NCBI GenBank assembly: GCA_902515775.1
Contig: CABXVU010000005.1
Coordinates: 1 to 64,000 of the forward strand
DNA: 64,000 nucleotides
Source of the DNA: an uncultured SAR86 cluster bacterium
GTDB lineage: Bacteria > Pseudomonadota > Gammaproteobacteria > Magnimaribacterales > D2472
Reading direction: 5' to 3'
The notes beneath the pieces are model-generated. The model was not told where the DNA came from. It searched no databases and saw only the letters and a program-made list of their open reading frames with translations. Shown in pieces: positions 1 through 64,000 of the stretch (position 1 is the first letter of the stretch; the number at the start of each line of letters is the position of its first letter). The position numbers were made by a program, and so were the translations under genes.

Positions 1-686
1 ACTGTTACTTTTCCATCCTGGTGACCACATTGTTTTTCATCGGACACTTGATTCTCTATTTGAATACAACAGGCTCCAGCTTCTATCATTTGTTTAGCCA
101 TTAGGTATGTTGCTTCTTCGTTACCAAAGCCTGCATCTATATCCGCAATAATAGGTACAATATGAGTTTCAAACTTATCGATTTTTTCTTGTATTGCTGG
201 CTTATTAGAGTCACTTGCAGCATCGAGTTCTCTAAATAAATCACCTAATTCTCTAGCATCTGCCTGTCTTAAAAAAGTATAAAGCTCTTTTATCAATGCG
301 GCGACGGATGTTTTTTCATGCATTGACTGATCTGGAAGGGGACCAAATTCTGATCTTAACGCTGCAATCATCCATCCAGAAAGATAAAGATATCTTTTAT
401 CAGTAGTTCCAAAATGTTTTTTAATTGAAATCATTTTTTGTTGAGCAATAAAACCATGCCAGCATCCAAGTGATTGTGTATATGCACTCGAATCAGCATC
501 ATAAGCTTCCATATCTTTCCTCATCAATGATGCAGTGTATTTAGCTATATCGATACCAGACTTAAACTGATTTTGAAGCCTCATCCTTGCTGCATATTCA
601 GGCTTTATTGAACCCCATTTTGATTCTGAAAAATCAGAAATATGATTTAGTTGCTCAATTTCATGAGTGAACTTTGATTTAGTCAT
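1..686 (-). CDS. aceA: Isocitrate lyase, N-terminal part (runs off window start)
   Basis: Manual reverse translation: MTKSKFTHEIEQLNHISDFSESKWGSIKPEYAARMRLQ...IADIDAGFGNEEATYLMAKQMIEAGACCIQIENQVSDEKQCGHQDGKVTV; isocitrate lyase signature around KQCGH. Absent from the ORF track because it is truncated. Confidence 0.93.
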   Translation of the reverse strand, partial: MTKSKFTHEIEQLNHISDFSESKWGSIKPEYAARMRLQNQFKSGIDIAKYTASLMRKDMEAYDADSSAYTQSLGCWHGFIAQQKMISIKKHFGTTDKRYLYLSGWMIAALRSEFGPLPDQSMHEKTSVAALIKELYTFLRQADARELGDLFRELDAASDSNKPAIQEKIDKFETHIVPIIADIDAGFGNEEATYLMAKQMIEAGACCIQIENQVSDEKQCGHQDGKVT

Positions 687-807
687 AATTACCCCTATAT
701 ATCTGTAGTGAATTTGAATTTAAATGATATAAATTGTCAATAATATTTATAAATATTATATTTATAGTATTTTGAGAAGATATTTTTAGTAGTTTTACTA
801 CCTATAA

Positions 808-2169
808 TTAGGATTTAGCCAATTTTGATGCAATTCCTAGATAAGTTATTGGAGTAAGTTTTTTTAATTTATTTTTAGATGTACTCGAAATCTTGAGGTT
901 TTCAATAAGCTCATGATATGAATCTTTGTCTATGGTTTGACCACGAGTCAATTTTTTAATTTCTTCATATGCATTATCGTAACCCTCTAACTTCATTACA
1001 ATTTGTATTGCTTCTGAGAGTACTTGCCAGTTGTTAGATAATTCATGAATAGCTTTCTCTTTGTTGGGCTGTATTTTATTTAACCCGCTTAAACAAGAGG
1101 TCAAGCCAAGATAGCTGTATCCAAAGCCCATTCCGATATTTCTTAAAACTGTTGAATCCGACAGATCTCTTTGTAATCTTGATTTGGGTAGTTTTTCTGC
1201 AAAAAATCCCATTAGTGAATTAGAAATACCTAAATTTCCTTCAGAGTTTTCAAAATCAATAGGATTAACTTTATGTGGCATAGTAGAAGAGCCAACTTCT
1301 TGATCTTTAATTTTTAATTTAAAAATATCGTTAGAAATATATATCCATAAATCTTGATCAAGATCTATAGTTATGTTGTTGATTCTTTGGATGCAATGTG
1401 CAAGCTCTGCTATTCCATCATGTGGTTCTATCTGAGTGGTAATAGGGTTTTGTTCAACACCAAATGAAGACAAGAATTTTTTGGTTTTATTTAGCCAATT
1501 TATTTTGGGGTCAGTTAAATCTAGTGTATGAAAATTGCCAGTTGCACCTCCAAATTTAGCCAAAGGCTTCATTTTATTTAATATATCTTTTTGCCTTAAA
1601 AGACGCTGGTAGAAAACTTTAAATTCTTTTCCCAAAGTGGATGGCGATGCGGCTTGGCCATGAGTTCTAGCTAGAAGAGGTAATGAAGCCCAAGATCTAG
1701 ATTTAGACTTTAAATTTTTTATAAAAACATCTAATTTTTTTTGATATATATCTTTTGCTTTCCCAATCAATACTGCGTATGACAATGAGTTTATATCCTC
1801 ACTAGTTAACGCATAGTGAATCAAATATTCATATTTTGATAAATTAGGAAATCTTTTCATTTCTTCTCTAATAAAATATTCAACGGCTTTGACGTCATGA
1901 TTTATTCTGGATTCAATGGATTTAATTCTGTTCGATGATTTATGATTGAAGCTATTTTTAATTTTAAGTAAGTTTTTTTTAGCTGAAGCGGAGAGAGGTT
2001 TAAAACTTTTTCCACCATGGGTGCATAGAAAAATAACCCATTCAATCTCAATTTCAAACCTTATTTTATTTAAATTAGATTCAGAAAAATTGTTTGCAAG
2101 ATCTTTAATCTTTAAACTATAACGGTTATCTAGAGGTGATATTAATTCTTCAATTTTCATGAGATGCAT
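808..2169 (-). CDS. purB: Adenylosuccinate lyase
   Basis: Full-length ORF; SSTMPHKVNPIDFENSEGN fumarase/ASL signature, LISPLDNRYS N-terminus. Confidence 0.96.
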   Translation of the reverse strand: MHLMKIEELISPLDNRYSLKIKDLANNFSESNLNKIRFEIEIEWVIFLCTHGGKSFKPLSASAKKNLLKIKNSFNHKSSNRIKSIESRINHDVKAVEYFIREEMKRFPNLSKYEYLIHYALTSEDINSLSYAVLIGKAKDIYQKKLDVFIKNLKSKSRSWASLPLLARTHGQAASPSTLGKEFKVFYQRLLRQKDILNKMKPLAKFGGATGNFHTLDLTDPKINWLNKTKKFLSSFGVEQNPITTQIEPHDGIAELAHCIQRINNITIDLDQDLWIYISNDIFKLKIKDQEVGSSTMPHKVNPIDFENSEGNLGISNSLMGFFAEKLPKSRLQRDLSDSTVLRNIGMGFGYSYLGLTSCLSGLNKIQPNKEKAIHELSNNWQVLSEAIQIVMKLEGYDNAYEEIKKLTRGQTIDKDSYHELIENLKISSTSKNKLKKLTPITYLGIASKLAKS

Positions 2170-2174
2170 TATAG

Positions 2175-3266
2175 CTAGTCTTTAAGAGCTTTTGCTATGA
2201 TCCCTCCACCTAAACATTCATTATTTTTATATAACACTGCTGACTGACCTGGAGCAATTGCCCTTATATTCTCTGAAAATATTATCTTCACACAATCATT
2301 TAAAAAATGAGCTTCACATTTCACAGGTTTGCCTCTATGCCTAACTTGAACTTCGCAGCTCAATCTATTCGGAGGATCAATTGGATTAATCCATTTCATC
2401 TCTTCCATGATGAGTCCGCTACTCATTAATAAATCATTAAACTCACCCTGACACACATATACTTCATTTAACTCAATACTCTTGTCATAAACGTACCAAG
2501 GCAACTCAGGCTTATCTTTAACACCGCCTACATTTAAACCTTGTCTTTGCCCCTGAGTGAATAGAAGGGCGCCTGGATGTATACCAATTTTATTGCCATC
2601 TGAATCTTTAATATCACCAGCATTAAATTTGATAAATCGCTTAAGAAAGTTTTTTAAATTTTTTTCACCAACAAAACAAATGCCAACAGAATCTTTTTTG
2701 TCATGATTAACAAAATTATTGTTTTCAGCTATTTCTCGGACTTCATGCTTGTTTAATTCTTCTAATGGAAAAATACACTTTGCAAAATCTTTTCCATTAA
2801 CCTCATGCAGAAAATATGTTTGATCTTTATTTAGATCTTTTGATCTTTTTAAAATAAATTTATTATCTTTTTTTTCAATTTTTGCATAATGCCCAGTAGC
2901 AATATGATCAGCTCCTATTTTTAGTGCATAATCTAAAAAAGACTTAAATTTAATTTCTCTATTACATAAGATGTCAGGATTAGGTGTTCTGCCTTTTTCG
3001 TGCTCAGATAAAAATTCTTTAAATACTCTATCCCAATATTCATTACTAAAATTAGCTTTATGCAGCGGAATATTAAGTTGATCACAAATTTTTGACGCAT
3101 CATTAAAATCAATTTCTGATGAACAGACTTCTCCTGGTTCATTCTGCCAGTTTTGCATAAATAAACCTTGAACTTTATATCCTTGTTGTTGAAGTAAATA
3201 AGCAGCGACAGATGAATCTACACCACCCGACATTCCAACAACAACTGTTTTATTAATTTTTGTCAT
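2175..3266 (-). CDS. mnmA: tRNA-specific 2-thiouridylase MnmA
   Basis: VVGMSGGVDSSVAAYLL PP-loop, TPNPDILCNREIKF, GICFVGE motifs. Confidence 0.96.
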   Translation of the reverse strand: MTKINKTVVVGMSGGVDSSVAAYLLQQQGYKVQGLFMQNWQNEPGEVCSSEIDFNDASKICDQLNIPLHKANFSNEYWDRVFKEFLSEHEKGRTPNPDILCNREIKFKSFLDYALKIGADHIATGHYAKIEKKDNKFILKRSKDLNKDQTYFLHEVNGKDFAKCIFPLEELNKHEVREIAENNNFVNHDKKDSVGICFVGEKNLKNFLKRFIKFNAGDIKDSDGNKIGIHPGALLFTQGQRQGLNVGGVKDKPELPWYVYDKSIELNEVYVCQGEFNDLLMSSGLIMEEMKWINPIDPPNRLSCEVQVRHRGKPVKCEAHFLNDCVKIIFSENIRAIAPGQSAVLYKNNECLGGGIIAKALKD

Positions 3267-3306
3267 AAATTATCTGAAAACCTTAATTTTAAAGGTTTTT
3301 TTAGAG

Positions 3307-3312
3307 TATAAT
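3307..3312 (+). promoter_or_regulatory. Candidate -10 element (TATAAT) upstream of icd
   Basis: Exact TATAAT about 40 nt upstream of the icd start; no convincing -35. Confidence 0.4.
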
Positions 3313-3352
3313 TCATGCAATTTTACAACATATTTATCTACAAAGAGGATGT

Positions 3353-4606
3353 ATGGGTTATAAACATATCAAAATCCCTAAAGAAGGCTCAAAAATTAAA
3401 TTATCCGATGGAGTTATTCAAGTCCCAGACAATCCAATTATCCCATACATAGAGGGTGATGGAATTGGAATTGATATTACCCCAGCTATGCTAGACGTTG
3501 TTGATAGCGCTGTTAAAAAAGCTTACAAAGGAAATAAAAAAATATCATGGATGGAAGTTTACTGTGGTGAAAAATCTACAAAAGTCTATGATCCTGACAC
3601 ATGGCTACCAGATGAAACTATAGATGCATTAAAAGAATATATAGTCAGTATTAAAGGTCCATTAACAACTCCAGTTGGTGGCGGCATAAGATCGCTAAAT
3701 GTATCTTTAAGACAAATCCTTGATTTGTATGTTTGTTTAAGGCCAATTAGATATTTTGCCGGTGTGCCAAGTCCAGTAAAAAATCCTTCTTATGTCGATA
3801 TGGTTATATTTAGAGAAAATTCTGAGGATATATATGCAGGAGTTGAGTTTGAAGCTGGTTCATCAGAATCTGATGCAATGGTAAAAGTTCTACAAGAACA
3901 ATTTGGTGTAACTCAAATTCGTTTTCCTTCAAATGTTGGATTGGGTGTAAAACCCATTTCTAAACAAGGCACAGAAAGGCTCGTTAAACAAGCACTCGAT
4001 TATGCAATTAAAAATGATAGATCCTCAGTAACACTTGTGCACAAAGGAAATATTATGAAATTTACAGAAGGTGCATTTAGAGATTGGGGATATGAAGTAA
4101 GTATGAATTCTTATAATGGACAACTCTTAGATGGCGGCCCTTGGGTTACGATAAAAAATCCAACTAATGGAAAAAATATTATTATCAAAGATGTTATATG
4201 TGATGCTTTTCTTCAACAAATACTTACTAGACCAAAAGAATATGACGTTATTGCAACAATGAATCTAAATGGTGATTATGTTTCAGATGCCCTAGCTGCA
4301 TGCGTTGGCGGTATAGGTATAGCGCCAGGTGCAAATATTGGAGATGAATCTGCGTTATTTGAAGCCACTCATGGGACTGCGCCTAAATATGCTGGCCAAG
4401 ATAAAGTAAATCCAGGATCGCTTATTCTTTCCGCTGAAATGATGTTAAGACATTTGGGTTGGGTTGATGCTGCAGATTTAATAATATCTTCAATGGAAGC
4501 AGCAATAACCGATAAAATGGTGACTTATGACTTTGAAAGATTAATGGATGATGCTCAATTAGTTTCTTGCTCTGGCTTTGCAAAGGAAATGATTAAAAGA
4601 ATGTGA
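3353..4606 (+). CDS. icd: NADP-dependent isocitrate dehydrogenase
   Basis: E. coli-type [64 protein letters not shown]. Confidence 0.96.
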
Positions 4607-4614
4607 GGATTTCT

Positions 4615-4953
4615 ATGTCTTCAGAAAATTCAAATGGTTCAATTCCCAATGGGGATACTGGCACTATAGTCATGGAGGATAAGCCAGATTTAAAAGAGCC
4701 GCCAATGTATCAAGTTGTTCTTCTCAATGACGATTTTACTCCTATGGAGTTTGTTGTGTATATTATCCAGTCAATATTTGGATATGAACATGAGAGATCA
4801 ACACAGATAATGTTGTCTGTTCATACCAAAGGAAAGGGAGTATGTGGTATATTTCCTAAAGAGATTGCTGAAATGAAATCTCATGAAATTAACGAAATGG
4901 CAAAAGCTCATGAGCATCCACTCATAAGTGAAATTGAACCTTTAACAGATTAA
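4615..4953 (+). CDS. clpS: ATP-dependent Clp protease adaptor ClpS
   Basis: YQVVLLNDDFTPMEFVVYIIQSIFGYEHERSTQIMLSVHTKGKGVCGIF; start MSSENSNG preferred over the track start at 4603. Confidence 0.95.
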   Translation: MSSENSNGSIPNGDTGTIVMEDKPDLKEPPMYQVVLLNDDFTPMEFVVYIIQSIFGYEHERSTQIMLSVHTKGKGVCGIFPKEIAEMKSHEINEMAKAHEHPLISEIEPLTD

Positions 4954-7202
4954 TGTTTAGCAAAGAATTAGAACAATCTATAGCAAATTTATTTGATCAG
5001 GCCCAAGATAAAAATCTTGAATATCTGACCATTGAGCATTTGTTATTAATGTTGATAACAGATTATGAAGTGCGCCAAGCCCTGGAAACAAATGATGTAA
5101 ATATTGCAACATTACGCGAAAATCTAGAAGAACATGTTCGTGATAATACTCCTGCAAAAGTTGATTCAAAAAAACCGGTACAGCCAACTCTAGGTTTTCA
5201 AAGAGTCCTTCAGCGGGCAGTTTTTCACGTTCAATCATCAGGTAAAGGTGTGGTTAAGCCAATTAACTTGTTGGTAGCTATTTTTTCTGAAAAAGAGTGT
5301 CACTCAGTATTTCTTTTGTCCAAGCAAGGTATTGGGAGGCTTGATATTGTTTCATTTATATCTCATGGTAAACCTGATAGTCCAAAAGAAGATACAGAAT
5401 CTTCATTTAATGAAGAGTCTAATGAGGTTGTAAATACTAATACTGAACTTGAATTTTTAATTGATTTGAATCAACTAGCTGAAATGAATAAGATTGATAA
5501 ATTGATTGGCCGAGTTGATGAACTTGACAGGATTATACAAATACTTGCACGTAGAACTAAAAATAATCCTTTGTTGGTTGGAGAGTCAGGTGTTGGGAAA
5601 ACAGCAATTGCTGAAGGGCTAGCACATTTAATTAATTCTAAAGAAGTGCCTGAATTTCTGCATGAGTCTAAATTATATTCATTGGATATAGGCGCATTGA
5701 TTGCTGGTACAAAATATAGAGGTGACTTTGAAAAGAGGCTTAAGTCAGTGCTTAAGTTTTTAGATGATCAAGAAAATCCTATATTATTCATTGATGAAAT
5801 ACATACAATTATAGGTGCTGGATCTGCTTCAGGCGGCAGTCTTGATGTATCTAATTTATTAAAACCCGCATTAGGTAAAGGTAAATTAAGGTGTATTGGA
5901 TCGACAACATTTCAAGAGTACAGGGGTGTATTCAATCAGAATCAAGCATTATCAAGAAGATTTCAAAAAATTGATGTGCTTGAGCCATCAGTTGATGAAT
6001 GCATACAAATACTTGATGGTTTAAAAAATAATTATGAGAGTCATCATAATGTAAAGTATTCAAATGAATCTATAAATTCAGCAGTTACGCTATCTAAAAG
6101 ATTCCTTAATGATAGATTTTTACCTGATAAAGCAATTGACTTAATAGATGAAACCGGCGCTTTACTGAATATCTCTAGACAAGATTCCAAAAAGATTACA
6201 GTTAAAGAAGTTGATATTGAAAAGACTATTTCTAAAATTTCAAAGATACCAGAACAAACTATCTCTAGACAAGAATCCATGAACTTGAAGAAGCTAGAAT
6301 CAGATCTAAAAACAGTTATATTTGGCCAGGATACTGCAATTAAGAGTTTAGTTAATGCAATTAAACTATCTAGAGCAGGGCTCAGAGACGATAATAAAAC
6401 AATAGGCTCATTTCTATTTGCCGGCCCAACTGGTGTCGGGAAAACTGAAATTACAACACAACTATCAAATATGATGGGTATTGAATTGGTAAGGTTTGAT
6501 ATGTCTGAATACATGGAAAGACATACTGTTTCAAGGCTTATTGGAGCACCTCCTGGTTATGTAGGTTTTGATCAAGGCGGTCTTTTAACAGAAGCGGTGG
6601 TCCAAAATCCTCATTGTGTTTTATTGCTCGATGAAATCGAAAAAGCGCATCCTGATATATTCAATTTATTGCTTCAAATTATGGATTCAGGAGTTCTAAC
6701 AGATAACAACGGACGAAAAGCTGACTTCAGAAATGTAATTGTTGTAATGACAACAAATGCCGGCGCAGATCTTCTTGAAAAGAAAAGTATCGGGTTTAGT
6801 GATCAGTCAAATGAATCAGATGCTTTATTATCTTTAAAAAAACTATTTTCACCTGAGTTTAGAAATAGACTTGATGAGATTATCCAATTCAATTATCTAC
6901 CAATGAAAGTAATTTTATCGATTGTTGATAAATTCCTTACAAAACTTCAAGCTCAGTTAGATGCGCGGAACGTTGAACTCATATACTCTAAAAAAGTTTT
7001 AAATTGGATTGCAGAAAATGGCTATAATAAAGAAATGGGTGCAAGACCCATGGAAAGATTTATCACCAATCAGATCAAAAAACCTTTAGTGGATAAAGTA
7101 TTATTCGGAGATCTCAGCAAAGGCGGGCAAATTAAAGTAGATTTAGTTTCAAATAAGATTAAATTTAGCGCCAAAAAGAAAACAGCTAATACTAAGGCTT
7201 AG
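4953..7202 (+). CDS. clpA: ATP-dependent Clp protease ATP-binding subunit ClpA
   Basis: Two AAA+ modules ([29 protein letters not shown]), Clp-N domain, directly downstream of clpS. Confidence 0.96.
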
Positions 7203-7417
7203 CGGCCTCGAAAAGTAATTCTTCCCTTAGTTAAGTCATAAGGTGTCATTTCAACCTTAACTTTGTCGCCTGTTAATATTCTGATGTAATGCTTTCGCAT
7301 TTTTCCAGATATGTGCGCTTCAATGATGTGATCGTTTTCTAATTTGACTTTAAAAGTTGTATTAGGAAGGGTTTCAATTACCTCGCCTTCAAATTCTAGA
7401 TTGTCTTCTTTTGCCAT
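7199..7417 (-). CDS. infA: Translation initiation factor IF-1
   Basis: [72 protein letters not shown]. Confidence 0.98.
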
Positions 7418-7507
7418 AACCTATTTTACACTATTATTAAGGGTTTTTACTCATAGAAAATTAATGATCGATTTTGTTAATCTGAAATCAGCCAATTATC
7501 TTACTAG

Positions 7508-8371
7508 CTAATTAATATTTTTTTCTTCAATTAAATTCTTGAGTTTGTCTAGGTGAGGATTAAAATTTTTAGGAAAAGCCTCCTTTAAAATTTCTTTATG
7601 ATCAGTAAAACTTAATATCCCTTCTTGATAACTTTTTCTGTTTTTTAGTCTTTCCCAATAAGATGAGATATTTTTAAAATTATCCATTTCAAGAACAGGA
7701 CCTAAGCCTAGTTCCTCTAATCTATGAAAACAGCACATTAAATTTATATCTGCATGGGTGAAATCTTTAAATAAATAATCTTTTGCATCTAAATTTTTAT
7801 CTATTTCTATTAATCCATTTATAAATGCTTCATATGCAATAGGCCCGATTCTATTCTTGATTGACAAAAAATACATAACAACAAAAGCAATCTTTCTTTC
7901 CTTTCGTGGATGTCTAATAATTATGTTTAAGATTGATTTTAGCTTTAATTTCTTAACTAATACTTCAATTAAGCCGGTTGAAAACAAGGGGATTGTTGTG
8001 CCAAAACTCTTCCCAAGTTTAACGTTTTCGTCGATGGTGGTGTCATATACCCATTTTCGTAATTCTTGCCTTTTATTAGATTCCTTAGGCCATAAATTTA
8101 TTTGATTAGGCCCCTTAAAGTCATCTAATCTTTCTATAATATAGGCGCTGTCTCTAACAAATTCACCATTAATGTTTAGAACTGGGACAACACCAGTAGG
8201 ATTAACAACGCTAAGAAACTCTTTACTTAAATTATCTGCATCATCATAGTGGTCACATAATTTAATTACTTTGTGTTGATACTTAAAACCTTTTTCATGA
8301 AGAGCAACCCTAACCATCTGGCTGCATAAAGACCATTTTGCATGATATAAAACAAGATCTGGTTGAATCAC
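7508..8371 (-). CDS. Glutathione S-transferase family protein
   Basis: Thioredoxin-fold GST N-domain: LVLYHAKWSLCSQMVRVALHEKGFKYQHKVIKL...NPTGVVPVLNINGEFVRDSAYIIERLD; S-x-C-S at active-site position. Confidence 0.8.
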   Translation of the reverse strand: MIQPDLVLYHAKWSLCSQMVRVALHEKGFKYQHKVIKLCDHYDDADNLSKEFLSVVNPTGVVPVLNINGEFVRDSAYIIERLDDFKGPNQINLWPKESNKRQELRKWVYDTTIDENVKLGKSFGTTIPLFSTGLIEVLVKKLKLKSILNIIIRHPRKERKIAFVVMYFLSIKNRIGPIAYEAFINGLIEIDKNLDAKDYLFKDFTHADINLMCCFHRLEELGLGPVLEMDNFKNISSYWERLKNRKSYQEGILSFTDHKEILKEAFPKNFNPHLDKLKNLIEEKNIN

Positions 8372-8379
8372 AGAGAGCT

Positions 8380-9291
8380 TTAATCGTTTTCTTTGCTTGG
8401 CATTTTGCCTTTAATAAACTCTGGTATGAAAGCTGAGTTTGAATGATCGGAAACTCTGACACATTTATTTTTCATTGTACCAATCTCTTCAATGGTTGTT
8501 GTTAGGATATCTCCATCCTTGAGTAATTTTCCTTGAGTTGCCCCAACACCTGCCGGCGTTCCAGTAAAAATTAAATCGCCTGTTTTAAGGGTTATAAATT
8601 CTGATATGTAAGAAATAATATATGGAATATCAAAAATGAGATCATTTGTATTGTCCTTCTGTCTTAAATCATCGTTAACTAAGCACTCTAATTCTAATGA
8701 GCTCTTATCCTTAAACAGGTCAGGTGAAACAAGAAAAGGTCCTATTGGTCCAAAGGTATCAAATGATTTACCTAAATTAAATTGTGGCGGTGACGCGTGA
8801 AATTGAACAGATCTATCTGAAATATCTTGACCAGCTGTAAGACCAACAACATGGCTCCAAGCATCATCTTTTGAAATATTTTTACCTTCTTTTCCAATCA
8901 CAGCAACCAATTCAGCCTCATAATCAACTATGTCGCTTCTCATTTCAATATCATCATATGGCCCAGAAATGCAGGTTGTATGCTTTGTAAATATCATAGG
9001 AAAAGGAGGTATTTCCATTGCAGATTCTTCAGCATGGTTTTTGTAATTAAGACCAACAGCAAAACAATTATTTGAATTTGTAACAGGAGGACCTAATTTT
9101 ATGTCTTTAAGTGAACCCGTTGCTTCAAATTCATCTATATTTGAGTAAAGCTCTTCAACGACATCAATTGAATGCAGAATGTCATCCATAGTATCTGATA
9201 ACTTTCCATTAGAAATATCTGAAAGTAGATAATATTCGTTGTTAAATATTAATGATGCTTTATTGCTTACATTACCCAACTTAAAACTCAT
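8380..9291 (-). CDS. Fumarylacetoacetate hydrolase (FAH) family protein
   Basis: AVGLNYKNHAEES, DYEAELVAVIGKEGKNIS, GDLIFTGTPAGVGATQGKLLKDGD. Confidence 0.9.
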   Translation of the reverse strand: MSFKLGNVSNKASLIFNNEYYLLSDISNGKLSDTMDDILHSIDVVEELYSNIDEFEATGSLKDIKLGPPVTNSNNCFAVGLNYKNHAEESAMEIPPFPMIFTKHTTCISGPYDDIEMRSDIVDYEAELVAVIGKEGKNISKDDAWSHVVGLTAGQDISDRSVQFHASPPQFNLGKSFDTFGPIGPFLVSPDLFKDKSSLELECLVNDDLRQKDNTNDLIFDIPYIISYISEFITLKTGDLIFTGTPAGVGATQGKLLKDGDILTTTIEEIGTMKNKCVRVSDHSNSAFIPEFIKGKMPSKEND

Positions 9292-9361
9292 TCAAAATCT
9301 CCTATGAAAATAATGGGTACGATGTCAATTAAAATTTATGACACCGCACCAAGTTAATTCA

Positions 9362-9398
9362 CTTAATAATTTATAAAAGGGGACTTCAAATTATTAAG
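9362..9398. repeat. Perfect 11-bp inverted repeat (CTTAATAATTT-15 nt-AAATTATTAAG)
   Basis: Read directly; lies 71 nt upstream of the FAH-family CDS start. Confidence 0.6.
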
Positions 9399-9414
9399 AT
9401 TTAAAGACCGCTAT

Positions 9415-11847
9415 TTAAAATTTACCTCTAAAGCTTATTCCAACTTCTTTTCCAGGGGCCCATAAAGCAAAGTGTGAACCAGGAACTAATGGTAAGTCTA
9501 ATAATTGCGTAGCTGTAACTTCATCAGTCACGTTTCTAGCAAATATTGATACTTCAAACCCATTAGAATGTTCAAGAGAAGCACTTACATTAACTTTAGT
9601 ATACTCTTCTGTGAATGCATTTGGATCGTTATCAGTATTTGAATAGACATCATCTTGATAGTTTGCATTTATCGAAAGAGTCATTTTCCAAGATTCAGCT
9701 ATGTCTTTGTAATAGTTAGCATACATTGATGCCGCAAGTTCTGGCGCATTGTTACCAGTTTGTCCAGCTTGATCTTGAAAACAACCGCTGCTATTAAAAT
9801 TAGCTAATCTATAAGCGACCTCTTGATCTGCAGTACAACCACCTATATATGCTCCATAAGCCATATCTAGTGTTGTAGCAGAACCACCGATAACAACACT
9901 ATCAGATGGATACCATGCAAACTCAGCCTCTACACCATCAATTTCTGATTCACCAGCATTAGAAACTTGGAAAGATGAACCATTGAAGATTGATACCTGC
10001 ATATCTGTGTAATCTGTTGAGAAGTAGGCAATACTTGCCCTTAGGTTACTTTCAGGAAATTGCATTTTTGCACCAATTTCTAATGTCTCAGCTTGCTCAG
10101 GCTCAAATTGAAAAGCCGGTCCAGGTGTTGATGAATTTATTTGAGGTGCATTTTCAGAACCATCAAATCCACCCATTTTATATCCTTCTGCAAAGCTTAA
10201 ATATAATCGAGTATTATCAGAATAATCATAAAGAACTTTCAAAGATGGTGTTGTGTGACTTTCTGATCTAGATTGGACAGGAAAGTTGTGTGGCTTTCTA
10301 TCAACTAAAGCACGAAAGACACCAAGTACCGGAGGAGCAAGAGTAAAGTTTTCTCTTCCAAGTCCACCAGGAGTTGCCGAGGAACTCATACCTTGAATAC
10401 TCTTAACATCTTTTTCATCTTCAGATAAACGAAGACCAGCTTTGATAGTCAACTTATCATTAACATAATACGTACCTTCTGCAAAGATAGATAAAGTTTC
10501 AGAGTTTTGGTCATTAGATGTATGTGTAGCAGCAAAATCCGCAGAAAATAATCCTCCAGTTTGAAGTGCAAAAATATTTGGGAGAGGGAATACTTGCCCA
10601 AAAAGTCCTCCAACAGACATGCCAAACATACCATCGTTAATGCCATCATAATGAATATCGTCGTAATAAAAACCAAGGATATATTCAAACTTATCATCAG
10701 CAGGAGAGGATATTGTTACTTCTTGCGTAATTGATTTAAAGTCAACATCATTATCGACTGCAATTAATGCAAGAGGTCCAAAATCTGCATCAAGTCCCCA
10801 TTTGTAATCATATACAGAATATGATGTTGTTGAAACTACAGTATGATCATTCCACATAGATGAGATTTTTAAGATTGCATTATTAGAATCAACTGTACCA
10901 CCAGTAGGATTTTGATAAATTGTATTATCTGTATAAGTTACACCAGGAACACCCGAAATTTGATTTGGGAAAAATGCATTAGTTATCAGCCAGTTTATGA
11001 CAGCACCTGTATAAGGAGGTGTTGCGGTAGCCATCGCAGGAAATGGTGCAGCAAGTTGATATTTATAAATACCAGCCTCTGAACCTTTTTTCTCAGTATT
11101 TAATGAAGATAATTTTAAGTTAACTTCCATATTATCTAATTCCCACAACATAGTAGCTCTGATTGCCTCAGATTCTGTTGCAGGGGCATCCTCATTCAAA
11201 TAAGCATTATAGACCCAACCATCTGATGATTCTTTTTGTGCAGCTATGCGCATTGCAAAAGTATCACTAAGTGGAATATTCATTGCTCCACTAAATTTTT
11301 TCGTGTTCCAATCAGGTACAAATTCCATTCGCCAATTACCTTCTTGATCACCGCCAATTTCAGGTGACTTACTTACCATATTAATAACACCGCCAATTGT
11401 ATTTTTACCGAATAAAACACCTTGTGTTCCTCTTAAAACTTCAACTCTTTCTATATCCATTAAAGGAGAAGTATATTGAGAACCTTGCGTTATTGGCATT
11501 CCATCTATGAATGTTGTTATTGATTGTGAAAATCCTTTATTAGTACCAGACCCTATACCTCTCATATAAACATTCCATTCTCCGGCACCTTTTGAAATAT
11601 GTAATCCAGGTATGTACTCGCTGAGATGTTTCATTGATGTTACACCTCTTGTTTCTATCATTTCATCAGATAAAACTTGAATAGAAATAGGTACTTCTGA
11701 TAAGCCTTCCTCTTTTTTCTGTGCTGTAACAACAACTTCTTCAAGCCTTGAATCTGACATGCTTTGGGCAAAAATATCTTCACTAACTAGTGATATAGCG
11801 CCCAATAATAAAATTGATGAAAATAGCTTATTTTTATAACTAAACAT
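9415..11847 (-). CDS. TonB-dependent receptor
   Basis: Signal peptide, plug domain (RLEEVVVTAQKKEEGLSEVPISIQVLSDEMIETRGV...VEVLRGTQGVLFGKNTIGGVINMVSK), C-terminal GKF. Start MFSYKNKLF preferred, preceded by a GGGGGG/AGG-rich RBS. Confidence 0.93.
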   Translation of the reverse strand: MFSYKNKLFSSILLLGAISLVSEDIFAQSMSDSRLEEVVVTAQKKEEGLSEVPISIQVLSDEMIETRGVTSMKHLSEYIPGLHISKGAGEWNVYMRGIGSGTNKGFSQSITTFIDGMPITQGSQYTSPLMDIERVEVLRGTQGVLFGKNTIGGVINMVSKSPEIGGDQEGNWRMEFVPDWNTKKFSGAMNIPLSDTFAMRIAAQKESSDGWVYNAYLNEDAPATESEAIRATMLWELDNMEVNLKLSSLNTEKKGSEAGIYKYQLAAPFPAMATATPPYTGAVINWLITNAFFPNQISGVPGVTYTDNTIYQNPTGGTVDSNNAILKISSMWNDHTVVSTTSYSVYDYKWGLDADFGPLALIAVDNDVDFKSITQEVTISSPADDKFEYILGFYYDDIHYDGINDGMFGMSVGGLFGQVFPLPNIFALQTGGLFSADFAATHTSNDQNSETLSIFAEGTYYVNDKLTIKAGLRLSEDEKDVKSIQGMSSSATPGGLGRENFTLAPPVLGVFRALVDRKPHNFPVQSRSESHTTPSLKVLYDYSDNTRLYLSFAEGYKMGGFDGSENAPQINSSTPGPAFQFEPEQAETLEIGAKMQFPESNLRASIAYFSTDYTDMQVSIFNGSSFQVSNAGESEIDGVEAEFAWYPSDSVVIGGSATTLDMAYGAYIGGCTADQEVAYRLANFNSSGCFQDQAGQTGNNAPELAASMYANYYKDIAESWKMTLSINANYQDDVYSNTDNDPNAFTEEYTKVNVSASLEHSNGFEVSIFARNVTDEVTATQLLDLPLVPGSHFALWAPGKEVGISFRGKF

Positions 11848-11885
11848 TAGATTTCCCCCCAAAGGATTAATATATTTAAATATCT

Positions 11886-11899
11886 TAACCAGTTGGTTA
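11886..11899. promoter_or_regulatory. Candidate TetR-type operator TAACCAGTTGGTTA
   Basis: 6-bp perfect inverted repeat with 2-nt spacer, 39 nt upstream of the TonB receptor start in a divergent intergenic region. Confidence 0.55.
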
Positions 11900-11981
11900 G
11901 TTATATGCAATTAAATTCTAGAATTTATAAAAGTAAATAATTCTATTTATTTTATGCAAAATATTAGCTAAATTTATTTTT

Positions 11982-11995
11982 TATACAGTTGGATA
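11982..11995. promoter_or_regulatory. Second copy of the candidate operator, TATACAGTTGGATA
   Basis: 11/14 identity to the site at 11886 and same TAnnCAnnTGnnTA pattern, in the same intergenic region upstream of the GST gene at 12043. Confidence 0.45.
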
Positions 11996-12042
11996 GAAAT
12001 ATTAAAATATGTTTTACTTAACCTTCATAAATTAATATAAAT

Positions 12043-12909
12043 ATGCACGATTTTGAATTATATGGGTATGGTGAATCGGTTGCGTCAAACATGGCAAGAG
12101 TCGCGTTGGCTGAAAAAAAAATTACTTATAAATACAATGTAATTTACCTTGAATCAAAGGGTGAGCACTTAACAAAAGAATATCAGTCATTAAATCCTAA
12201 AACATTTGTTCCAACGCTGATAGATAACGGTAAGCCCATTCCAGATAGCATTAAAATAATGAGACATATTGATAATTTGTTTCCTGAGACTGGTGAAAGA
12301 TTATTTCCCTCAGATCCATTGCTTAAAATCCAATTAGAAAATATTCTTGAAGAAGTTTCTTTAAGCGAAGACAAAGAGTTGGGATCAACTTTTGGAACCG
12401 TTTGTGGGGGAGTTTCAATGGAGGTTCTTGCAAACCTTCTTTGTAAGAGACCCTTGCTGAATGTAATTTGGGACTACGCAACCAAGCACCCAGATAGGGG
12501 TAGAGCGCCTAAGTTTATTCTTGTTAGATTATTGGGTAAACCCCCAACTGCACTTTATAAAAAATTTGTTCTAAATTTAGCAAATCATATTCTGACAATT
12601 GAAGACTTTCTCTCTCATAGAAAAGATTTTATGCTTGGTGAATCCTACTCAGCAGCTGATTGTTGTATGACATCATTGCTACATAGAGTAAATGAAGTTA
12701 GATTCGGAAGCCTGCTAGAAAGTGATAAATTGCCAAATCTAAAAAAATATTGGAAAATTATTTCAAGTAGGCCAAGTTATAAAGAGGGTATTATTGATTA
12801 TCAAACAGGTGAATGGGCACCAGAGATTGAAAAATTATATGGAAATGGGCCCAATACATACAACGACCTATTATGGTCAGAAATTAATAAATTGTTAAAG
12901 GAGAAATAG
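12043..12909 (+). CDS. Glutathione S-transferase family protein (paralog-like to 7508-8371)
   Basis: FELYGYGESVASNMARVALAEKKITYKYNVIYLE...LNPKTFVPTLIDNGKPIPDSIKIMRHID; similar length and layout to the first GST. Confidence 0.78.
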   Translation: MHDFELYGYGESVASNMARVALAEKKITYKYNVIYLESKGEHLTKEYQSLNPKTFVPTLIDNGKPIPDSIKIMRHIDNLFPETGERLFPSDPLLKIQLENILEEVSLSEDKELGSTFGTVCGGVSMEVLANLLCKRPLLNVIWDYATKHPDRGRAPKFILVRLLGKPPTALYKKFVLNLANHILTIEDFLSHRKDFMLGESYSAADCCMTSLLHRVNEVRFGSLLESDKLPNLKKYWKIISSRPSYKEGIIDYQTGEWAPEIEKLYGNGPNTYNDLLWSEINKLLKEK

Positions 12910-12910
12910 A

Positions 12911-14014
12911 ATGTCTGAACCGATATGTAAAGTAGCTGATATTATTTATGTAAGATTTGAACTAATAGAATTTGAAGCTCAAAAAAAGTATTTTAATCAT
13001 TTTGGACTCATGCTTGCCCACGAAGATGATAATAGTATATTTTTTAGAGGTTCTGGAACGAGTCCTTATGTTTATGTTGCTACCAAAGGTAAAGAAAATA
13101 AATACATTGGAACAGCATATAAAGCTAACGAATATTCTGATCTTGAGGCTCTATCAAAAGAATTTAATGTCGACATAGTTGAAAATAAAGAGCCAGGTGG
13201 TGGTCACAAAGTTACTATAACTGATCCAGACGGTATAGAAATCGAGATCTGTCATGGGATGACCCCTGCAGAGCCTATGGCTGTTGTATCTAAAGTTTTA
13301 AATACCGGACAATCCAAGCAAAGAGAAAATGAACTTCAACGATTTGGTAAAGCATCAGCTGAATGGGAAGTTCAAGGAGATAAATGGATCTATAAACTTA
13401 AATCAAATGTTAAAAGACTAGGACATACAGCGATTAATGTAAGAGATGCAAAAGCATCTGTAGACTGGTATTCAAATGTTTTAGGATTTTTAATCAGTGA
13501 TGATGTTTTAGGTCCAGATGGAAACTCTATTGGTGCTTTTATGCGTTGTGATCAAGGTGATAAAGCTGTAGATCATCACACAATTAATAATATTCAATTA
13601 CCAGGTGATGAATATCCTGGTCCATATGGTCACTCAGGATATGAGGTGACTGATTCTGTAGATGATTTGATGGCTGGACACTATCATTTAACTACCCTTA
13701 ATGAGTATTATCATGAATGGGGTATCGGCAGACATTTATTAGGTAGTCAGATGTATGATTATTGGAGAGATACTCATGGATTTACTCATGAACACTGGAC
13801 TGATGGTGATTTATTAGATGCATCTATACCAGAAAATAAGGCTTCTTTTAGAGATGTTGTAATGGCTCAATATGGGCCTATGACTCCATCAACATTTGGT
13901 GTAACAATGCCAGTTGATCAAATTGATAAAGTTAGAGCGGAACAACCTCCGCTATCTGCACTTATTAAAGAAATGGAAAAAGCTGCTCAATTGTCAGAAT
14001 CTAACAATGACTGA
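12911..14014 (+). CDS. VOC-superfamily extradiol-type dioxygenase (two VOC modules)
   Basis: RLGHTAINVRDAKASVDWYSNVLGF...GYEVTDSVDDL...WGIGRHLLGSQMYDYWRDTHGFTHEHWTDGD; DPDGIEIEICHG in first half. Confidence 0.78.
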   Translation: MSEPICKVADIIYVRFELIEFEAQKKYFNHFGLMLAHEDDNSIFFRGSGTSPYVYVATKGKENKYIGTAYKANEYSDLEALSKEFNVDIVENKEPGGGHKVTITDPDGIEIEICHGMTPAEPMAVVSKVLNTGQSKQRENELQRFGKASAEWEVQGDKWIYKLKSNVKRLGHTAINVRDAKASVDWYSNVLGFLISDDVLGPDGNSIGAFMRCDQGDKAVDHHTINNIQLPGDEYPGPYGHSGYEVTDSVDDLMAGHYHLTTLNEYYHEWGIGRHLLGSQMYDYWRDTHGFTHEHWTDGDLLDASIPENKASFRDVVMAQYGPMTPSTFGVTMPVDQIDKVRAEQPPLSALIKEMEKAAQLSESNND

Positions 14015-14669
14015 ACTTACAAATGAACAAAAAAAAGCTATAGCTGATGCTCAAGCAACCTTCGAAGATATAAAAAATACTAACGAGCCTCTAAATAAAA
14101 AGCAATTAGATTTACTTTTTGGACAAGCCAGAAGCATGAATGGATGGCAGGATAAAGAAGTGTCAGATGATACGGTTAAATCTTTATATGAATTAACTAA
14201 AATGGGTCCTACTAGCACAAATTGCTGTCCTGGGCGTTTCATATTCATCAAATCTCAAGAACAGAAAGAGAAACTAGAGCCAGCATTGCTTCCAAATAAT
14301 GTGCCAAAAGTTATGTCTGCTCCTGTGATCGCTATTATTGGCTATGATCTAGACTTTTCAGATCATATGACAAAATTATTTCCTCACATGGATGTTGCTC
14401 CTATGTATAAAGGTAATGATGAAATGAATGTTTCAACTGCTTTTCGAAATAGTAGCTTGCAGGGAGCCTATTTAATGATGGTTGCCAGAGCAATTGGGCT
14501 AGATTGCGGACCAATGTCTGGGTTTAATAATCAATTAGTTGACGAGACGTTTTTTTCTGACACAAATATAAAATCTAATTTTTTATGTTGTATAGGGTAT
14601 GGTGACTCTTCCAAGATTTTTCAGAGGTTACCTAGATTAGATTTTAATGAAGTTTGTAAGATTATTTAG
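14007..14669 (+). CDS. Nitroreductase-family protein, RutE/malonic semialdehyde reductase-like
   Basis: LYELTKMGPTSTNCCPGRFIFIKSQEQKEKL...APVIAIIGYDLDF...GLDCGPMSGFNN. ATG at 14007 overlaps the previous stop by 8 nt; track start 13914 is unlikely. Confidence 0.8.
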   Translation: MTELTNEQKKAIADAQATFEDIKNTNEPLNKKQLDLLFGQARSMNGWQDKEVSDDTVKSLYELTKMGPTSTNCCPGRFIFIKSQEQKEKLEPALLPNNVPKVMSAPVIAIIGYDLDFSDHMTKLFPHMDVAPMYKGNDEMNVSTAFRNSSLQGAYLMMVARAIGLDCGPMSGFNNQLVDETFFSDTNIKSNFLCCIGYGDSSKIFQRLPRLDFNEVCKII

Positions 14670-16218
14670 AGGCTCTGAGTTTTCTAATTGAAAATAACAA
14701 ACTAATTAGGAACAAAATAAGTCCAAGCCAATAGTATTTAAAGGCTTGAATCAAGACCCAAACCATTATGAAAAATCCTTCAATCCTAGAGGGATATTCT
14801 TTTATGTCATAGTCCATTTCCAGCCATGGTGATCCAATTGTAGGGCCTCCCTCAGTATCTCCATAACGATAAAAGTGGGCTGGATTAATTAGAGGTATTA
14901 CCTCTCTTTGTTTCATGTCAATCATGGTGGTTTTCATTGAGTTAAATACCTCTACTTCAATCTCAGACAAATCTTTTGATTCAAACGGATCATCATTGAC
15001 ATTAAATAACGAATAAGTGCCTTCTACATCAAGCATTACTGGTTTTCTAAAATGCAACTTCCATTTATCATTAAACAAAGCTCGTTCATCAAATACTATT
15101 TTTGTTCCAACAAAATCATTATTTGGAGCTACAACATCACCGGTGATTAAATTTTGCCATTTGTCAGTTCCATCGAAGACTATTTGTTCGCTGACTTCTA
15201 TTTCTGCTGCTGATAACAAGGTTGGAAGTAGGTCCTGAACAAATATGTATTGATCACTTTTTGAGTTATCTAAAACTCCCTTCCACATGATGCTTGCAGG
15301 AACCCTTATACCTCCCTCGCGAGCGGAAGTTTTACTTCCAACTAGACCGGCTGTGCTTCCTCTAGCTTTTATCAAGCCGGGCGCTAGGACAGCAATGATA
15401 GGATTTATATCAAATACTGGACCATTATCACTAAAAAAAACTATTATTGTTTCCTCTAAAATTCCTTGATCTCCAATTGCACGAATTATTTTTCCAATTT
15501 CAATATCTAAAGCATTAACATTAGCTGCGTATGCTCTATCTAATGGATCTTCAATATAATTAAATAATTCTATATTTTTCTCAGGAGCTTGTATTGGAGT
15601 ATGGGGAGCGTTAAAAGCAACATAAAGAAAAAGAGGGCGCTTTGGATCTTTGGTTTTAATAATTCTGACTGCTTCATTTGCTATAAGCTCTGTAGAATAC
15701 CCATCTTCGTAAAGAGGCTCCTCATTTCTATGCCAATCTAATCTTGATGTATGAACATGATCAAAGTATCCAATCCCTCCAAGCATATGCCCATAGCTTT
15801 GCTCAAAACCTCTGTTTGTTGGCCAATATTCTTCTAAATGCATTCCTAAATGCCATTTACCCGATAGAGCTGTTTGATAGCCTGCTTCTTTAAAAAACTG
15901 CGGCATTATTTTTAAATCTATCGGGAGTCCATATTGCTCAGCAGTAGGATTTGCTAGAGGCCTAATAATCCCATGATTAAATATGTGAAGACCTGTTAAT
16001 AATGATGCTCTTGTTGGACTGCAAACAGGAGATGCATAAAATCTATTAAGCTCTAAACCATTTTTAGCTAGTGCATCTATGTTTGGGGTTGGAATATGCC
16101 CTCCATGATATGAGACATCACCCCAGCCCAGGTCATCTGTTAAAATTATAATTACATTTGGTTTTGAGTATATTGATACACTCAAAAATATTGTTAAGAG
16201 TATATATATCCTTCTCAT
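14662..16218 (-). CDS. Type I sulfatase, secreted, with C-terminal TM segment
   Basis: Signal peptide then PNVIIILTDDLGWGDVSYHGG; C-x-P-x-R motif VCSPTRASLLTG; GKWHLG; FFSDNGP. Confidence 0.93.
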   Translation of the reverse strand: MRRIYILLTIFLSVSIYSKPNVIIILTDDLGWGDVSYHGGHIPTPNIDALAKNGLELNRFYASPVCSPTRASLLTGLHIFNHGIIRPLANPTAEQYGLPIDLKIMPQFFKEAGYQTALSGKWHLGMHLEEYWPTNRGFEQSYGHMLGGIGYFDHVHTSRLDWHRNEEPLYEDGYSTELIANEAVRIIKTKDPKRPLFLYVAFNAPHTPIQAPEKNIELFNYIEDPLDRAYAANVNALDIEIGKIIRAIGDQGILEETIIVFFSDNGPVFDINPIIAVLAPGLIKARGSTAGLVGSKTSAREGGIRVPASIMWKGVLDNSKSDQYIFVQDLLPTLLSAAEIEVSEQIVFDGTDKWQNLITGDVVAPNNDFVGTKIVFDERALFNDKWKLHFRKPVMLDVEGTYSLFNVNDDPFESKDLSEIEVEVFNSMKTTMIDMKQREVIPLINPAHFYRYGDTEGGPTIGSPWLEMDYDIKEYPSRIEGFFIMVWVLIQAFKYYWLGLILFLISLLFSIRKLRASK

Positions 16219-16802
16219 TTAAGGTGTTTTTTTATTCCTAATTCTCGAGCCTCAAAAAATAACTTCATAAATTCAGACATATCCTTTTGAGATAATTTTA
16301 AAATTTCACTAATGTAGGGCTTCATTGCAGCTAATCCAAATTCTAGAACCATCACCAAAGCTACTGCGGCTTTTAACTCAGATGTTGGTTTCTTAGCACC
16401 TGACATTTTTGTTAACTGATTTAAGGTTTTAATTGATTGTGATAAGTCAGAATCAACTTGAACTTTTACCAAATCTATTTGCCCATCCAAGACAGCTCTA
16501 ATTATTGCTTTAAAGTAATTGTCGGTTATTTCAGATAAAGGCTCATTTCCTAACCTATCAGCTCCAATTTTTCGCCTCTCTAATTGTTCAATGTGTTCAA
16601 AGGCTAATTGTTTATACGTGGCTTCTAAAAGACCTTGCTTACCACCAAAATAATGATGAATTTGAGCATGATTTACGTTAGCATGTTCTGCTATATCCCT
16701 TATTGATAATTGATTGGGGCCAATTGAACCTACAAGCTCGGCTGCAGAGTTAATTAGCTGTTTTTCAACATTAGCCCTTCCTTTGACGCTTGTTTTTTTC
16801 AT
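16215..16802 (-). CDS. TetR/AcrR family transcriptional regulator
   Basis: LINSAAELVGSIGPNQLSIRDIAEHANVNHAQIHHYFGGKQGLLEATYKQL HTH. Confidence 0.93.
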   Translation of the reverse strand: MKKTSVKGRANVEKQLINSAAELVGSIGPNQLSIRDIAEHANVNHAQIHHYFGGKQGLLEATYKQLAFEHIEQLERRKIGADRLGNEPLSEITDNYFKAIIRAVLDGQIDLVKVQVDSDLSQSIKTLNQLTKMSGAKKPTSELKAAVALVMVLEFGLAAMKPYISEILKLSQKDMSEFMKLFFEARELGIKKHLK

Positions 16803-16811
16803 ATCTAAACT

Positions 16812-18389
16812 TTAAATTTTTAGATCATTATGTAGCTTCTTTGTAAGATTTTCGACTTTCAGTAACATATCTTCATTATCACAACAGCCATAAACATGCT
16901 TATCAGGTCTTATTATTACAGCTGATACATTATTTGAAGATGCCCAACTAGACAATTTTCCATCACTCATGAATGGATGATTGATATCAAGAATGTGGAT
17001 ATTATTATTATAAAAATTCAATGCATCAATTCCCAATAAATCTTCCATTAGGGATTCTCTCTCATCAAAAACCAATAGGGAAAAAGACTCGCCAATAAAT
17101 TGGTCAAACTGCTTGTCATCCAACTTGATGCCAACGTCAGGTTGAGGAATGATAACTCCATTGATTTCGTTGGGATATAAATCATTGTCCATTATTCCCT
17201 GATGAAATTTCCAACTATACTGGAATTTTAATGCAGATAATGCTTTAGGAAATTTTTTGGCAAACATAAAAAACATATCTCTAAAAAAAGCTTTCAACCT
17301 ATCCTGACTGCCAATTACATCTCCTTGTTTTATAGCAGTTTTAATCATAAAATCGTTTACTTCTCTGCGCTCATCATTAAATGAATCTAATATATTTTTA
17401 TTAAATTCACCATCCCTTACACCAGCGAGTTTCCAACATAAGTTATATGCATCTTTTATCCCTTGGCATAGCCCCTGTCCAAGAAAGGGAGGAGTTTGAT
17501 GCGCAGCGTCTCCTATTAAAAAAGAATTTTTAACTCTGAATTGATTAACTAATAAACCATGAAACGTATATTTGCTAGATCTAATCAATTTTCCGCTGTT
17601 TACATCAATCTCAGGGTTTAGTCTCCAAATATGAGGACGCATAAAATTTCTAATATTTTCTTCACTTTCAAGTTTCTCAATATCATCATCTGGATTGATT
17701 TTAAACTCCCATCTAACGTGATTGTCTGTAATCGGTAGAAGGGTAGTGGGTCTTTTATAATCACAAATTTGATATCTTGATCTATCAAGAATTTCGAACT
17801 TGTCATCAACAAAGTAATCAACTACAACCCAATCTTGATCACAGTTGTAATCATGCATTTTAATGTCGAGACTTTTTCTTATAAAACTATCAGCTCCATC
17901 AGAGCCAATTAAATATGTAGAGCTGAAATTAGATTTTTCATTAGTAGTATTATTTATTACTTCAAAATTATTTATATCATCTAATGCTTCCAGGGAACTT
18001 ACATATGAACCTAATTCAAATTGTATATTGCTATATTTGAGAGCATTGGTTCTTAGAATTTCTTCAAATTTTGGCTGATTAAACATTACTCCTTCATAGT
18101 AACCATTTAATTTTGGATGATCTTCAAAACCAACACTTAAAAGCTTTTTACCACTCCTGTTAATAAAATTTATTCCCATTATTGGGTCTATTATCTTTTC
18201 AATTTGATCAAATATTCCCATTGATTGAAATATTCTTTGAACTTGTCCATCAAAATGAACAGCCCTAGGAATATCCCATATCTCTTTCTTCGGCTCGACA
18301 ACTATAATATTGAAACCTTTTGATGCAAATATATTTGCGGCAGCAGCTCCAACAGGACCATATCCAATAATTGCTATATCAAAATGCAT
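16812..18389 (-). CDS. FAD-dependent aromatic-ring monooxygenase (MhpA-like)
   Basis: IAIIGYGPVGAAAANIFASKGFNIIVVEPKKEIWDIPRAVHFDGQVQRIFQ; FLIGDAAHQTPPFLGQGLCQGIKDAYNLCWKL FAD motif. Confidence 0.9.
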   Translation of the reverse strand: MHFDIAIIGYGPVGAAAANIFASKGFNIIVVEPKKEIWDIPRAVHFDGQVQRIFQSMGIFDQIEKIIDPIMGINFINRSGKKLLSVGFEDHPKLNGYYEGVMFNQPKFEEILRTNALKYSNIQFELGSYVSSLEALDDINNFEVINNTTNEKSNFSSTYLIGSDGADSFIRKSLDIKMHDYNCDQDWVVVDYFVDDKFEILDRSRYQICDYKRPTTLLPITDNHVRWEFKINPDDDIEKLESEENIRNFMRPHIWRLNPEIDVNSGKLIRSSKYTFHGLLVNQFRVKNSFLIGDAAHQTPPFLGQGLCQGIKDAYNLCWKLAGVRDGEFNKNILDSFNDERREVNDFMIKTAIKQGDVIGSQDRLKAFFRDMFFMFAKKFPKALSALKFQYSWKFHQGIMDNDLYPNEINGVIIPQPDVGIKLDDKQFDQFIGESFSLLVFDERESLMEDLLGIDALNFYNNNIHILDINHPFMSDGKLSSWASSNNVSAVIIRPDKHVYGCCDNEDMLLKVENLTKKLHNDLKI

Positions 18390-18419
18390 GGTTAATAAAA
18401 TTTTTAGATTGCTTTATTT

Positions 18420-18433
18420 TAGTCAGATGGCTA
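18420..18433. promoter_or_regulatory. Candidate operator TAGTCAGATGGCTA
   Basis: Fits TAnnCAnnTGnnTA; in the divergent region between the monooxygenase-TetR-sulfatase genes and the dehydrogenase operon. Confidence 0.45.
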
Positions 18434-18499
18434 GGATACGTAATATTCTGCATTATACAAATAATTGGCTATTATATATTTTAAATAAAAGAGAACATT

Positions 18500-19987
18500 A
18501 TGTACAAAGTTGATAATTATATAAATGGTAAAAGTTGTTCCATCTCAACTCAATCATCTCCAATAGTTAATCCATCATATGGTAGTGAAATAGGTCAAGT
18601 GCATTTTGCGACAAATGAAACTGCAAATTTAGCTGTGGAATCTGCATACAAAGCAGCTAAAAGTTGGTCAAAAACAGGATTAACTTATAGAGCTGAGCTT
18701 ATTCTTAAGTTTAGACAATACGTAATAGATAGATCATCTGAAATTATTAATATATGCATTAATGAAGCTGGTAAAACAAAGCCTGATGCTGAAGCAGAGT
18801 TAGATAGGGCTATTCAGGCACTTACTCATGTTGCTGGAATTCAGCATTTTTATCCTACACATTTCAGCCAAAATGTTGCAGGAGGAATTGATATTGCTGA
18901 CTTAAGATTCCCAATTGGAGTTGTTGCCGGTGTTGGTCCGTTTAATTTTCCAATTCTGATACCTATTCTTCACAGCTCCATGGCTTTGGTAACTGGTAAT
19001 ACTTATATAGCTAAACCAAGCGAGAAGGTACCCTCTATTTCAAGACTATATGCTGATATATATGAAGATATTGGATTACCAAATGGTTGTTTTAATGTCA
19101 TAAACGGCAATAAAGAAATAGTTGAGCTTCTTGTGCGTCATGAAAAGGTTAATGGTTTAGCATTTATTGGAAGCACTGTTGCTGCAAAAAGTCTTAAAAT
19201 TTTGGGTGTAGAACACAATACAAAAGTTCAAGCACTTGGTGGAGGTAAAAATCATATGATTGTCTTGCCAGATGCTGATCTAGATATGTCAGCTGATGCA
19301 GCTGTGTCTGCTAGTTTCGGTGCAGCTGGACAAAGATGTATGGCCGTTTCAGTTGTAGTCGCAGTAGGTGACATAGCTGATGAACTCTTGAACAAAATTA
19401 AAGAGAGAATGCCAAGTTTGGTCATGGGTGTTACTGATGACGATGAAACCCAATTAGGACCAGTCATCTCACAAGAAAATAAAGATAAAATTTACTCATT
19501 TATTGACAGTGCTGAACCCGATGGAGCAACTTTAGTTGTCGATGGAAGAATTAGATCCAATTCATTAGAAGGATGTTTTGTAGGTCCTACGTTAATAGAT
19601 AATGTTAAACCAGGCATGGCTGTCTACGAAAATGAAATTTTTGGGCCTGTATTATCCTTTGTCAGGGCTAAAACTTACGACGAAGCAATGAAAATCACTC
19701 ATTCGCATAATTTAGGGAATGGAGCTGCTTTATTTACACGTGATGGAGGAGTTGCAAAGAAATGGTCTGATGAGATTCAGGCTGGTTCAGTTGGCATAAA
19801 TGTACCAATTCCTTTACCAACTTACGCGCATAGTTTTGGTGGCTGGAAGGACAGTGGATTCTCCGAAACTAAAGCTTTTGGTCCAACATCAATTGAGTTT
19901 TATACCAAGACTAAATCCTTAACAACTCGTTGGCCAGATCCTGCTGATAGCAAAGTTGATTTGGGATTTCCAAGAAACGATAACTAA
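18500..19987 (+). CDS. CoA-acylating methylmalonate-semialdehyde dehydrogenase family protein
   Basis: PIVNPSYGSEIGQVHFATNETANLAVESAYKA, catalytic GAAGQRCMAVS, GPVISQENKDKIYSFID, NENEIFGPVLSF region. Confidence 0.9.
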   Translation: MYKVDNYINGKSCSISTQSSPIVNPSYGSEIGQVHFATNETANLAVESAYKAAKSWSKTGLTYRAELILKFRQYVIDRSSEIINICINEAGKTKPDAEAELDRAIQALTHVAGIQHFYPTHFSQNVAGGIDIADLRFPIGVVAGVGPFNFPILIPILHSSMALVTGNTYIAKPSEKVPSISRLYADIYEDIGLPNGCFNVINGNKEIVELLVRHEKVNGLAFIGSTVAAKSLKILGVEHNTKVQALGGGKNHMIVLPDADLDMSADAAVSASFGAAGQRCMAVSVVVAVGDIADELLNKIKERMPSLVMGVTDDDETQLGPVISQENKDKIYSFIDSAEPDGATLVVDGRIRSNSLEGCFVGPTLIDNVKPGMAVYENEIFGPVLSFVRAKTYDEAMKITHSHNLGNGAALFTRDGGVAKKWSDEIQAGSVGINVPIPLPTYAHSFGGWKDSGFSETKAFGPTSIEFYTKTKSLTTRWPDPADSKVDLGFPRNDN

Positions 19988-21239
19988 GTTGCTAGATCGA
20001 ATACTAAGTATCCTTACTTTCATAGTATTTGTATTTATTGATATATACATAAATCTTCGAATATTCTTTAGAGAAACTTCATCAATTAAAAGATTAAATT
20101 TTAAAGAATATTTTGTTTCCATTGGAAATGAGGATCATGCAGTTTGTGAAATTGGTGATCATGAGGCAACTTCAGATAGAACTTTATTGTTGATTGGTGG
20201 GATACCAACAAATCCAATTGAGTCGATGTCCTGGTTAGCAGAACAACTTCATAAAATAGACTCAACTCTTAGGATAATAATTTTTAATATACCTTATTAT
20301 GATGAACACTTTGCTATTGAGTATTCTAATGAATTTGCTATCTCCAACGGTGAAAGTTTAATAACTCAAAAAGAAATTGATTTTTCAACTCATAAAATTG
20401 ATCCGAAATTTAGTCATGTTAACCAATCCAAAACAGTAAATTTATTAATGGATGAAATGGGAATTGACGCAGCTCATGTTGTTGGACACGATAGGGGAGC
20501 TGTTATTCTAGAAAATCTTTGCATCAATAGCCCTGAAAGAGTTATTACATATTCTAGAGGTTCACAAGTTTGGGATTATGTAGATCCAAAATGGAAAAAT
20601 TTAGCTCCAAAAATCCTCATTGGACCTCCACATAGAATAATGTCTATATATCATCAATTTAGATTATTATTTTTTGCGGTTATGAATTTAAATAAGCCAA
20701 TCCATTTACTTTCTGAAACATTTAAAATTAATGGAAGATCATCTAAAAGGGGTAGTGATATCTATGATAGATACACACATCTAAAGTATAAATCTCAAAT
20801 TTCTTATAAAAATTATTTTAAAAAAATTCAGCAATCTTTTCTTCAAGGGGGTATAGATAATGAGGTGCAGAATAGAACAAACTTAAAAAATACTTCGATA
20901 CCCATAATGCAATTTCAAGGGGAAGATGAATTTAGAAGAGCGTCCAATGGATCTCTTATTTCTGATCAACCATATTTCGGAAAATATAATTTATTTAGAA
21001 ATGAAATTGAAGACATTTATCCATCAGCTGTAGATCAATCATCAGTTCCTCTTAAAAAAGAATACGTATCTGATATGGGATTGTATAAAGAAATTCAATT
21101 GAAGGTAGGAGCTACATTCGATAAATTTTTTCTAATTCCGGATGCTGCTCATTTTAATGTAATTGAAAACCCGAAAGCTTGCGCCTCTGCCATTTATAAT
21201 TTTATTAATATAGAATTTAATCTAGATTCTGATATTTAA
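19956..21239 (+). CDS. Membrane-anchored alpha/beta-hydrolase (Asp-nucleophile type)
   Basis: N-terminal hydrophobic helix; VVGHDRGAVILENL nucleophile elbow with D; DAAHFNVIENP catalytic His. Start uncertain (TTG 19956 or TTG 19989). Confidence 0.75.
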   Translation: MIWDFQETITKLLDRILSILTFIVFVFIDIYINLRIFFRETSSIKRLNFKEYFVSIGNEDHAVCEIGDHEATSDRTLLLIGGIPTNPIESMSWLAEQLHKIDSTLRIIIFNIPYYDEHFAIEYSNEFAISNGESLITQKEIDFSTHKIDPKFSHVNQSKTVNLLMDEMGIDAAHVVGHDRGAVILENLCINSPERVITYSRGSQVWDYVDPKWKNLAPKILIGPPHRIMSIYHQFRLLFFAVMNLNKPIHLLSETFKINGRSSKRGSDIYDRYTHLKYKSQISYKNYFKKIQQSFLQGGIDNEVQNRTNLKNTSIPIMQFQGEDEFRRASNGSLISDQPYFGKYNLFRNEIEDIYPSAVDQSSVPLKKEYVSDMGLYKEIQLKVGATFDKFFLIPDAAHFNVIENPKACASAIYNFINIEFNLDSDI

Positions 21240-21262
21240 TGGTGCCAATACAGGAGTTTTAA

Positions 21263-21721
21263 ATGATAAAAAATCCAGGTGAAATCTCTTTACAAGAATC
21301 ATTAGATATTTGCCATGAATCTATTAAAAAAGCTAGAGAAATGAGCTTTATGCCAATTACAGTTACCGTTGTCGATGTGGCAGGCGTTATAAGAGCAACT
21401 TTGGCAGAGGATGGATCAGGTTTAACGCGTGCTGATGTAGCTTATGCAAAAGCATGGTCCTGTATAGCCGCAGGTTTTTCTACGAGTACCCTTAGAGACA
21501 TCATCGAAGAACAGCCTCGATTAGATAAAGCAATTAACGGTATGCAAATCTTGGCTAACGGAAAATTAATGCCCACACCCGGTGGATTGATTATTAAAAA
21601 AAATGGTAAAAATATAGGTGCAGTTGGAATATCTGGAGATCGGTCTGATGAAGATGAGATATGTGCTATTGCTGGAATTGAGGCCGCTGGTTTTGAATAT
21701 TGTCACAATACAATAAAATAA
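21263..21721 (+). CDS. GlcG/HbpS-family (heme-binding-like) protein
   Basis: Short protein with ITVTVVDVAGVIRATLAEDGSGLTRADVAYAKAWSCIA...GGLIIKKNGKNIGAVGISGDRSDEDEICA. Confidence 0.85.
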   Translation: MIKNPGEISLQESLDICHESIKKAREMSFMPITVTVVDVAGVIRATLAEDGSGLTRADVAYAKAWSCIAAGFSTSTLRDIIEEQPRLDKAINGMQILANGKLMPTPGGLIIKKNGKNIGAVGISGDRSDEDEICAIAGIEAAGFEYCHNTIK

Positions 21722-21745
21722 TTTTATTAAGAAGGAGATTTAATT

Positions 21746-22060
21746 ATGTCGACCAATATAGAAGTATATATAGTTGTTAACTTAACAATTCTTGATCCAG
21801 ACGAGTATAGAATCTACGAAAAAGGGTTTTTTTCTTTTTTAAAAAAGCATAATGGTGAGTTTGTAACCTACGACGATCAGCGAAAAGTTTTAGAAGGCAC
21901 TGAGCCTTTGCCTGGAAGAGCAATAATATTTAAATTTCCATCTGAGGCTGATGCAGACAATTGGTGGGCTGATGAAGGCTATCAAGAATTATCAAAGCAT
22001 AGAAGGGCTGCTACAAATTCAACTATCCAAAGAATAAAAGGATTACCTCCAAGAGGATAA
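21746..22060 (+). CDS. DUF1330 family protein
   Basis: YIVVNLTILDPDEYRIYEKGFF...GRAIIFKFPSEADADNWWADEGYQELSKHRRAATNS. Confidence 0.85.
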   Translation: MSTNIEVYIVVNLTILDPDEYRIYEKGFFSFLKKHNGEFVTYDDQRKVLEGTEPLPGRAIIFKFPSEADADNWWADEGYQELSKHRRAATNSTIQRIKGLPPRG

Positions 22061-22078
22061 TTAAATCCTTAATATTTG

Positions 22079-22939
22079 ATGAAAATGAAGAAATATATAA
22101 ATATTAATGGTAAAAAATTAGCTTACATTGATGAGGGTAAGGGGGATGCAATTGTATTTATTCATGGAAATCCAACTTCATCATATCTATGGAGAAACAT
22201 TGCTCCTAATTTTGTTAAATCATATAGGATAATTGTTCCTGACTTGATTGGCATGGGTGATTCTGAAAAGCTTGGAGATGATGATAACTCTGACTATTCT
22301 TTTGATGGTCATTATAGTTTTTTAGATGAATTTCTAACCAAATTAGATCTTGGAGAAAAAATTAATCTTGTGATTCATGATTGGGGTTGCGGTCTAGGAT
22401 TAAAGTTTGCAAGAATGCACCCAGAAGTGATTTCTTCAATAATCTTCATGGAAGGGGTTACAGTCCCACTTAGATGGGAACAATGGCCAGAAGCCGGAAC
22501 AAAGATATTTAAATTATTTAGATCTGAAGCTGGAGAAGAACTAATTCTTGATAAAAATTTCTTTGTAGAAAGAATTTTATTTGCTGATCCTATAAAACCA
22601 ATGTCAGATGAAACAAAAGAGGAGTATCTGAGACCTTTTTTAAATCCTGGTGAGGATAGAAGACCCACCTTAACATTCCCAAGGAATATTCCCCTTGACG
22701 GAGAACCTAGTGATACTTACATTGAAATTTATAAAAATGCAGAATTCCATAAAAATTCAAACATACCAAAATTATTTATCAATGCTGATCCAGGATTTCT
22801 ATTGGTTGGATCTCAACGTGATGAAGTAAGAAAATGGAATAATCTTAAAGAAGTAACTGTAAAGGGTAACCATTTCATCCAAGAGGATTCTCCTAATGAA
22901 ATTACAGTTCATATAAAGGATTTTATGAATGATTTGTAA
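22079..22939 (+). CDS. Haloalkane dehalogenase-like alpha/beta-hydrolase, HLD-II type (LinB/DhaA-like)
   Basis: FIHGNPTSSYLWRNIAPNF (halide-stabilising N), VIHDWGCGLGLKFARMHPE (nucleophile D, W), YLRPFLNPGEDRRPTLTFPRNIPLDGEP, GNHFIQEDSPNEI (catalytic H). Confidence 0.88.
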   Translation: MKMKKYININGKKLAYIDEGKGDAIVFIHGNPTSSYLWRNIAPNFVKSYRIIVPDLIGMGDSEKLGDDDNSDYSFDGHYSFLDEFLTKLDLGEKINLVIHDWGCGLGLKFARMHPEVISSIIFMEGVTVPLRWEQWPEAGTKIFKLFRSEAGEELILDKNFFVERILFADPIKPMSDETKEEYLRPFLNPGEDRRPTLTFPRNIPLDGEPSDTYIEIYKNAEFHKNSNIPKLFINADPGFLLVGSQRDEVRKWNNLKEVTVKGNHFIQEDSPNEITVHIKDFMNDL

Positions 22940-22952
22940 AAGGAGTTAAATA

Positions 22953-23444
22953 ATGTTTGTTGAGGCTAAAAAATCTTTTAAAAAATCGAAATCTTATCTT
23001 TTAAATATAATTAAAGGATCTGGTAATTTATCTTATTATCATCCATTTTGTAAAAGAAATGATGCAATTAAATGGCCAGGAACAAATTCAATTGATGAGC
23101 TTGAGTATTTGAATGGTTTAACTTTTGAGAGAAATTTCTTTAATTGGCATGAAAATGGATATGATTTGATCATAGGAAAGAAAAATAAATCAAAAATGGC
23201 TCAAGTTAATTGGGTTATTGAAGGTAATGATGAAATATCTTCATTAAGGGTAAGAATTAACCCTGAAATATGTCATTTCACTCCATTTAAGAATAAATTT
23301 ATGCAAAATTTGTCATGGTACTTGTTTGTTAAGCCTATGTTACAAAGCTATATAAATAAAGTTATTAAGGGTTTTGAATTCTTTGTTAACACCGATATGG
23401 AAGTAAAACCAAATCAATTTGGAAAACATTTTTGGTTCTCATAA
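22953..23444 (+). CDS. Hypothetical protein, possibly SRPBCC-fold
   Basis: Intact ORF in the operon behind the dehalogenase; fold guess only. Confidence 0.6.
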   Translation: MFVEAKKSFKKSKSYLLNIIKGSGNLSYYHPFCKRNDAIKWPGTNSIDELEYLNGLTFERNFFNWHENGYDLIIGKKNKSKMAQVNWVIEGNDEISSLRVRINPEICHFTPFKNKFMQNLSWYLFVKPMLQSYINKVIKGFEFFVNTDMEVKPNQFGKHFWFS

Positions 23445-23478
23445 ATCCTATTTATTCATATTAGATATGTATTCATAA

Positions 23479-24783
23479 ATGAAAACTGATTTAAACAAAG
23501 GGTACTTTAATTCCCATTGGCCAGTTGAGTGTGGTGGTAATAGACGTCAAAAAATATTTAATGGTTCACTAAACATCAAAGAGAAATCTCATCATTTAAT
23601 TACTAAAGTAAATAATAGATGGAATGTAATGTTTATCTGCAGAAATGATAATGAACTTTATCTTGCAGGAACAATGCCAAATTTTCTGGGCGATAAGCCT
23701 TTCGGATGGGTTCAAAAAGTAAATCCTGATAATCTAGAGAGTATTTGCGAATCCCCAAATTTGGAATGTGGTGAGCACATTTGGTGTGGCGCCATTGCAG
23801 CTCATGCTAATGGAACTATCATCAACGTTAATGGCTCGTTCATGCATATACTTGATAAAAACTGTAATATTTTAAAAGAAATAAAGCTACCCATTGATCA
23901 AGCTCATAATGGTCTATTAATCCTTTCTGATGGAAGTATTATTACAAAAGATATCCGAGTGTCTAATGATACACCATCAACATTGACGAGACTAAATCCA
24001 GAATCTGGAGAATTAATTGGAAAACCTTTGAAATTGCCAGAGGGATCTATGGGGAGGATTGCATGCGATATTGATGATAATGGTGAGTATATATACATTC
24101 CAGGTATTGAACACATTTTTAAAATTAGAGTTGAAAAAGAAAAATTAGTAATGGAGAAAAATTGGTCAGTGAAGTATCGAGAGAAAAATAGTGATCATGG
24201 TTTAGCATGGGATGGCTGTATTTCTGAAGGATTTATTTGGCTGATGAACAACGGTGATATTGAGTCCGTTCGATCTATCTTTAGTAGATACCCAAATGGA
24301 AGATTTTCATCAGCACCAGGCACGCTTAGTTGGCAAAGACCAGCTTTATGGAAGGGAAATCAACAACTATTAAAAGTATCAATTGATAATCAAACTATTG
24401 ATTATGTGACCCTCTCAAATAAACCTGGTGGTGGGATCATAGCTCCTCCAGTTTCTATACCTAAATATAATCTATGTATTGCATGGGATAGTTTAAACGG
24501 TGGACTATATGCAGTTAATCAAGAAAACTTAAATATTGAGTGGTCTGTCAATATAAGACCAACAATGCAACCTGTAGTGTTTTTAGGTTCAGGTGAATTA
24601 ATAATTAATAGTTATGAAAACAACAGTGACCATATTGTTGTTATAAATCTTGAAAATGGAGAATTAATAAAAAAAATAGACCTAAAATCGCCGCTTGCAA
24701 ATGGAATGTTCTTAACGCCGGGTACCAATAATGATATTTACTATTGTTCAACGCTTACAATTGCAAAAATCTGGTGGAATTAA
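23479..24783 (+). CDS. Hypothetical beta-propeller-like protein
   Basis: Intact ORF with repeated short beta-strand/Gly-Asp patterns (LYLAGTMPNFLG, GLLILSDGSIITKDIR, GGLYAVNQENLNIEWSV). Confidence 0.6.
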   Translation: MKTDLNKGYFNSHWPVECGGNRRQKIFNGSLNIKEKSHHLITKVNNRWNVMFICRNDNELYLAGTMPNFLGDKPFGWVQKVNPDNLESICESPNLECGEHIWCGAIAAHANGTIINVNGSFMHILDKNCNILKEIKLPIDQAHNGLLILSDGSIITKDIRVSNDTPSTLTRLNPESGELIGKPLKLPEGSMGRIACDIDDNGEYIYIPGIEHIFKIRVEKEKLVMEKNWSVKYREKNSDHGLAWDGCISEGFIWLMNNGDIESVRSIFSRYPNGRFSSAPGTLSWQRPALWKGNQQLLKVSIDNQTIDYVTLSNKPGGGIIAPPVSIPKYNLCIAWDSLNGGLYAVNQENLNIEWSVNIRPTMQPVVFLGSGELIINSYENNSDHIVVINLENGELIKKIDLKSPLANGMFLTPGTNNDIYYCSTLTIAKIWWN

Positions 24784-24798
24784 TCTTTATAAATTTAA

Positions 24799-24814
24799 CA
24801 TAATATATATTATG
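24799..24814. repeat. Perfect 16-nt palindrome CATAATATATATTATG between convergent genes
   Basis: Read directly; AT-only core so low specificity. Confidence 0.4.
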
Positions 24815-24830
24815 CGAACTTATATGTAAT

Positions 24831-25949
24831 TTAAAGCTCAATATCTATTGTCGCTCTCTTCTTCTTAAAAGGCTTTGGATCACCATTTATAAAGCTAATT
24901 ATTAAATTAGCATATTCTGGCCCAGCTTCTTCTTGTACAAAGTGCCCTGGCCCCTCAATGATTAGTTCCTCAGCAGACGGTATTCTTTTTAACATTTCAA
25001 CCATTCTAGGATTATTTTTTGTAACAGGATCGTTATCACTATTTGCAATTAAGAAAGGTTTATTCCATTTCTCAAAAACATCTCTATAGGCTTTTTCATT
25101 TTTTCTTAATTCACTGGGTATTAAATATGGAAAAATTTGAGCGCCTGCTTTATATGTAGCGTTTGGATATGGTGCCTCGTACCCTATTCTTTCATCATCA
25201 TTTACATTACCCAAGGTTTGCATAATCCCACCGACATCAATGTTATCCGTAAATCTTGAATATCTTATCCAGCCTGCAAATCCATTCCCGCCAATAAACT
25301 CTTCCCATGTGGCTGGTCCTTGAAACCATATACCTAATTTGAATAAGGGATAACCGATAAACGATATGATCTCATTAAAGAAACCTCTCCCGGGTGCTAT
25401 CAAACTAGTATTAGAAGCAATAACTCTTGAAAATCTTTTAGGCTCTTCTGCAATGACTCTAAGACCAACCAAACCTCCCCAATCATGAACATGGGCTGTA
25501 ATATTATTTAAATCAAGCTCAACTACTAATTGGGTCATTTTATCAACATGCATTTGATGTGAATAATCGTCTATTGACGCATATTTATCAGATTTTCCAA
25601 ACCCAACCATATCAGGAGCTATTACTCTGTACCCTGCCTTGGTAAGAGTTGGAATCATTTTTCTAAATAAGTAACTCCAAGCAGGCTCACCATGAAGCAA
25701 ATATATGATTTCTCCCTCTTTTGGGCCTTCATCTAAGTAATGAATACGTGTATCGCCAATCATTAGATAGTTTGCTTTAAATGGATAATCTACAATGTTT
25801 TCGAAACGTTCTACCGGTGTTCTAAGAATTCCAGGTGCAACCACATTAAATCTTTCATAATTAACGTCTACATCTGCATTTCTTAAATATAGAAATATAC
25901 CAGCTATAATTACTGCTAAGATAAATACTATTGATACAAGCTTTTTCAT
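24831..25949 (-). CDS. Haloalkane dehalogenase-like alpha/beta-hydrolase, HLD-I type (DhlA-like), N-terminal membrane anchor
   Basis: LLHGEPAWSYLFRKMIPTL, VHDWGGLVGLRVIAEEP, GFAGWIRYSRF (equivalent of DhlA GFTAW), YEAPYPNATYKAGAQIFP, GPGHFVQEEAG; N-terminal hydrophobic segment. Confidence 0.88.
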   Translation of the reverse strand: MKKLVSIVFILAVIIAGIFLYLRNADVDVNYERFNVVAPGILRTPVERFENIVDYPFKANYLMIGDTRIHYLDEGPKEGEIIYLLHGEPAWSYLFRKMIPTLTKAGYRVIAPDMVGFGKSDKYASIDDYSHQMHVDKMTQLVVELDLNNITAHVHDWGGLVGLRVIAEEPKRFSRVIASNTSLIAPGRGFFNEIISFIGYPLFKLGIWFQGPATWEEFIGGNGFAGWIRYSRFTDNIDVGGIMQTLGNVNDDERIGYEAPYPNATYKAGAQIFPYLIPSELRKNEKAYRDVFEKWNKPFLIANSDNDPVTKNNPRMVEMLKRIPSAEELIIEGPGHFVQEEAGPEYANLIISFINGDPKPFKKKRATIDIEL

Positions 25950-25978
25950 AAAATTTTATCTAATAAAGTCTACGATAT

Positions 25979-26003
25979 GTATTATCATCTGAATAGATAA
26001 TAC
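25979..26003. repeat. 8-bp perfect inverted repeat GTATTATC-9 nt-GATAATAC in divergent intergenic region
   Basis: Read directly; between the HLD-I-like gene and the M14 peptidase gene. Confidence 0.45.
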
Positions 26004-26016
26004 TTAAACTATTTAT

Positions 26017-28872
26017 ATGAATATCAAAAATTTACTTACATTTACATTAATGTTTTCAACTATTTTAAATAGTGAAACCCTGACAAAACCTACCTCATAC
26101 TCTAAAGATTTGTATGTAGAAAAAATTCTATCAGGCTCATACATTGATTCAATTGATCATCCTAATGAATTTTTAGATTTTAATTATGGAGATAGAGTGG
26201 CTAATCCATCCCAAATATCTAATGCAATCTTAAAATGGTCAAAGCAGTCAGATAAAATAAAGGTTGTTGAATATGCAAGATCCCATGAAAATCGTCCTCT
26301 TTATGCGCTTTTTATTTCATCACCCGAAAATATAAATAATCTTGACCAAATCAAAGAAGATATTTCAAAAATATCTGACGCAAGAAAAATAAATAATCGT
26401 GAAGCAAATTCAATTATTGAGTCATTACCTGCAATAGCATGGATGGCATATTCTATCCATGGAAATGAAACATCTGGAGCAGATGCTGCGTTAGGAGTTA
26501 TCTATCATCTGATTGCTAGCAATGATCCTGCAGTTAAAGATTTACTTAACAACATGGTGGTTATTATTGATCCTATGATGAATCCTGACGGTAGAGATAG
26601 ATTTGCAAAATCATTAGAACAATACCGAGGCACAGCTCCAAACTATGATGATCAATCGCTTTTACATACAGGGGATTGGCCATATGGAAGGACGAATCAT
26701 TATTACTTTGATTTAAATAGAGACTGGTTTTACCTAACTCAACCCGAAACTCAAGGAAGAGTGAAATTAATAAATAAATGGAGACCTCAAATCCTTGTTG
26801 ATGGACATGAAATGGGTGCCCAAGATACTTTCATGACAGGACCTCCTAGAGAGCCAATTAATAAAAACATAGATGAAGATCTGATTAAATGGGGAAATGT
26901 TTTCGCACAAGATCAAGCTGAGGCTTTCGATAAAAAAAATTGGCGTTTTTATACCGGAGAATGGCACGAAGATCTTTACCCAGGATACTCATTTTATGTT
27001 CAATTTCGTGGCAGTCTTGGAATACTCTATGAACAATCACGAATGTCAGAAGATGGCGTAAGAAGACCTGAAGGAACTATTCAATCATATAAAGAATCAG
27101 TGCATCATCAATTTGTAAGCACTATTGAAAATCTTAATACTTTAAAAGTTAATACAAAGGCGATGTATAAAGATTATTGGGATGGTCGTAAATATAATAT
27201 TTCTAAAGAAAGTAAATATGCTAATCAAACTTTTGTTGTCTTACCATCAAAAAATTATGGGCGCTTAAACTCATTAGTTGATAAATTAAAAGCCCAGGAT
27301 ATAGAGGTATTTAAAAATACTAAAACTTTGCAGGTAGATAAAGTAGTAAATCAATTGGGTAATATTAAAGCTAATTATGAAATACCTGAAGGTAGCTTAA
27401 TTATTCCAAATAGGCAACCTGAAGCACCACTAATAAAGGCAATATTAGAATTTGATGCCGAAATTGACGAATCAGTTCTTATTGAAGAGAGACAAGAAAA
27501 CCTCAGAGATGGCTCTTCTATAATGTATGACACTACTGCATTCAACTTTACAATGATGTTTGGTTTGCCAGCTGTTACTGCCTTAGAACATATTGATAAA
27601 AATATTGTTACTTGGGAACCCTCCTCTAGCAATATTGAAGTAAATGATAATGCTGTAATGTGGGCAACCAATGGCGATGATGATAGATCAGTTGCGTTTG
27701 CTGCAAGATTGCTTGAAAAAGATATTCAAGTGCGAATTATCGATAAGGAATCAATACTCTCAGGTCACAAATTATCTCGTGGAAGCGTAGTTGTTATTGC
27801 TATGGATAATCCAGAATATGAAAATTTAACTACGCAAATAAATGAAATAGCTGCTGATCTAAATATATCTGTTCATTCTATAGAATCTGGTTTTGGACCA
27901 GAGGAGCTTCCTGACTGGGGTGGAAGACATTTTAGATTGTTAAAAAAACCTCAAATTGCAATTTTAGGTCATGGTAATTACAACTCATATGATGTTGGAG
28001 TGAGTTGGTGGTCATTGGATCATCATCTTGGAATTAGGCACAGCCTTGTAAATGGTTCATTTGCTGGATATGCCGACTTGAGACGCTATAACACAATAAT
28101 TCTTCCAAGCGGTTATCCCGATATGAGTGCTAGCGAATTAGATAACCTATCTGAATGGATAAGAAATGGTGGCACTTTGATTGCTCATAATAGATCAACA
28201 AGATTTTTGTCTTCAAATGAGGGTTTAGGCAACACAAAACAAATACAAAATGTGTTTGAAGATGTTAATGATTATAAGTTTGATCTTATGAGAGAGATAA
28301 TGGCTTTAGATGATCAGATTGATAAAGACAAAGTTAATAACAATAGTATTGATAATTTAATTGATTATCCATGGGAACTCAACGAAAGCCAGATTTCCAA
28401 GGAACAGTTTGAAATGAGAGATGAATGGCAATCAATTTTTATGCCATCTGGATCATTTGTAGCTGGTAGAACTGATCAAAAACATTGGTTAACTTTCGGT
28501 AGTCCAAATATATTGCCTGTATTGTACTCAGACTATCCTGTCTTAATGACGGGAAGCAATGTAGAAGCAGCTGTTAGGATTGGTGCGCTTGTACCAAATT
28601 TAAATTCACTTGAATCAAAGCAAATAAATTGGTCTTTAATTCCACCCAATAAAGACATAAAAGTCAGAATGAGTGGCTTAGTTTGGCCAGAGGCTGCTCA
28701 ACGAATAGCTAATTCAGCTTATGTAACAAGAGAAAAAATTGGAAAAGGCCAAGTAATCTTGTTCTCAGGAGAGCCAAATTTTCGTGGATCTACAAGAGGA
28801 ACTAATAGACTCTGGTTAAATGCTGTTGTTTTTGGTTCAGGATTGGGTACGGACCCAACTATAAATCCGTAA
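26017..28872 (+). CDS. M14-family zinc carboxypeptidase-like exported peptidase
   Basis: Signal peptide; SIHGNETSGADAALGVIYHL (HxxE), DPMMNPDGRDRF, DLNRDWFYLTQPETQG, VDGHEMG. Confidence 0.9.
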   Translation: MNIKNLLTFTLMFSTILNSETLTKPTSYSKDLYVEKILSGSYIDSIDHPNEFLDFNYGDRVANPSQISNAILKWSKQSDKIKVVEYARSHENRPLYALFISSPENINNLDQIKEDISKISDARKINNREANSIIESLPAIAWMAYSIHGNETSGADAALGVIYHLIASNDPAVKDLLNNMVVIIDPMMNPDGRDRFAKSLEQYRGTAPNYDDQSLLHTGDWPYGRTNHYYFDLNRDWFYLTQPETQGRVKLINKWRPQILVDGHEMGAQDTFMTGPPREPINKNIDEDLIKWGNVFAQDQAEAFDKKNWRFYTGEWHEDLYPGYSFYVQFRGSLGILYEQSRMSEDGVRRPEGTIQSYKESVHHQFVSTIENLNTLKVNTKAMYKDYWDGRKYNISKESKYANQTFVVLPSKNYGRLNSLVDKLKAQDIEVFKNTKTLQVDKVVNQLGNIKANYEIPEGSLIIPNRQPEAPLIKAILEFDAEIDESVLIEERQENLRDGSSIMYDTTAFNFTMMFGLPAVTALEHIDKNIVTWEPSSSNIEVNDNAVMWATNGDDDRSVAFAARLLEKDIQVRIIDKESILSGHKLSRGSVVVIAMDNPEYENLTTQINEIAADLNISVHSIESGFGPEELPDWGGRHFRLLKKPQIAILGHGNYNSYDVGVSWWSLDHHLGIRHSLVNGSFAGYADLRRYNTIILPSGYPDMSASELDNLSEWIRNGGTLIAHNRSTRFLSSNEGLGNTKQIQNVFEDVNDYKFDLMREIMALDDQIDKDKVNNNSIDNLIDYPWELNESQISKEQFEMRDEWQSIFMPSGSFVAGRTDQKHWLTFGSPNILPVLYSDYPVLMTGSNVEAAVRIGALVPNLNSLESKQINWSLIPPNKDIKVRMSGLVWPEAAQRIANSAYVTREKIGKGQVILFSGEPNFRGSTRGTNRLWLNAVVFGSGLGTDPTINP

Positions 28873-28887
28873 TAGTAATTTTTATAA

Positions 28888-30435
28888 CTAGAGAGAAATA
28901 ACAATTAAAGATGGTCCTGAATCCTGAACAGAGTTAGAGAATATTTTTGTAAATTCTTCAACTGATGTTGGAGCAAAAGCAGGGACTCCCATTGATTTAG
29001 ATAGTTGTATCCAATCGATTCTTGGATTATCTAAAGAAAGCATCGATGCTGCTCTTTGACCAGTTTGAACGGCACCTACCCTATCAAGTTCTATTTTCAG
29101 AATTTCATATGAATTATTAGCAAATATGATGTTTGTTATGTTTAAATTTTCTCTAGCTTGAGTCCACAATGCTTGAATTGTATACATTGCCCCTCCATCA
29201 CCATGAAGTGTGATAACTGGTCTATCTGGTTGAGCGATAGCTGCACCAATTGCTAATGGCAACCCTTGTCCAATTGAGCCACCAGTTAATGCCAACCAAT
29301 CATGAGGCTTAGCATTAAAAGTATGAGATGTTACAAAAAGGCCAGATGTAGCAGATTCATCAGAAACGATTGCATCTTCGGGCATTAAGCCAGCTAGTAA
29401 CGGTCCAAATGATAGAGTATCAAGAGTCCCTGAAGATGGAATATCAATGATGCTACTATGAATAAGATTTTCATTGATTGATAGTGAGCCACACTCATCA
29501 GATAAAGCATTTAATGCATCATAACCATCTTGTTGTGGAGAACATAAGTTGATGATTTTTGTTTCATTGGGCAATAGATAACTTTTTTTATCTGGATATG
29601 CAAAAAATGATACAGGTACGCTTGTTCCTATGAAGACCGCACCCGGAGTATTTAATAAAAATTCTTCTGCCATTTCAGCAAAATATGGAACTTGTTCAAT
29701 TTTTGGCAATCCTGCGCCTCTTCTTATCCTCGAAATAAATGTATCAGTTACAATTCTACATCCTGTAGCACTTGAAATTTTTGCAGCTAAGATTAGACAA
29801 TCTTCGTCAAGAAATTTTCCTCCAATAAATAGTATTGAACCATCTTGCTCGAGAGTCTCTAAAGATTGGGAAATTAATGAATGATCAATTGGTATTGGAG
29901 TAACTGCATCTAATGGTTTGGGGATATCTCCTTTGAAATCACCCCATGCACAGTCTGCTGGAACAATTAAAGTTGAAATCTGTCCTGGAAAGGCATTAGC
30001 ATTCTTCCAAGCTTCATTACCTAGATCGCAGAGATCGTCAACTGAATTTGATCTTCCAACCCAGTCTGAAACCGATTTAGCTAAATTATCCAAATCAGAT
30101 GTGAGCGGAGCATTATATTTCAGATGGTAAGTCGCATGGTCTCCCACTACATTTACCATTGGTGATAATGCTTTATTAGCATTATGGATGTTAGCAAAGC
30201 TATTGCCCAACCCAGGCCCTAAATGCAAAAGATTAACTGCAGATTTACCTGACATTCTTGCATAACCATCTGCTGCACCACTAACAACGCCCTCAAACAA
30301 ACCTAATACTGGTCGTATTTCTGGATGACTATCTATTGCTGCAACAAGATGCATTTCAGAAGTTCCAGGATTAGCAAAAACAACTTCTGCTCCATTTGCA
30401 ATAAGAGTTTTAATTAAAGCGTCAGAAGCATTCAT
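28888..30435 (-). CDS. Thiamine-diphosphate-dependent enzyme (acetolactate synthase/benzoylformate decarboxylase family)
   Basis: VVFANPGTSEMHLVAAID, GLFEGVVSGAADGYARMSGK, TLHGDGGAMYTIQALWTQARENLNITNIIFANN TPP motif. Confidence 0.9.
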   Translation of the reverse strand: MNASDALIKTLIANGAEVVFANPGTSEMHLVAAIDSHPEIRPVLGLFEGVVSGAADGYARMSGKSAVNLLHLGPGLGNSFANIHNANKALSPMVNVVGDHATYHLKYNAPLTSDLDNLAKSVSDWVGRSNSVDDLCDLGNEAWKNANAFPGQISTLIVPADCAWGDFKGDIPKPLDAVTPIPIDHSLISQSLETLEQDGSILFIGGKFLDEDCLILAAKISSATGCRIVTDTFISRIRRGAGLPKIEQVPYFAEMAEEFLLNTPGAVFIGTSVPVSFFAYPDKKSYLLPNETKIINLCSPQQDGYDALNALSDECGSLSINENLIHSSIIDIPSSGTLDTLSFGPLLAGLMPEDAIVSDESATSGLFVTSHTFNAKPHDWLALTGGSIGQGLPLAIGAAIAQPDRPVITLHGDGGAMYTIQALWTQARENLNITNIIFANNSYEILKIELDRVGAVQTGQRAASMLSLDNPRIDWIQLSKSMGVPAFAPTSVEEFTKIFSNSVQDSGPSLIVISL

Positions 30436-30468
30436 TGATAAATATGTATTTGCATGAATTGACTATAC

Positions 30469-30482
30469 TATCCATGTGACTA
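30469..30482. promoter_or_regulatory. Candidate operator TATCCATGTGACTA
   Basis: Fits TAnnCAnnTGnnTA; divergent region between the TPP enzyme and SDR genes. Confidence 0.35.
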
Positions 30483-30558
30483 AACTAAATCAAATAGACT
30501 TTAAATTAACCTTTTAGATAAAATTTTTTATTAATTCCAGATAGTATATAGTCGAAAG

Positions 30559-31335
30559 ATGAATTTAGGTATTGATGGTAAAAAAGCAATTATTTGTGCC
30601 TCTAGCAGAGGGCTCGGTAAAGCAATTGCTGAACAACTTGCTCAAGAAGGTGTAGAGATAGTAATAAATGGTACAAATAAGGAGAATTTGACCAAGACGC
30701 ATGAAGAATTCATAAAAAAGAAATATAAAGTTTCATCAGTCCTTGGACCTATGGAAGAAGATGCGACTCGCAAAAAGCTATTGGCAGCATGCCCTAATCC
30801 AGACATTTTAATTAATAATAGTGGTGGCCCAGCGCCTGGGAATTTTTTTGATTGGACTGAAGATGATTTTCTAAATGCAATAAAGTCTAATTTCACTCAA
30901 TCAGCCTTATTAATGCAAGCTGTGATACCTGGAATGCAAAAAAATAATTTTGGCAGAATTATAAACATGACATCTGCAATGGTTAAAAATCCACATTTAA
31001 TGATGGGTTTATCTACTTCTGCAAGATCGGGATTGCATGGATTGTCAAAGGCATTATCGAAAGAGTTTGCAAAAGACAACATCACAATTAATTGCATATT
31101 GCCAGAAAGAATAGCTACTGATAGGCAAATTGGGATAATTAATTATCAAGCAAAACTGGCAAATATAACCTATGAGGAAGCTCTAAAGATTGTAGAAGAT
31201 GATTTGCCAGCAAAGAGAATGGGTAAAGTAGAAGAAATATCAGGGATATGTACATTTTTATGCTCTCAACAGGCAGCATTTATAACAGGTCAAAGTATTT
31301 CAGTTGATGGCGGAAGTTCTGAGTATCTACTGTAA
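30559..31335 (+). CDS. Short-chain dehydrogenase/reductase family protein
   Basis: SSRGLGKAIAEQLAQEG Rossmann motif, NNSGG, ITGQSISVDGG C-terminus; catalytic Tyr position atypical. Confidence 0.88.
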   Translation: MNLGIDGKKAIICASSRGLGKAIAEQLAQEGVEIVINGTNKENLTKTHEEFIKKKYKVSSVLGPMEEDATRKKLLAACPNPDILINNSGGPAPGNFFDWTEDDFLNAIKSNFTQSALLMQAVIPGMQKNNFGRIINMTSAMVKNPHLMMGLSTSARSGLHGLSKALSKEFAKDNITINCILPERIATDRQIGIINYQAKLANITYEEALKIVEDDLPAKRMGKVEEISGICTFLCSQQAAFITGQSISVDGGSSEYLL

Positions 31336-31354
31336 TTTATCTAATATTTATATC

Positions 31355-32155
31355 ATGAAAAATGTAACACTTTATCATCATGGACCTTCTACCTGCTCAC
31401 AAAAGGTAAGAATGATTCTTGAATTAAAAAACATTTCTTATGAATCGAAAATTATTGATTTATTAGCTGGGGAACAGCATCACGCTGAGTATGTTAAATT
31501 GAATCCAAATCATTTAGTTCCTACATTGGTAACTGACGATGGTGTTATCATCGAATCTACTGTGATAAATGAATATTTAGATGATTATTTTCCAGGAATA
31601 CCAGCAAAATCATCAGATCCATTAAATGTAGCCAAAATGAGATTATGGGTAAAGTATATTGATAGTTATCATCCGCAGTGTGGCTCAATAACTTATGGTA
31701 TTGGGATGAGAAATATATTAATTCAGAAACCTAAAAATGAAGTTGATCAAGAAATTGCCAATATTCCTGATCACATAAAAAGAAAAAATAGACGAGATCT
31801 TATTGACATGGGTCTTGATGCGCCTGTTCTGATAGAAGCATTAAAGCAAACAGAGCTTTTGTTAAGTAAACTTGAACAAGAATTAGAGAACTCTGATTGG
31901 CTTTTCAACAATTCATTTGGTATTGCAGATGCCGCAACCCTACCCTACATTATTAGGATGGAACAATTAGCTTTGGGAGAATTATTTAGCTCATCCAAAA
32001 GACCAAACATTAGTCTTTGGTATGAAAGAATTAAAAAAATGGATATTTTCAATAATGCTGTGACAAGCTTTATCCCTGAGGCACTTATTGGAGTTCTTAC
32101 TAAATTTGGAAATGATCAAAAAGATAGAGTACTGAAGATAATGGAGGATAAATAG
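31355..32155 (+). CDS. Glutathione S-transferase family protein
   Basis: VTLYHHGPSTCSQKVRMILELKNISYESKIIDL...LNPNHLVPTLVTDDGVIIESTVINEYLDD. Start at 31355 preferred over 31304. Confidence 0.85.
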   Translation: MKNVTLYHHGPSTCSQKVRMILELKNISYESKIIDLLAGEQHHAEYVKLNPNHLVPTLVTDDGVIIESTVINEYLDDYFPGIPAKSSDPLNVAKMRLWVKYIDSYHPQCGSITYGIGMRNILIQKPKNEVDQEIANIPDHIKRKNRRDLIDMGLDAPVLIEALKQTELLLSKLEQELENSDWLFNNSFGIADAATLPYIIRMEQLALGELFSSSKRPNISLWYERIKKMDIFNNAVTSFIPEALIGVLTKFGNDQKDRVLKIMEDK

Positions 32156-32710
32156 ATGGAAGATAATCAAAAAATGAGCAAAGCTTTTGAATTTGCTTTA
32201 CATGCACTTGATATTTATAGAAAGGTTATGGTTTTAGTTGTTTTTTGGTCATTTTGGGCTATATTTTTCTCGAAATTAGAACCAACCTTTATAGGAAATA
32301 TACTCTTATCTGCTGTAGCATTTGGGCTAGCAGTAATGCCTTTATTGGTTGACTTTAATGAGTCCCATGCGACTAATCCACTTTGGACAGGACATGCTCG
32401 CTTTCATTTAGTTTGGCAGGTATTAGCTTTAACTATTACAGGCATAATAATAATCTTACTTTTATGGGTATTTCCATCATTTTCAAATTTATTAATATCA
32501 ATAGCACTCTTATATATGTGGATAATTTGCTTCCTCGCGGCTTGGGCAGCCATTCCTTTGTATGATGGAAAATTAAATGATATTAACGGAGTACCTCCTA
32601 CTCACATGAAATTTTTTGGAAAAGAATATGAGATAGATAGAAATGTTCAAGGTCTTGTAGCTGCCGCCATCGTAACAATATATGCATGTGGAATTATTTT
32701 TCTAGGATGA
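32156..32710 (+). CDS. Hypothetical multi-pass membrane protein
   Basis: Hydrophobic helices; starts directly after the preceding stop. Confidence 0.65.
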   Translation: MEDNQKMSKAFEFALHALDIYRKVMVLVVFWSFWAIFFSKLEPTFIGNILLSAVAFGLAVMPLLVDFNESHATNPLWTGHARFHLVWQVLALTITGIIIILLLWVFPSFSNLLISIALLYMWIICFLAAWAAIPLYDGKLNDINGVPPTHMKFFGKEYEIDRNVQGLVAAAIVTIYACGIIFLG

Positions 32711-32724
32711 TTCAGATTAAGCTT

Positions 32725-34476
32725 TTAAGGTTCTCTAATTTGATCGACCATTAAATAGACATTTTTAGGTGGTCTTGCATAGAAGAATGAAACTAAAATT
32801 GCAATACTAAAATTTAAAATCATCCCAATGAATCCAAATCCCTCCGGTGAAACTCCCAAGAACCAGTATTCTGAAGAGTTTAAGTCAATATTTAAAAATT
32901 TAAAATTAATAATATAGGCAGAGGTGATTACAAGGCCAGAGATCATACCCGCAATAGCACCTTCCTTATTTAACCTTTTATAAAAGATTCCCATTAATAA
33001 AGCAGGAAAAATTGTCGCAGCTGCTAATCCAAAAGCAAATGCAACAACCTGAGCAACAAATCCTGGTGGATAAATTCCAAATAAGCCTGCAATGAGTATT
33101 GCAACAGCTGCAGAGCAACGTGCATAAAATAATTCTTGTTTTTCAGTGATTTTAGGCATAAACGTCTTCTTAAGAAGATCATGAGATATAGAGGCTGAAA
33201 TCACCAAAAGCAATCCAGCAGCAGTTGACAAAGCCGCTGCCAATGCGCCTGCTGCAACCAATGCTACAACCCAGCCAGGTAATCTCGCAATCTCTGGATT
33301 TGCAAGAACCATGATATCTCTATCTATGTAGACCTCATTATCATTGGTCATATCAGGATCATTAATAGTTACTCTCTCTCCAGACACTCCTTTTTCATTG
33401 CTAAAATCTGGTTTTATCCCCTCTAAGGCATTGCCAGCTGAATATTGAATTAAGCCATCCTCATTTTTGTCTTTCCAGGCTATGAGACCTATGTTTTCCC
33501 AATTCCTAAACCAACTTGGAGCCTCTTGATAATTAACTTCTTGAACAGAATCAATAAAATTCATTCTTGCAAAAGCTGATACTGCTGGAGCTGTTGAATA
33601 TAAAATAGCTATAAATACCAATGCATAACCAGCTGATTTTCTTGCATCACTAACTTTTGGTACAGTAAAGAATCTTACGATTACATGAGGAAGGCCTGCG
33701 GTTCCAAACATCAATGCAGCAGTTATACAAAAAATATCAATATTAGTTTTAGTATTTTCTGTATATGCGTTAAATCCAAGCTCAACAGTAACCTTATCTA
33801 ATTTATCTAATAAATATGTATCGGTATTCACAAGAGTATCACCAAAACCAAATTGAGGAATAGGATTCCCAGTCATAAGAATGGAGATAAATATAGCTGG
33901 AACTAAATAAGCAAAAATTAAGACGCAGTATTGAGCAACCTGCGTATAAGTAATCCCCTTCATTCCTCCTAACACTGCATAAAAAAAGACAATGCACATA
34001 CCAATAATTACACCTAAATTTATATCAACTTCAAGAAATCTAGAAAAAACAATGCCTACTCCTCTCATTTGACCAGCAACATAGGTAAATGAAATAAATA
34101 TCAGACATATAACAGCAACTAACCTTGCTAAGTTTGAGTAATATCTTGTTCCAATAAAATCAGGAACCGTGTACTGACCAAATTTTCGTAAGTAGGGAGC
34201 AAGCAACAATGCCAATAAAACATATCCACCTGTCCAACCCATCAGATAAACAGATCCATCTTTACCCAAAAAAGCAATTAAACCTGCCATTGAAATAAAG
34301 GAAGCTGCTGACATCCAGTCTGCTGCAGTAGCCATGCCATTGGCTATTGGATGGACGCCCTTTCCAGCAATATAAAAGTCATTTGTTGATGATGCGCGTG
34401 ACCAAATTGCAATTCCTATGTACAAAGAAAATGACAATCCAACAAATAAATAAGTAAGAGATTGGGTATCCATCAA
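32725..34476 (-). CDS. Sodium:solute symporter (SSS family, acetate symporter-like, VC_2705-type)
   Basis: IANGMATAADWMSAASFISMAGLI, YTVPDFIGTRYYS, AALAAALSTAAGLLLVISASISHDLLKK; paired with a DUF4212 gene. Confidence 0.9.
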   Translation of the reverse strand: MMDTQSLTYLFVGLSFSLYIGIAIWSRASSTNDFYIAGKGVHPIANGMATAADWMSAASFISMAGLIAFLGKDGSVYLMGWTGGYVLLALLLAPYLRKFGQYTVPDFIGTRYYSNLARLVAVICLIFISFTYVAGQMRGVGIVFSRFLEVDINLGVIIGMCIVFFYAVLGGMKGITYTQVAQYCVLIFAYLVPAIFISILMTGNPIPQFGFGDTLVNTDTYLLDKLDKVTVELGFNAYTENTKTNIDIFCITAALMFGTAGLPHVIVRFFTVPKVSDARKSAGYALVFIAILYSTAPAVSAFARMNFIDSVQEVNYQEAPSWFRNWENIGLIAWKDKNEDGLIQYSAGNALEGIKPDFSNEKGVSGERVTINDPDMTNDNEVYIDRDIMVLANPEIARLPGWVVALVAAGALAAALSTAAGLLLVISASISHDLLKKTFMPKITEKQELFYARCSAAVAILIAGLFGIYPPGFVAQVVAFAFGLAAATIFPALLMGIFYKRLNKEGAIAGMISGLVITSAYIINFKFLNIDLNSSEYWFLGVSPEGFGFIGMILNFSIAILVSFFYARPPKNVYLMVDQIREP

Positions 34477-34733
34477 TCTAATTTATTTTTATTCATTTTT
34501 TCTTTATATGATTTATCTAATTTATTCATAAGATATACATAGATAAAAATAAGAAATACAAAGAAATAAATACTTCCCTGCTGAGCAAACCAAAATCCAA
34601 TTTTGAATCCACTAATTTTAAATTGATCTAAAAAATCTGAAAAGATTATTCCAAAACCAAATGAGACAAAAAACCAAACTGTTAATAGGATAGAGAGAAT
34701 TTTTAAATTTGAGCGCCAATAATCTTTATACAT
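34473..34733 (-). CDS. DUF4212 small membrane subunit of the symporter
   Basis: YWRSNLKILSILLTVWFFVSFGFGIIF...GFWFAQQGSIYFFVFLIFIYVYLMNKLD; 4-nt overlap with the symporter. Confidence 0.9.
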   Translation of the reverse strand: MYKDYWRSNLKILSILLTVWFFVSFGFGIIFSDFLDQFKISGFKIGFWFAQQGSIYFFVFLIFIYVYLMNKLDKSYKEKMNKNKLD

Positions 34734-34751
34734 AAATAAAGTATACCCTTC

Positions 34752-34779
34752 AAAATAAAGAAACCCGCTTATGCGGGCT
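34752..34779 (-). terminator. Rho-independent terminator (CCCGC-ATAA-GCGGG then T-rich)
   Basis: Minus-strand GAGCCCGCATAAGCGGGTTTCTTTATTTT, just downstream of the CDS at 34799-35341. Confidence 0.75.
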
Positions 34780-34798
34780 CCCTATAATTCAATTAGTG

Positions 34799-35341
34799 TT
34801 AATAAACTTTATTTATAACTGCTTTATTATTTTGCAGTTCTCCATCAATAAAAACGCTATTTCGCATAATTAGTGTTTCTTTTTTGTCTGAATCAAATGA
34901 CCAAGATATAGATTTAACAAAATTATGGTGCTCACTATGATAACCAGTAGATGGATCAGACTTAAATGCTATTGAGTCGTCTGAAAGTTCATCAACAGTA
35001 AACATTGGTTGTGTGCCTAATGCACAGTAATGCTTGATTACAAGCTCTCCATTTTTATCTGAATATGTTGTAAACATCTCCACACCATCCTCTACAAGCT
35101 CTTCTCTTATTGTATTTCCATTTGAAACTAGCTTGAAATGATAAGATGCACTTATAACATTTCCTGATTCTTGAGTTAGTTCACCTTTCCACTTACCTAG
35201 CATATTGTTTTTAATGTAATTAAATGCAGAACTATGGGTTACTTCTCCCATGCTTACATCACCAACAAAAGTTTCTTCAGCAGATTGAAGAGAAAATGAA
35301 GATACTAAAGTTAACGCAAAAATTATGTTTAAAAATTTCAT
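34799..35341 (-). CDS. Hypothetical secreted protein
   Basis: Signal peptide MKFLNIIFALTLVSSFSLQSAEE; LGKWKGELTQESGN...; own terminator and upstream palindrome. Confidence 0.7.
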   Translation of the reverse strand: MKFLNIIFALTLVSSFSLQSAEETFVGDVSMGEVTHSSAFNYIKNNMLGKWKGELTQESGNVISASYHFKLVSNGNTIREELVEDGVEMFTTYSDKNGELVIKHYCALGTQPMFTVDELSDDSIAFKSDPSTGYHSEHHNFVKSISWSFDSDKKETLIMRNSVFIDGELQNNKAVINKVY

Positions 35342-35371
35342 AGACTTATCCTCTGTATATATATTAAAAAT

Positions 35372-35391
35372 TTTAACTTACTTAAGTTAAA
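35372..35391. promoter_or_regulatory. 9-bp-arm palindrome TTTAACTTA-CT-TAAGTTAAA, candidate operator
   Basis: Read directly; 31 nt upstream of the 35341 start in a divergent intergenic region. Confidence 0.4.
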
Positions 35392-35477
35392 TATTGTTTA
35401 AATTGTTGTAAAATTCTTTCAGTAATTGATCTTTGAAAATTAATTATTAATTTTAATTAATGTCACATAAAAAAAAA

Positions 35478-35927
35478 ATAATGAAAAATATAACTAAAAT
35501 AAAATATTTGCCTTTACTGTGTCTATTAGCTTTGCCATTAGAAGCAGTTAAGTACAATAAGCTTGATGCAACTACTCTATATAAAAGAGCAATTAAACAT
35601 CTTGATAATGAAAGTTATAGAAAAGCAGATAAGGTATTAAAAGCATATACAAAATCAAAACCAAATGATTCAGATGGATGGAATCTTTACGCTTTTACAA
35701 AAAGAAAGCTTGGTAAGTATGATTTAGCGGAAAAGTATTACAAAACATCGCTTGAGCTTGATCCTGAAAACAAATCTGCCCTTGAGTATCAGGGAGAGCT
35801 TTTCATTAAGACTGGAAGAGTTGAGCTTGCAAGAAAAAATCTTGTTATATTAGAAAATCTTTGCTCGAGCCAGTGTTTTGAGTATGAAGAACTTAAAAAA
35901 TCACTTATTAAGGCAAGCACCTCTTAA
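35478..35927 (+). CDS. Exported tetratricopeptide-repeat protein
   Basis: Signal peptide MKNITKIKYLPLLCLLALPLEA, TPR units (DGWNLYAFTKRKLGKYDLAEKYYKTSLELDPENKSALEYQGELFIKTGR). Confidence 0.8.
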   Translation: MMKNITKIKYLPLLCLLALPLEAVKYNKLDATTLYKRAIKHLDNESYRKADKVLKAYTKSKPNDSDGWNLYAFTKRKLGKYDLAEKYYKTSLELDPENKSALEYQGELFIKTGRVELARKNLVILENLCSSQCFEYEELKKSLIKASTS

Positions 35928-35931
35928 AAAA

Positions 35932-36876
35932 TTACTCTACAGAGCTCCTTTGAATCATTAAATCTTTTGTTAACACGCTTCCAATAGCTGTATGGGACAG
36001 ATTTTCTCTTGATATACCAATAATATCAGCGACTCTTTCGGCAGCATATATGCCTGTACAATGTCCGCCCATAAATTTTGTCATTCCCTGATTTTTTAAC
36101 CAATTAGCAGTTTTATCTATAAGTTGATCTGATGCTTTAAATAAGTGAAATCCGCCTATGGCACCATATACGGGAATATTGTTTATAGACTGGAGTTTTT
36201 TTGCTGTGTTAATAATCCCCGAATGTCCACAGCCTGACATCATTACCCATCCATTTTCAGTTAACATGCCCGCTGACTGGTCATCTAAAATTATATCTGG
36301 AACAAATTTATTTGATTTAATATCCTTTACAACTAAGCCCTCGGGCCCATTGTATTTCTCTACAGTTCTTTCAACAGTTCCCGTTGCAAATATGTTCTTT
36401 GAAACTTCATAGTGACTATCTAGAATTATGAAATTAATACCTAAATCTTCTGCGTCTTTTTTCCATTTACCTGAATCAGCATAATTTCCCGGACCGACCT
36501 TTGAACCATCTGGAGCAAATCTTTGGTTAAAAAAGCCTCTTGCAACATAAACCTTGGTAAAAGCTTTATTGTTAAGTTCCTTGTATGTTTTTCTTAATTT
36601 AAGAAGGCCTCCTGTATGATCGCTGTGAAAATGACTTAATATAACCTTTTCAACTTTTGATAGATCTTTTCCAAGAATTTTAGCATTATGTAAAACAGTA
36701 TCTTCGTGAAATCCAGTATCAAATAGCACAGATTCAGTTTCACTTTCATATAAGGCTGAAAAACTCCATTCTCCAAATCCACCATAGTTAGATATATTTG
36801 TTGCTAGTACTGTTATTTCGTAAGATGCATTTAAATTAATACAAAATAATACTAAGAAAAGATTTATTCTCCTCAT
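35932..36876 (-). CDS. Exported MBL-fold metallohydrolase
   Basis: ILSHFHSDHTGGLLKL, SVLFDTGFHEDTVL, MSGCGHSGIINTAKKL, AIGGFHLF; signal peptide. Confidence 0.9.
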   Translation of the reverse strand: MRRINLFLVLFCINLNASYEITVLATNISNYGGFGEWSFSALYESETESVLFDTGFHEDTVLHNAKILGKDLSKVEKVILSHFHSDHTGGLLKLRKTYKELNNKAFTKVYVARGFFNQRFAPDGSKVGPGNYADSGKWKKDAEDLGINFIILDSHYEVSKNIFATGTVERTVEKYNGPEGLVVKDIKSNKFVPDIILDDQSAGMLTENGWVMMSGCGHSGIINTAKKLQSINNIPVYGAIGGFHLFKASDQLIDKTANWLKNQGMTKFMGGHCTGIYAAERVADIIGISRENLSHTAIGSVLTKDLMIQRSSVE

Positions 36877-36880
36877 AAAT

Positions 36881-37897
36881 TTATAAAGTTGATGGACCTA
36901 TAGCAACAGGTCTGATTGAAGATGCTGCACTTCCTTTTACCATTAAAGGTAATATCATTACACATGAGAGGTCTACTGAATCATTTGATAATTTTTTAAG
37001 GTTAAAATTTTCAAGTGTATGAACACCAGCCTGAGTTAAGAAATAATGATGTACTGGAAATACCATATTTTCGGGAGTACCTTCAGGAGCTGGGATTGGG
37101 TTATTTGGATCAGCTACTGCATCAACAAAAGGAGTATCTAATCCAACAGCAACGACTTTTTTTGAAGCCAGATATTCAGCTAATGTATATGAAATGCCTG
37201 GAGCCATTGAATAATATAGTTTTAATTCATCAGGATCCTGATAATTATCACTCCAGCCTGTATAGATCAAAACAACGTCTCCTGGCAATATACCTCTTGA
37301 TTTTAAAGATGATGATTCAATCGACTTATTGATGTCGTTAATAGATACATATTCTCCGGCTGACATAGATTTTCCATCATATGCATATTTTTTTACATCG
37401 ATAAGTATTGCAGTTGTAATAATTGGAGGTACAGTCTCTATTCCAAGCTTAAGTAATGGAGATGCCTTAGATGGCTTGACAACATCGCCTTTTAATCCAC
37501 CAAAAAAAGTTACATTCGATATATCCAGTTCAGTTTCACCATCCCAAGGCTCATCTAAATGACCAAAGTGGCCTAATGCATCCATTTGAGTTCCTTGATT
37601 TCCGTCATTAACATCTTCGTTAAGGACATCCATGGTAAATATTTGAACTGTATTTGGCATTGCAGACGCAGGTAAGAATTTTGGCTTATATTCACCTGCA
37701 AATGGCGACAGAGGCATAGATTTAGTTCTCAAGTATGACAACTCATAACTCTCTGATTTAGGGTTCGATATTAACTCTGAGCATCTAGACCAAGTTTCGG
37801 GCCCTAGAATATTTGTCATGCCTCTTTGAGAAGATAGATCTGATGAGTATATAAATACTGAGTAAATAGAAAAAAATAAAAAAGTAATTCTAGTCAT
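36881..37897 (-). CDS. Exported cyclase-family (kynurenine-formamidase-like) hydrolase
   Basis: GNQGTQMDALGHFGH metal motif, GDVVLIYTGWSD, VVAVGLDTPFVD; signal peptide. Confidence 0.82.
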   Translation of the reverse strand: MTRITFLFFSIYSVFIYSSDLSSQRGMTNILGPETWSRCSELISNPKSESYELSYLRTKSMPLSPFAGEYKPKFLPASAMPNTVQIFTMDVLNEDVNDGNQGTQMDALGHFGHLDEPWDGETELDISNVTFFGGLKGDVVKPSKASPLLKLGIETVPPIITTAILIDVKKYAYDGKSMSAGEYVSINDINKSIESSSLKSRGILPGDVVLIYTGWSDNYQDPDELKLYYSMAPGISYTLAEYLASKKVVAVGLDTPFVDAVADPNNPIPAPEGTPENMVFPVHHYFLTQAGVHTLENFNLKKLSNDSVDLSCVMILPLMVKGSAASSIRPVAIGPSTL

Positions 37898-37900
37898 AAT

Positions 37901-39568
37901 TTAATAAATTATAGATGATTTAAGTTGGACATCTGACATCTGCCAAATTTCTTGATGCTTCGCCAAAGCTTCATTAGATAATTCGATATTACCAAGAGCT
38001 TTATGGGCTTTAAAAAGCCCATAATAAGACCAACCGTTTCTTGGATACGACTTTAAATCTTGGTTAAACACATTTACAGCTTCATTGAAATCTTCGTTAA
38101 TAAGCAAAGCATGTCCTAGTGACTGTCTGGTTGGATAATACCAAAATTCAGGTTCCCTATAAGGTAGAGCATCTTGAACATTAACTGCCATTTTAAAATG
38201 CATTATTGATGCATCTAAATTCATGCTAGCCAATTCAATTTGACCTAATGCAAGATAATTTGCAATTTCAAGTAATTTGTCTGATGGTTGGCCAGCTTTT
38301 ATTATAACTTTGAGCTCTGGAGCATCTTTTAGTGGTAATATTTTTTTTTGCTCATTAATAGCTTTATCAATGTCACCTAAAGACGCAAAAGCAATACTTC
38401 TAGCGTAGTGATATAAACCTAAAGAAAATTTAAATTCCTCAATTGGTTTTTCATACGCCAAAATTTCGTTCCACTTAGCAAACCTTACGTAAGAGAGTAA
38501 AGGGATTGTATGGAAAAACTCTAAAAAAGGTATTTGTTTAATTTGTTCAATACGAACATATTTAGAAACTTTTATTGCCGACTCTATTGATAAAGCACTC
38601 CGACCTTCCATAGTTGATGCAGCCCATAAAAAATGAACATTATGCGGATAGTATAATGCGGGATAAAAACCTTGTGCATTACATTGGGCAATATAGTCTT
38701 CATCAACCTTTGCAGCTTCAATATTAACGAGCGATGCATCATGATATCTTCCAATACGCCAGTAAATATGCGCGGGCATATGAACAAGATGCCCTGCTCC
38801 GGGAACTAGTTTTCCTAATCTATCAGCAGGTCCCTCTGCTCTTCCGGGATCCGAAGATGCTTCAACCGCATGAATATATAAATGTATAGCAAGAGGATGG
38901 TCTGGATTTTTTTCTAAAACAGTTTCTAAGCTATCAATAACCTTTACAGTATCAGGCTTGGGATCTCCGTCTTCAGCCCAATAGTTCCATGGCATGGTAT
39001 TCATTAAAGCTTCTGCAAACAATGATGCAGCATCATGATCATTTGGATAATTCTTTGATAGATCCTCCATTGCATCAGCATATGCAAGATCCAATGGCTC
39101 TCGGTTTGATTCAGGATTGCCATCATACCTTACAGATAATGCCGATATATATGCTTGTTCTTTTTTGGAAACTAAGTCAGATAATGCGATTGCTTTGTTA
39201 ATTGCCTTAAATGCAGCAACTCTATTTTGAGGGGACATAATGACTCTCCCATCACTATTTACATTTATATTTGGTCCCAGCGCCAATGCCTCTCCCCAAT
39301 AGCACATTGCACAGTTTGGATCTAAGTTTTGTGCTGCTTTAAAGCTTCTTATGGATTCAGCATGATTAAATGCAAATGCCATTATCATTCCTTGATCAAA
39401 ATAACGCTGAACTCCCTCAACGTCTGATGATATTGGATGAGTATGAGTACCTAACCCTTTAAGCAATGGAGCTCCAGATTGTTCAATTAAATTTTCTTCA
39501 GAAAAATCCGAACAACTTGCTAAAAACTGAAAAAAAATAACAATTAGTAAAAAACTTTTTTTAAACAT
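37901..39568 (-). CDS. TPR-repeat lipoprotein
   Basis: Lipobox LASC; GMIMAFAFNHAESIRSFKAAQNLDPNCAMCYWGEALALGPNIN; multiple TPR-like helices. Confidence 0.85.
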   Translation of the reverse strand: MFKKSFLLIVIFFQFLASCSDFSEENLIEQSGAPLLKGLGTHTHPISSDVEGVQRYFDQGMIMAFAFNHAESIRSFKAAQNLDPNCAMCYWGEALALGPNINVNSDGRVIMSPQNRVAAFKAINKAIALSDLVSKKEQAYISALSVRYDGNPESNREPLDLAYADAMEDLSKNYPNDHDAASLFAEALMNTMPWNYWAEDGDPKPDTVKVIDSLETVLEKNPDHPLAIHLYIHAVEASSDPGRAEGPADRLGKLVPGAGHLVHMPAHIYWRIGRYHDASLVNIEAAKVDEDYIAQCNAQGFYPALYYPHNVHFLWAASTMEGRSALSIESAIKVSKYVRIEQIKQIPFLEFFHTIPLLSYVRFAKWNEILAYEKPIEEFKFSLGLYHYARSIAFASLGDIDKAINEQKKILPLKDAPELKVIIKAGQPSDKLLEIANYLALGQIELASMNLDASIMHFKMAVNVQDALPYREPEFWYYPTRQSLGHALLINEDFNEAVNVFNQDLKSYPRNGWSYYGLFKAHKALGNIELSNEALAKHQEIWQMSDVQLKSSIIY

Positions 39569-39690
39569 ATTTCTATCCTTAGGCCTATATTAATCAATTT
39601 ATTATGCCCTAATACTATTAATTTTAAGTTACAAAATAGTGTATTATTAAAACATACCTTAATTAAAAGGTTTAAATTTTGGAGAAAATT

Positions 39691-40092
39691 ATGGAAGGAG
39701 AAATTTGGGCATCATTGCATACTGCTAGAATAGCCAATGCAGCATTTTTTTTATCAACCATCGTATCTATATGGATTGCAGCTCGCTTTTCATCAGTTGC
39801 AGCTGAAAAAGGTTTAAATATGATTGGTAAGATTATTTGCTCGCTTTTTGCATTAGGTGTATTTATGGGGAACTGGACTATTGGCTCAACAGTAATGTCC
39901 ACCTACTCAGGATTTGGTAAGGCATTTGAGATGCTTGGTGATACAGGTGTAGAGTTATCGCCAATGGCATTGGGCTATATTGAATATTTTGGAACTGAAG
40001 CTACCGGAATGCCTAATCCAATTATGATGTTGGTGGGTGTGACGGGATTATTAATAGCCTTGGCTCCACTTTGGTTCAATCCTGCTGATTAA
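39691..40092 (+). CDS. Hypothetical small membrane protein
   Basis: MEGEIWASLHTARIANAAFFLSTIVSIWIAARFS..., RBS GGAG upstream, followed by a terminator. Confidence 0.65.
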   Translation: MEGEIWASLHTARIANAAFFLSTIVSIWIAARFSSVAAEKGLNMIGKIICSLFALGVFMGNWTIGSTVMSTYSGFGKAFEMLGDTGVELSPMALGYIEYFGTEATGMPNPIMMLVGVTGLLIALAPLWFNPAD

Positions 40093-40110
40093 TATAAAAT
40101 TAATTAAATT

Positions 40111-40136
40111 AAAGCCTGCTAATAGCAGGCTTTTTT
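40111..40136. terminator. Bidirectional Rho-independent terminator (AAAGCCTGCT-AAT-AGCAGGCTTTTTT)
   Basis: 10-bp stem, 3-nt loop and T tract between convergent genes. Confidence 0.85.
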
Positions 40137-41019
40137 ATACATTAAATAATTTAACTAGACTTGATGTGTCAAGGTCTCCATTTTTATCGTGAGACAATTT
40201 TTTATAGTTTTTTAATACAGATTTAGTTGTTTTAAGATCTAAGTTATTTAAATTTGCTTGTTCTAGCGCAATTTTTAAATCTTTGATCATTAAATCTACA
40301 GCGAATCCGAAATCAAACTTATTATCAACCATCGATTTAAAGCGATTATCCATTTGCCAAGATTGAGCTGCACCTCCAGATATAGCCTCAAGTACTTTTG
40401 TCATATTTAGATTAGATGATTTACCTAATGCAACTCCCTCAGACAATCCTTGAAGCAGTCCAGCAATACATAATTGATTAACCATTTTTGTTAATTGCCC
40501 ATGCCCACTAGGGCCGATTTTTGTAATTTTATTTGAATAAGATTGCATGATGCTTTCTATAATTGAGATCTTTTTATTAGGTCCTCCATACATTATCGAA
40601 AGAGTTCCATTGATAGCACCAACCTCTCCTCCACTTACAGGGGCATCAAAAAAAGAAATATTGTTTGAAATAAATTTTTTGTTTGATGAGATATTTTGGA
40701 TTAGTTGCAGAGAAGTAGTTGAATGATCAATTACAAATGCATTAGATTTTAGCAATCCAATAAAATTATTTTTAATTAAAACCTCAACTATCGACGAATC
40801 ATCTTTTAAGCATGTAATAAGGCCGTTAAATTTATTCTTATTGTCTTTAGACAATTTAAACTCAAAGCAATTAAAATCTTTTAACCATCTTTTTGTTACT
40901 TGATTTGATCTGTTAAAAACATAAAGATCTATATTAGGGTCTTTGGATAAATGACCTGACATTGAATATCCCATTGTCCCAAGACCGATGAATAAGTATT
41001 TTGGTTTATTTTTACGCAA
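40135..41019 (-). CDS. NAD(P)-dependent 3-hydroxyisobutyrate dehydrogenase-like oxidoreductase
   Basis: FIGLGTMGYSMSGHL, DAPVSGGEVGAINGTLSIMYGG, GPSGHGQLTKMVNQL. Track start is TTG; exact start uncertain. Confidence 0.9.
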   Translation of the reverse strand: MRKNKPKYLFIGLGTMGYSMSGHLSKDPNIDLYVFNRSNQVTKRWLKDFNCFEFKLSKDNKNKFNGLITCLKDDSSIVEVLIKNNFIGLLKSNAFVIDHSTTSLQLIQNISSNKKFISNNISFFDAPVSGGEVGAINGTLSIMYGGPNKKISIIESIMQSYSNKITKIGPSGHGQLTKMVNQLCIAGLLQGLSEGVALGKSSNLNMTKVLEAISGGAAQSWQMDNRFKSMVDNKFDFGFAVDLMIKDLKIALEQANLNNLDLKTTKSVLKNYKKLSHDKNGDLDTSSLVKLFNV

Positions 41020-41089
41020 TGTGAGTTAAGTTTATTTTTAAATAATTTTAACTCATTTTAGTTATTTAAAAAAAATGTGAATGTTTTCT

Positions 41090-41109
41090 TGTTTTAACAT
41101 GCTAAAACA
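41090..41109. promoter_or_regulatory. Near-perfect 20-bp palindrome TGTTTTAACATGCTAAAACA, candidate his-operon operator
   Basis: Palindromic except one base pair (positions 8/13); 16 nt upstream of the TrpR/YerC-like gene. Confidence 0.6.
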
Positions 41110-41124
41110 TATAGACTTGTCGTC

Positions 41125-41382
41125 ATGAAATTATCAACAGCACTAAAAAACTTAAATTCTGATAAAGACATAGATAATTTTTTAAAAGATTTATGTACTC
41201 CAGCAGAAATTGAAGCTATGAAAGAAAGATGGGAAGTTGCTCAACTTTTGTACAAAGGCGACTCAACATATAGAGATATAGCATCAAAATTAAACACCTC
41301 AACAGCAACGGTAACAAGAGTGGCTCGATTTCTTTTTAAAGAGTCCAACAAGGGATATTTGAGTTTATTAAAGCAGGATTAA
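41125..41382 (+). CDS. TrpR/YerC-YecD-like DNA-binding regulator
   Basis: LCTPAEIEAMKERWEVAQLLYKGDSTYRDIASKLNTSTATVTRVARFL; first gene of the his operon. Confidence 0.92.
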   Translation: MKLSTALKNLNSDKDIDNFLKDLCTPAEIEAMKERWEVAQLLYKGDSTYRDIASKLNTSTATVTRVARFLFKESNKGYLSLLKQD

Positions 41383-41384
41383 AA

Positions 41385-42251
41385 GTGGCGAAAAAAATTA
41401 CAATTGCAATTCAGCGAAAGGGTAGATTATTCGATAGTAGTAAGGAACTGTTAATTAAATCTGGTATTAACTTTAGTACCAGTGGTGAAAAACTTTTAGC
41501 TCGTTCTTCAAATATGAATATAGATATATTGCTAGTTAGAGATGATGATATCCCCTCACTAGTGTCAAAGGAGGTTGCTGATCTTGGTATTGTTGGAAAA
41601 AATGTTCTTGCAGAACAAGCTGCAAATAGCCGAAAGATTTCAGCCAAATCAGTATTAAATTTAGGATTTTCAAAATGCAGATTGGCTTTTGCAAAACCTC
41701 TTACCTCTAAAATTAAATCATTGAATAACAAAGTAATAGCTACGTCCTATCCAGGACTAGTTAAAAAATTTCTTAAGAAAGAGTCTATCAATGCTGAACT
41801 CATTAAAATTAATGGTTCAGTTGAACTTACTCCATATATAGGTATTGCCGATTGCATATGTGATCTTGTTTCTTCCGGGGCAACATTAGAAGCTAATAAT
41901 TTAACTGAATTTAAAACATTAATGGATTCAGAGGCCGTTCTTATTTCATCTAGTAATCTAAAGAATCTTAAGGATAAGAGTATTATTGATCTTGTTAAAA
42001 GATTTGAGGGTGTTATTAATGCTGCAGAGAGTAAATATGTAATGTTGAATGCAAGCACTAATTCTGTAAACAAAATATGCAAATTACTTCCCGGAGCTGA
42101 TTCACCAACCATCATTCCTTTGCAGGAAAAAAATAAAGTGGCAATTCATGCGCTATGCAGTGAGCCAGTTTTCTGGGAAACAATGGAAAAATTAAAGTCC
42201 AATGGTGCATCCTCAATACTTGTGATGCCCGTTGAAAAAATTTTAAATTAA
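41385..42251 (+). CDS. hisG: ATP phosphoribosyltransferase, long form
   Basis: ITIAIQRKGRLFDSSKELLIKSGI..., DLVSSGATLEANNL, C-terminal regulatory domain; GTG start. Confidence 0.95.
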   Translation: MAKKITIAIQRKGRLFDSSKELLIKSGINFSTSGEKLLARSSNMNIDILLVRDDDIPSLVSKEVADLGIVGKNVLAEQAANSRKISAKSVLNLGFSKCRLAFAKPLTSKIKSLNNKVIATSYPGLVKKFLKKESINAELIKINGSVELTPYIGIADCICDLVSSGATLEANNLTEFKTLMDSEAVLISSSNLKNLKDKSIIDLVKRFEGVINAAESKYVMLNASTNSVNKICKLLPGADSPTIIPLQEKNKVAIHALCSEPVFWETMEKLKSNGASSILVMPVEKILN

Positions 42252-44123
42252 ATGAAGTTAATAAATAGATCAAAATCAAAATTACCTATTCATTGGAAAT
42301 CTTCTACGATCAATTCTAAGGATATTGAAAACACAGCCTTTAGATATAGAGATTTAATTATCAATAATGGTACTAAGGCCTTTAACATAATTAATGATGA
42401 GTTAAAGCTTCCAAATATAAAATCTTTTAAAGTTAGAGCTGCAGAAATAAATAAATCTGAAAATTCTGTTTCAGATGATTTAAAGAAAGCTATTCTAGAT
42501 TCTTCAAACAATATCAAATTAATTTGTGAAGAAGAAAGAAAAAATTTAAGCTTTTCATCAATCGAAACCACCAAAGGAATCACTCTTTGGAAAGAATTTA
42601 GATCAATTGAGACAGTGGGTCTATATGTTCCAGGTGGCTCAGCACCATTAATATCCTCTTTTCTTATGCAACTTATACCTGCCAAAGTTGCCGGATGTAA
42701 AAATATAGTTGTATGCACTCCCCCATTAAAATCTGGTTCTATAGCTCCGGAAATCTTATGGATTGCTAAATTATTTGGAATTGAATCAATATATAAAGTC
42801 GGTGGTGCTCAAGCTATATTTGCGATGGCATATGGAACAACGGTTATTCCTAAGGTAGATAAAATTTTTGGTCCAGGTAATTCTTATGTAAATATTGCTA
42901 AAAAAATATGTTCTGAAGATGTTGCAATAGATTTACCTGCGGGCCCAAGCGAAGTCATGGTTGTTTCTGACGATGAGACAAAAGCTGGGCTGGTTGCAGC
43001 TGATGTTTTGTCTCAACTTGAACATGATGCTGCTTCTAAGGCATTTGTACTTTCAAACAATTTAAATTTACTTAAAAAGATTAAAAAAGAAATAAATATT
43101 CAACTTTCTTCACTTTCAAGAAAAAGTATTTTGGAAAAAAGTTTGTTAAATCTTCAGTTAATTAAAACAAGATCGATGGTTGATAGCATTTGTATGATTA
43201 ATGAATGTGCTCCTGAGCACTTAATTCTTCTAGATGACGATTACTCAAAGTTTTTATCAGGAATTTATAATGCAGGTTCTATATTTTGTGGCTCATTAAG
43301 TCCAGAGTCTTTTGGCGATTATTCTTCAGGGTCCAATCATGTACTTCCAACAAATGGTATGGCTAAAGTATTTTCTGGATTAGGAGTAAAAGATTTTGGA
43401 AAACAGATAAACGTTCAAACAGCATCGTCTGAGGGTTTTTTAAATTTAAAAGACACTGTTATTACCATGGCCAATGCTGAATCGCTTGATGCTCATGCAA
43501 GGGCTGTAGAAATCAGAGAAAAACTTGCAGTTACTAAATCGCGATCAAGAATTTCATCCGAGATTAGAAAAACCAATGAAACAAGCATATATATCAATTT
43601 AAATCTCGATGGAACCGGACAATACAATATTGATACAGGATTAAAATATTTAGATCATCTGCTCGAACAATTTTCTAAACATGGATCAATTGATCTCAAT
43701 ATTTCTTGCTTGGGAGATCTAGAAATCGATGAACATCATACAATTGAAGATATCGCAATTACTTTAGGCTCAGCAATTAATAAAGCATTACAAGAAAGAA
43801 AGGGTATATCACGTTATGCTTCGAGTGAAATCCTGGTTATGGATGAAGTAAAATGCAATGTAAGCATTGATCTATGCACCAGAAGATTTTTAAATTTTAA
43901 ATGCTCTGATCTTAGAGAAAGAGTTGGTGATTTCCCAACAGAAATGTTTGAACATTTCTTTATTTCTTTGATAAATTCTGCTGCTTTTACTTGTCACATT
44001 GATACCATCGGCAGCAATTCACATCACTTATTAGAGGCTACATTTAAAACATTTGCTAGATGTCTTCGATCAGCAATAGTTATTGAATCCAATCAAACAT
44101 CATCAACAAAAGGATTGATGTGA
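42252..44123 (+). CDS. hisDB: Fused histidinol dehydrogenase (N, ~1-426) and imidazoleglycerol-phosphate dehydratase (C, ~430-623)
   Basis: HisD: VGLYVPGGSAPLISS, SQLEHDAASKAF, ECAPEHL, ESFGDYSSGSNHVLP, LDAHARAV. HisB: ETSIYINLNLDGTGQYNIDTGLKYLDHLLEQFSKHG, DEHHTIEDIAITLG, SHHLLEATFKTFARCLR, STKGLM. One uninterrupted ORF. Confidence 0.93.
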   Translation: MKLINRSKSKLPIHWKSSTINSKDIENTAFRYRDLIINNGTKAFNIINDELKLPNIKSFKVRAAEINKSENSVSDDLKKAILDSSNNIKLICEEERKNLSFSSIETTKGITLWKEFRSIETVGLYVPGGSAPLISSFLMQLIPAKVAGCKNIVVCTPPLKSGSIAPEILWIAKLFGIESIYKVGGAQAIFAMAYGTTVIPKVDKIFGPGNSYVNIAKKICSEDVAIDLPAGPSEVMVVSDDETKAGLVAADVLSQLEHDAASKAFVLSNNLNLLKKIKKEINIQLSSLSRKSILEKSLLNLQLIKTRSMVDSICMINECAPEHLILLDDDYSKFLSGIYNAGSIFCGSLSPESFGDYSSGSNHVLPTNGMAKVFSGLGVKDFGKQINVQTASSEGFLNLKDTVITMANAESLDAHARAVEIREKLAVTKSRSRISSEIRKTNETSIYINLNLDGTGQYNIDTGLKYLDHLLEQFSKHGSIDLNISCLGDLEIDEHHTIEDIAITLGSAINKALQERKGISRYASSEILVMDEVKCNVSIDLCTRRFLNFKCSDLRERVGDFPTEMFEHFFISLINSAAFTCHIDTIGSNSHHLLEATFKTFARCLRSAIVIESNQTSSTKGLM

Positions 44124-44701
44124 GTGTCGCGATAGTTGATTGCGGTGGTGCAAACCTTCGTTCGGTAGCTACATCAATTGAGAGACTGCAAATTCCTTAT
44201 TTGATTACCGATAATAGTGATGAAATTATCAAAGCACAGTATGTAATATTGCCTGGTGTCGGTTCGGCACAGAATGTGATGAAACATCTAGAATCAAAAA
44301 ATTTAAATAATGTAATAACCCAGCTAAAACAACCTGTTTTAGGTATTTGTATTGGAATGCAGATTTTATTTAATTACTCAGCTGAGGGTAATACTAAATG
44401 TCTAGGAATATTTGATGAAAACATTGATCCGTTTAGCGAATCAAATCTTCTGAAAGTTCCTCAAATGGGATGGAATAAAGTGGAGTTTTCAGATGCCAAG
44501 CTAAAAAAATTAAATGATTATTACTACTTCGCTAATAGTTTTTATGCAAAAACATTCAATAGCACTAAAGCAATGTCAGAATATGGTATTGCTTTCTCAT
44601 CAGTCGTACAAAAGGATAATTTTTTAGGCTGTCAATTTCATCCAGAAAAATCTGCAGAAGCAGGTGTTAGGTTTTTAAAATATTTTTTGACTAAATCATG
44701 A
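44120..44701 (+). CDS. hisH: Imidazole glycerol phosphate synthase subunit HisH
   Basis: VAIVDCGGANLRSVATSIERL, PVLGICIGMQILF, GCQFHPEKS; GTG start overlapping previous stop. Confidence 0.95.
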   Translation: MSVAIVDCGGANLRSVATSIERLQIPYLITDNSDEIIKAQYVILPGVGSAQNVMKHLESKNLNNVITQLKQPVLGICIGMQILFNYSAEGNTKCLGIFDENIDPFSESNLLKVPQMGWNKVEFSDAKLKKLNDYYYFANSFYAKTFNSTKAMSEYGIAFSSVVQKDNFLGCQFHPEKSAEAGVRFLKYFLTKS

Positions 44702-45417
44702 GAGTCCTACCCGCTATAGATTTAAAAAATGGAAACTGTGTACGGTTAATTAAAGGTAATTTTAATGATGTAACTAATTACAATAATGATCCAATCAATC
44801 AAGCGAATATTTTTTTAGAAAATAATTTTAACTATTTACACGTTGTAGATCTTGACGGTGCTCAAACAGGCAATCAATTAAATCTATCGGTTATTCAAAA
44901 ACTTTTAGAGATATCTGGATTAAAAATTCAAGTTGGCGGAGGCATTAGAGAAGTTGAAGATGTTTACAACATGCTTGAATTGGGTGTCTCAAGAGTCATT
45001 GTTGGTACAGCAATATTTAAAGAAAAATTTTTAGATAAAATCAAAGAAAATTTTGATCCAGATCAGATAATTTTAGCTGTTGATTTTAATTCATTAGATG
45101 GCATACCCTATATTTATACTCACGGATGGCAAGATAATAGCAATATTAAATTATTTGACTTTATTTCAGATAATTCTTATTTTAAAAATCTCCTTGCTAC
45201 AGATATTTCACTCGATGGCGTATTACAAGGAGCCAGTTTTGAAACCTATGAACAGATCTTGCGATTATTTCCTGCGTCAAATTTAATTGCCTCTGGAGGC
45301 GTAAGTTCAATGAGTGATCTTGCAAAGTTAGAAAACTTACAAATTCAAGAATGTATTGTTGGCAAAGCGATATATGAAAAAAAAATATCTTTATCTGATT
45401 TAAGCAATGATTACTAA
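44698..45417 (+). CDS. hisA: Phosphoribosylformimino-5-aminoimidazole carboxamide ribotide isomerase
   Basis: VLPAIDLKNGNCVRLIKG, LHVVDLDGAQTG, IQVGGGIREVEDV. Confidence 0.95.
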   Translation: MRVLPAIDLKNGNCVRLIKGNFNDVTNYNNDPINQANIFLENNFNYLHVVDLDGAQTGNQLNLSVIQKLLEISGLKIQVGGGIREVEDVYNMLELGVSRVIVGTAIFKEKFLDKIKENFDPDQIILAVDFNSLDGIPYIYTHGWQDNSNIKLFDFISDNSYFKNLLATDISLDGVLQGASFETYEQILRLFPASNLIASGGVSSMSDLAKLENLQIQECIVGKAIYEKKISLSDLSNDY

Positions 45418-46180
45418 AAGAATCATTCCATGTTTAGATGTTAGAGATGGTCATGTGGTCAAAGGTATTCAGTTTAAAAATCATAAAATTGTTGGATCTA
45501 TTGTAGATCTAGCAAAAAAGTACTCTCAAGAAGGTGCCGATGAGCTTGTTTTTTATGATATTACTGCGAGTACAGATGGCTCAACTGTCAGTAAAGAATG
45601 GGTTTCAAGGATATCCGATGTTATCAATATACCGTTTTGTGTTGCTGGCGGCATCAAATCAGTGAATGATGCGAGATCAATACTAAATCTTGGAGCTGAT
45701 AAGGTATCAATCAACACCCCTGCTTTGGAGAACCCAAATTTAATTAGGGAATTGAGCCTGGAATTCGGATCGCAATGTGTTGTAATTGGCATGGACATTA
45801 AAACCATAGATGGAAAAAGTTTCCTTTTTGCAAAAACTGGTAATGAATTAACAGCACATTCAACAGAAATTTTAGCTTTAGACTGGATAAGAAAAGTACA
45901 AAAACTTGGTGCAGGCGAAGTGGTAATAAATTCCATGAATCAAGATGGCATGAAAAATGGATATGACATTTCTCTTTTAAATGAATTAAGCAAAGTCTGT
46001 ACTTTGCCTATGATTGCCTCTGGTGGGGCTGGTAGTGATGATCACTTTATAAATGTATTTGCAAATACGAATGTGGATGGCGCTCTGGCTGCAAGTATAT
46101 TTCATAACAATGAGTATTCAATTCAAGATATTAAAACTTCACTGCAATCAAATAAAATTAATATAAGGACTTCGTTATGA
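45407..46180 (+). CDS. hisF: Imidazole glycerol phosphate synthase subunit HisF
   Basis: RIIPCLDVRDGHVVKGIQFKNH, GADELVFYDITAS, VAGGIKSVNDA, ASGGAGS. Confidence 0.96.
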   Translation: MITKRIIPCLDVRDGHVVKGIQFKNHKIVGSIVDLAKKYSQEGADELVFYDITASTDGSTVSKEWVSRISDVINIPFCVAGGIKSVNDARSILNLGADKVSINTPALENPNLIRELSLEFGSQCVVIGMDIKTIDGKSFLFAKTGNELTAHSTEILALDWIRKVQKLGAGEVVINSMNQDGMKNGYDISLLNELSKVCTLPMIASGGAGSDDHFINVFANTNVDGALAASIFHNNEYSIQDIKTSLQSNKINIRTSL

Positions 46181-46767
46181 TAAAACTCGATTGGGAAAAG
46201 GTTAATGGTTTGATACCAGCAATTATTCAGGACCATAAAACTCTGCAGGTTTTAATGCTGGGATATATGAACAAAGAAGCTCTTGAAATAAGCCAATCAA
46301 CAGGATTGACAACATTTTTTAGTAGAACTAGACAAAAATTATGGACCAAAGGTGAAACCTCAGGCAATAATCTAAAAATTAAAAAAATAATGCATGATTG
46401 TGATAATGACACATTGCTTGTTCTTGCTGAGAATAATGGTCCTACATGTCATCTTGGTCGAAACTCTTGCTTTGAAGATTCTCCCTCCTCATTTAATGAA
46501 ATTGACAAATTAGAAGAAATGATTGATTTAAGATTTAAGGAGGCTGATTTATCCTCCTACACATACCAGTTATTTAAAGGCGGTATTAAAGAGATGGCCA
46601 AAAAAGTTACTGAAGAGGCTGGTGAAGTTTCTATTGCAGCTGTTACGAATGACGGGCGAGTAATAGATGAAACAGCTGATTTGATTTATCACCTGCTGGT
46701 AACTCTGAGAAAATTAAATCTTAGCTTTTCTGATGTTTTGGATGAACTAAATGTGAGATCAAAGTAG
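46177..46767 (+). CDS. hisIE: Bifunctional phosphoribosyl-AMP cyclohydrolase/phosphoribosyl-ATP pyrophosphatase
   Basis: VLMLGYMNKEALEISQSTGLTTFFSRTRQKLWTKGETSGN; KKVTEEAGEVSIAAV; overlaps hisF stop. Confidence 0.95.
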   Translation: MIKLDWEKVNGLIPAIIQDHKTLQVLMLGYMNKEALEISQSTGLTTFFSRTRQKLWTKGETSGNNLKIKKIMHDCDNDTLLVLAENNGPTCHLGRNSCFEDSPSSFNEIDKLEEMIDLRFKEADLSSYTYQLFKGGIKEMAKKVTEEAGEVSIAAVTNDGRVIDETADLIYHLLVTLRKLNLSFSDVLDELNVRSK

Positions 46768-46769
46768 CG

Positions 46770-48440
46770 CTACTTTTCATCTACATAGTTAAGAACTTGT
46801 TCTCTCATTTCATTGCGCAAAACAAACAAGGCAATAAGATTCGGTATGCTAACTAGGGCAACTACAACATAAGCAATGTTCCATACAACTGTTGTATCAA
46901 TAACGGCTGCAGCAATGAAACATAATACATAGAAATTCCGATACCAAATCACCCCTCTTTCGCCAAATATGTATGCTGTCGATCTATCACCGTAATAACA
47001 CCAAGCTATTGCAGTGGAAAAGGCAAATAACAGTAATGCGACCGCAACCAATTTACCACCAAAATCACCAAGAATACCTTGCGAAAATGCTTTGGCTGTT
47101 AATTCAGCAGAACTAACTAAAGACTTACCTTCAATAATAACTTGTTCACTAATCTTGCCATTTTTGACATTCAGGATTCCAGAAAATAATTCTGTATCTA
47201 CTGATGTAATAACAATATCTTCGGCAATTGATCTTGAATGAATGACCGTCACTTGATTAGAAATTAATTTTCCATCTTGAACGATCACGGAGCCAGAAAA
47301 TTCGTTAACATCAGAGTCCATGGACTGAACGTACTTAGTTAATTCGTTAATATGGTCAGGATAAGCATAGCTCCCATCAACATTTTTTTCATCACTATAG
47401 ATCCCCTCAAGTATGACCATATCTGTCTTAGAGAATGTTGTATCAAATTTCTGTGTCCAAACACCGCTTGATAAGATGACAAGTGCAGTAATACTACAGA
47501 CAACGATAGTATCTATGAAAGGCTCAAGTATTGAAACCATGCCTTGCTCAACAGATTTCTTTGTTTTGGAAGATGCATGAGCGATTGGAGAAGATCCCTG
47601 ACCTGCCTCGTTAGAATACAAGCCTCTCGCAACACCATATTTTAAACTCATCGCAAAACTAGCACCCAAGAATCCTCCTACTGCAGCAGAACCAGTAAAA
47701 ACTTGTGCAAATATTGCATTAAATGAAGGAATAATATTTTGATAATTTTCAGCAAGAACTATTAAAGCACCACCAAAATATATTATCCCCATAATTGGTA
47801 TTATTTTGCTGGCAACAGATGCAATTCTTTGAATACCACCAATGATAATTATCCACAAAAGTGCTCCCAAGAATAATCCAGTGAATAATTTTGGCACAGC
47901 AAATTCTGTATTCATAACCAATGCAATGTTATTAATTTGAGGCATATTGCCTGAACCTATAGCAGTAATCATCATCAATAGTGAAAATAATATGGCAACC
48001 CATTTCATATTGAGGCCCTGCTCAATGTAGTACATTGGCCCGCCAGATATTGATCCGTCTGACAAAGTTGTTCTGTACTTATGAGCCAGCGTTACTTCAA
48101 CAAATTTTGTAGTCATTCCAAAAATTGCTGTGATCCACATCCAAAATATCGCTGCTGGACCACCAGTCCAAATTGCCAAAGCAACACCCCCAATATTTCC
48201 GGTACCCACTGCGCCAGACATTGCAGTTGTAAGTGCTTCGAAAGGTGAAGTTTCTCCTTTTGACTCACTTTTATCGTACTTGCCGGAGACTATCCTCCAT
48301 CCATTTCTAAAAAATCTAAATTGAGGGAAACCAAGATAAAAAGTAAAAAATATACCTGTGCCTATTAATAGAGCTGGAAACCACCATGAGCCACTTAAAT
48401 TGCCATCTAAAAGTATAAGAAAATTATTAAAGGCGTCCAT
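46770..48440 (-). CDS. AGCS-family Na+:alanine/glycine symporter with large inserted loop
   Basis: TGTGNIGGVALAIWTGGPAAIFWMW, GGPMYYIEQGL, GLYSNEAGQGSSPIAHASSKTKKSVEQGMVSILEPFIDT. Confidence 0.93.
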   Translation of the reverse strand: MDAFNNFLILLDGNLSGSWWFPALLIGTGIFFTFYLGFPQFRFFRNGWRIVSGKYDKSESKGETSPFEALTTAMSGAVGTGNIGGVALAIWTGGPAAIFWMWITAIFGMTTKFVEVTLAHKYRTTLSDGSISGGPMYYIEQGLNMKWVAILFSLLMMITAIGSGNMPQINNIALVMNTEFAVPKLFTGLFLGALLWIIIIGGIQRIASVASKIIPIMGIIYFGGALIVLAENYQNIIPSFNAIFAQVFTGSAAVGGFLGASFAMSLKYGVARGLYSNEAGQGSSPIAHASSKTKKSVEQGMVSILEPFIDTIVVCSITALVILSSGVWTQKFDTTFSKTDMVILEGIYSDEKNVDGSYAYPDHINELTKYVQSMDSDVNEFSGSVIVQDGKLISNQVTVIHSRSIAEDIVITSVDTELFSGILNVKNGKISEQVIIEGKSLVSSAELTAKAFSQGILGDFGGKLVAVALLLFAFSTAIAWCYYGDRSTAYIFGERGVIWYRNFYVLCFIAAAVIDTTVVWNIAYVVVALVSIPNLIALFVLRNEMREQVLNYVDEK

Positions 48441-48445
48441 AGAAA

Positions 48446-48679
48446 TTACTTGTTTACAAATTCCATTAAGTCTGTGTAGCCACCAATTAGCTTATCGTCA
48501 ATAAAGATTTGGGGCATTGTTCTAGCATTTGGATTTCGCTCCATAAGAATTTGAAAAGTCTCAGGAATTTCAACGTTGTATTCTTGGTAAGTAATGTCGT
48601 TTTGATCAAAGTAATACTTAGCTTTATCACAAAAGCTACAATTTGATTTAGAATATATTTCTACGTTTTTTAACATCAT
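48446..48679 (-). CDS. Glutaredoxin (GrxC-like)
   Basis: VEIYSKSNCSFCDKAKYYFD, MPQIFIDDKLIGGYTDLMEF; probable start MLKN/MMLKN. Confidence 0.9.
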   Translation of the reverse strand: MMLKNVEIYSKSNCSFCDKAKYYFDQNDITYQEYNVEIPETFQILMERNPNARTMPQIFIDDKLIGGYTDLMEFVNK

Positions 48680-48694
48680 GGAATTATAAGCCAA

Positions 48695-49459
48695 ATGTCA
48701 TTATTTAATTTAAAAAATAAATCATTTTTAATCACGGGGTCATCTAGAGGAATTGGTAAATCAATTGCACTTCATGCAGCAATACATGGAGCAAAGGTAA
48801 TAATATCCAGCAGAAAGATTGATGCTTGCAAGGCCACAGCTAAGGAAATAAATCATCATTTAGGATCTGAGTTAGCATTTCCAATTGCTGGAAATATAGC
48901 TATTGAGTCAGATCTTGAAAATCTTGTAAGTCAATCAAATAAACTTTTAGGTAAAATAGATGTTTTAATTTGCAATGCTGCTACGAATCCTTTTATGGGT
49001 TCAATGGCTGATATACCATCTGATGCGTTTGATAAAGTTCTCAATAATAACATTAAGGCAAACCACATATTAGCAAATTTAGTTACTCCACAAATGATCG
49101 AACGAAAAGATGGAGTTATTATTATTATTTCAAGCATTGGTGGAACTCGTGGTAGTAACCTCATTGGAACCTATAATATTAGCAAAGCAGCAGATATTCA
49201 GATGGTTAAAAACATGGCTGTTGAATATGGTCAACACAATATAAGAGCAAATAGCATCGCTCCTGGTTTAATTAGAACAGACTTTGCTAAGGGCCTCTGG
49301 GAAAACCCAACTCTCCATGATCACTATACAAGCACTCACCCCATGAGAAGGATTGGAGAACCTGACGAAGTAGCAGGAGCAGCAATCATGCTTGCCTCCG
49401 ATGCTGGGAAATATATTAACGGCCAAACAATTATAGTCGATGGCGGTGCTACTGCTTAA
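48695..49459 (+). CDS. SDR family oxidoreductase
   Basis: ITGSSRGIGKSIALHAA, ICNAATNP, YNISKAA, INGQTIIVDGGA. Confidence 0.92.
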   Translation: MSLFNLKNKSFLITGSSRGIGKSIALHAAIHGAKVIISSRKIDACKATAKEINHHLGSELAFPIAGNIAIESDLENLVSQSNKLLGKIDVLICNAATNPFMGSMADIPSDAFDKVLNNNIKANHILANLVTPQMIERKDGVIIIISSIGGTRGSNLIGTYNISKAADIQMVKNMAVEYGQHNIRANSIAPGLIRTDFAKGLWENPTLHDHYTSTHPMRRIGEPDEVAGAAIMLASDAGKYINGQTIIVDGGATA

Positions 49460-50448
49460 GCAAATAAACTCTTTATTTTTTGAAAAAAGTTATTTAGCCC
49501 AATCTGTTCATTGAGGGATGGAACTTTTATAAGTTGGTATTTATATTCGACCAACTGTTCAATTAAGTCTGTTAGTAACATTGAATCCGGTTTTTTTTTA
49601 TCCAAGGCTGTAATAGCAGGATGAGCTTTATAAAAATTTTTTTCAATTCCTAAACAAGTCTTTAGGAATAAAATAATAGAATTAATTTTTTCATCAAAAG
49701 TGATATTAATTTCTTTATAAAATTTTATTAAATCAGGAGTAGTTATTTCACCAAGACAATAAGAATTTAAACTTTGAGAAATTTCTCTATATTGTCCAAC
49801 CATATCATTATTAATAAGTCTCTCAATTTCTAATGGTGTTGAGTCTGGAGCGAAATCTATAGTTGAATAATCAATATATCCTTTGTCTGCTATCCATTGA
49901 TCAAGCATGTCTGATTTGGGATTGTTTATTGTAATAATATTTGAGCGGCTATATATGGTTGGTAAGAAATATTTACGTTTATTTGAAACTAAAAATATAT
50001 GCTTGTTCTCAGGTAATTCCTCTAAAGTTTTTAGAAGTGCGTTTTGAGAATTAATATTCATATTATGGGCATCAAAAATTATTGCCACTCTGTGATTTGA
50101 AACTGAGTGTGTCAAAGCAATGAATTCATTTATAGCTCTGACGCCTTCAATTTTTTTTGAATTCATTGAGTCTTTTTTAGCTTTTGCATAAGAATGCAAT
50201 ATGCTTGAGCATGAGTCGGCTGAGAGAAAACAAAAATCTGGATGTGTGCCGGCTAAAAAATAGTTACATGAATTACATACACCACAAGGTGCTAAATCAT
50301 CAGAGCATAATAGTTTCTGTGCAAAAAAATTAGCAAGGTGATTTTTAGCAAGGCCCGATTCGCCTTCGATAATTATAGATGAAGGAAAATTAAGATTTTT
50401 ATATGCTCTTACTACTTCAGTTAACCAAGGAAATTTATTTAAATTCAT
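49456..50448 (-). CDS. holB: DNA polymerase III subunit delta'
   Basis: IEGESGLAKNHLANFFAQKLLC, CGVCNSCNYFLAGTHPDF, NSQNALLKTLEELPENKHIFLVS; follows tmk. Confidence 0.92.
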   Translation of the reverse strand: MNLNKFPWLTEVVRAYKNLNFPSSIIIEGESGLAKNHLANFFAQKLLCSDDLAPCGVCNSCNYFLAGTHPDFCFLSADSCSSILHSYAKAKKDSMNSKKIEGVRAINEFIALTHSVSNHRVAIIFDAHNMNINSQNALLKTLEELPENKHIFLVSNKRKYFLPTIYSRSNIITINNPKSDMLDQWIADKGYIDYSTIDFAPDSTPLEIERLINNDMVGQYREISQSLNSYCLGEITTPDLIKFYKEINITFDEKINSIILFLKTCLGIEKNFYKAHPAITALDKKKPDSMLLTDLIEQLVEYKYQLIKVPSLNEQIGLNNFFQKIKSLFA

Positions 50449-51044
50449 TTTAAAATTAGAGGTTTGATCAATTCTTTAGTTTGTTGACTCAGTACATCTA
50501 TGGACTCTGATGCATCTAATATTACAACCTCCTTCCTATCCTTAGCTATTTGCTGATAACCTTTTCTTACATCATCAAAGAAATTTAATCCAGCAGATTC
50601 AATTCTATCGATATCATCATTAGCTTTTCGTTTAAAGCCAAGTCTTATATCAAGATCATATATTATTGTTAAATCTGGAATTGGGCAATTTATGTTCTGA
50701 ATTAAATTCTCAATTAGGTCAAGAGAGAGCTTTCTTCCATAGCCTTGATAAGCAATTGATGCATGATAGTATCTGTCACAAAGAACAATGTCTTCTTTTG
50801 AGTTTACCAAATGCTCATTGACCATCTCTGCTCTAGCAGCAAACATTAATAATAATTCAGTTTGGGCTGAAATATCAGAATCATTTGATAATAGTAGTTC
50901 TCTTATTTTTTCTCCAAAAACAGTTGAGCCTGGCTCTCGAATTAGTTTTGTACTTAGACCTTTTGTTTTTAACCACTCTTGAATTAAATTAATTTGCGTA
51001 GATTTACCAACACCCTCAATTCCTTCAAATGATATTAATTTCAT
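50445..51044 (-). CDS. tmk: Thymidylate kinase
   Basis: ISFEGIEGVGKSTQINLI, REPGSTVFGEKIRELLL, DRYYHASIAYQGYGR. Confidence 0.96.
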   Translation of the reverse strand: MKLISFEGIEGVGKSTQINLIQEWLKTKGLSTKLIREPGSTVFGEKIRELLLSNDSDISAQTELLLMFAARAEMVNEHLVNSKEDIVLCDRYYHASIAYQGYGRKLSLDLIENLIQNINCPIPDLTIIYDLDIRLGFKRKANDDIDRIESAGLNFFDDVRKGYQQIAKDRKEVVILDASESIDVLSQQTKELIKPLILK

Positions 51045-51047
51045 AAT

Positions 51048-52040
51048 TTAATTAAGCTGATATCTGTTAACAGCATCAAGATGCTCTTGATAGGTCTTAG
51101 AAAATTTATGAGTTCCATCTCCTTTAGCCACAAAGTACAAATAATCATTTTTCATACCCAATATTACTGCCTCTAAAGAAGATTTGCTAACTGTAGATAT
51201 TGGAGTTGGAGGTAAGCCAGGTATTTGATATGTGTTGTATGGATTATTTTTATCTCTTAAATTTGCTTTTGTGATATCACCATTAAAATTTGGCAATAAT
51301 CCATAAATTATTGTTGGATCTGCTTGCAACTTCATACCAATGGATATTCTATGTAAAAACACTCCAGCAATAATTGGCTTCTCATCTTCATTACCAGCTT
51401 CCTTTTCAACAATTGAAGCAAGTATTATTGCATCAGATAAATTTTTAATTGGTGATTGTGGATTCTTATTAATCCATAGATTTGTAGCTAGTTGAAAAAA
51501 CTCAGTTTGCGATTTTTGTAAAGTGCTAGCTAATGATGATGAGTGCTTGTAGAAATAAGTGTCTGGTTTTAATGTACCTTCTAAAAAATTAAACTGATTA
51601 TCTAAGCAATCAAAGTTATCACAATCATTTTTAAAATTTGATTCAGAAATAATTTTTTTAACTTCATAAAGATTTTTTCCTGAGGGAATTTCCAATTTAA
51701 ATATGACAACATCTCCGTTAGATACTGAATTCAGAAATTCTTTCCAAGATTTATTTTTAAGATAATAATGTCCAGCTTGAGCTACCTGAAGTTTATTTTT
51801 TTTTAAGTAGATTTTCAAAAAAATTTTTTGAATTGGGTGCAAGTCAAAGTCATTAAAAATTGAATTTAATGAATCGCCTTTAATTACATTGTAAAACTCT
51901 AATCTATCATCAACTCTCAGTTGAGAATATGATTCAGATGTTCCAAGCAAGCTTATTACTAAGGTTAATATAGTAATTAAAAATATAAAAAATTTAGATT
52001 TGTTTGAAGACAAGTGTAGAGTTAGTTCCTCCGAATCCAA
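51048..52040 (-). CDS. mltG: Endolytic transglycosylase MltG (YceG-like)
   Basis: ILASIVEKEAGNEDEKPIIAGVFLHRISIGMKLQADPTIIYG, NPYNTYQIPGLPPTPIS. Start uncertain; overlaps fabF. Confidence 0.94.
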   Translation of the reverse strand: MDSEELTLHLSSNKSKFFIFLITILTLVISLLGTSESYSQLRVDDRLEFYNVIKGDSLNSIFNDFDLHPIQKIFLKIYLKKNKLQVAQAGHYYLKNKSWKEFLNSVSNGDVVIFKLEIPSGKNLYEVKKIISESNFKNDCDNFDCLDNQFNFLEGTLKPDTYFYKHSSSLASTLQKSQTEFFQLATNLWINKNPQSPIKNLSDAIILASIVEKEAGNEDEKPIIAGVFLHRISIGMKLQADPTIIYGLLPNFNGDITKANLRDKNNPYNTYQIPGLPPTPISTVSKSSLEAVILGMKNDYLYFVAKGDGTHKFSKTYQEHLDAVNRYQLN

Positions 52041-53226
52041 ATGAATTATTCATAGCAACTCTAACGTTTTTTTCAACAGATACCAAGGGAGTATAATTTA
52101 AATCGCACAATGGATCTGGTTTATCTAAATTGATTGTCGGAGGAATAATTCCGTGATTTATGGCTTGAATGCAGAATATTGATTCTATTGCGCCCGCTGC
52201 ACCAAGAGTATGTCCGGTCATTGACTTGGTTGAACTAATTTGTGGAACGTAATCGCCAAATACTTTTTTAAGAGCAGTTGTTTCAGCAATGTCGCCCAAG
52301 GGTGTAGAGGTCCCATGTGCATTTATATAATCAATTTCAGATAGATGAATCTCAGCATCATTTATTGCATTAGTCATTGACAGAACTGCTCCTCTTCCAT
52401 CTTCAGGAGGAGCTGTCATATGATGAGCATCAGAACTAGTTCCAAATCCTATTACCTCTGCATATATTTTTGCATCTCTTGCTTTAGCATGATCAAAATC
52501 TTCAAGTACCAATGAACCAGCTCCATCGGATAACACGAATCCATCTCTATCTTTATGCCATGGCCTACTTGCAGTTTCAGGATCGGAATTCATAGAAAGT
52601 GCTCTAGCCGCGGTAAATCCTGCTATTGATAATGGTGTTGAAGCCATTTCAGCACCTCCAGCAATCATTACATCAGCTTCACCGTATGCGATAGATCTTG
52701 CCGCAGTTCCAATACAATGATTGCCAGTTGAGCATGCTGTAACAACCGAAGTGTTTGGGCCCATAAAACCATGCTTTATAGAAATTAAACCAGAAATCAT
52801 ATTAACAATTGATCCTGGCACAAAAAAAGGAGAGACTTTTTTGTAACCTCTTTCTTCCAATAAAGATTTATTTTTTTCTATTGTATCTATACCACCAATA
52901 CCAGCACCAAAATTAATACCTACTTTTGACAAGTCTATCTTGGAATCAAGAATTCCTGAATGATATATAGATTGATTTGCTGCAATAATTCCATATTGAA
53001 TAAAAGGATCAATTCTTCTAATTTCTTTCGAATCAAGAAAATCATCAGGATTAAAATTTTTTAACCGACCCCCAACTTTTATAGGATTATTTTTTAAATC
53101 TATGTCAATTTTTGAGATGCCTGATACTCCATTAATACAGGAATTCCAGGCTTCAGCTAAAGTATTACCAATTGGAGATAATATACCTAAACCAGTAACT
53201 ACAACCCTTCTGTGTAGTTGCTTCAT
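51994..53226 (-). CDS. fabF: Beta-ketoacyl-ACP synthase II
   Basis: VVVTGLGILSPIGNT, VTACSTGNHCIGTAAR, INAHGTSTPLGD, NNSFGFGGTNSTLVFK. Confidence 0.96.
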   Translation of the reverse strand: MKQLHRRVVVTGLGILSPIGNTLAEAWNSCINGVSGISKIDIDLKNNPIKVGGRLKNFNPDDFLDSKEIRRIDPFIQYGIIAANQSIYHSGILDSKIDLSKVGINFGAGIGGIDTIEKNKSLLEERGYKKVSPFFVPGSIVNMISGLISIKHGFMGPNTSVVTACSTGNHCIGTAARSIAYGEADVMIAGGAEMASTPLSIAGFTAARALSMNSDPETASRPWHKDRDGFVLSDGAGSLVLEDFDHAKARDAKIYAEVIGFGTSSDAHHMTAPPEDGRGAVLSMTNAINDAEIHLSEIDYINAHGTSTPLGDIAETTALKKVFGDYVPQISSTKSMTGHTLGAAGAIESIFCIQAINHGIIPPTINLDKPDPLCDLNYTPLVSVEKNVRVAMNNSFGFGGTNSTLVFKQI

Positions 53227-53237
53227 GAAAAAAAATT

Positions 53238-53468
53238 TTAGCTGTTAGAGTTTATGTAGTTTACAGCTTCTTGGACGGTTGAAATCTTTTCTGCCTCTTC
53301 ATCAGCAATTTCAAGTTCAAACTCTTCCTCGAGAGCCATTACTAATTCCACGGTGTCTAACGAATCAGCTCCTAGATCATCTACGAATGAAGAATCATCA
53401 TTCACCTCACCATCATCAACGCCTAGTTGCTCACAAACAATTTTTCTCACTCTCTCTTCGATACTCAC
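53238..53468 (-). CDS. acpP: Acyl carrier protein
   Basis: [35 protein letters not shown]. Confidence 0.98.
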
Positions 53469-53530
53469 AGGGCATCCTCCATTAAATGTATCTTATTTTA
53501 CAACAATTTTAACAAAAACAAATAAAATCA

Positions 53531-54253
53531 TCAGCTCATGTAAAGGCCGCCATCAACAGAAATGGTTTGCCCGGTGATATAATCTCCCTTAGATGAGGCT
53601 AAAAACAGTGCTAAATCAGCTATTTGTTTAGGATTGCCCATTTTATTTGCTGGAATTTGATTTAAGATGTTTTCCAAATCTTCGTCTTTAAAATGATTAG
53701 TCATATCGGTTTCAATAAACCCAGGAGCTATGCAATTAACTGTTATGTTTCTTGCAGCAACCTCTTTAGCCAAAGCTCTTGTAAAACCTCCAAGGCCGGC
53801 CTTGCTTGCAGAATAATTAACCTGTCCAGGATTACCCATAAGTCCTGCAACACTAGATATATTAATTATTTTTCCATATCGATCCTTGACCATTGATTTT
53901 ATGAATAACTTAGTGATATTAAACACACTTGTGAGATTAGAATTAAGAACATCATCCCAATCATCCTCTTTCATTCTTAAGAAGAGCTGGTCCTTTGTTA
54001 TCCCAGCATTATTAATTAAAACATTTGGGATCTTATTAATTTTTTTAAGCTCGTCGAAACAAGACGAAATTTGTTCTCTATCTGTAACATCCATTATTAA
54101 ATGAATGCAATTTTTAGAATTTAATTCCTCATGAATTCTAAATGATGATCTAGATGTCCCAATAACAAAGTATTCATCATTTAAGAAGCATTTAGCTATC
54201 TCTAATCCGATACCTCTAGAAATTCCGCTAATAAAGACTATTTTTTTATCCAT
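53531..54253 (-). CDS. fabG: 3-oxoacyl-ACP reductase
   Basis: MDKKIVFISGISRGIGLEIAK, NNAGITKDQLFLRMKEDDWDDVLNSNLTSVFN, YSASKAGLGGFTRALAKE; start MDKK preferred. Confidence 0.95.
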   Translation of the reverse strand: MDKKIVFISGISRGIGLEIAKCFLNDEYFVIGTSRSSFRIHEELNSKNCIHLIMDVTDREQISSCFDELKKINKIPNVLINNAGITKDQLFLRMKEDDWDDVLNSNLTSVFNITKLFIKSMVKDRYGKIINISSVAGLMGNPGQVNYSASKAGLGGFTRALAKEVAARNITVNCIAPGFIETDMTNHFKDEDLENILNQIPANKMGNPKQIADLALFLASSKGDYITGQTISVDGGLYMS

Positions 54254-55184
54254 AACTAACAATCTTCTCATAAAATTCTTCATCAATTACAGAAAAATAA
54301 TTTTTAAGCTTATTTCCCTTAAATAAACCAGACAAAACATTTCCAGGACCACATTCAATTATTGGTAGATTTAATTTAGAAATAAAATTACATGTTTCTA
54401 CCCACCTAACTGGTGAGTGCAATTGTGAAACAAGTAAAGATGGAATATCTTTATATGAAGTTGATGAATTCACTGATACATTATGGATAATATTTATCTC
54501 TGGCATTTGAAATATTACAGATTCTAGAATTTTTTGAAATTCATCTGCTGCCGATAACATAAGCTTGCTGTGAGATGCAATGCTAACTTTTAGTTTTATG
54601 GCACGTTTTGCACCTTTTGCAATACAAAGATCTTGAGCTCTTTCAACCGCGTCATCATGACCAGAAATTACCGTTTGATTTGGAGAGTTTAAATTTGCAC
54701 ATTGAACATGCGAGTTATCTCCATTAGATGCAATTAAGCAAATCTCATCAATAACATCATTATCAAGACCTATGATTGCTGACATGGAACCATTTGGAGC
54801 TGACTCCATCAACTCTCCTCTTTTTTTTACTAATTTTAAAGCTTCAGTAATTGATATTGAATTTGCTGCAACCAAAGCAGAATATTCACCCAAAGAGTGT
54901 CCAGCCAGATATGTTGGGGTTATATTGACTGTGTTAACTAACTTATTGAAATGGAGATATGAACATAGGACTAGTATAGGCTGAGTTATAGAAGTCCTAT
55001 TTATTAGTTCTTCAGGCCCCTCCTCAATTAATTTAAAAACATCGTGAGATATCAAATCACTACAACACTCCAAAGCATGAGAATATTCGCTTGAAAGAGC
55101 AATCTCAGAAATACCACCTTTTGACAGCATAGATAAATGTTGGGAGCCTTGACCAGGAAACGCTAAAAAAGCTGAAAAAGACAT
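54246..55184 (-). CDS. fabD: Malonyl-CoA:ACP transacylase
   Basis: FPGQGSQHLSM, LAGHSLGEYSALVAA, HSPVRWVETC. Confidence 0.95.
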   Translation of the reverse strand: MSFSAFLAFPGQGSQHLSMLSKGGISEIALSSEYSHALECCSDLISHDVFKLIEEGPEELINRTSITQPILVLCSYLHFNKLVNTVNITPTYLAGHSLGEYSALVAANSISITEALKLVKKRGELMESAPNGSMSAIIGLDNDVIDEICLIASNGDNSHVQCANLNSPNQTVISGHDDAVERAQDLCIAKGAKRAIKLKVSIASHSKLMLSAADEFQKILESVIFQMPEINIIHNVSVNSSTSYKDIPSLLVSQLHSPVRWVETCNFISKLNLPIIECGPGNVLSGLFKGNKLKNYFSVIDEEFYEKIVSYG

Positions 55185-55186
55185 TC

Positions 55187-55399
55187 TTAGTCTTGTGTTG
55201 AGTTATCCTCTTCTTCTTTAACTGGCTTCCTTAAATCTTTAATAAGTCTGCCCTTATAAAAACCGTCTGCGGTCATTTGATGACGAAGATGTCTCTCTCC
55301 AGAAACAGGATCAGTAGATAAAGTAAGATCTTTAAGATGATCATGAGAGCGGATCATTCCTCGTTTTGATCTAGTCTTTTTACTTTTTTGTACTGCCAT
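55187..55399 (-). CDS. rpmF: 50S ribosomal protein L32
   Basis: [53 protein letters not shown]. Confidence 0.97.
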
Positions 55400-55432
55400 A
55401 ATATTTTAAAAAAAGCATCCTATCAGATTAAA

Positions 55433-56374
55433 TTAAGATTTAATAGTTAAATTACTTACTTCATTGAGCAGTATATCAAATTCATGGTTTTTTGGTGCTT
55501 CATAGCAAACAACTTGGTTATTTATATCTTTAAAGGAAATTGAGGCAGCATGCAGAGCGAGACGATCAATTGATGTCTTGGTGAATATAAATTTATTTAT
55601 ATCAAATAAACCATATTTCTTATCATTTACTATTGGATGGTTAAGATTTGAGCTCTGAACTCTAATCTGATGCATTCTGCCAGTACTTATAAAAACCTCA
55701 ACATGAGTAAATGATGTAAATTTTTTTATAATTTTAAAAGTTGATATTGCTTCTTTGCCATCATTTGATTCGGAGACTTTATGATTTAAATCTTTTGTCG
55801 ATGTGTCAAGCTTTGATTTTACCTTTATATCTTTAGGAAGGACCCCAAATAAAATAGCTTCATATTTTTTCTTTACTTTATTAGACTTAAGTTGTTTGTT
55901 AATGTGTCTTAAAAATAATTTATTTTTTGCCATTAAAACACATCCAGAAGTAGATTTATCAATTCGATGACATAGATCAATATCTAGTAATGGAAAATAA
56001 GCCCTAGCAATATCTATAAGACCAAATTGATTTTTTGTTCCAGAATGAACACTTAATTCAGAATCTTTGTTAACTAAAATATAGTCATCATTTTGATAAA
56101 TAATTGATTTTATAAATTCTTGAATTCTTGAAGGTGGAATCTTTAGATTAGGTTCTTTATTTTTAAAATCAATTAAATATGGAGGTATTCTTATTTCATC
56201 ATTGATCTTTAACTTATATAAAGGTTTAATCCGACCAGAATTTACTCTGATTTCCCCTTTTCTTAGCATGCTATATATTTTTGATTTAGGTAAATCCTTA
56301 AAAAAGTTTATTAGAAAGTTATCAATGCGTCTTCCAACATGATCATTGCCAATTTTTAGGTTTTTATCACTCAT
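55433..56374 (-). CDS. rluC: 23S rRNA pseudouridine synthase RluC-type
   Basis: S4-like N-terminus, DIDLCHRIDKSTSGCVLMAKN, STGRMHQIRVQSSNLNHPIVNDKKYG; divergent from rne as in gammaproteobacteria. Confidence 0.92.
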   Translation of the reverse strand: MSDKNLKIGNDHVGRRIDNFLINFFKDLPKSKIYSMLRKGEIRVNSGRIKPLYKLKINDEIRIPPYLIDFKNKEPNLKIPPSRIQEFIKSIIYQNDDYILVNKDSELSVHSGTKNQFGLIDIARAYFPLLDIDLCHRIDKSTSGCVLMAKNKLFLRHINKQLKSNKVKKKYEAILFGVLPKDIKVKSKLDTSTKDLNHKVSESNDGKEAISTFKIIKKFTSFTHVEVFISTGRMHQIRVQSSNLNHPIVNDKKYGLFDINKFIFTKTSIDRLALHAASISFKDINNQVVCYEAPKNHEFDILLNEVSNLTIKS

Positions 56375-56459
56375 TGATGTAGAATATCGAAAAATACTAG
56401 TTTATATACAAAAAGTTACTAGTGAAAATTTATTGAAAAGAATCAATAATTATTAATTA

Positions 56460-56637
56460 AAATAGCTGTAAGGCAGCGTAGAGAAAGATAGCAAAGCACA
56501 AGGGTGCTTAAAGAATAAGACAAGTTTTAAAATCTTCACAAATATAGGTGAGGTCAGTTTAAAGAGCTCCACGGGATAAGACTCTGATAACTCAATAAGC
56601 ATCAGTGCTATTCGCTTTCTCTGTATCGGAGAAAAAA
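56460..56637 (+). promoter_or_regulatory. Structured 5' leader of rne (candidate autoregulatory UTR)
   Basis: Hairpins AAGCAC-AAGG-GTGCTT (56494-56509) and TTTCTC-TGTATCG-GAGAAA (56616-56634, enclosing the GGAG RBS) in the 263-nt rluC/rne gap. Confidence 0.5.
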
Positions 56638-58698
56638 ATGAAAAGAATTCTAATTAATTGTTCATATTCAAATGAGCTTCGTGTTGCATTAGTTGACGGA
56701 GCAAAACTCTTTGACCTTGACAATGAATTTAATAATCAATCGCTATATAAAGGCAGCATATTTAAAGCCACTGTTTCTAGAGTTGAAACAAGTCTAGATG
56801 CTGCCTTTGTTGATTTTGGAAGTGAAAGACACGGATTCCTTCCATTAAAAGAATTATCAAATGAGTTTTTTGAAAAAGATTCTGAAGGAAAAAGAAAATG
56901 TATTCTCAAAGAAGGCAACCAGATTCTTATACAAGTTTTAAAAGAAGAAAGGGGCACTAAAGGCGCAGCTCTATCTAACCAAATATCACTTGCAGGACGA
57001 TTTATAGTTTTGATCCCAAATTCTGAAAAATCTGGGGGTGTCTCTAGAAGAATCTCAGGTGAGGAAAGAGATGAAATTAAAAATGCTTTAAATTCTTTGC
57101 AAATTCCTGATGGCATGAGTGTTATTGTAAGAACAGCTGGACTTGGACGATCTACCGAAGAATTAAAATGGGATTTAGACTATTTAATGAATTTGTGGGA
57201 GCAAATTAAATCCTCAGTTACTGATGCACCAAGTCCAAGCTTGATTTATAAAGACGATAAGCTAATTTTGAGAGTATTTAGAGATTATTTTAGAGATGAT
57301 ATACAAGAAATTCTTATTGATGATGAGTCAGTGCATACCGAAGCTTTAGATTTTGCAAAATCTGTTATCCCGGATCATGCAGATAAAGTAATTTATTACA
57401 ATGAAGAAATACCATTGTTCAATAGATATCAAATAGAAAGTCAAATTGAATTAGCTTTTCAAAGGGAAATATCATTACCATCTGGCGGATCTATTGTCAT
57501 AGATCCTACCGAGGCTATGGTGTCTATTGATGTAAACTCGGCACGATCAACAAAAGGAAAGGATATAGAATCAACAGCTTTTGCAACAAATATGGAGGCA
57601 GCTAAGGAGGTTGCAAGACAACTTAGACTGAGAGATTTAGGAGGCCTTATAGTTATTGATTTTATAGATATGCAAGATGAGAAAAATCAACAAAAGGTTG
57701 AAAATACATTCAGATCAGCAGTTCAATCCGATCGAGCCAGAATTCAGATTGCTGGCATATCCAGATTTGGTTTGTTAGAGCTATCAAGACAAAGACTTAG
57801 GCCGTCATTGGAAGAAACTTATGATATACAACATGTTCAAGTCCGAGGAGCGCGCTCTCTGGGTCAATCAATTTTGAGAATAATCAGCGAAGATGCGGCA
57901 AAAGAGAATACTGGAGAAATACATGTTTACGTCCCAGCAGATGTTTCAAGTTATTTATTAAATGAAAAAAGAAGAGACATCATTGCTATTGAAAATAGCT
58001 ATCAAGTAAATATCTTGATAATTGCTGATCCATATAAATCTAGACCTTATTACAAAGTAGCAAGAGTTAAAGCTGCCGCTGGTAAAAAATTATTTTCATA
58101 TGATATGACTCCAAATAGTCCTGAACCATCAATGGATTGGCGAGATTCTAATACGTCTAAAAGAGCTTTAAAGCCATTAGTCAAAGTATCTGTCCCTCCT
58201 CGAATGCCAAAGACTAAAAATGGATTTTTTGCATTTATTAAGTCTATCCTTACCCTATCTATTTTTTTCGATTCTTTAAAGACTAAAAATAAAAAGATTA
58301 ATAAGAATAAAAAATCAAGAAAGTTTAAAAAAGTTCAATCTACAAATAATAGAAATAGAAATCAAAATAGTCAGAATAATAGAAATTCTAGATCTAATCT
58401 CAATCGTGCAAGAGGCAAAAATCCAAATCAAAAACAAAGAAGCAATAAAAAAACTTCAAAACCAATAGTAATACCTCCAAAGAAATCACAGCAAAGTATT
58501 AATGAGCCTAAAAAACCTAAGAATGGCAATAATAATACTAAGGAGGTTGATGGAAATAAATTAGATAAAAAATCTACTGCTCCTTCAGCACCAGATCCAT
58601 CCACATCATCACCTTCAGTTCCATCACCGTCACCAGCCCCAAAGACAACTGTTAAGCCGATTAGGGCTTTAAATGATCCTCGATATAAGAGTGAATAA
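56638..58698 (+). CDS. rne: Ribonuclease E
   Basis: MKRILINCSYSNELRVALVDGAKLFDLD, YKGSIFKATVSRVETSLDAAFVDFGSERHGFLPLKEL, VSIDVNSARSTKG, GGLIVIDFIDM; ATG 56638 rather than track start 56605; short Arg/Asn-rich tail. Confidence 0.95.
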   Translation: MKRILINCSYSNELRVALVDGAKLFDLDNEFNNQSLYKGSIFKATVSRVETSLDAAFVDFGSERHGFLPLKELSNEFFEKDSEGKRKCILKEGNQILIQVLKEERGTKGAALSNQISLAGRFIVLIPNSEKSGGVSRRISGEERDEIKNALNSLQIPDGMSVIVRTAGLGRSTEELKWDLDYLMNLWEQIKSSVTDAPSPSLIYKDDKLILRVFRDYFRDDIQEILIDDESVHTEALDFAKSVIPDHADKVIYYNEEIPLFNRYQIESQIELAFQREISLPSGGSIVIDPTEAMVSIDVNSARSTKGKDIESTAFATNMEAAKEVARQLRLRDLGGLIVIDFIDMQDEKNQQKVENTFRSAVQSDRARIQIAGISRFGLLELSRQRLRPSLEETYDIQHVQVRGARSLGQSILRIISEDAAKENTGEIHVYVPADVSSYLLNEKRRDIIAIENSYQVNILIIADPYKSRPYYKVARVKAAAGKKLFSYDMTPNSPEPSMDWRDSNTSKRALKPLVKVSVPPRMPKTKNGFFAFIKSILTLSIFFDSLKTKNKKINKNKKSRKFKKVQSTNNRNRNQNSQNNRNSRSNLNRARGKNPNQKQRSNKKTSKPIVIPPKKSQQSINEPKKPKNGNNNTKEVDGNKLDKKSTAPSAPDPSTSSPSVPSPSPAPKTTVKPIRALNDPRYKSE

Positions 58699-59488
58699 GT
58701 TTTCCAGAAATTGAAGTCTTAGGTGGAGTATTAGGTAAATCGCTAATATTGAACCATTTAGCATCCTCTAATTCATTATCATTTAAAATAATTTCTCCGC
58801 TTTTATATTTACATTTATAGCCCAGCATAAGTTGAGATGGAAATGGCCATGATTGAGAGGAATGATACTCAATAGACGAAACCTTGATATTAACTTCCTC
58901 AGCTACTTCTCTTTTTAGTGCTTGCTCTGCGTTTTCTCCAGCTTCAATAAAACCTGCTAAGGTGCTATACATATTAGGTGGAAAAAATTTGCTTCTGCCT
59001 AGCAAAATTCTTTCCTCATCATGTATTAACGTTATGATGCAAGGCGAAATTACAGGATAGTTCAATAATTTTTTACATTCACACCTAAAAACTCCCTCCT
59101 TCAGATCAAATTTGTTAATTTTTCCACAATAGCTGCAATAGGAATTATTAAGGTTCCAATTATTTAATATTGAAGCTCTTGATGCTAATAAAAAATTATC
59201 AGAATCAAGAAAAGCTATTATGTTGATCAAATCAACAAAGTTAGTTGTTTCAGGGTCCATAAAAATCCCTAAAATTTTTTCACTTGAGCTTATCTCTAAT
59301 GAATAAAAATAGTTATTTTCTCCTTCTGCTATAGCCAGATAAGGTCCATTTAGTAATTTTGAATTTAAATCTTTTAATTTAAAAATAAAAGAATTTTCTT
59401 TCTGATCGTATAAAATTTTACTTTCACAAAATATAATAAGATTGGCATCTTCATTTATTTGTTTATGAAGTGTTCTAATTAATTCCAT
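58661..59488 (-). CDS. nudC: NAD(+) diphosphatase NudC-type Nudix hydrolase
   Basis: CSYCGK zinc ribbon, [26 protein letters not shown] Nudix box, [14 protein letters not shown] signature. Confidence 0.93.
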
Positions 59489-59506
59489 ATATTAAGGATT
59501 TTAAAG

Positions 59507-61018
59507 ATGGTGAATAATTTATACAAAATGTTCCTAGGTGACTCACCTGATTGGTATAAGAATACCATCATAGCTTTTTTAATAATTAATCCTATTACTT
59601 TATTTGTATTGAGTTCTGTAGGAATAAAAGCAACGTTCATAGTGGGCTGGATGATTCTATTAGAATTCATTTTCACGCTTGCTCTAGCGCTTAAGTGTTA
59701 CCCACTTCAACCTGGTGGGTTAATTACAATTCAAGCACTTTTTTTAGGATTAACAACTCCTTACACATTGTTATATGAAATTGAACATAATCTTGAAGTA
59801 ATTTTATTATTAGTCTTTATGGTAGCTGGCATCTATTTTATGAAAAATTTGATGCTTACGATTTTTACAAAATTACTTCTTACAATTCAATCAAAGATAA
59901 AGCTCTCTTTGATGTTTTGTTTTGTATCAGCTTTTTTATCAGCTTTTTTAGATGCCTTAACTGTAACAGCAGTTTTGATTGCTGTTGCTGTAGGTTTTTA
60001 TAGAATCTTCCACCTTGCTAGCGCAGGAAAAGAGTTTTCATCTGGTGATCACGATTATTATGATAACTCCTTGCTGTCTTCAACTGGAATAGAGGATTTA
60101 GAAAATTTTAAAGCTTTTTTGAGGGACCTAATTATGCATGGTGTAGTTGGAACTGCACTGGGAGGAGTATGTACTATCGTTGGCGAGCCTCAAAATTTAT
60201 TGATTGCAAACGTTGCGGGCTGGGAATTCATTGAATTTATGGTCAAAATGTCTCCAATAACAGTTCCTGTATTTATAGCGGGAATGATCACTTGTTATGG
60301 AATTGAAAAACTACATTTATGTGGTTTTGGAAACCAACTACCAGAAAAGATTAAAAATATATTTCATGATTATAACGATTATGAAATTTCTCAAAGAACC
60401 GAATTATCCAACATGGAGTTATATGTAGAAATGTTAGTTGGCGTATTTTTAATTATAGCGCTTGCTCTTCACTTAGCTGCGGTTGGGATTATTGGTTTAG
60501 GAGTGATAATACTATTAACTTCATTTAAAGGAATTACACACGAGCATGATCTAGGTGATGCTTTTAAAGAAGCTCTCCCTTTTACAGCATTATTAGTTGT
60601 ATTTTTTGGAGTTGTAAGTGTTATAGCTGATCAAGAATTATTCACGCCAATAATTTCTTATGTGTTAGCGCAAGAAACTAGTAGTCAAGCCCCAATTTTC
60701 TTTATAGCAAATGGAGTACTTTCAGCTATCAGCGACAACGTATTTGTTGCAACGATTTATATAAACGAAATTAAAGATGCATTAGATATGAATATTATCT
60801 CTCGAGCTCAATTTGATAAATTAGCAATTGCTATTAATACTGGAACAAATATTCCTAGTATTGCAACGCCTAATGGGCAAGCAGCATTTCTGTTTCTACT
60901 GACGTCTTCATTAGCACCACTTATCAACCTCTCTTACATGAGAATGGTAATAATGGCTTTGCCTTATACCATTGTGCTAAGTATTGTTGGATTTATAGCA
61001 GTTATTACTTTCTTATAA
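59507..61018 (+). CDS. nhaB: Na+/H+ antiporter NhaB
   Basis: [77 protein letters not shown]. Confidence 0.95.
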
Positions 61019-61019
61019 A

Positions 61020-61985
61020 TTGATATCATCAAATCATAGGTTTTGCATTGCTCCAATGATGCAATGTACTGATATACATGATCGATATTTATTTAGATTA
61101 ATAACAAAAAGATCATTTCTTTATACAGAAATGGTTACAACTGGAGCTATTATTCATGGTAAATGCTTAGAGCAATTGAATTTTAATAGTCAAATTGAGC
61201 ATCCAGTTGCAGTGCAATTAGGTGGCTCTGATCCATACGATTTGGCTGAATGTGCAAAAATTTGCTCCAGTCTTGGTTATGATGAAATTAATTTAAACGT
61301 TGGCTGCCCATCTGAGAGAGTGCAAAAAGGCTCCTTTGGAGCGTGCCTTATGCAAGATCCAGAACTTGTAAATGATTGTATAAAAGCAATGCAAGAAGTT
61401 GTATCAATTCCAATAACGGTTAAGTGCAGAATCGGAGTGAATGAGAGAGATGATATTGATTTTTTAAATAATTTTGTTTCAAAAATTATTAATCCAAAAC
61501 TTAAAACACTAATAGTTCATGCAAGGGTTGCAATCTTAAAGGGCTTAACACCAAGACAAAATAGGCAGATTCCTCCTTTAAAATATGAAAATGTTTATCA
61601 GCTTGTTAATGAATTTCCTGAACTTGAAATTGTTATAAATGGAGGAATAAAAGACGTCGATGAATCGATTAAGCATTTAAAAAAAGTTGACGGAGTTATG
61701 CTTGGTAGAAGCCCATATGACAATCCAATGATAGTAAGCAATGTTGATTCTAAGATATTTAATGACTCTGACATGGGAAAGGATAGAAAAGTGATCCTTA
61801 GTCAATATCTTGATTACTGCTTAGATCAAGCTAATAAAGGTCAGCCATATTCAAGGACACTAAAGCACATTTTTGGTTTAAATAGAGGATTAAAGAATGC
61901 TAAATCATTTAGAACACTGATTCTTAAAACTATCCAAGAAAAAAATTTAGAGATTACAAAAGATGAATTAATTTCTATGGTTTGA
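61020..61985 (+). CDS. dusA: tRNA-dihydrouridine synthase A
   Basis: RFCIAPMMQCTDIHDRYLFRLITKRSFLYTEMVTTGAI, NLNVGCPSERVQKGSFGACLM, IVHARVAILKGLTPRQNR. Confidence 0.96.
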   Translation: MISSNHRFCIAPMMQCTDIHDRYLFRLITKRSFLYTEMVTTGAIIHGKCLEQLNFNSQIEHPVAVQLGGSDPYDLAECAKICSSLGYDEINLNVGCPSERVQKGSFGACLMQDPELVNDCIKAMQEVVSIPITVKCRIGVNERDDIDFLNNFVSKIINPKLKTLIVHARVAILKGLTPRQNRQIPPLKYENVYQLVNEFPELEIVINGGIKDVDESIKHLKKVDGVMLGRSPYDNPMIVSNVDSKIFNDSDMGKDRKVILSQYLDYCLDQANKGQPYSRTLKHIFGLNRGLKNAKSFRTLILKTIQEKNLEITKDELISMV

Positions 61986-61987
61986 GT

Positions 61988-62695
61988 TCAATCTAATAAA
62001 AAATCATCCATATCATCAACAAAATCATCTGATTGATTCTCTCCATCACTAGACTCAAAATCTAAATATTGCATGTAAGAGTCTCTTATAAACGAGTATC
62101 GATCACCAACGATCAGTGTTTCTACTTCTAAATACCTAGCCCTAGTTTCTAATGCATCAAGGGCCGTGACCCCTATTCTGACATCTGTTTCTTCAATGGC
62201 AAAAGTGCCGGATAATACAGAGCTTACACTTCTCCCTGCAAGGCTTCTAGGTGTGGATGGTCCATAAAGGGGTATCATTAAAAACGGTCCTTTACTAACC
62301 CCCCAAGAACCCAATGTTTGGCCAAAATCCTCATCGTGTCTCTCTAAGCCCATTTTTGATGCCACATCAATAAAACCCAATACTCCGACCGAAGTATTAA
62401 TAACGAAACGTGCAAAATCGTTCATTGCATACATAGGTTTGCCTTGCAGTAACTGATTTGCAGTATTATCAAGCTCATTAATGTTTCTAAAGAAATTTGT
62501 TATTCCGATTTCAATAAAATCAGGTGTTATATTTGTATAAATTTCTGCGGTTGGTTTGGCAAAGTTATCATCCAAAGATTCATTAAAAGCCCAAATCTTC
62601 CGATTTAAATCCTCAAATGGATCTTGAGTTGCTGAAATATCTAAACTAAAAAAAACCAACGCAACTGAAAAATATAAAAATCTTTGAAAGCTCAT
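61988..62695 (-). CDS. mlaA: MlaA/VacJ family lipid-asymmetry protein
   Basis: QDPFEDLNRKIWAFNESLDDNFAKPTAEIY, FVINTSVGVLGFIDVASKMGLERHDEDFGQTLGSWGVSKGPFLMIPLYGPSTPRS. Confidence 0.93.
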   Translation of the reverse strand: MSFQRFLYFSVALVFFSLDISATQDPFEDLNRKIWAFNESLDDNFAKPTAEIYTNITPDFIEIGITNFFRNINELDNTANQLLQGKPMYAMNDFARFVINTSVGVLGFIDVASKMGLERHDEDFGQTLGSWGVSKGPFLMIPLYGPSTPRSLAGRSVSSVLSGTFAIEETDVRIGVTALDALETRARYLEVETLIVGDRYSFIRDSYMQYLDFESSDGENQSDDFVDDMDDFLLD

Positions 62696-63408
62696 GATAA
62701 TTTCTTTAATTTATAATAAATTGGTTCGAGCAAATTATTTTTTTTACTTGAATTAAAATCTGTTAAATCTTTATGCCTAGGAATAGAGCCTAAGAGATCG
62801 CAGCCAATTTCTTTCTCCAGATTGACTAACATAAAATCATTAATGTGCTCATGAGTATTTGGACAAATTGAATATGACATATTATCTATGATGCCTAACA
62901 CAGGAATTTTTAATCTATCAAACATAGTTTTTGACTTTTTAGTATCGTGAACTGCAAGCTTACTCATTGAGGTTATCAGTATTGCGTAATGAGGTTCTAT
63001 GTCAGAAGCAACAGTTAAATATGCATCTCCAGTACCTGGGGGCATATCAACAAACAAGTAGTCGAGATTTCCCCATTGAGTCGAATTCTTTAGTTGTTTA
63101 ATTGCCTTACTTAACATTGGCCCTCGCCACATGGCAGCTTTAGCTGGATCAATGACTAACCCCATACTGTTCAATAAAATATTATCAACTTCAATTGGTA
63201 AAAATATCTTTTTTTCACCAATAGTTTTAACTATTGGTTTTTGATTTGCAACATTGAATATAATTTGCTGATTTGGACCATAGATGTCTGCATCTAATAT
63301 TCCAACTTTATAGTCTCTGGAAAATTGCAAAGCAAGATTTGCACATATAGTAGACTTGCCTACACCACCTTTTGCTGATGCAATAGCAATTATTTGCTTG
63401 ATACCCAT
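62692..63408 (-). CDS. mrp: Mrp/ApbC-family P-loop Fe-S carrier ATPase (short form)
   Basis: IAIASAKGGVGKSTICANLAL, DADIYGPNQQ, MWRGPMLSKAIKQL, DMPPGTGDAYLTV; divergent from metG. Confidence 0.93.
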   Translation of the reverse strand: MGIKQIIAIASAKGGVGKSTICANLALQFSRDYKVGILDADIYGPNQQIIFNVANQKPIVKTIGEKKIFLPIEVDNILLNSMGLVIDPAKAAMWRGPMLSKAIKQLKNSTQWGNLDYLFVDMPPGTGDAYLTVASDIEPHYAILITSMSKLAVHDTKKSKTMFDRLKIPVLGIIDNMSYSICPNTHEHINDFMLVNLEKEIGCDLLGSIPRHKDLTDFNSSKKNNLLEPIYYKLKKLS

Positions 63409-63426
63409 TGATAGAATGTTTTGACT

Positions 63427-63432
63427 TATAAT
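63427..63432 (+). promoter_or_regulatory. Candidate -10 element (TATAAT) of metG
   Basis: Exact TATAAT in the mrp/metG intergenic region; no well-spaced -35 seen. Confidence 0.4.
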
Positions 63433-63463
63433 ACTCGATTAAAAGATAAATTAGGTCCTAATA

Positions 63464-64000
63464 ATAAATAAAAAAAGAAAAATTATCGTTACAAATGCAT
63501 TGCCCTATGCAAATGGTGAAATTCATATCGGGCATATTTTAGAGCATATCCAAACCGATATTTGGACTAGATTTATGCGCAACTCTAATCATGAAGTTCT
63601 AAGCTTTTGCGCTGATGATGCACATGGTGCCCCTATCATGATGAAAGCAGACGAAATGCAAATAAAACCAATTGATTTCATTGATCAAATGAAAAAGGAT
63701 CATATGAATTCTTTAGAAAAATTTGGAATTAAATATACAAATTATCACTCTACTCATTCAAGTGAGAACGAAGGCTTAGTGTCGGAAATTTATCTTGCTG
63801 CAAAAGATGCGGGTTTAATTTACAAGGAAGATATCGAGCAATGCTTTGATGAAGAAAAGAAGATGTTTCTTGCAGATAGATATGTCATTGGTGAATGTCC
63901 AAAATGTGGTGCCAAGGATCAATATGGAGATGGTTGTGATTCATGTGGAGCTACGTATTCTGCTACAGAACTAATTAATCCAAAATCGTCGCTAACTGGC
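63464..64000 (+). CDS. metG: Methionyl-tRNA synthetase, N-terminal part (runs off window end); apparent ATA start
   Basis: Manual translation: (I/M)NKKRKIIVTNALPYANGEIHIGHILEHIQTDIWTRFMRNSNHEVLSFCADDAHGAPIMMKADEM...GECPKCGAKDQYGDGCDSCGATYSATELINPKS; HIGH motif and zinc-binding Cys. Absent from the ORF track. Confidence 0.93.
   Translation, partial: MNKKRKIIVTNALPYANGEIHIGHILEHIQTDIWTRFMRNSNHEVLSFCADDAHGAPIMMKADEMQIKPIDFIDQMKKDHMNSLEKFGIKYTNYHSTHSSENEGLVSEIYLAAKDAGLIYKEDIEQCFDEEKKMFLADRYVIGECPKCGAKDQYGDGCDSCGATYSATELINPKSSLTG

Follow-up and report, generated by a model that had tools for sequence, protein, structure and literature searches.

The window, by which we mean the whole 64-kb stretch of DNA analysed, comes from an uncultured SAR86 bacterium and contains a his operon whose genes follow each other in the order hisR-hisG-hisDB-hisH-hisA-hisF-hisIE, with the start of hisG lying 2 nt past the hisR stop codon. 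A near-perfect palindrome precedes the first gene. The features of the locus are the following.

41082 to 41084, plus strand: outer half-site TGT, exactly 8 bp before the TGT of the operator, a possible contact for a tandem dimer
41089 to 41094, plus strand: predicted -35 box TTGTTT
41090 to 41109, no strand assigned: predicted HisR operator, TGTTTTAACATGCTAAAACA
41112 to 41117, plus strand: predicted -10 box TAGACT
41125 to 41382, plus strand: hisR, 85-aa TrpR-superfamily repressor of the YerC/YecD type with a predicted leaderless start codon (from profile, structure and promoter spacing)
41385 to 42251, plus strand: hisG, long form (ATP phosphoribosyltransferase with a HisG_C domain, from profile matches)
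42252 to 44123, plus strand: hisD-hisB fusion of 623 aa (histidinol dehydrogenase and imidazoleglycerol-phosphate dehydratase)
44120 to 44701, plus strand: hisH
44698 to 45417, plus strand: hisA, named by sequence and place in the operon
45407 to 46180, plus strand: hisF, named in the same way
46177 to 46767, plus strand: hisIE, the final gene of the operon

Nearly every SAR86 hisR locus tested has the hisDB fusion, and so do three loci from Alphaproteobacteria (L088 from Hyphobacterium, L111 and L112 from Maricaulis). Neither 'hisDB' nor 'hisBD' was found in the text of a survey of his gene fusions (PMC1963479).

In the palindrome, 9 of the 10 base pairs are complementary, the sole exception being the A-C pair at positions 8 and 13, and a gap of 15 nt separates its 3' end from the hisR ATG at 41125. 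The preliminary description had reported a palindrome at this place, self-complementary but for one pair and situated just upstream of a TrpR/YerC-like gene heading the his operon; its sequence and coordinates proved exact, and both the domain matches and the gene order agree with this placement.

The symmetry could have arisen by chance in AT-rich DNA and be conserved merely through an overlapping promoter. Such symmetry is indeed common in the window (33% GC), where 11 20-mers have at least 9 of 10 complementary pairs against about 4.9 expected (range 2-10); a given start has a probability of about 0.8% of having one no more than 100 nt away. Since near-perfect palindromes are this frequent, symmetry proves little, and the proof has to come from conservation. 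Among the 11 is a perfect 20-bp palindrome, ATAATATTTATAAATATTAT, at positions 740-759. The sequence of the operator itself is much rarer: allowing up to three mismatches, it has a single match in the window (0.08 expected) and a single match in the whole host genome (1.26-Mb assembly, 78% complete). The general HisR motif likewise occurs once per genome in nine of the ten matching SAR86 genomes and twice in the remaining one. The second site, TGTTTTAAAACTTTAAAACA (L173), lies at 579573-579592 of contig C1 in a SAR86 genome that is 95% complete (G026). Near-matches in four genomes (G010, G017, G018 and G021) were considered as additional members of the regulon and rejected as coincidence, as all of them lie in the coding DNA of a single conserved gene, TPR/sulfotransferase-like in type.

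Among 60 relatives, 29 possess hisR, all of them members of the host's family. All 45 intact SAR86 hisR loci that were aligned have a matching site in the corresponding position. These rows comprise 25 distinct operator sequences, and since some rows come from one genome or from genomes that are nearly alike, the counts do not represent independent events. Upstream sequence was long enough in 22 same-genus rows. In these the site stands 34-37 nt ahead of the hisR ATG, and an unbroken conserved block extends from the T preceding TGT to the last T of TAGAAT, after which conservation stays at about background level up to the ATG. The motif TGTnYTArnnnnyTArnACA is also the best site ahead of hisR in other SAR86 genera, in Alphaproteobacteria (Maricaulaceae, Hyphomonadaceae and Holosporales) and in other Gammaproteobacteria, although the site finder always outputs the top-scoring 20-mer and weak rows (e.g. 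L063 and L027) carry little weight. The preliminary description had made its reading depend on conservation of the palindrome in relatives with the same gene arrangement, and such conservation was found: the SAR86 hisR-his loci have the site at a constant position, and Alphaproteobacteria and other Gammaproteobacteria have it too, though its sequence has drifted there.

Between the half-sites there is little base-pair covariation (7.48 pairs, compared with 7.22 in shuffles, 121 of 2000 of which score as high), as a chance palindrome would have it, but this is because the key pairs hardly vary. The recurrence of the same half-sites ahead of hisR in SAR86, Alphaproteobacteria and other Gammaproteobacteria speaks against chance, as does their retention in other SAR86 genera despite the operator being about 6 bp closer to the ATG. 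We regard a chance origin of the palindrome as highly improbable.

The 85-aa protein matches the Trp_repressor family (PF01371, E 8.9e-22). It might thus be a true tryptophan repressor, TrpR, that controls the his genes by happenstance, or otherwise respond to tryptophan. Besides membership of the TrpR superfamily, this reading can draw on the 38.4 bits that the protein scores against the TrpR equivalog model (TIGR01321) and on the similarity of the operator to that of TrpR, TGTAcTnGTnnACnAgTACA. That score, however, lies below the curated cut-off of 67.25, whereas the 51.1 bits obtained with the YerC/YecD model (TIGR02531) lie above its cut-off of 42.2. The closest solved chains are of the YerC/HisR type (3g1c, 3frw and 3kor), and an AlphaFold2 model of the protein (pLDDT 92.5) had 3kor, 3g1c and 3frw as top matches, followed by E. 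coli TrpR, with Foldseek E-values of just 1e-3 to 1e-2, which are modest because the protein is short.

The residues of TrpR that contact tryptophan include L41, L43, G85, N87 and S88. In SAR86 HisR their places are taken by D22, C24, V66, R68 and F69, so that most side chains of the tryptophan pocket are replaced, while TrpR residues T44, R54 and R84 are retained (the E. coli TrpR reference sequence used in this comparison was confirmed against the PDB). Five of the six DNA-contact residues of TrpR, as listed in PMC9413887, are kept as well (R69, A80, T81, T83 and R84). From this pattern we infer DNA recognition of the TrpR kind and a ligand that is probably still an amino acid, though not tryptophan. 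The gene neighborhood and the regulon argue in the same direction: almost everywhere in SAR86, hisR is directly followed by hisG, and the host genome contains only the one site. Control of the operon by a tryptophan repressor therefore appears improbable, and we refer to the protein as HisR.

The predicted -35 box overlaps the left half of the operator, and its columns, including the T just outside the palindrome, show little or no variation across the 22 same-genus rows. The predicted -10 box follows at a distance of 17 nt, with the conserved block ending at its last T; its equivalent reads TAGAAT in most congeners and TATAAT in other SAR86 genera, giving promoter pairs of TTGTTT-17-TAGAAT or TTGTGT-17-TATAAT in the relatives. 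As the -35 box shares only 3 of its 6 bases with the consensus, and as a generic sigma-70 promoter scan of 40950-41450 found nothing, the promoter assignment rests on conservation and spacing. With the boxes so placed, the operator would sit within the 17-bp promoter spacer and touch both of them. In another SAR86 group, where the operator starts 29 rather than 34-35 nt ahead of the ATG, it is overlapped by a candidate -10 box, TACACT, whose end still lies 7 nt upstream of the start codon.

Of the 45 SAR86 loci, 43 have a TAnnnT box whose end lies 6-8 nt upstream of the ATG, the exceptions being L019 (9 nt) and L064 (4 nt); the 43 include L018, which was counted by eye after the script had picked an ATG inside the operator. 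A Shine-Dalgarno-like motif before hisR was found in none of the 45, whereas alphaproteobacterial loci such as L095 have a GGAGG-like site there instead. The his mRNA of SAR86 is thus predicted to be leaderless, starting at or within 1-2 bases of the hisR ATG. Across 142 promoter-bearing starts of the host genome, -10-like boxes peak mainly 25-35 nt before the start, with a minor peak at 6-8 nt (15 boxes where the upstream background would give about 5, a rough estimate), which suggests that leaderless genes form a minority class in this genome.

The position of the start bears on whether the inverted repeat could instead work in RNA, forming a hairpin of the terminator or attenuator type within a his leader. 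An inverted repeat of 20 bp is able to fold, and the his operons of enteric bacteria do use attenuation. This repeat, however, has no loop-forming spacer, and the conserved -10 box lies downstream of it, which means that it would not be transcribed. The 15 nt before the ATG are too short for a leader peptide, and with a transcript beginning about at the ATG (a predicted leader of 0-2 nt) a classical his attenuator could not be present. Near 41090 no Rfam family matched even at E up to 1, including His_leader (RF00514), and a scan of 40950-41450 revealed no terminator-like site near the palindrome; weak Rfam matches at 40066-40185 are below the gathering scores and away from the palindrome. An RNA hairpin is accordingly a very remote prospect, and we return to the palindrome as a site in DNA.

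In our view the palindrome very probably serves as the operator for a histidine repressor of the TrpR family, HisR, which controls the his operon that its own gene heads. By analogy with TrpR, a HisR homodimer would bind the half-sites TGT..YTAR and YTAR..ACA when histidine is plentiful. As the operator fills the 17-bp spacer and touches both boxes, HisR on its site would keep RNA polymerase off the promoter and silence its own gene together with those of all the his enzymes, a negative feedback that is local to the operon. The preliminary description had proposed that the operon is autoregulated, with a TrpR-like protein as histidine repressor and an operator that can be read from the sequence; this proposal gains support from the conservation of the site and from the published mechanism of HisR (PMC9413887).

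The upstream sequence may offer more than one contact for HisR. The outer TGT, 8 bp before that of the operator, is present in 25 of 25 same-genus-type SAR86 rows, 7 of 24 alphaproteobacterial rows and 7 of 21 rows from other Gammaproteobacteria, while at nearly every other offset TGT occurs in 0-3 rows (9 at -3 in the SAR86 genus). On the other side, an ACA 8 bp after that of the operator is found in 8 of 21 gammaproteobacterial, 6 of 24 alphaproteobacterial and 3 of 20 other SAR86 rows; all these offset figures are raw row counts without correction for phylogeny. E. coli TrpR binds as tandem dimers in 8-bp steps. The matching offset suggests that a second HisR dimer may bind in tandem at the outer half-site. 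More tentatively, and with somewhat less than even confidence, we propose that the 36-bp block at 41082-41117 combines promoter, operator and tandem-dimer site, that the mRNA begins at the hisR start codon under purely transcriptional feedback, and that 8-bp tandem binding of HisR is a general and so far undescribed property of proteobacterial HisR operators.

The distribution of the system within the order is uneven. SAR86 families f2 and f3 have no hisR and no such site ahead of hisG; their hisG is of the short form and lies directly behind the preceding gene, which we take to be murA from a reading of its C-terminus. Two his systems thus coexist in one order, a short HisG without hisR (f2 and f3; L116-L123) and a long HisG with hisR (the host's family). 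No match to hisG was obtained in family f4 or in several hisR-less genomes of the host's own family, some of which are incomplete. In a HisG tree, the SAR86 rows, the hisR-linked alphaproteobacterial rows and the short HisG of the other SAR86 families formed separate groups, and the tree identified no donor for the SAR86 cassette.

One genome of the same genus (G014; L124, contig C2, 51000-61500) has lost the his enzymes from the interval between hisR and the symporter gene while keeping the flanking symporter and reductase genes and hisR, the latter as a relict ORF of 104 aa. About 5 of the 10 pairs are left in its decayed operator, and a TAAAAT 7 nt before the ATG remains. In this single case, the decay fits an operator whose purpose is gone. 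HisR/TrpR-like genes were also seen on four contigs labelled Patescibacteria/Paceibacterota (L087, L096, L099 and L108), with no his genes nearby as judged by similarity to the His proteins of the window; these are either mislabelled bins or genes with a different role.

HisR was described in 2022 as a member of the TrpR family that recognizes 20-bp palindromes (Ashniev et al., PMC9413887). According to that paper, HisR of Ruminococcus gnavus requires histidine for DNA binding, and in Proteobacteria the HisR site lies immediately upstream of hisR, the first gene of the his operon. The SAR86 locus resembles this proteobacterial regulon in having a TrpR-family gene first in the his operon, a 20-bp palindrome just upstream and a single regulated operon. 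It differs in its site, TGTTTT..AAAACA against the published TGTAnTA..TnTTACA, and in its predicted leaderless start. Compared with the full consensus, TGTAnTArnnnnyTnTTACA, the outer TGT/ACA and the TAr/yT agree, whereas positions 4 and 17 are T/A here rather than A/T; in some SAR86 genera they are A/T. R. gnavus HisR and Bacillus YerC, both from Firmicutes, share the family and the fold (3g1c, 3frw, 3kor), but their operator is cacTTTAnnnnnnTAAAgtg and their hisR usually lies outside the his operon. With E. coli TrpR, the SAR86 system has in common the fold, most DNA-contact residues, an operator that overlaps the promoter and self-complementary YTAR cores 8 bp apart (CTAG in trp), whereas the tryptophan pocket is replaced and the genes under predicted control are his rather than trp.

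The assignment of a HisR operator is thus supported and not new in kind. The main text of PMC9413887 mentions neither SAR86 nor leaderless transcripts, and the passages of it considered here make no mention of outer half-sites at 8 bp. New here are the membership of SAR86, the operator within the predicted 17-bp spacer, the predicted leaderless mRNA and the outer half-sites at 8 bp, the phase of TrpR tandem binding.

SAR86 bacteria are abundant in the surface ocean and have streamlined genomes, which makes the regulatory switches they contain of interest. What the locus provides for an amino-acid repressor is an operator open to testing, along with predictions of the transcription start and of the ligand. 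Operon, repressor and operator together form a module that related lineages either have or lack as a whole. The proposed 8-bp tandem steps would moreover constitute a simple prediction of HisR-DNA geometry that can be checked in any laboratory bacterium bearing HisR.
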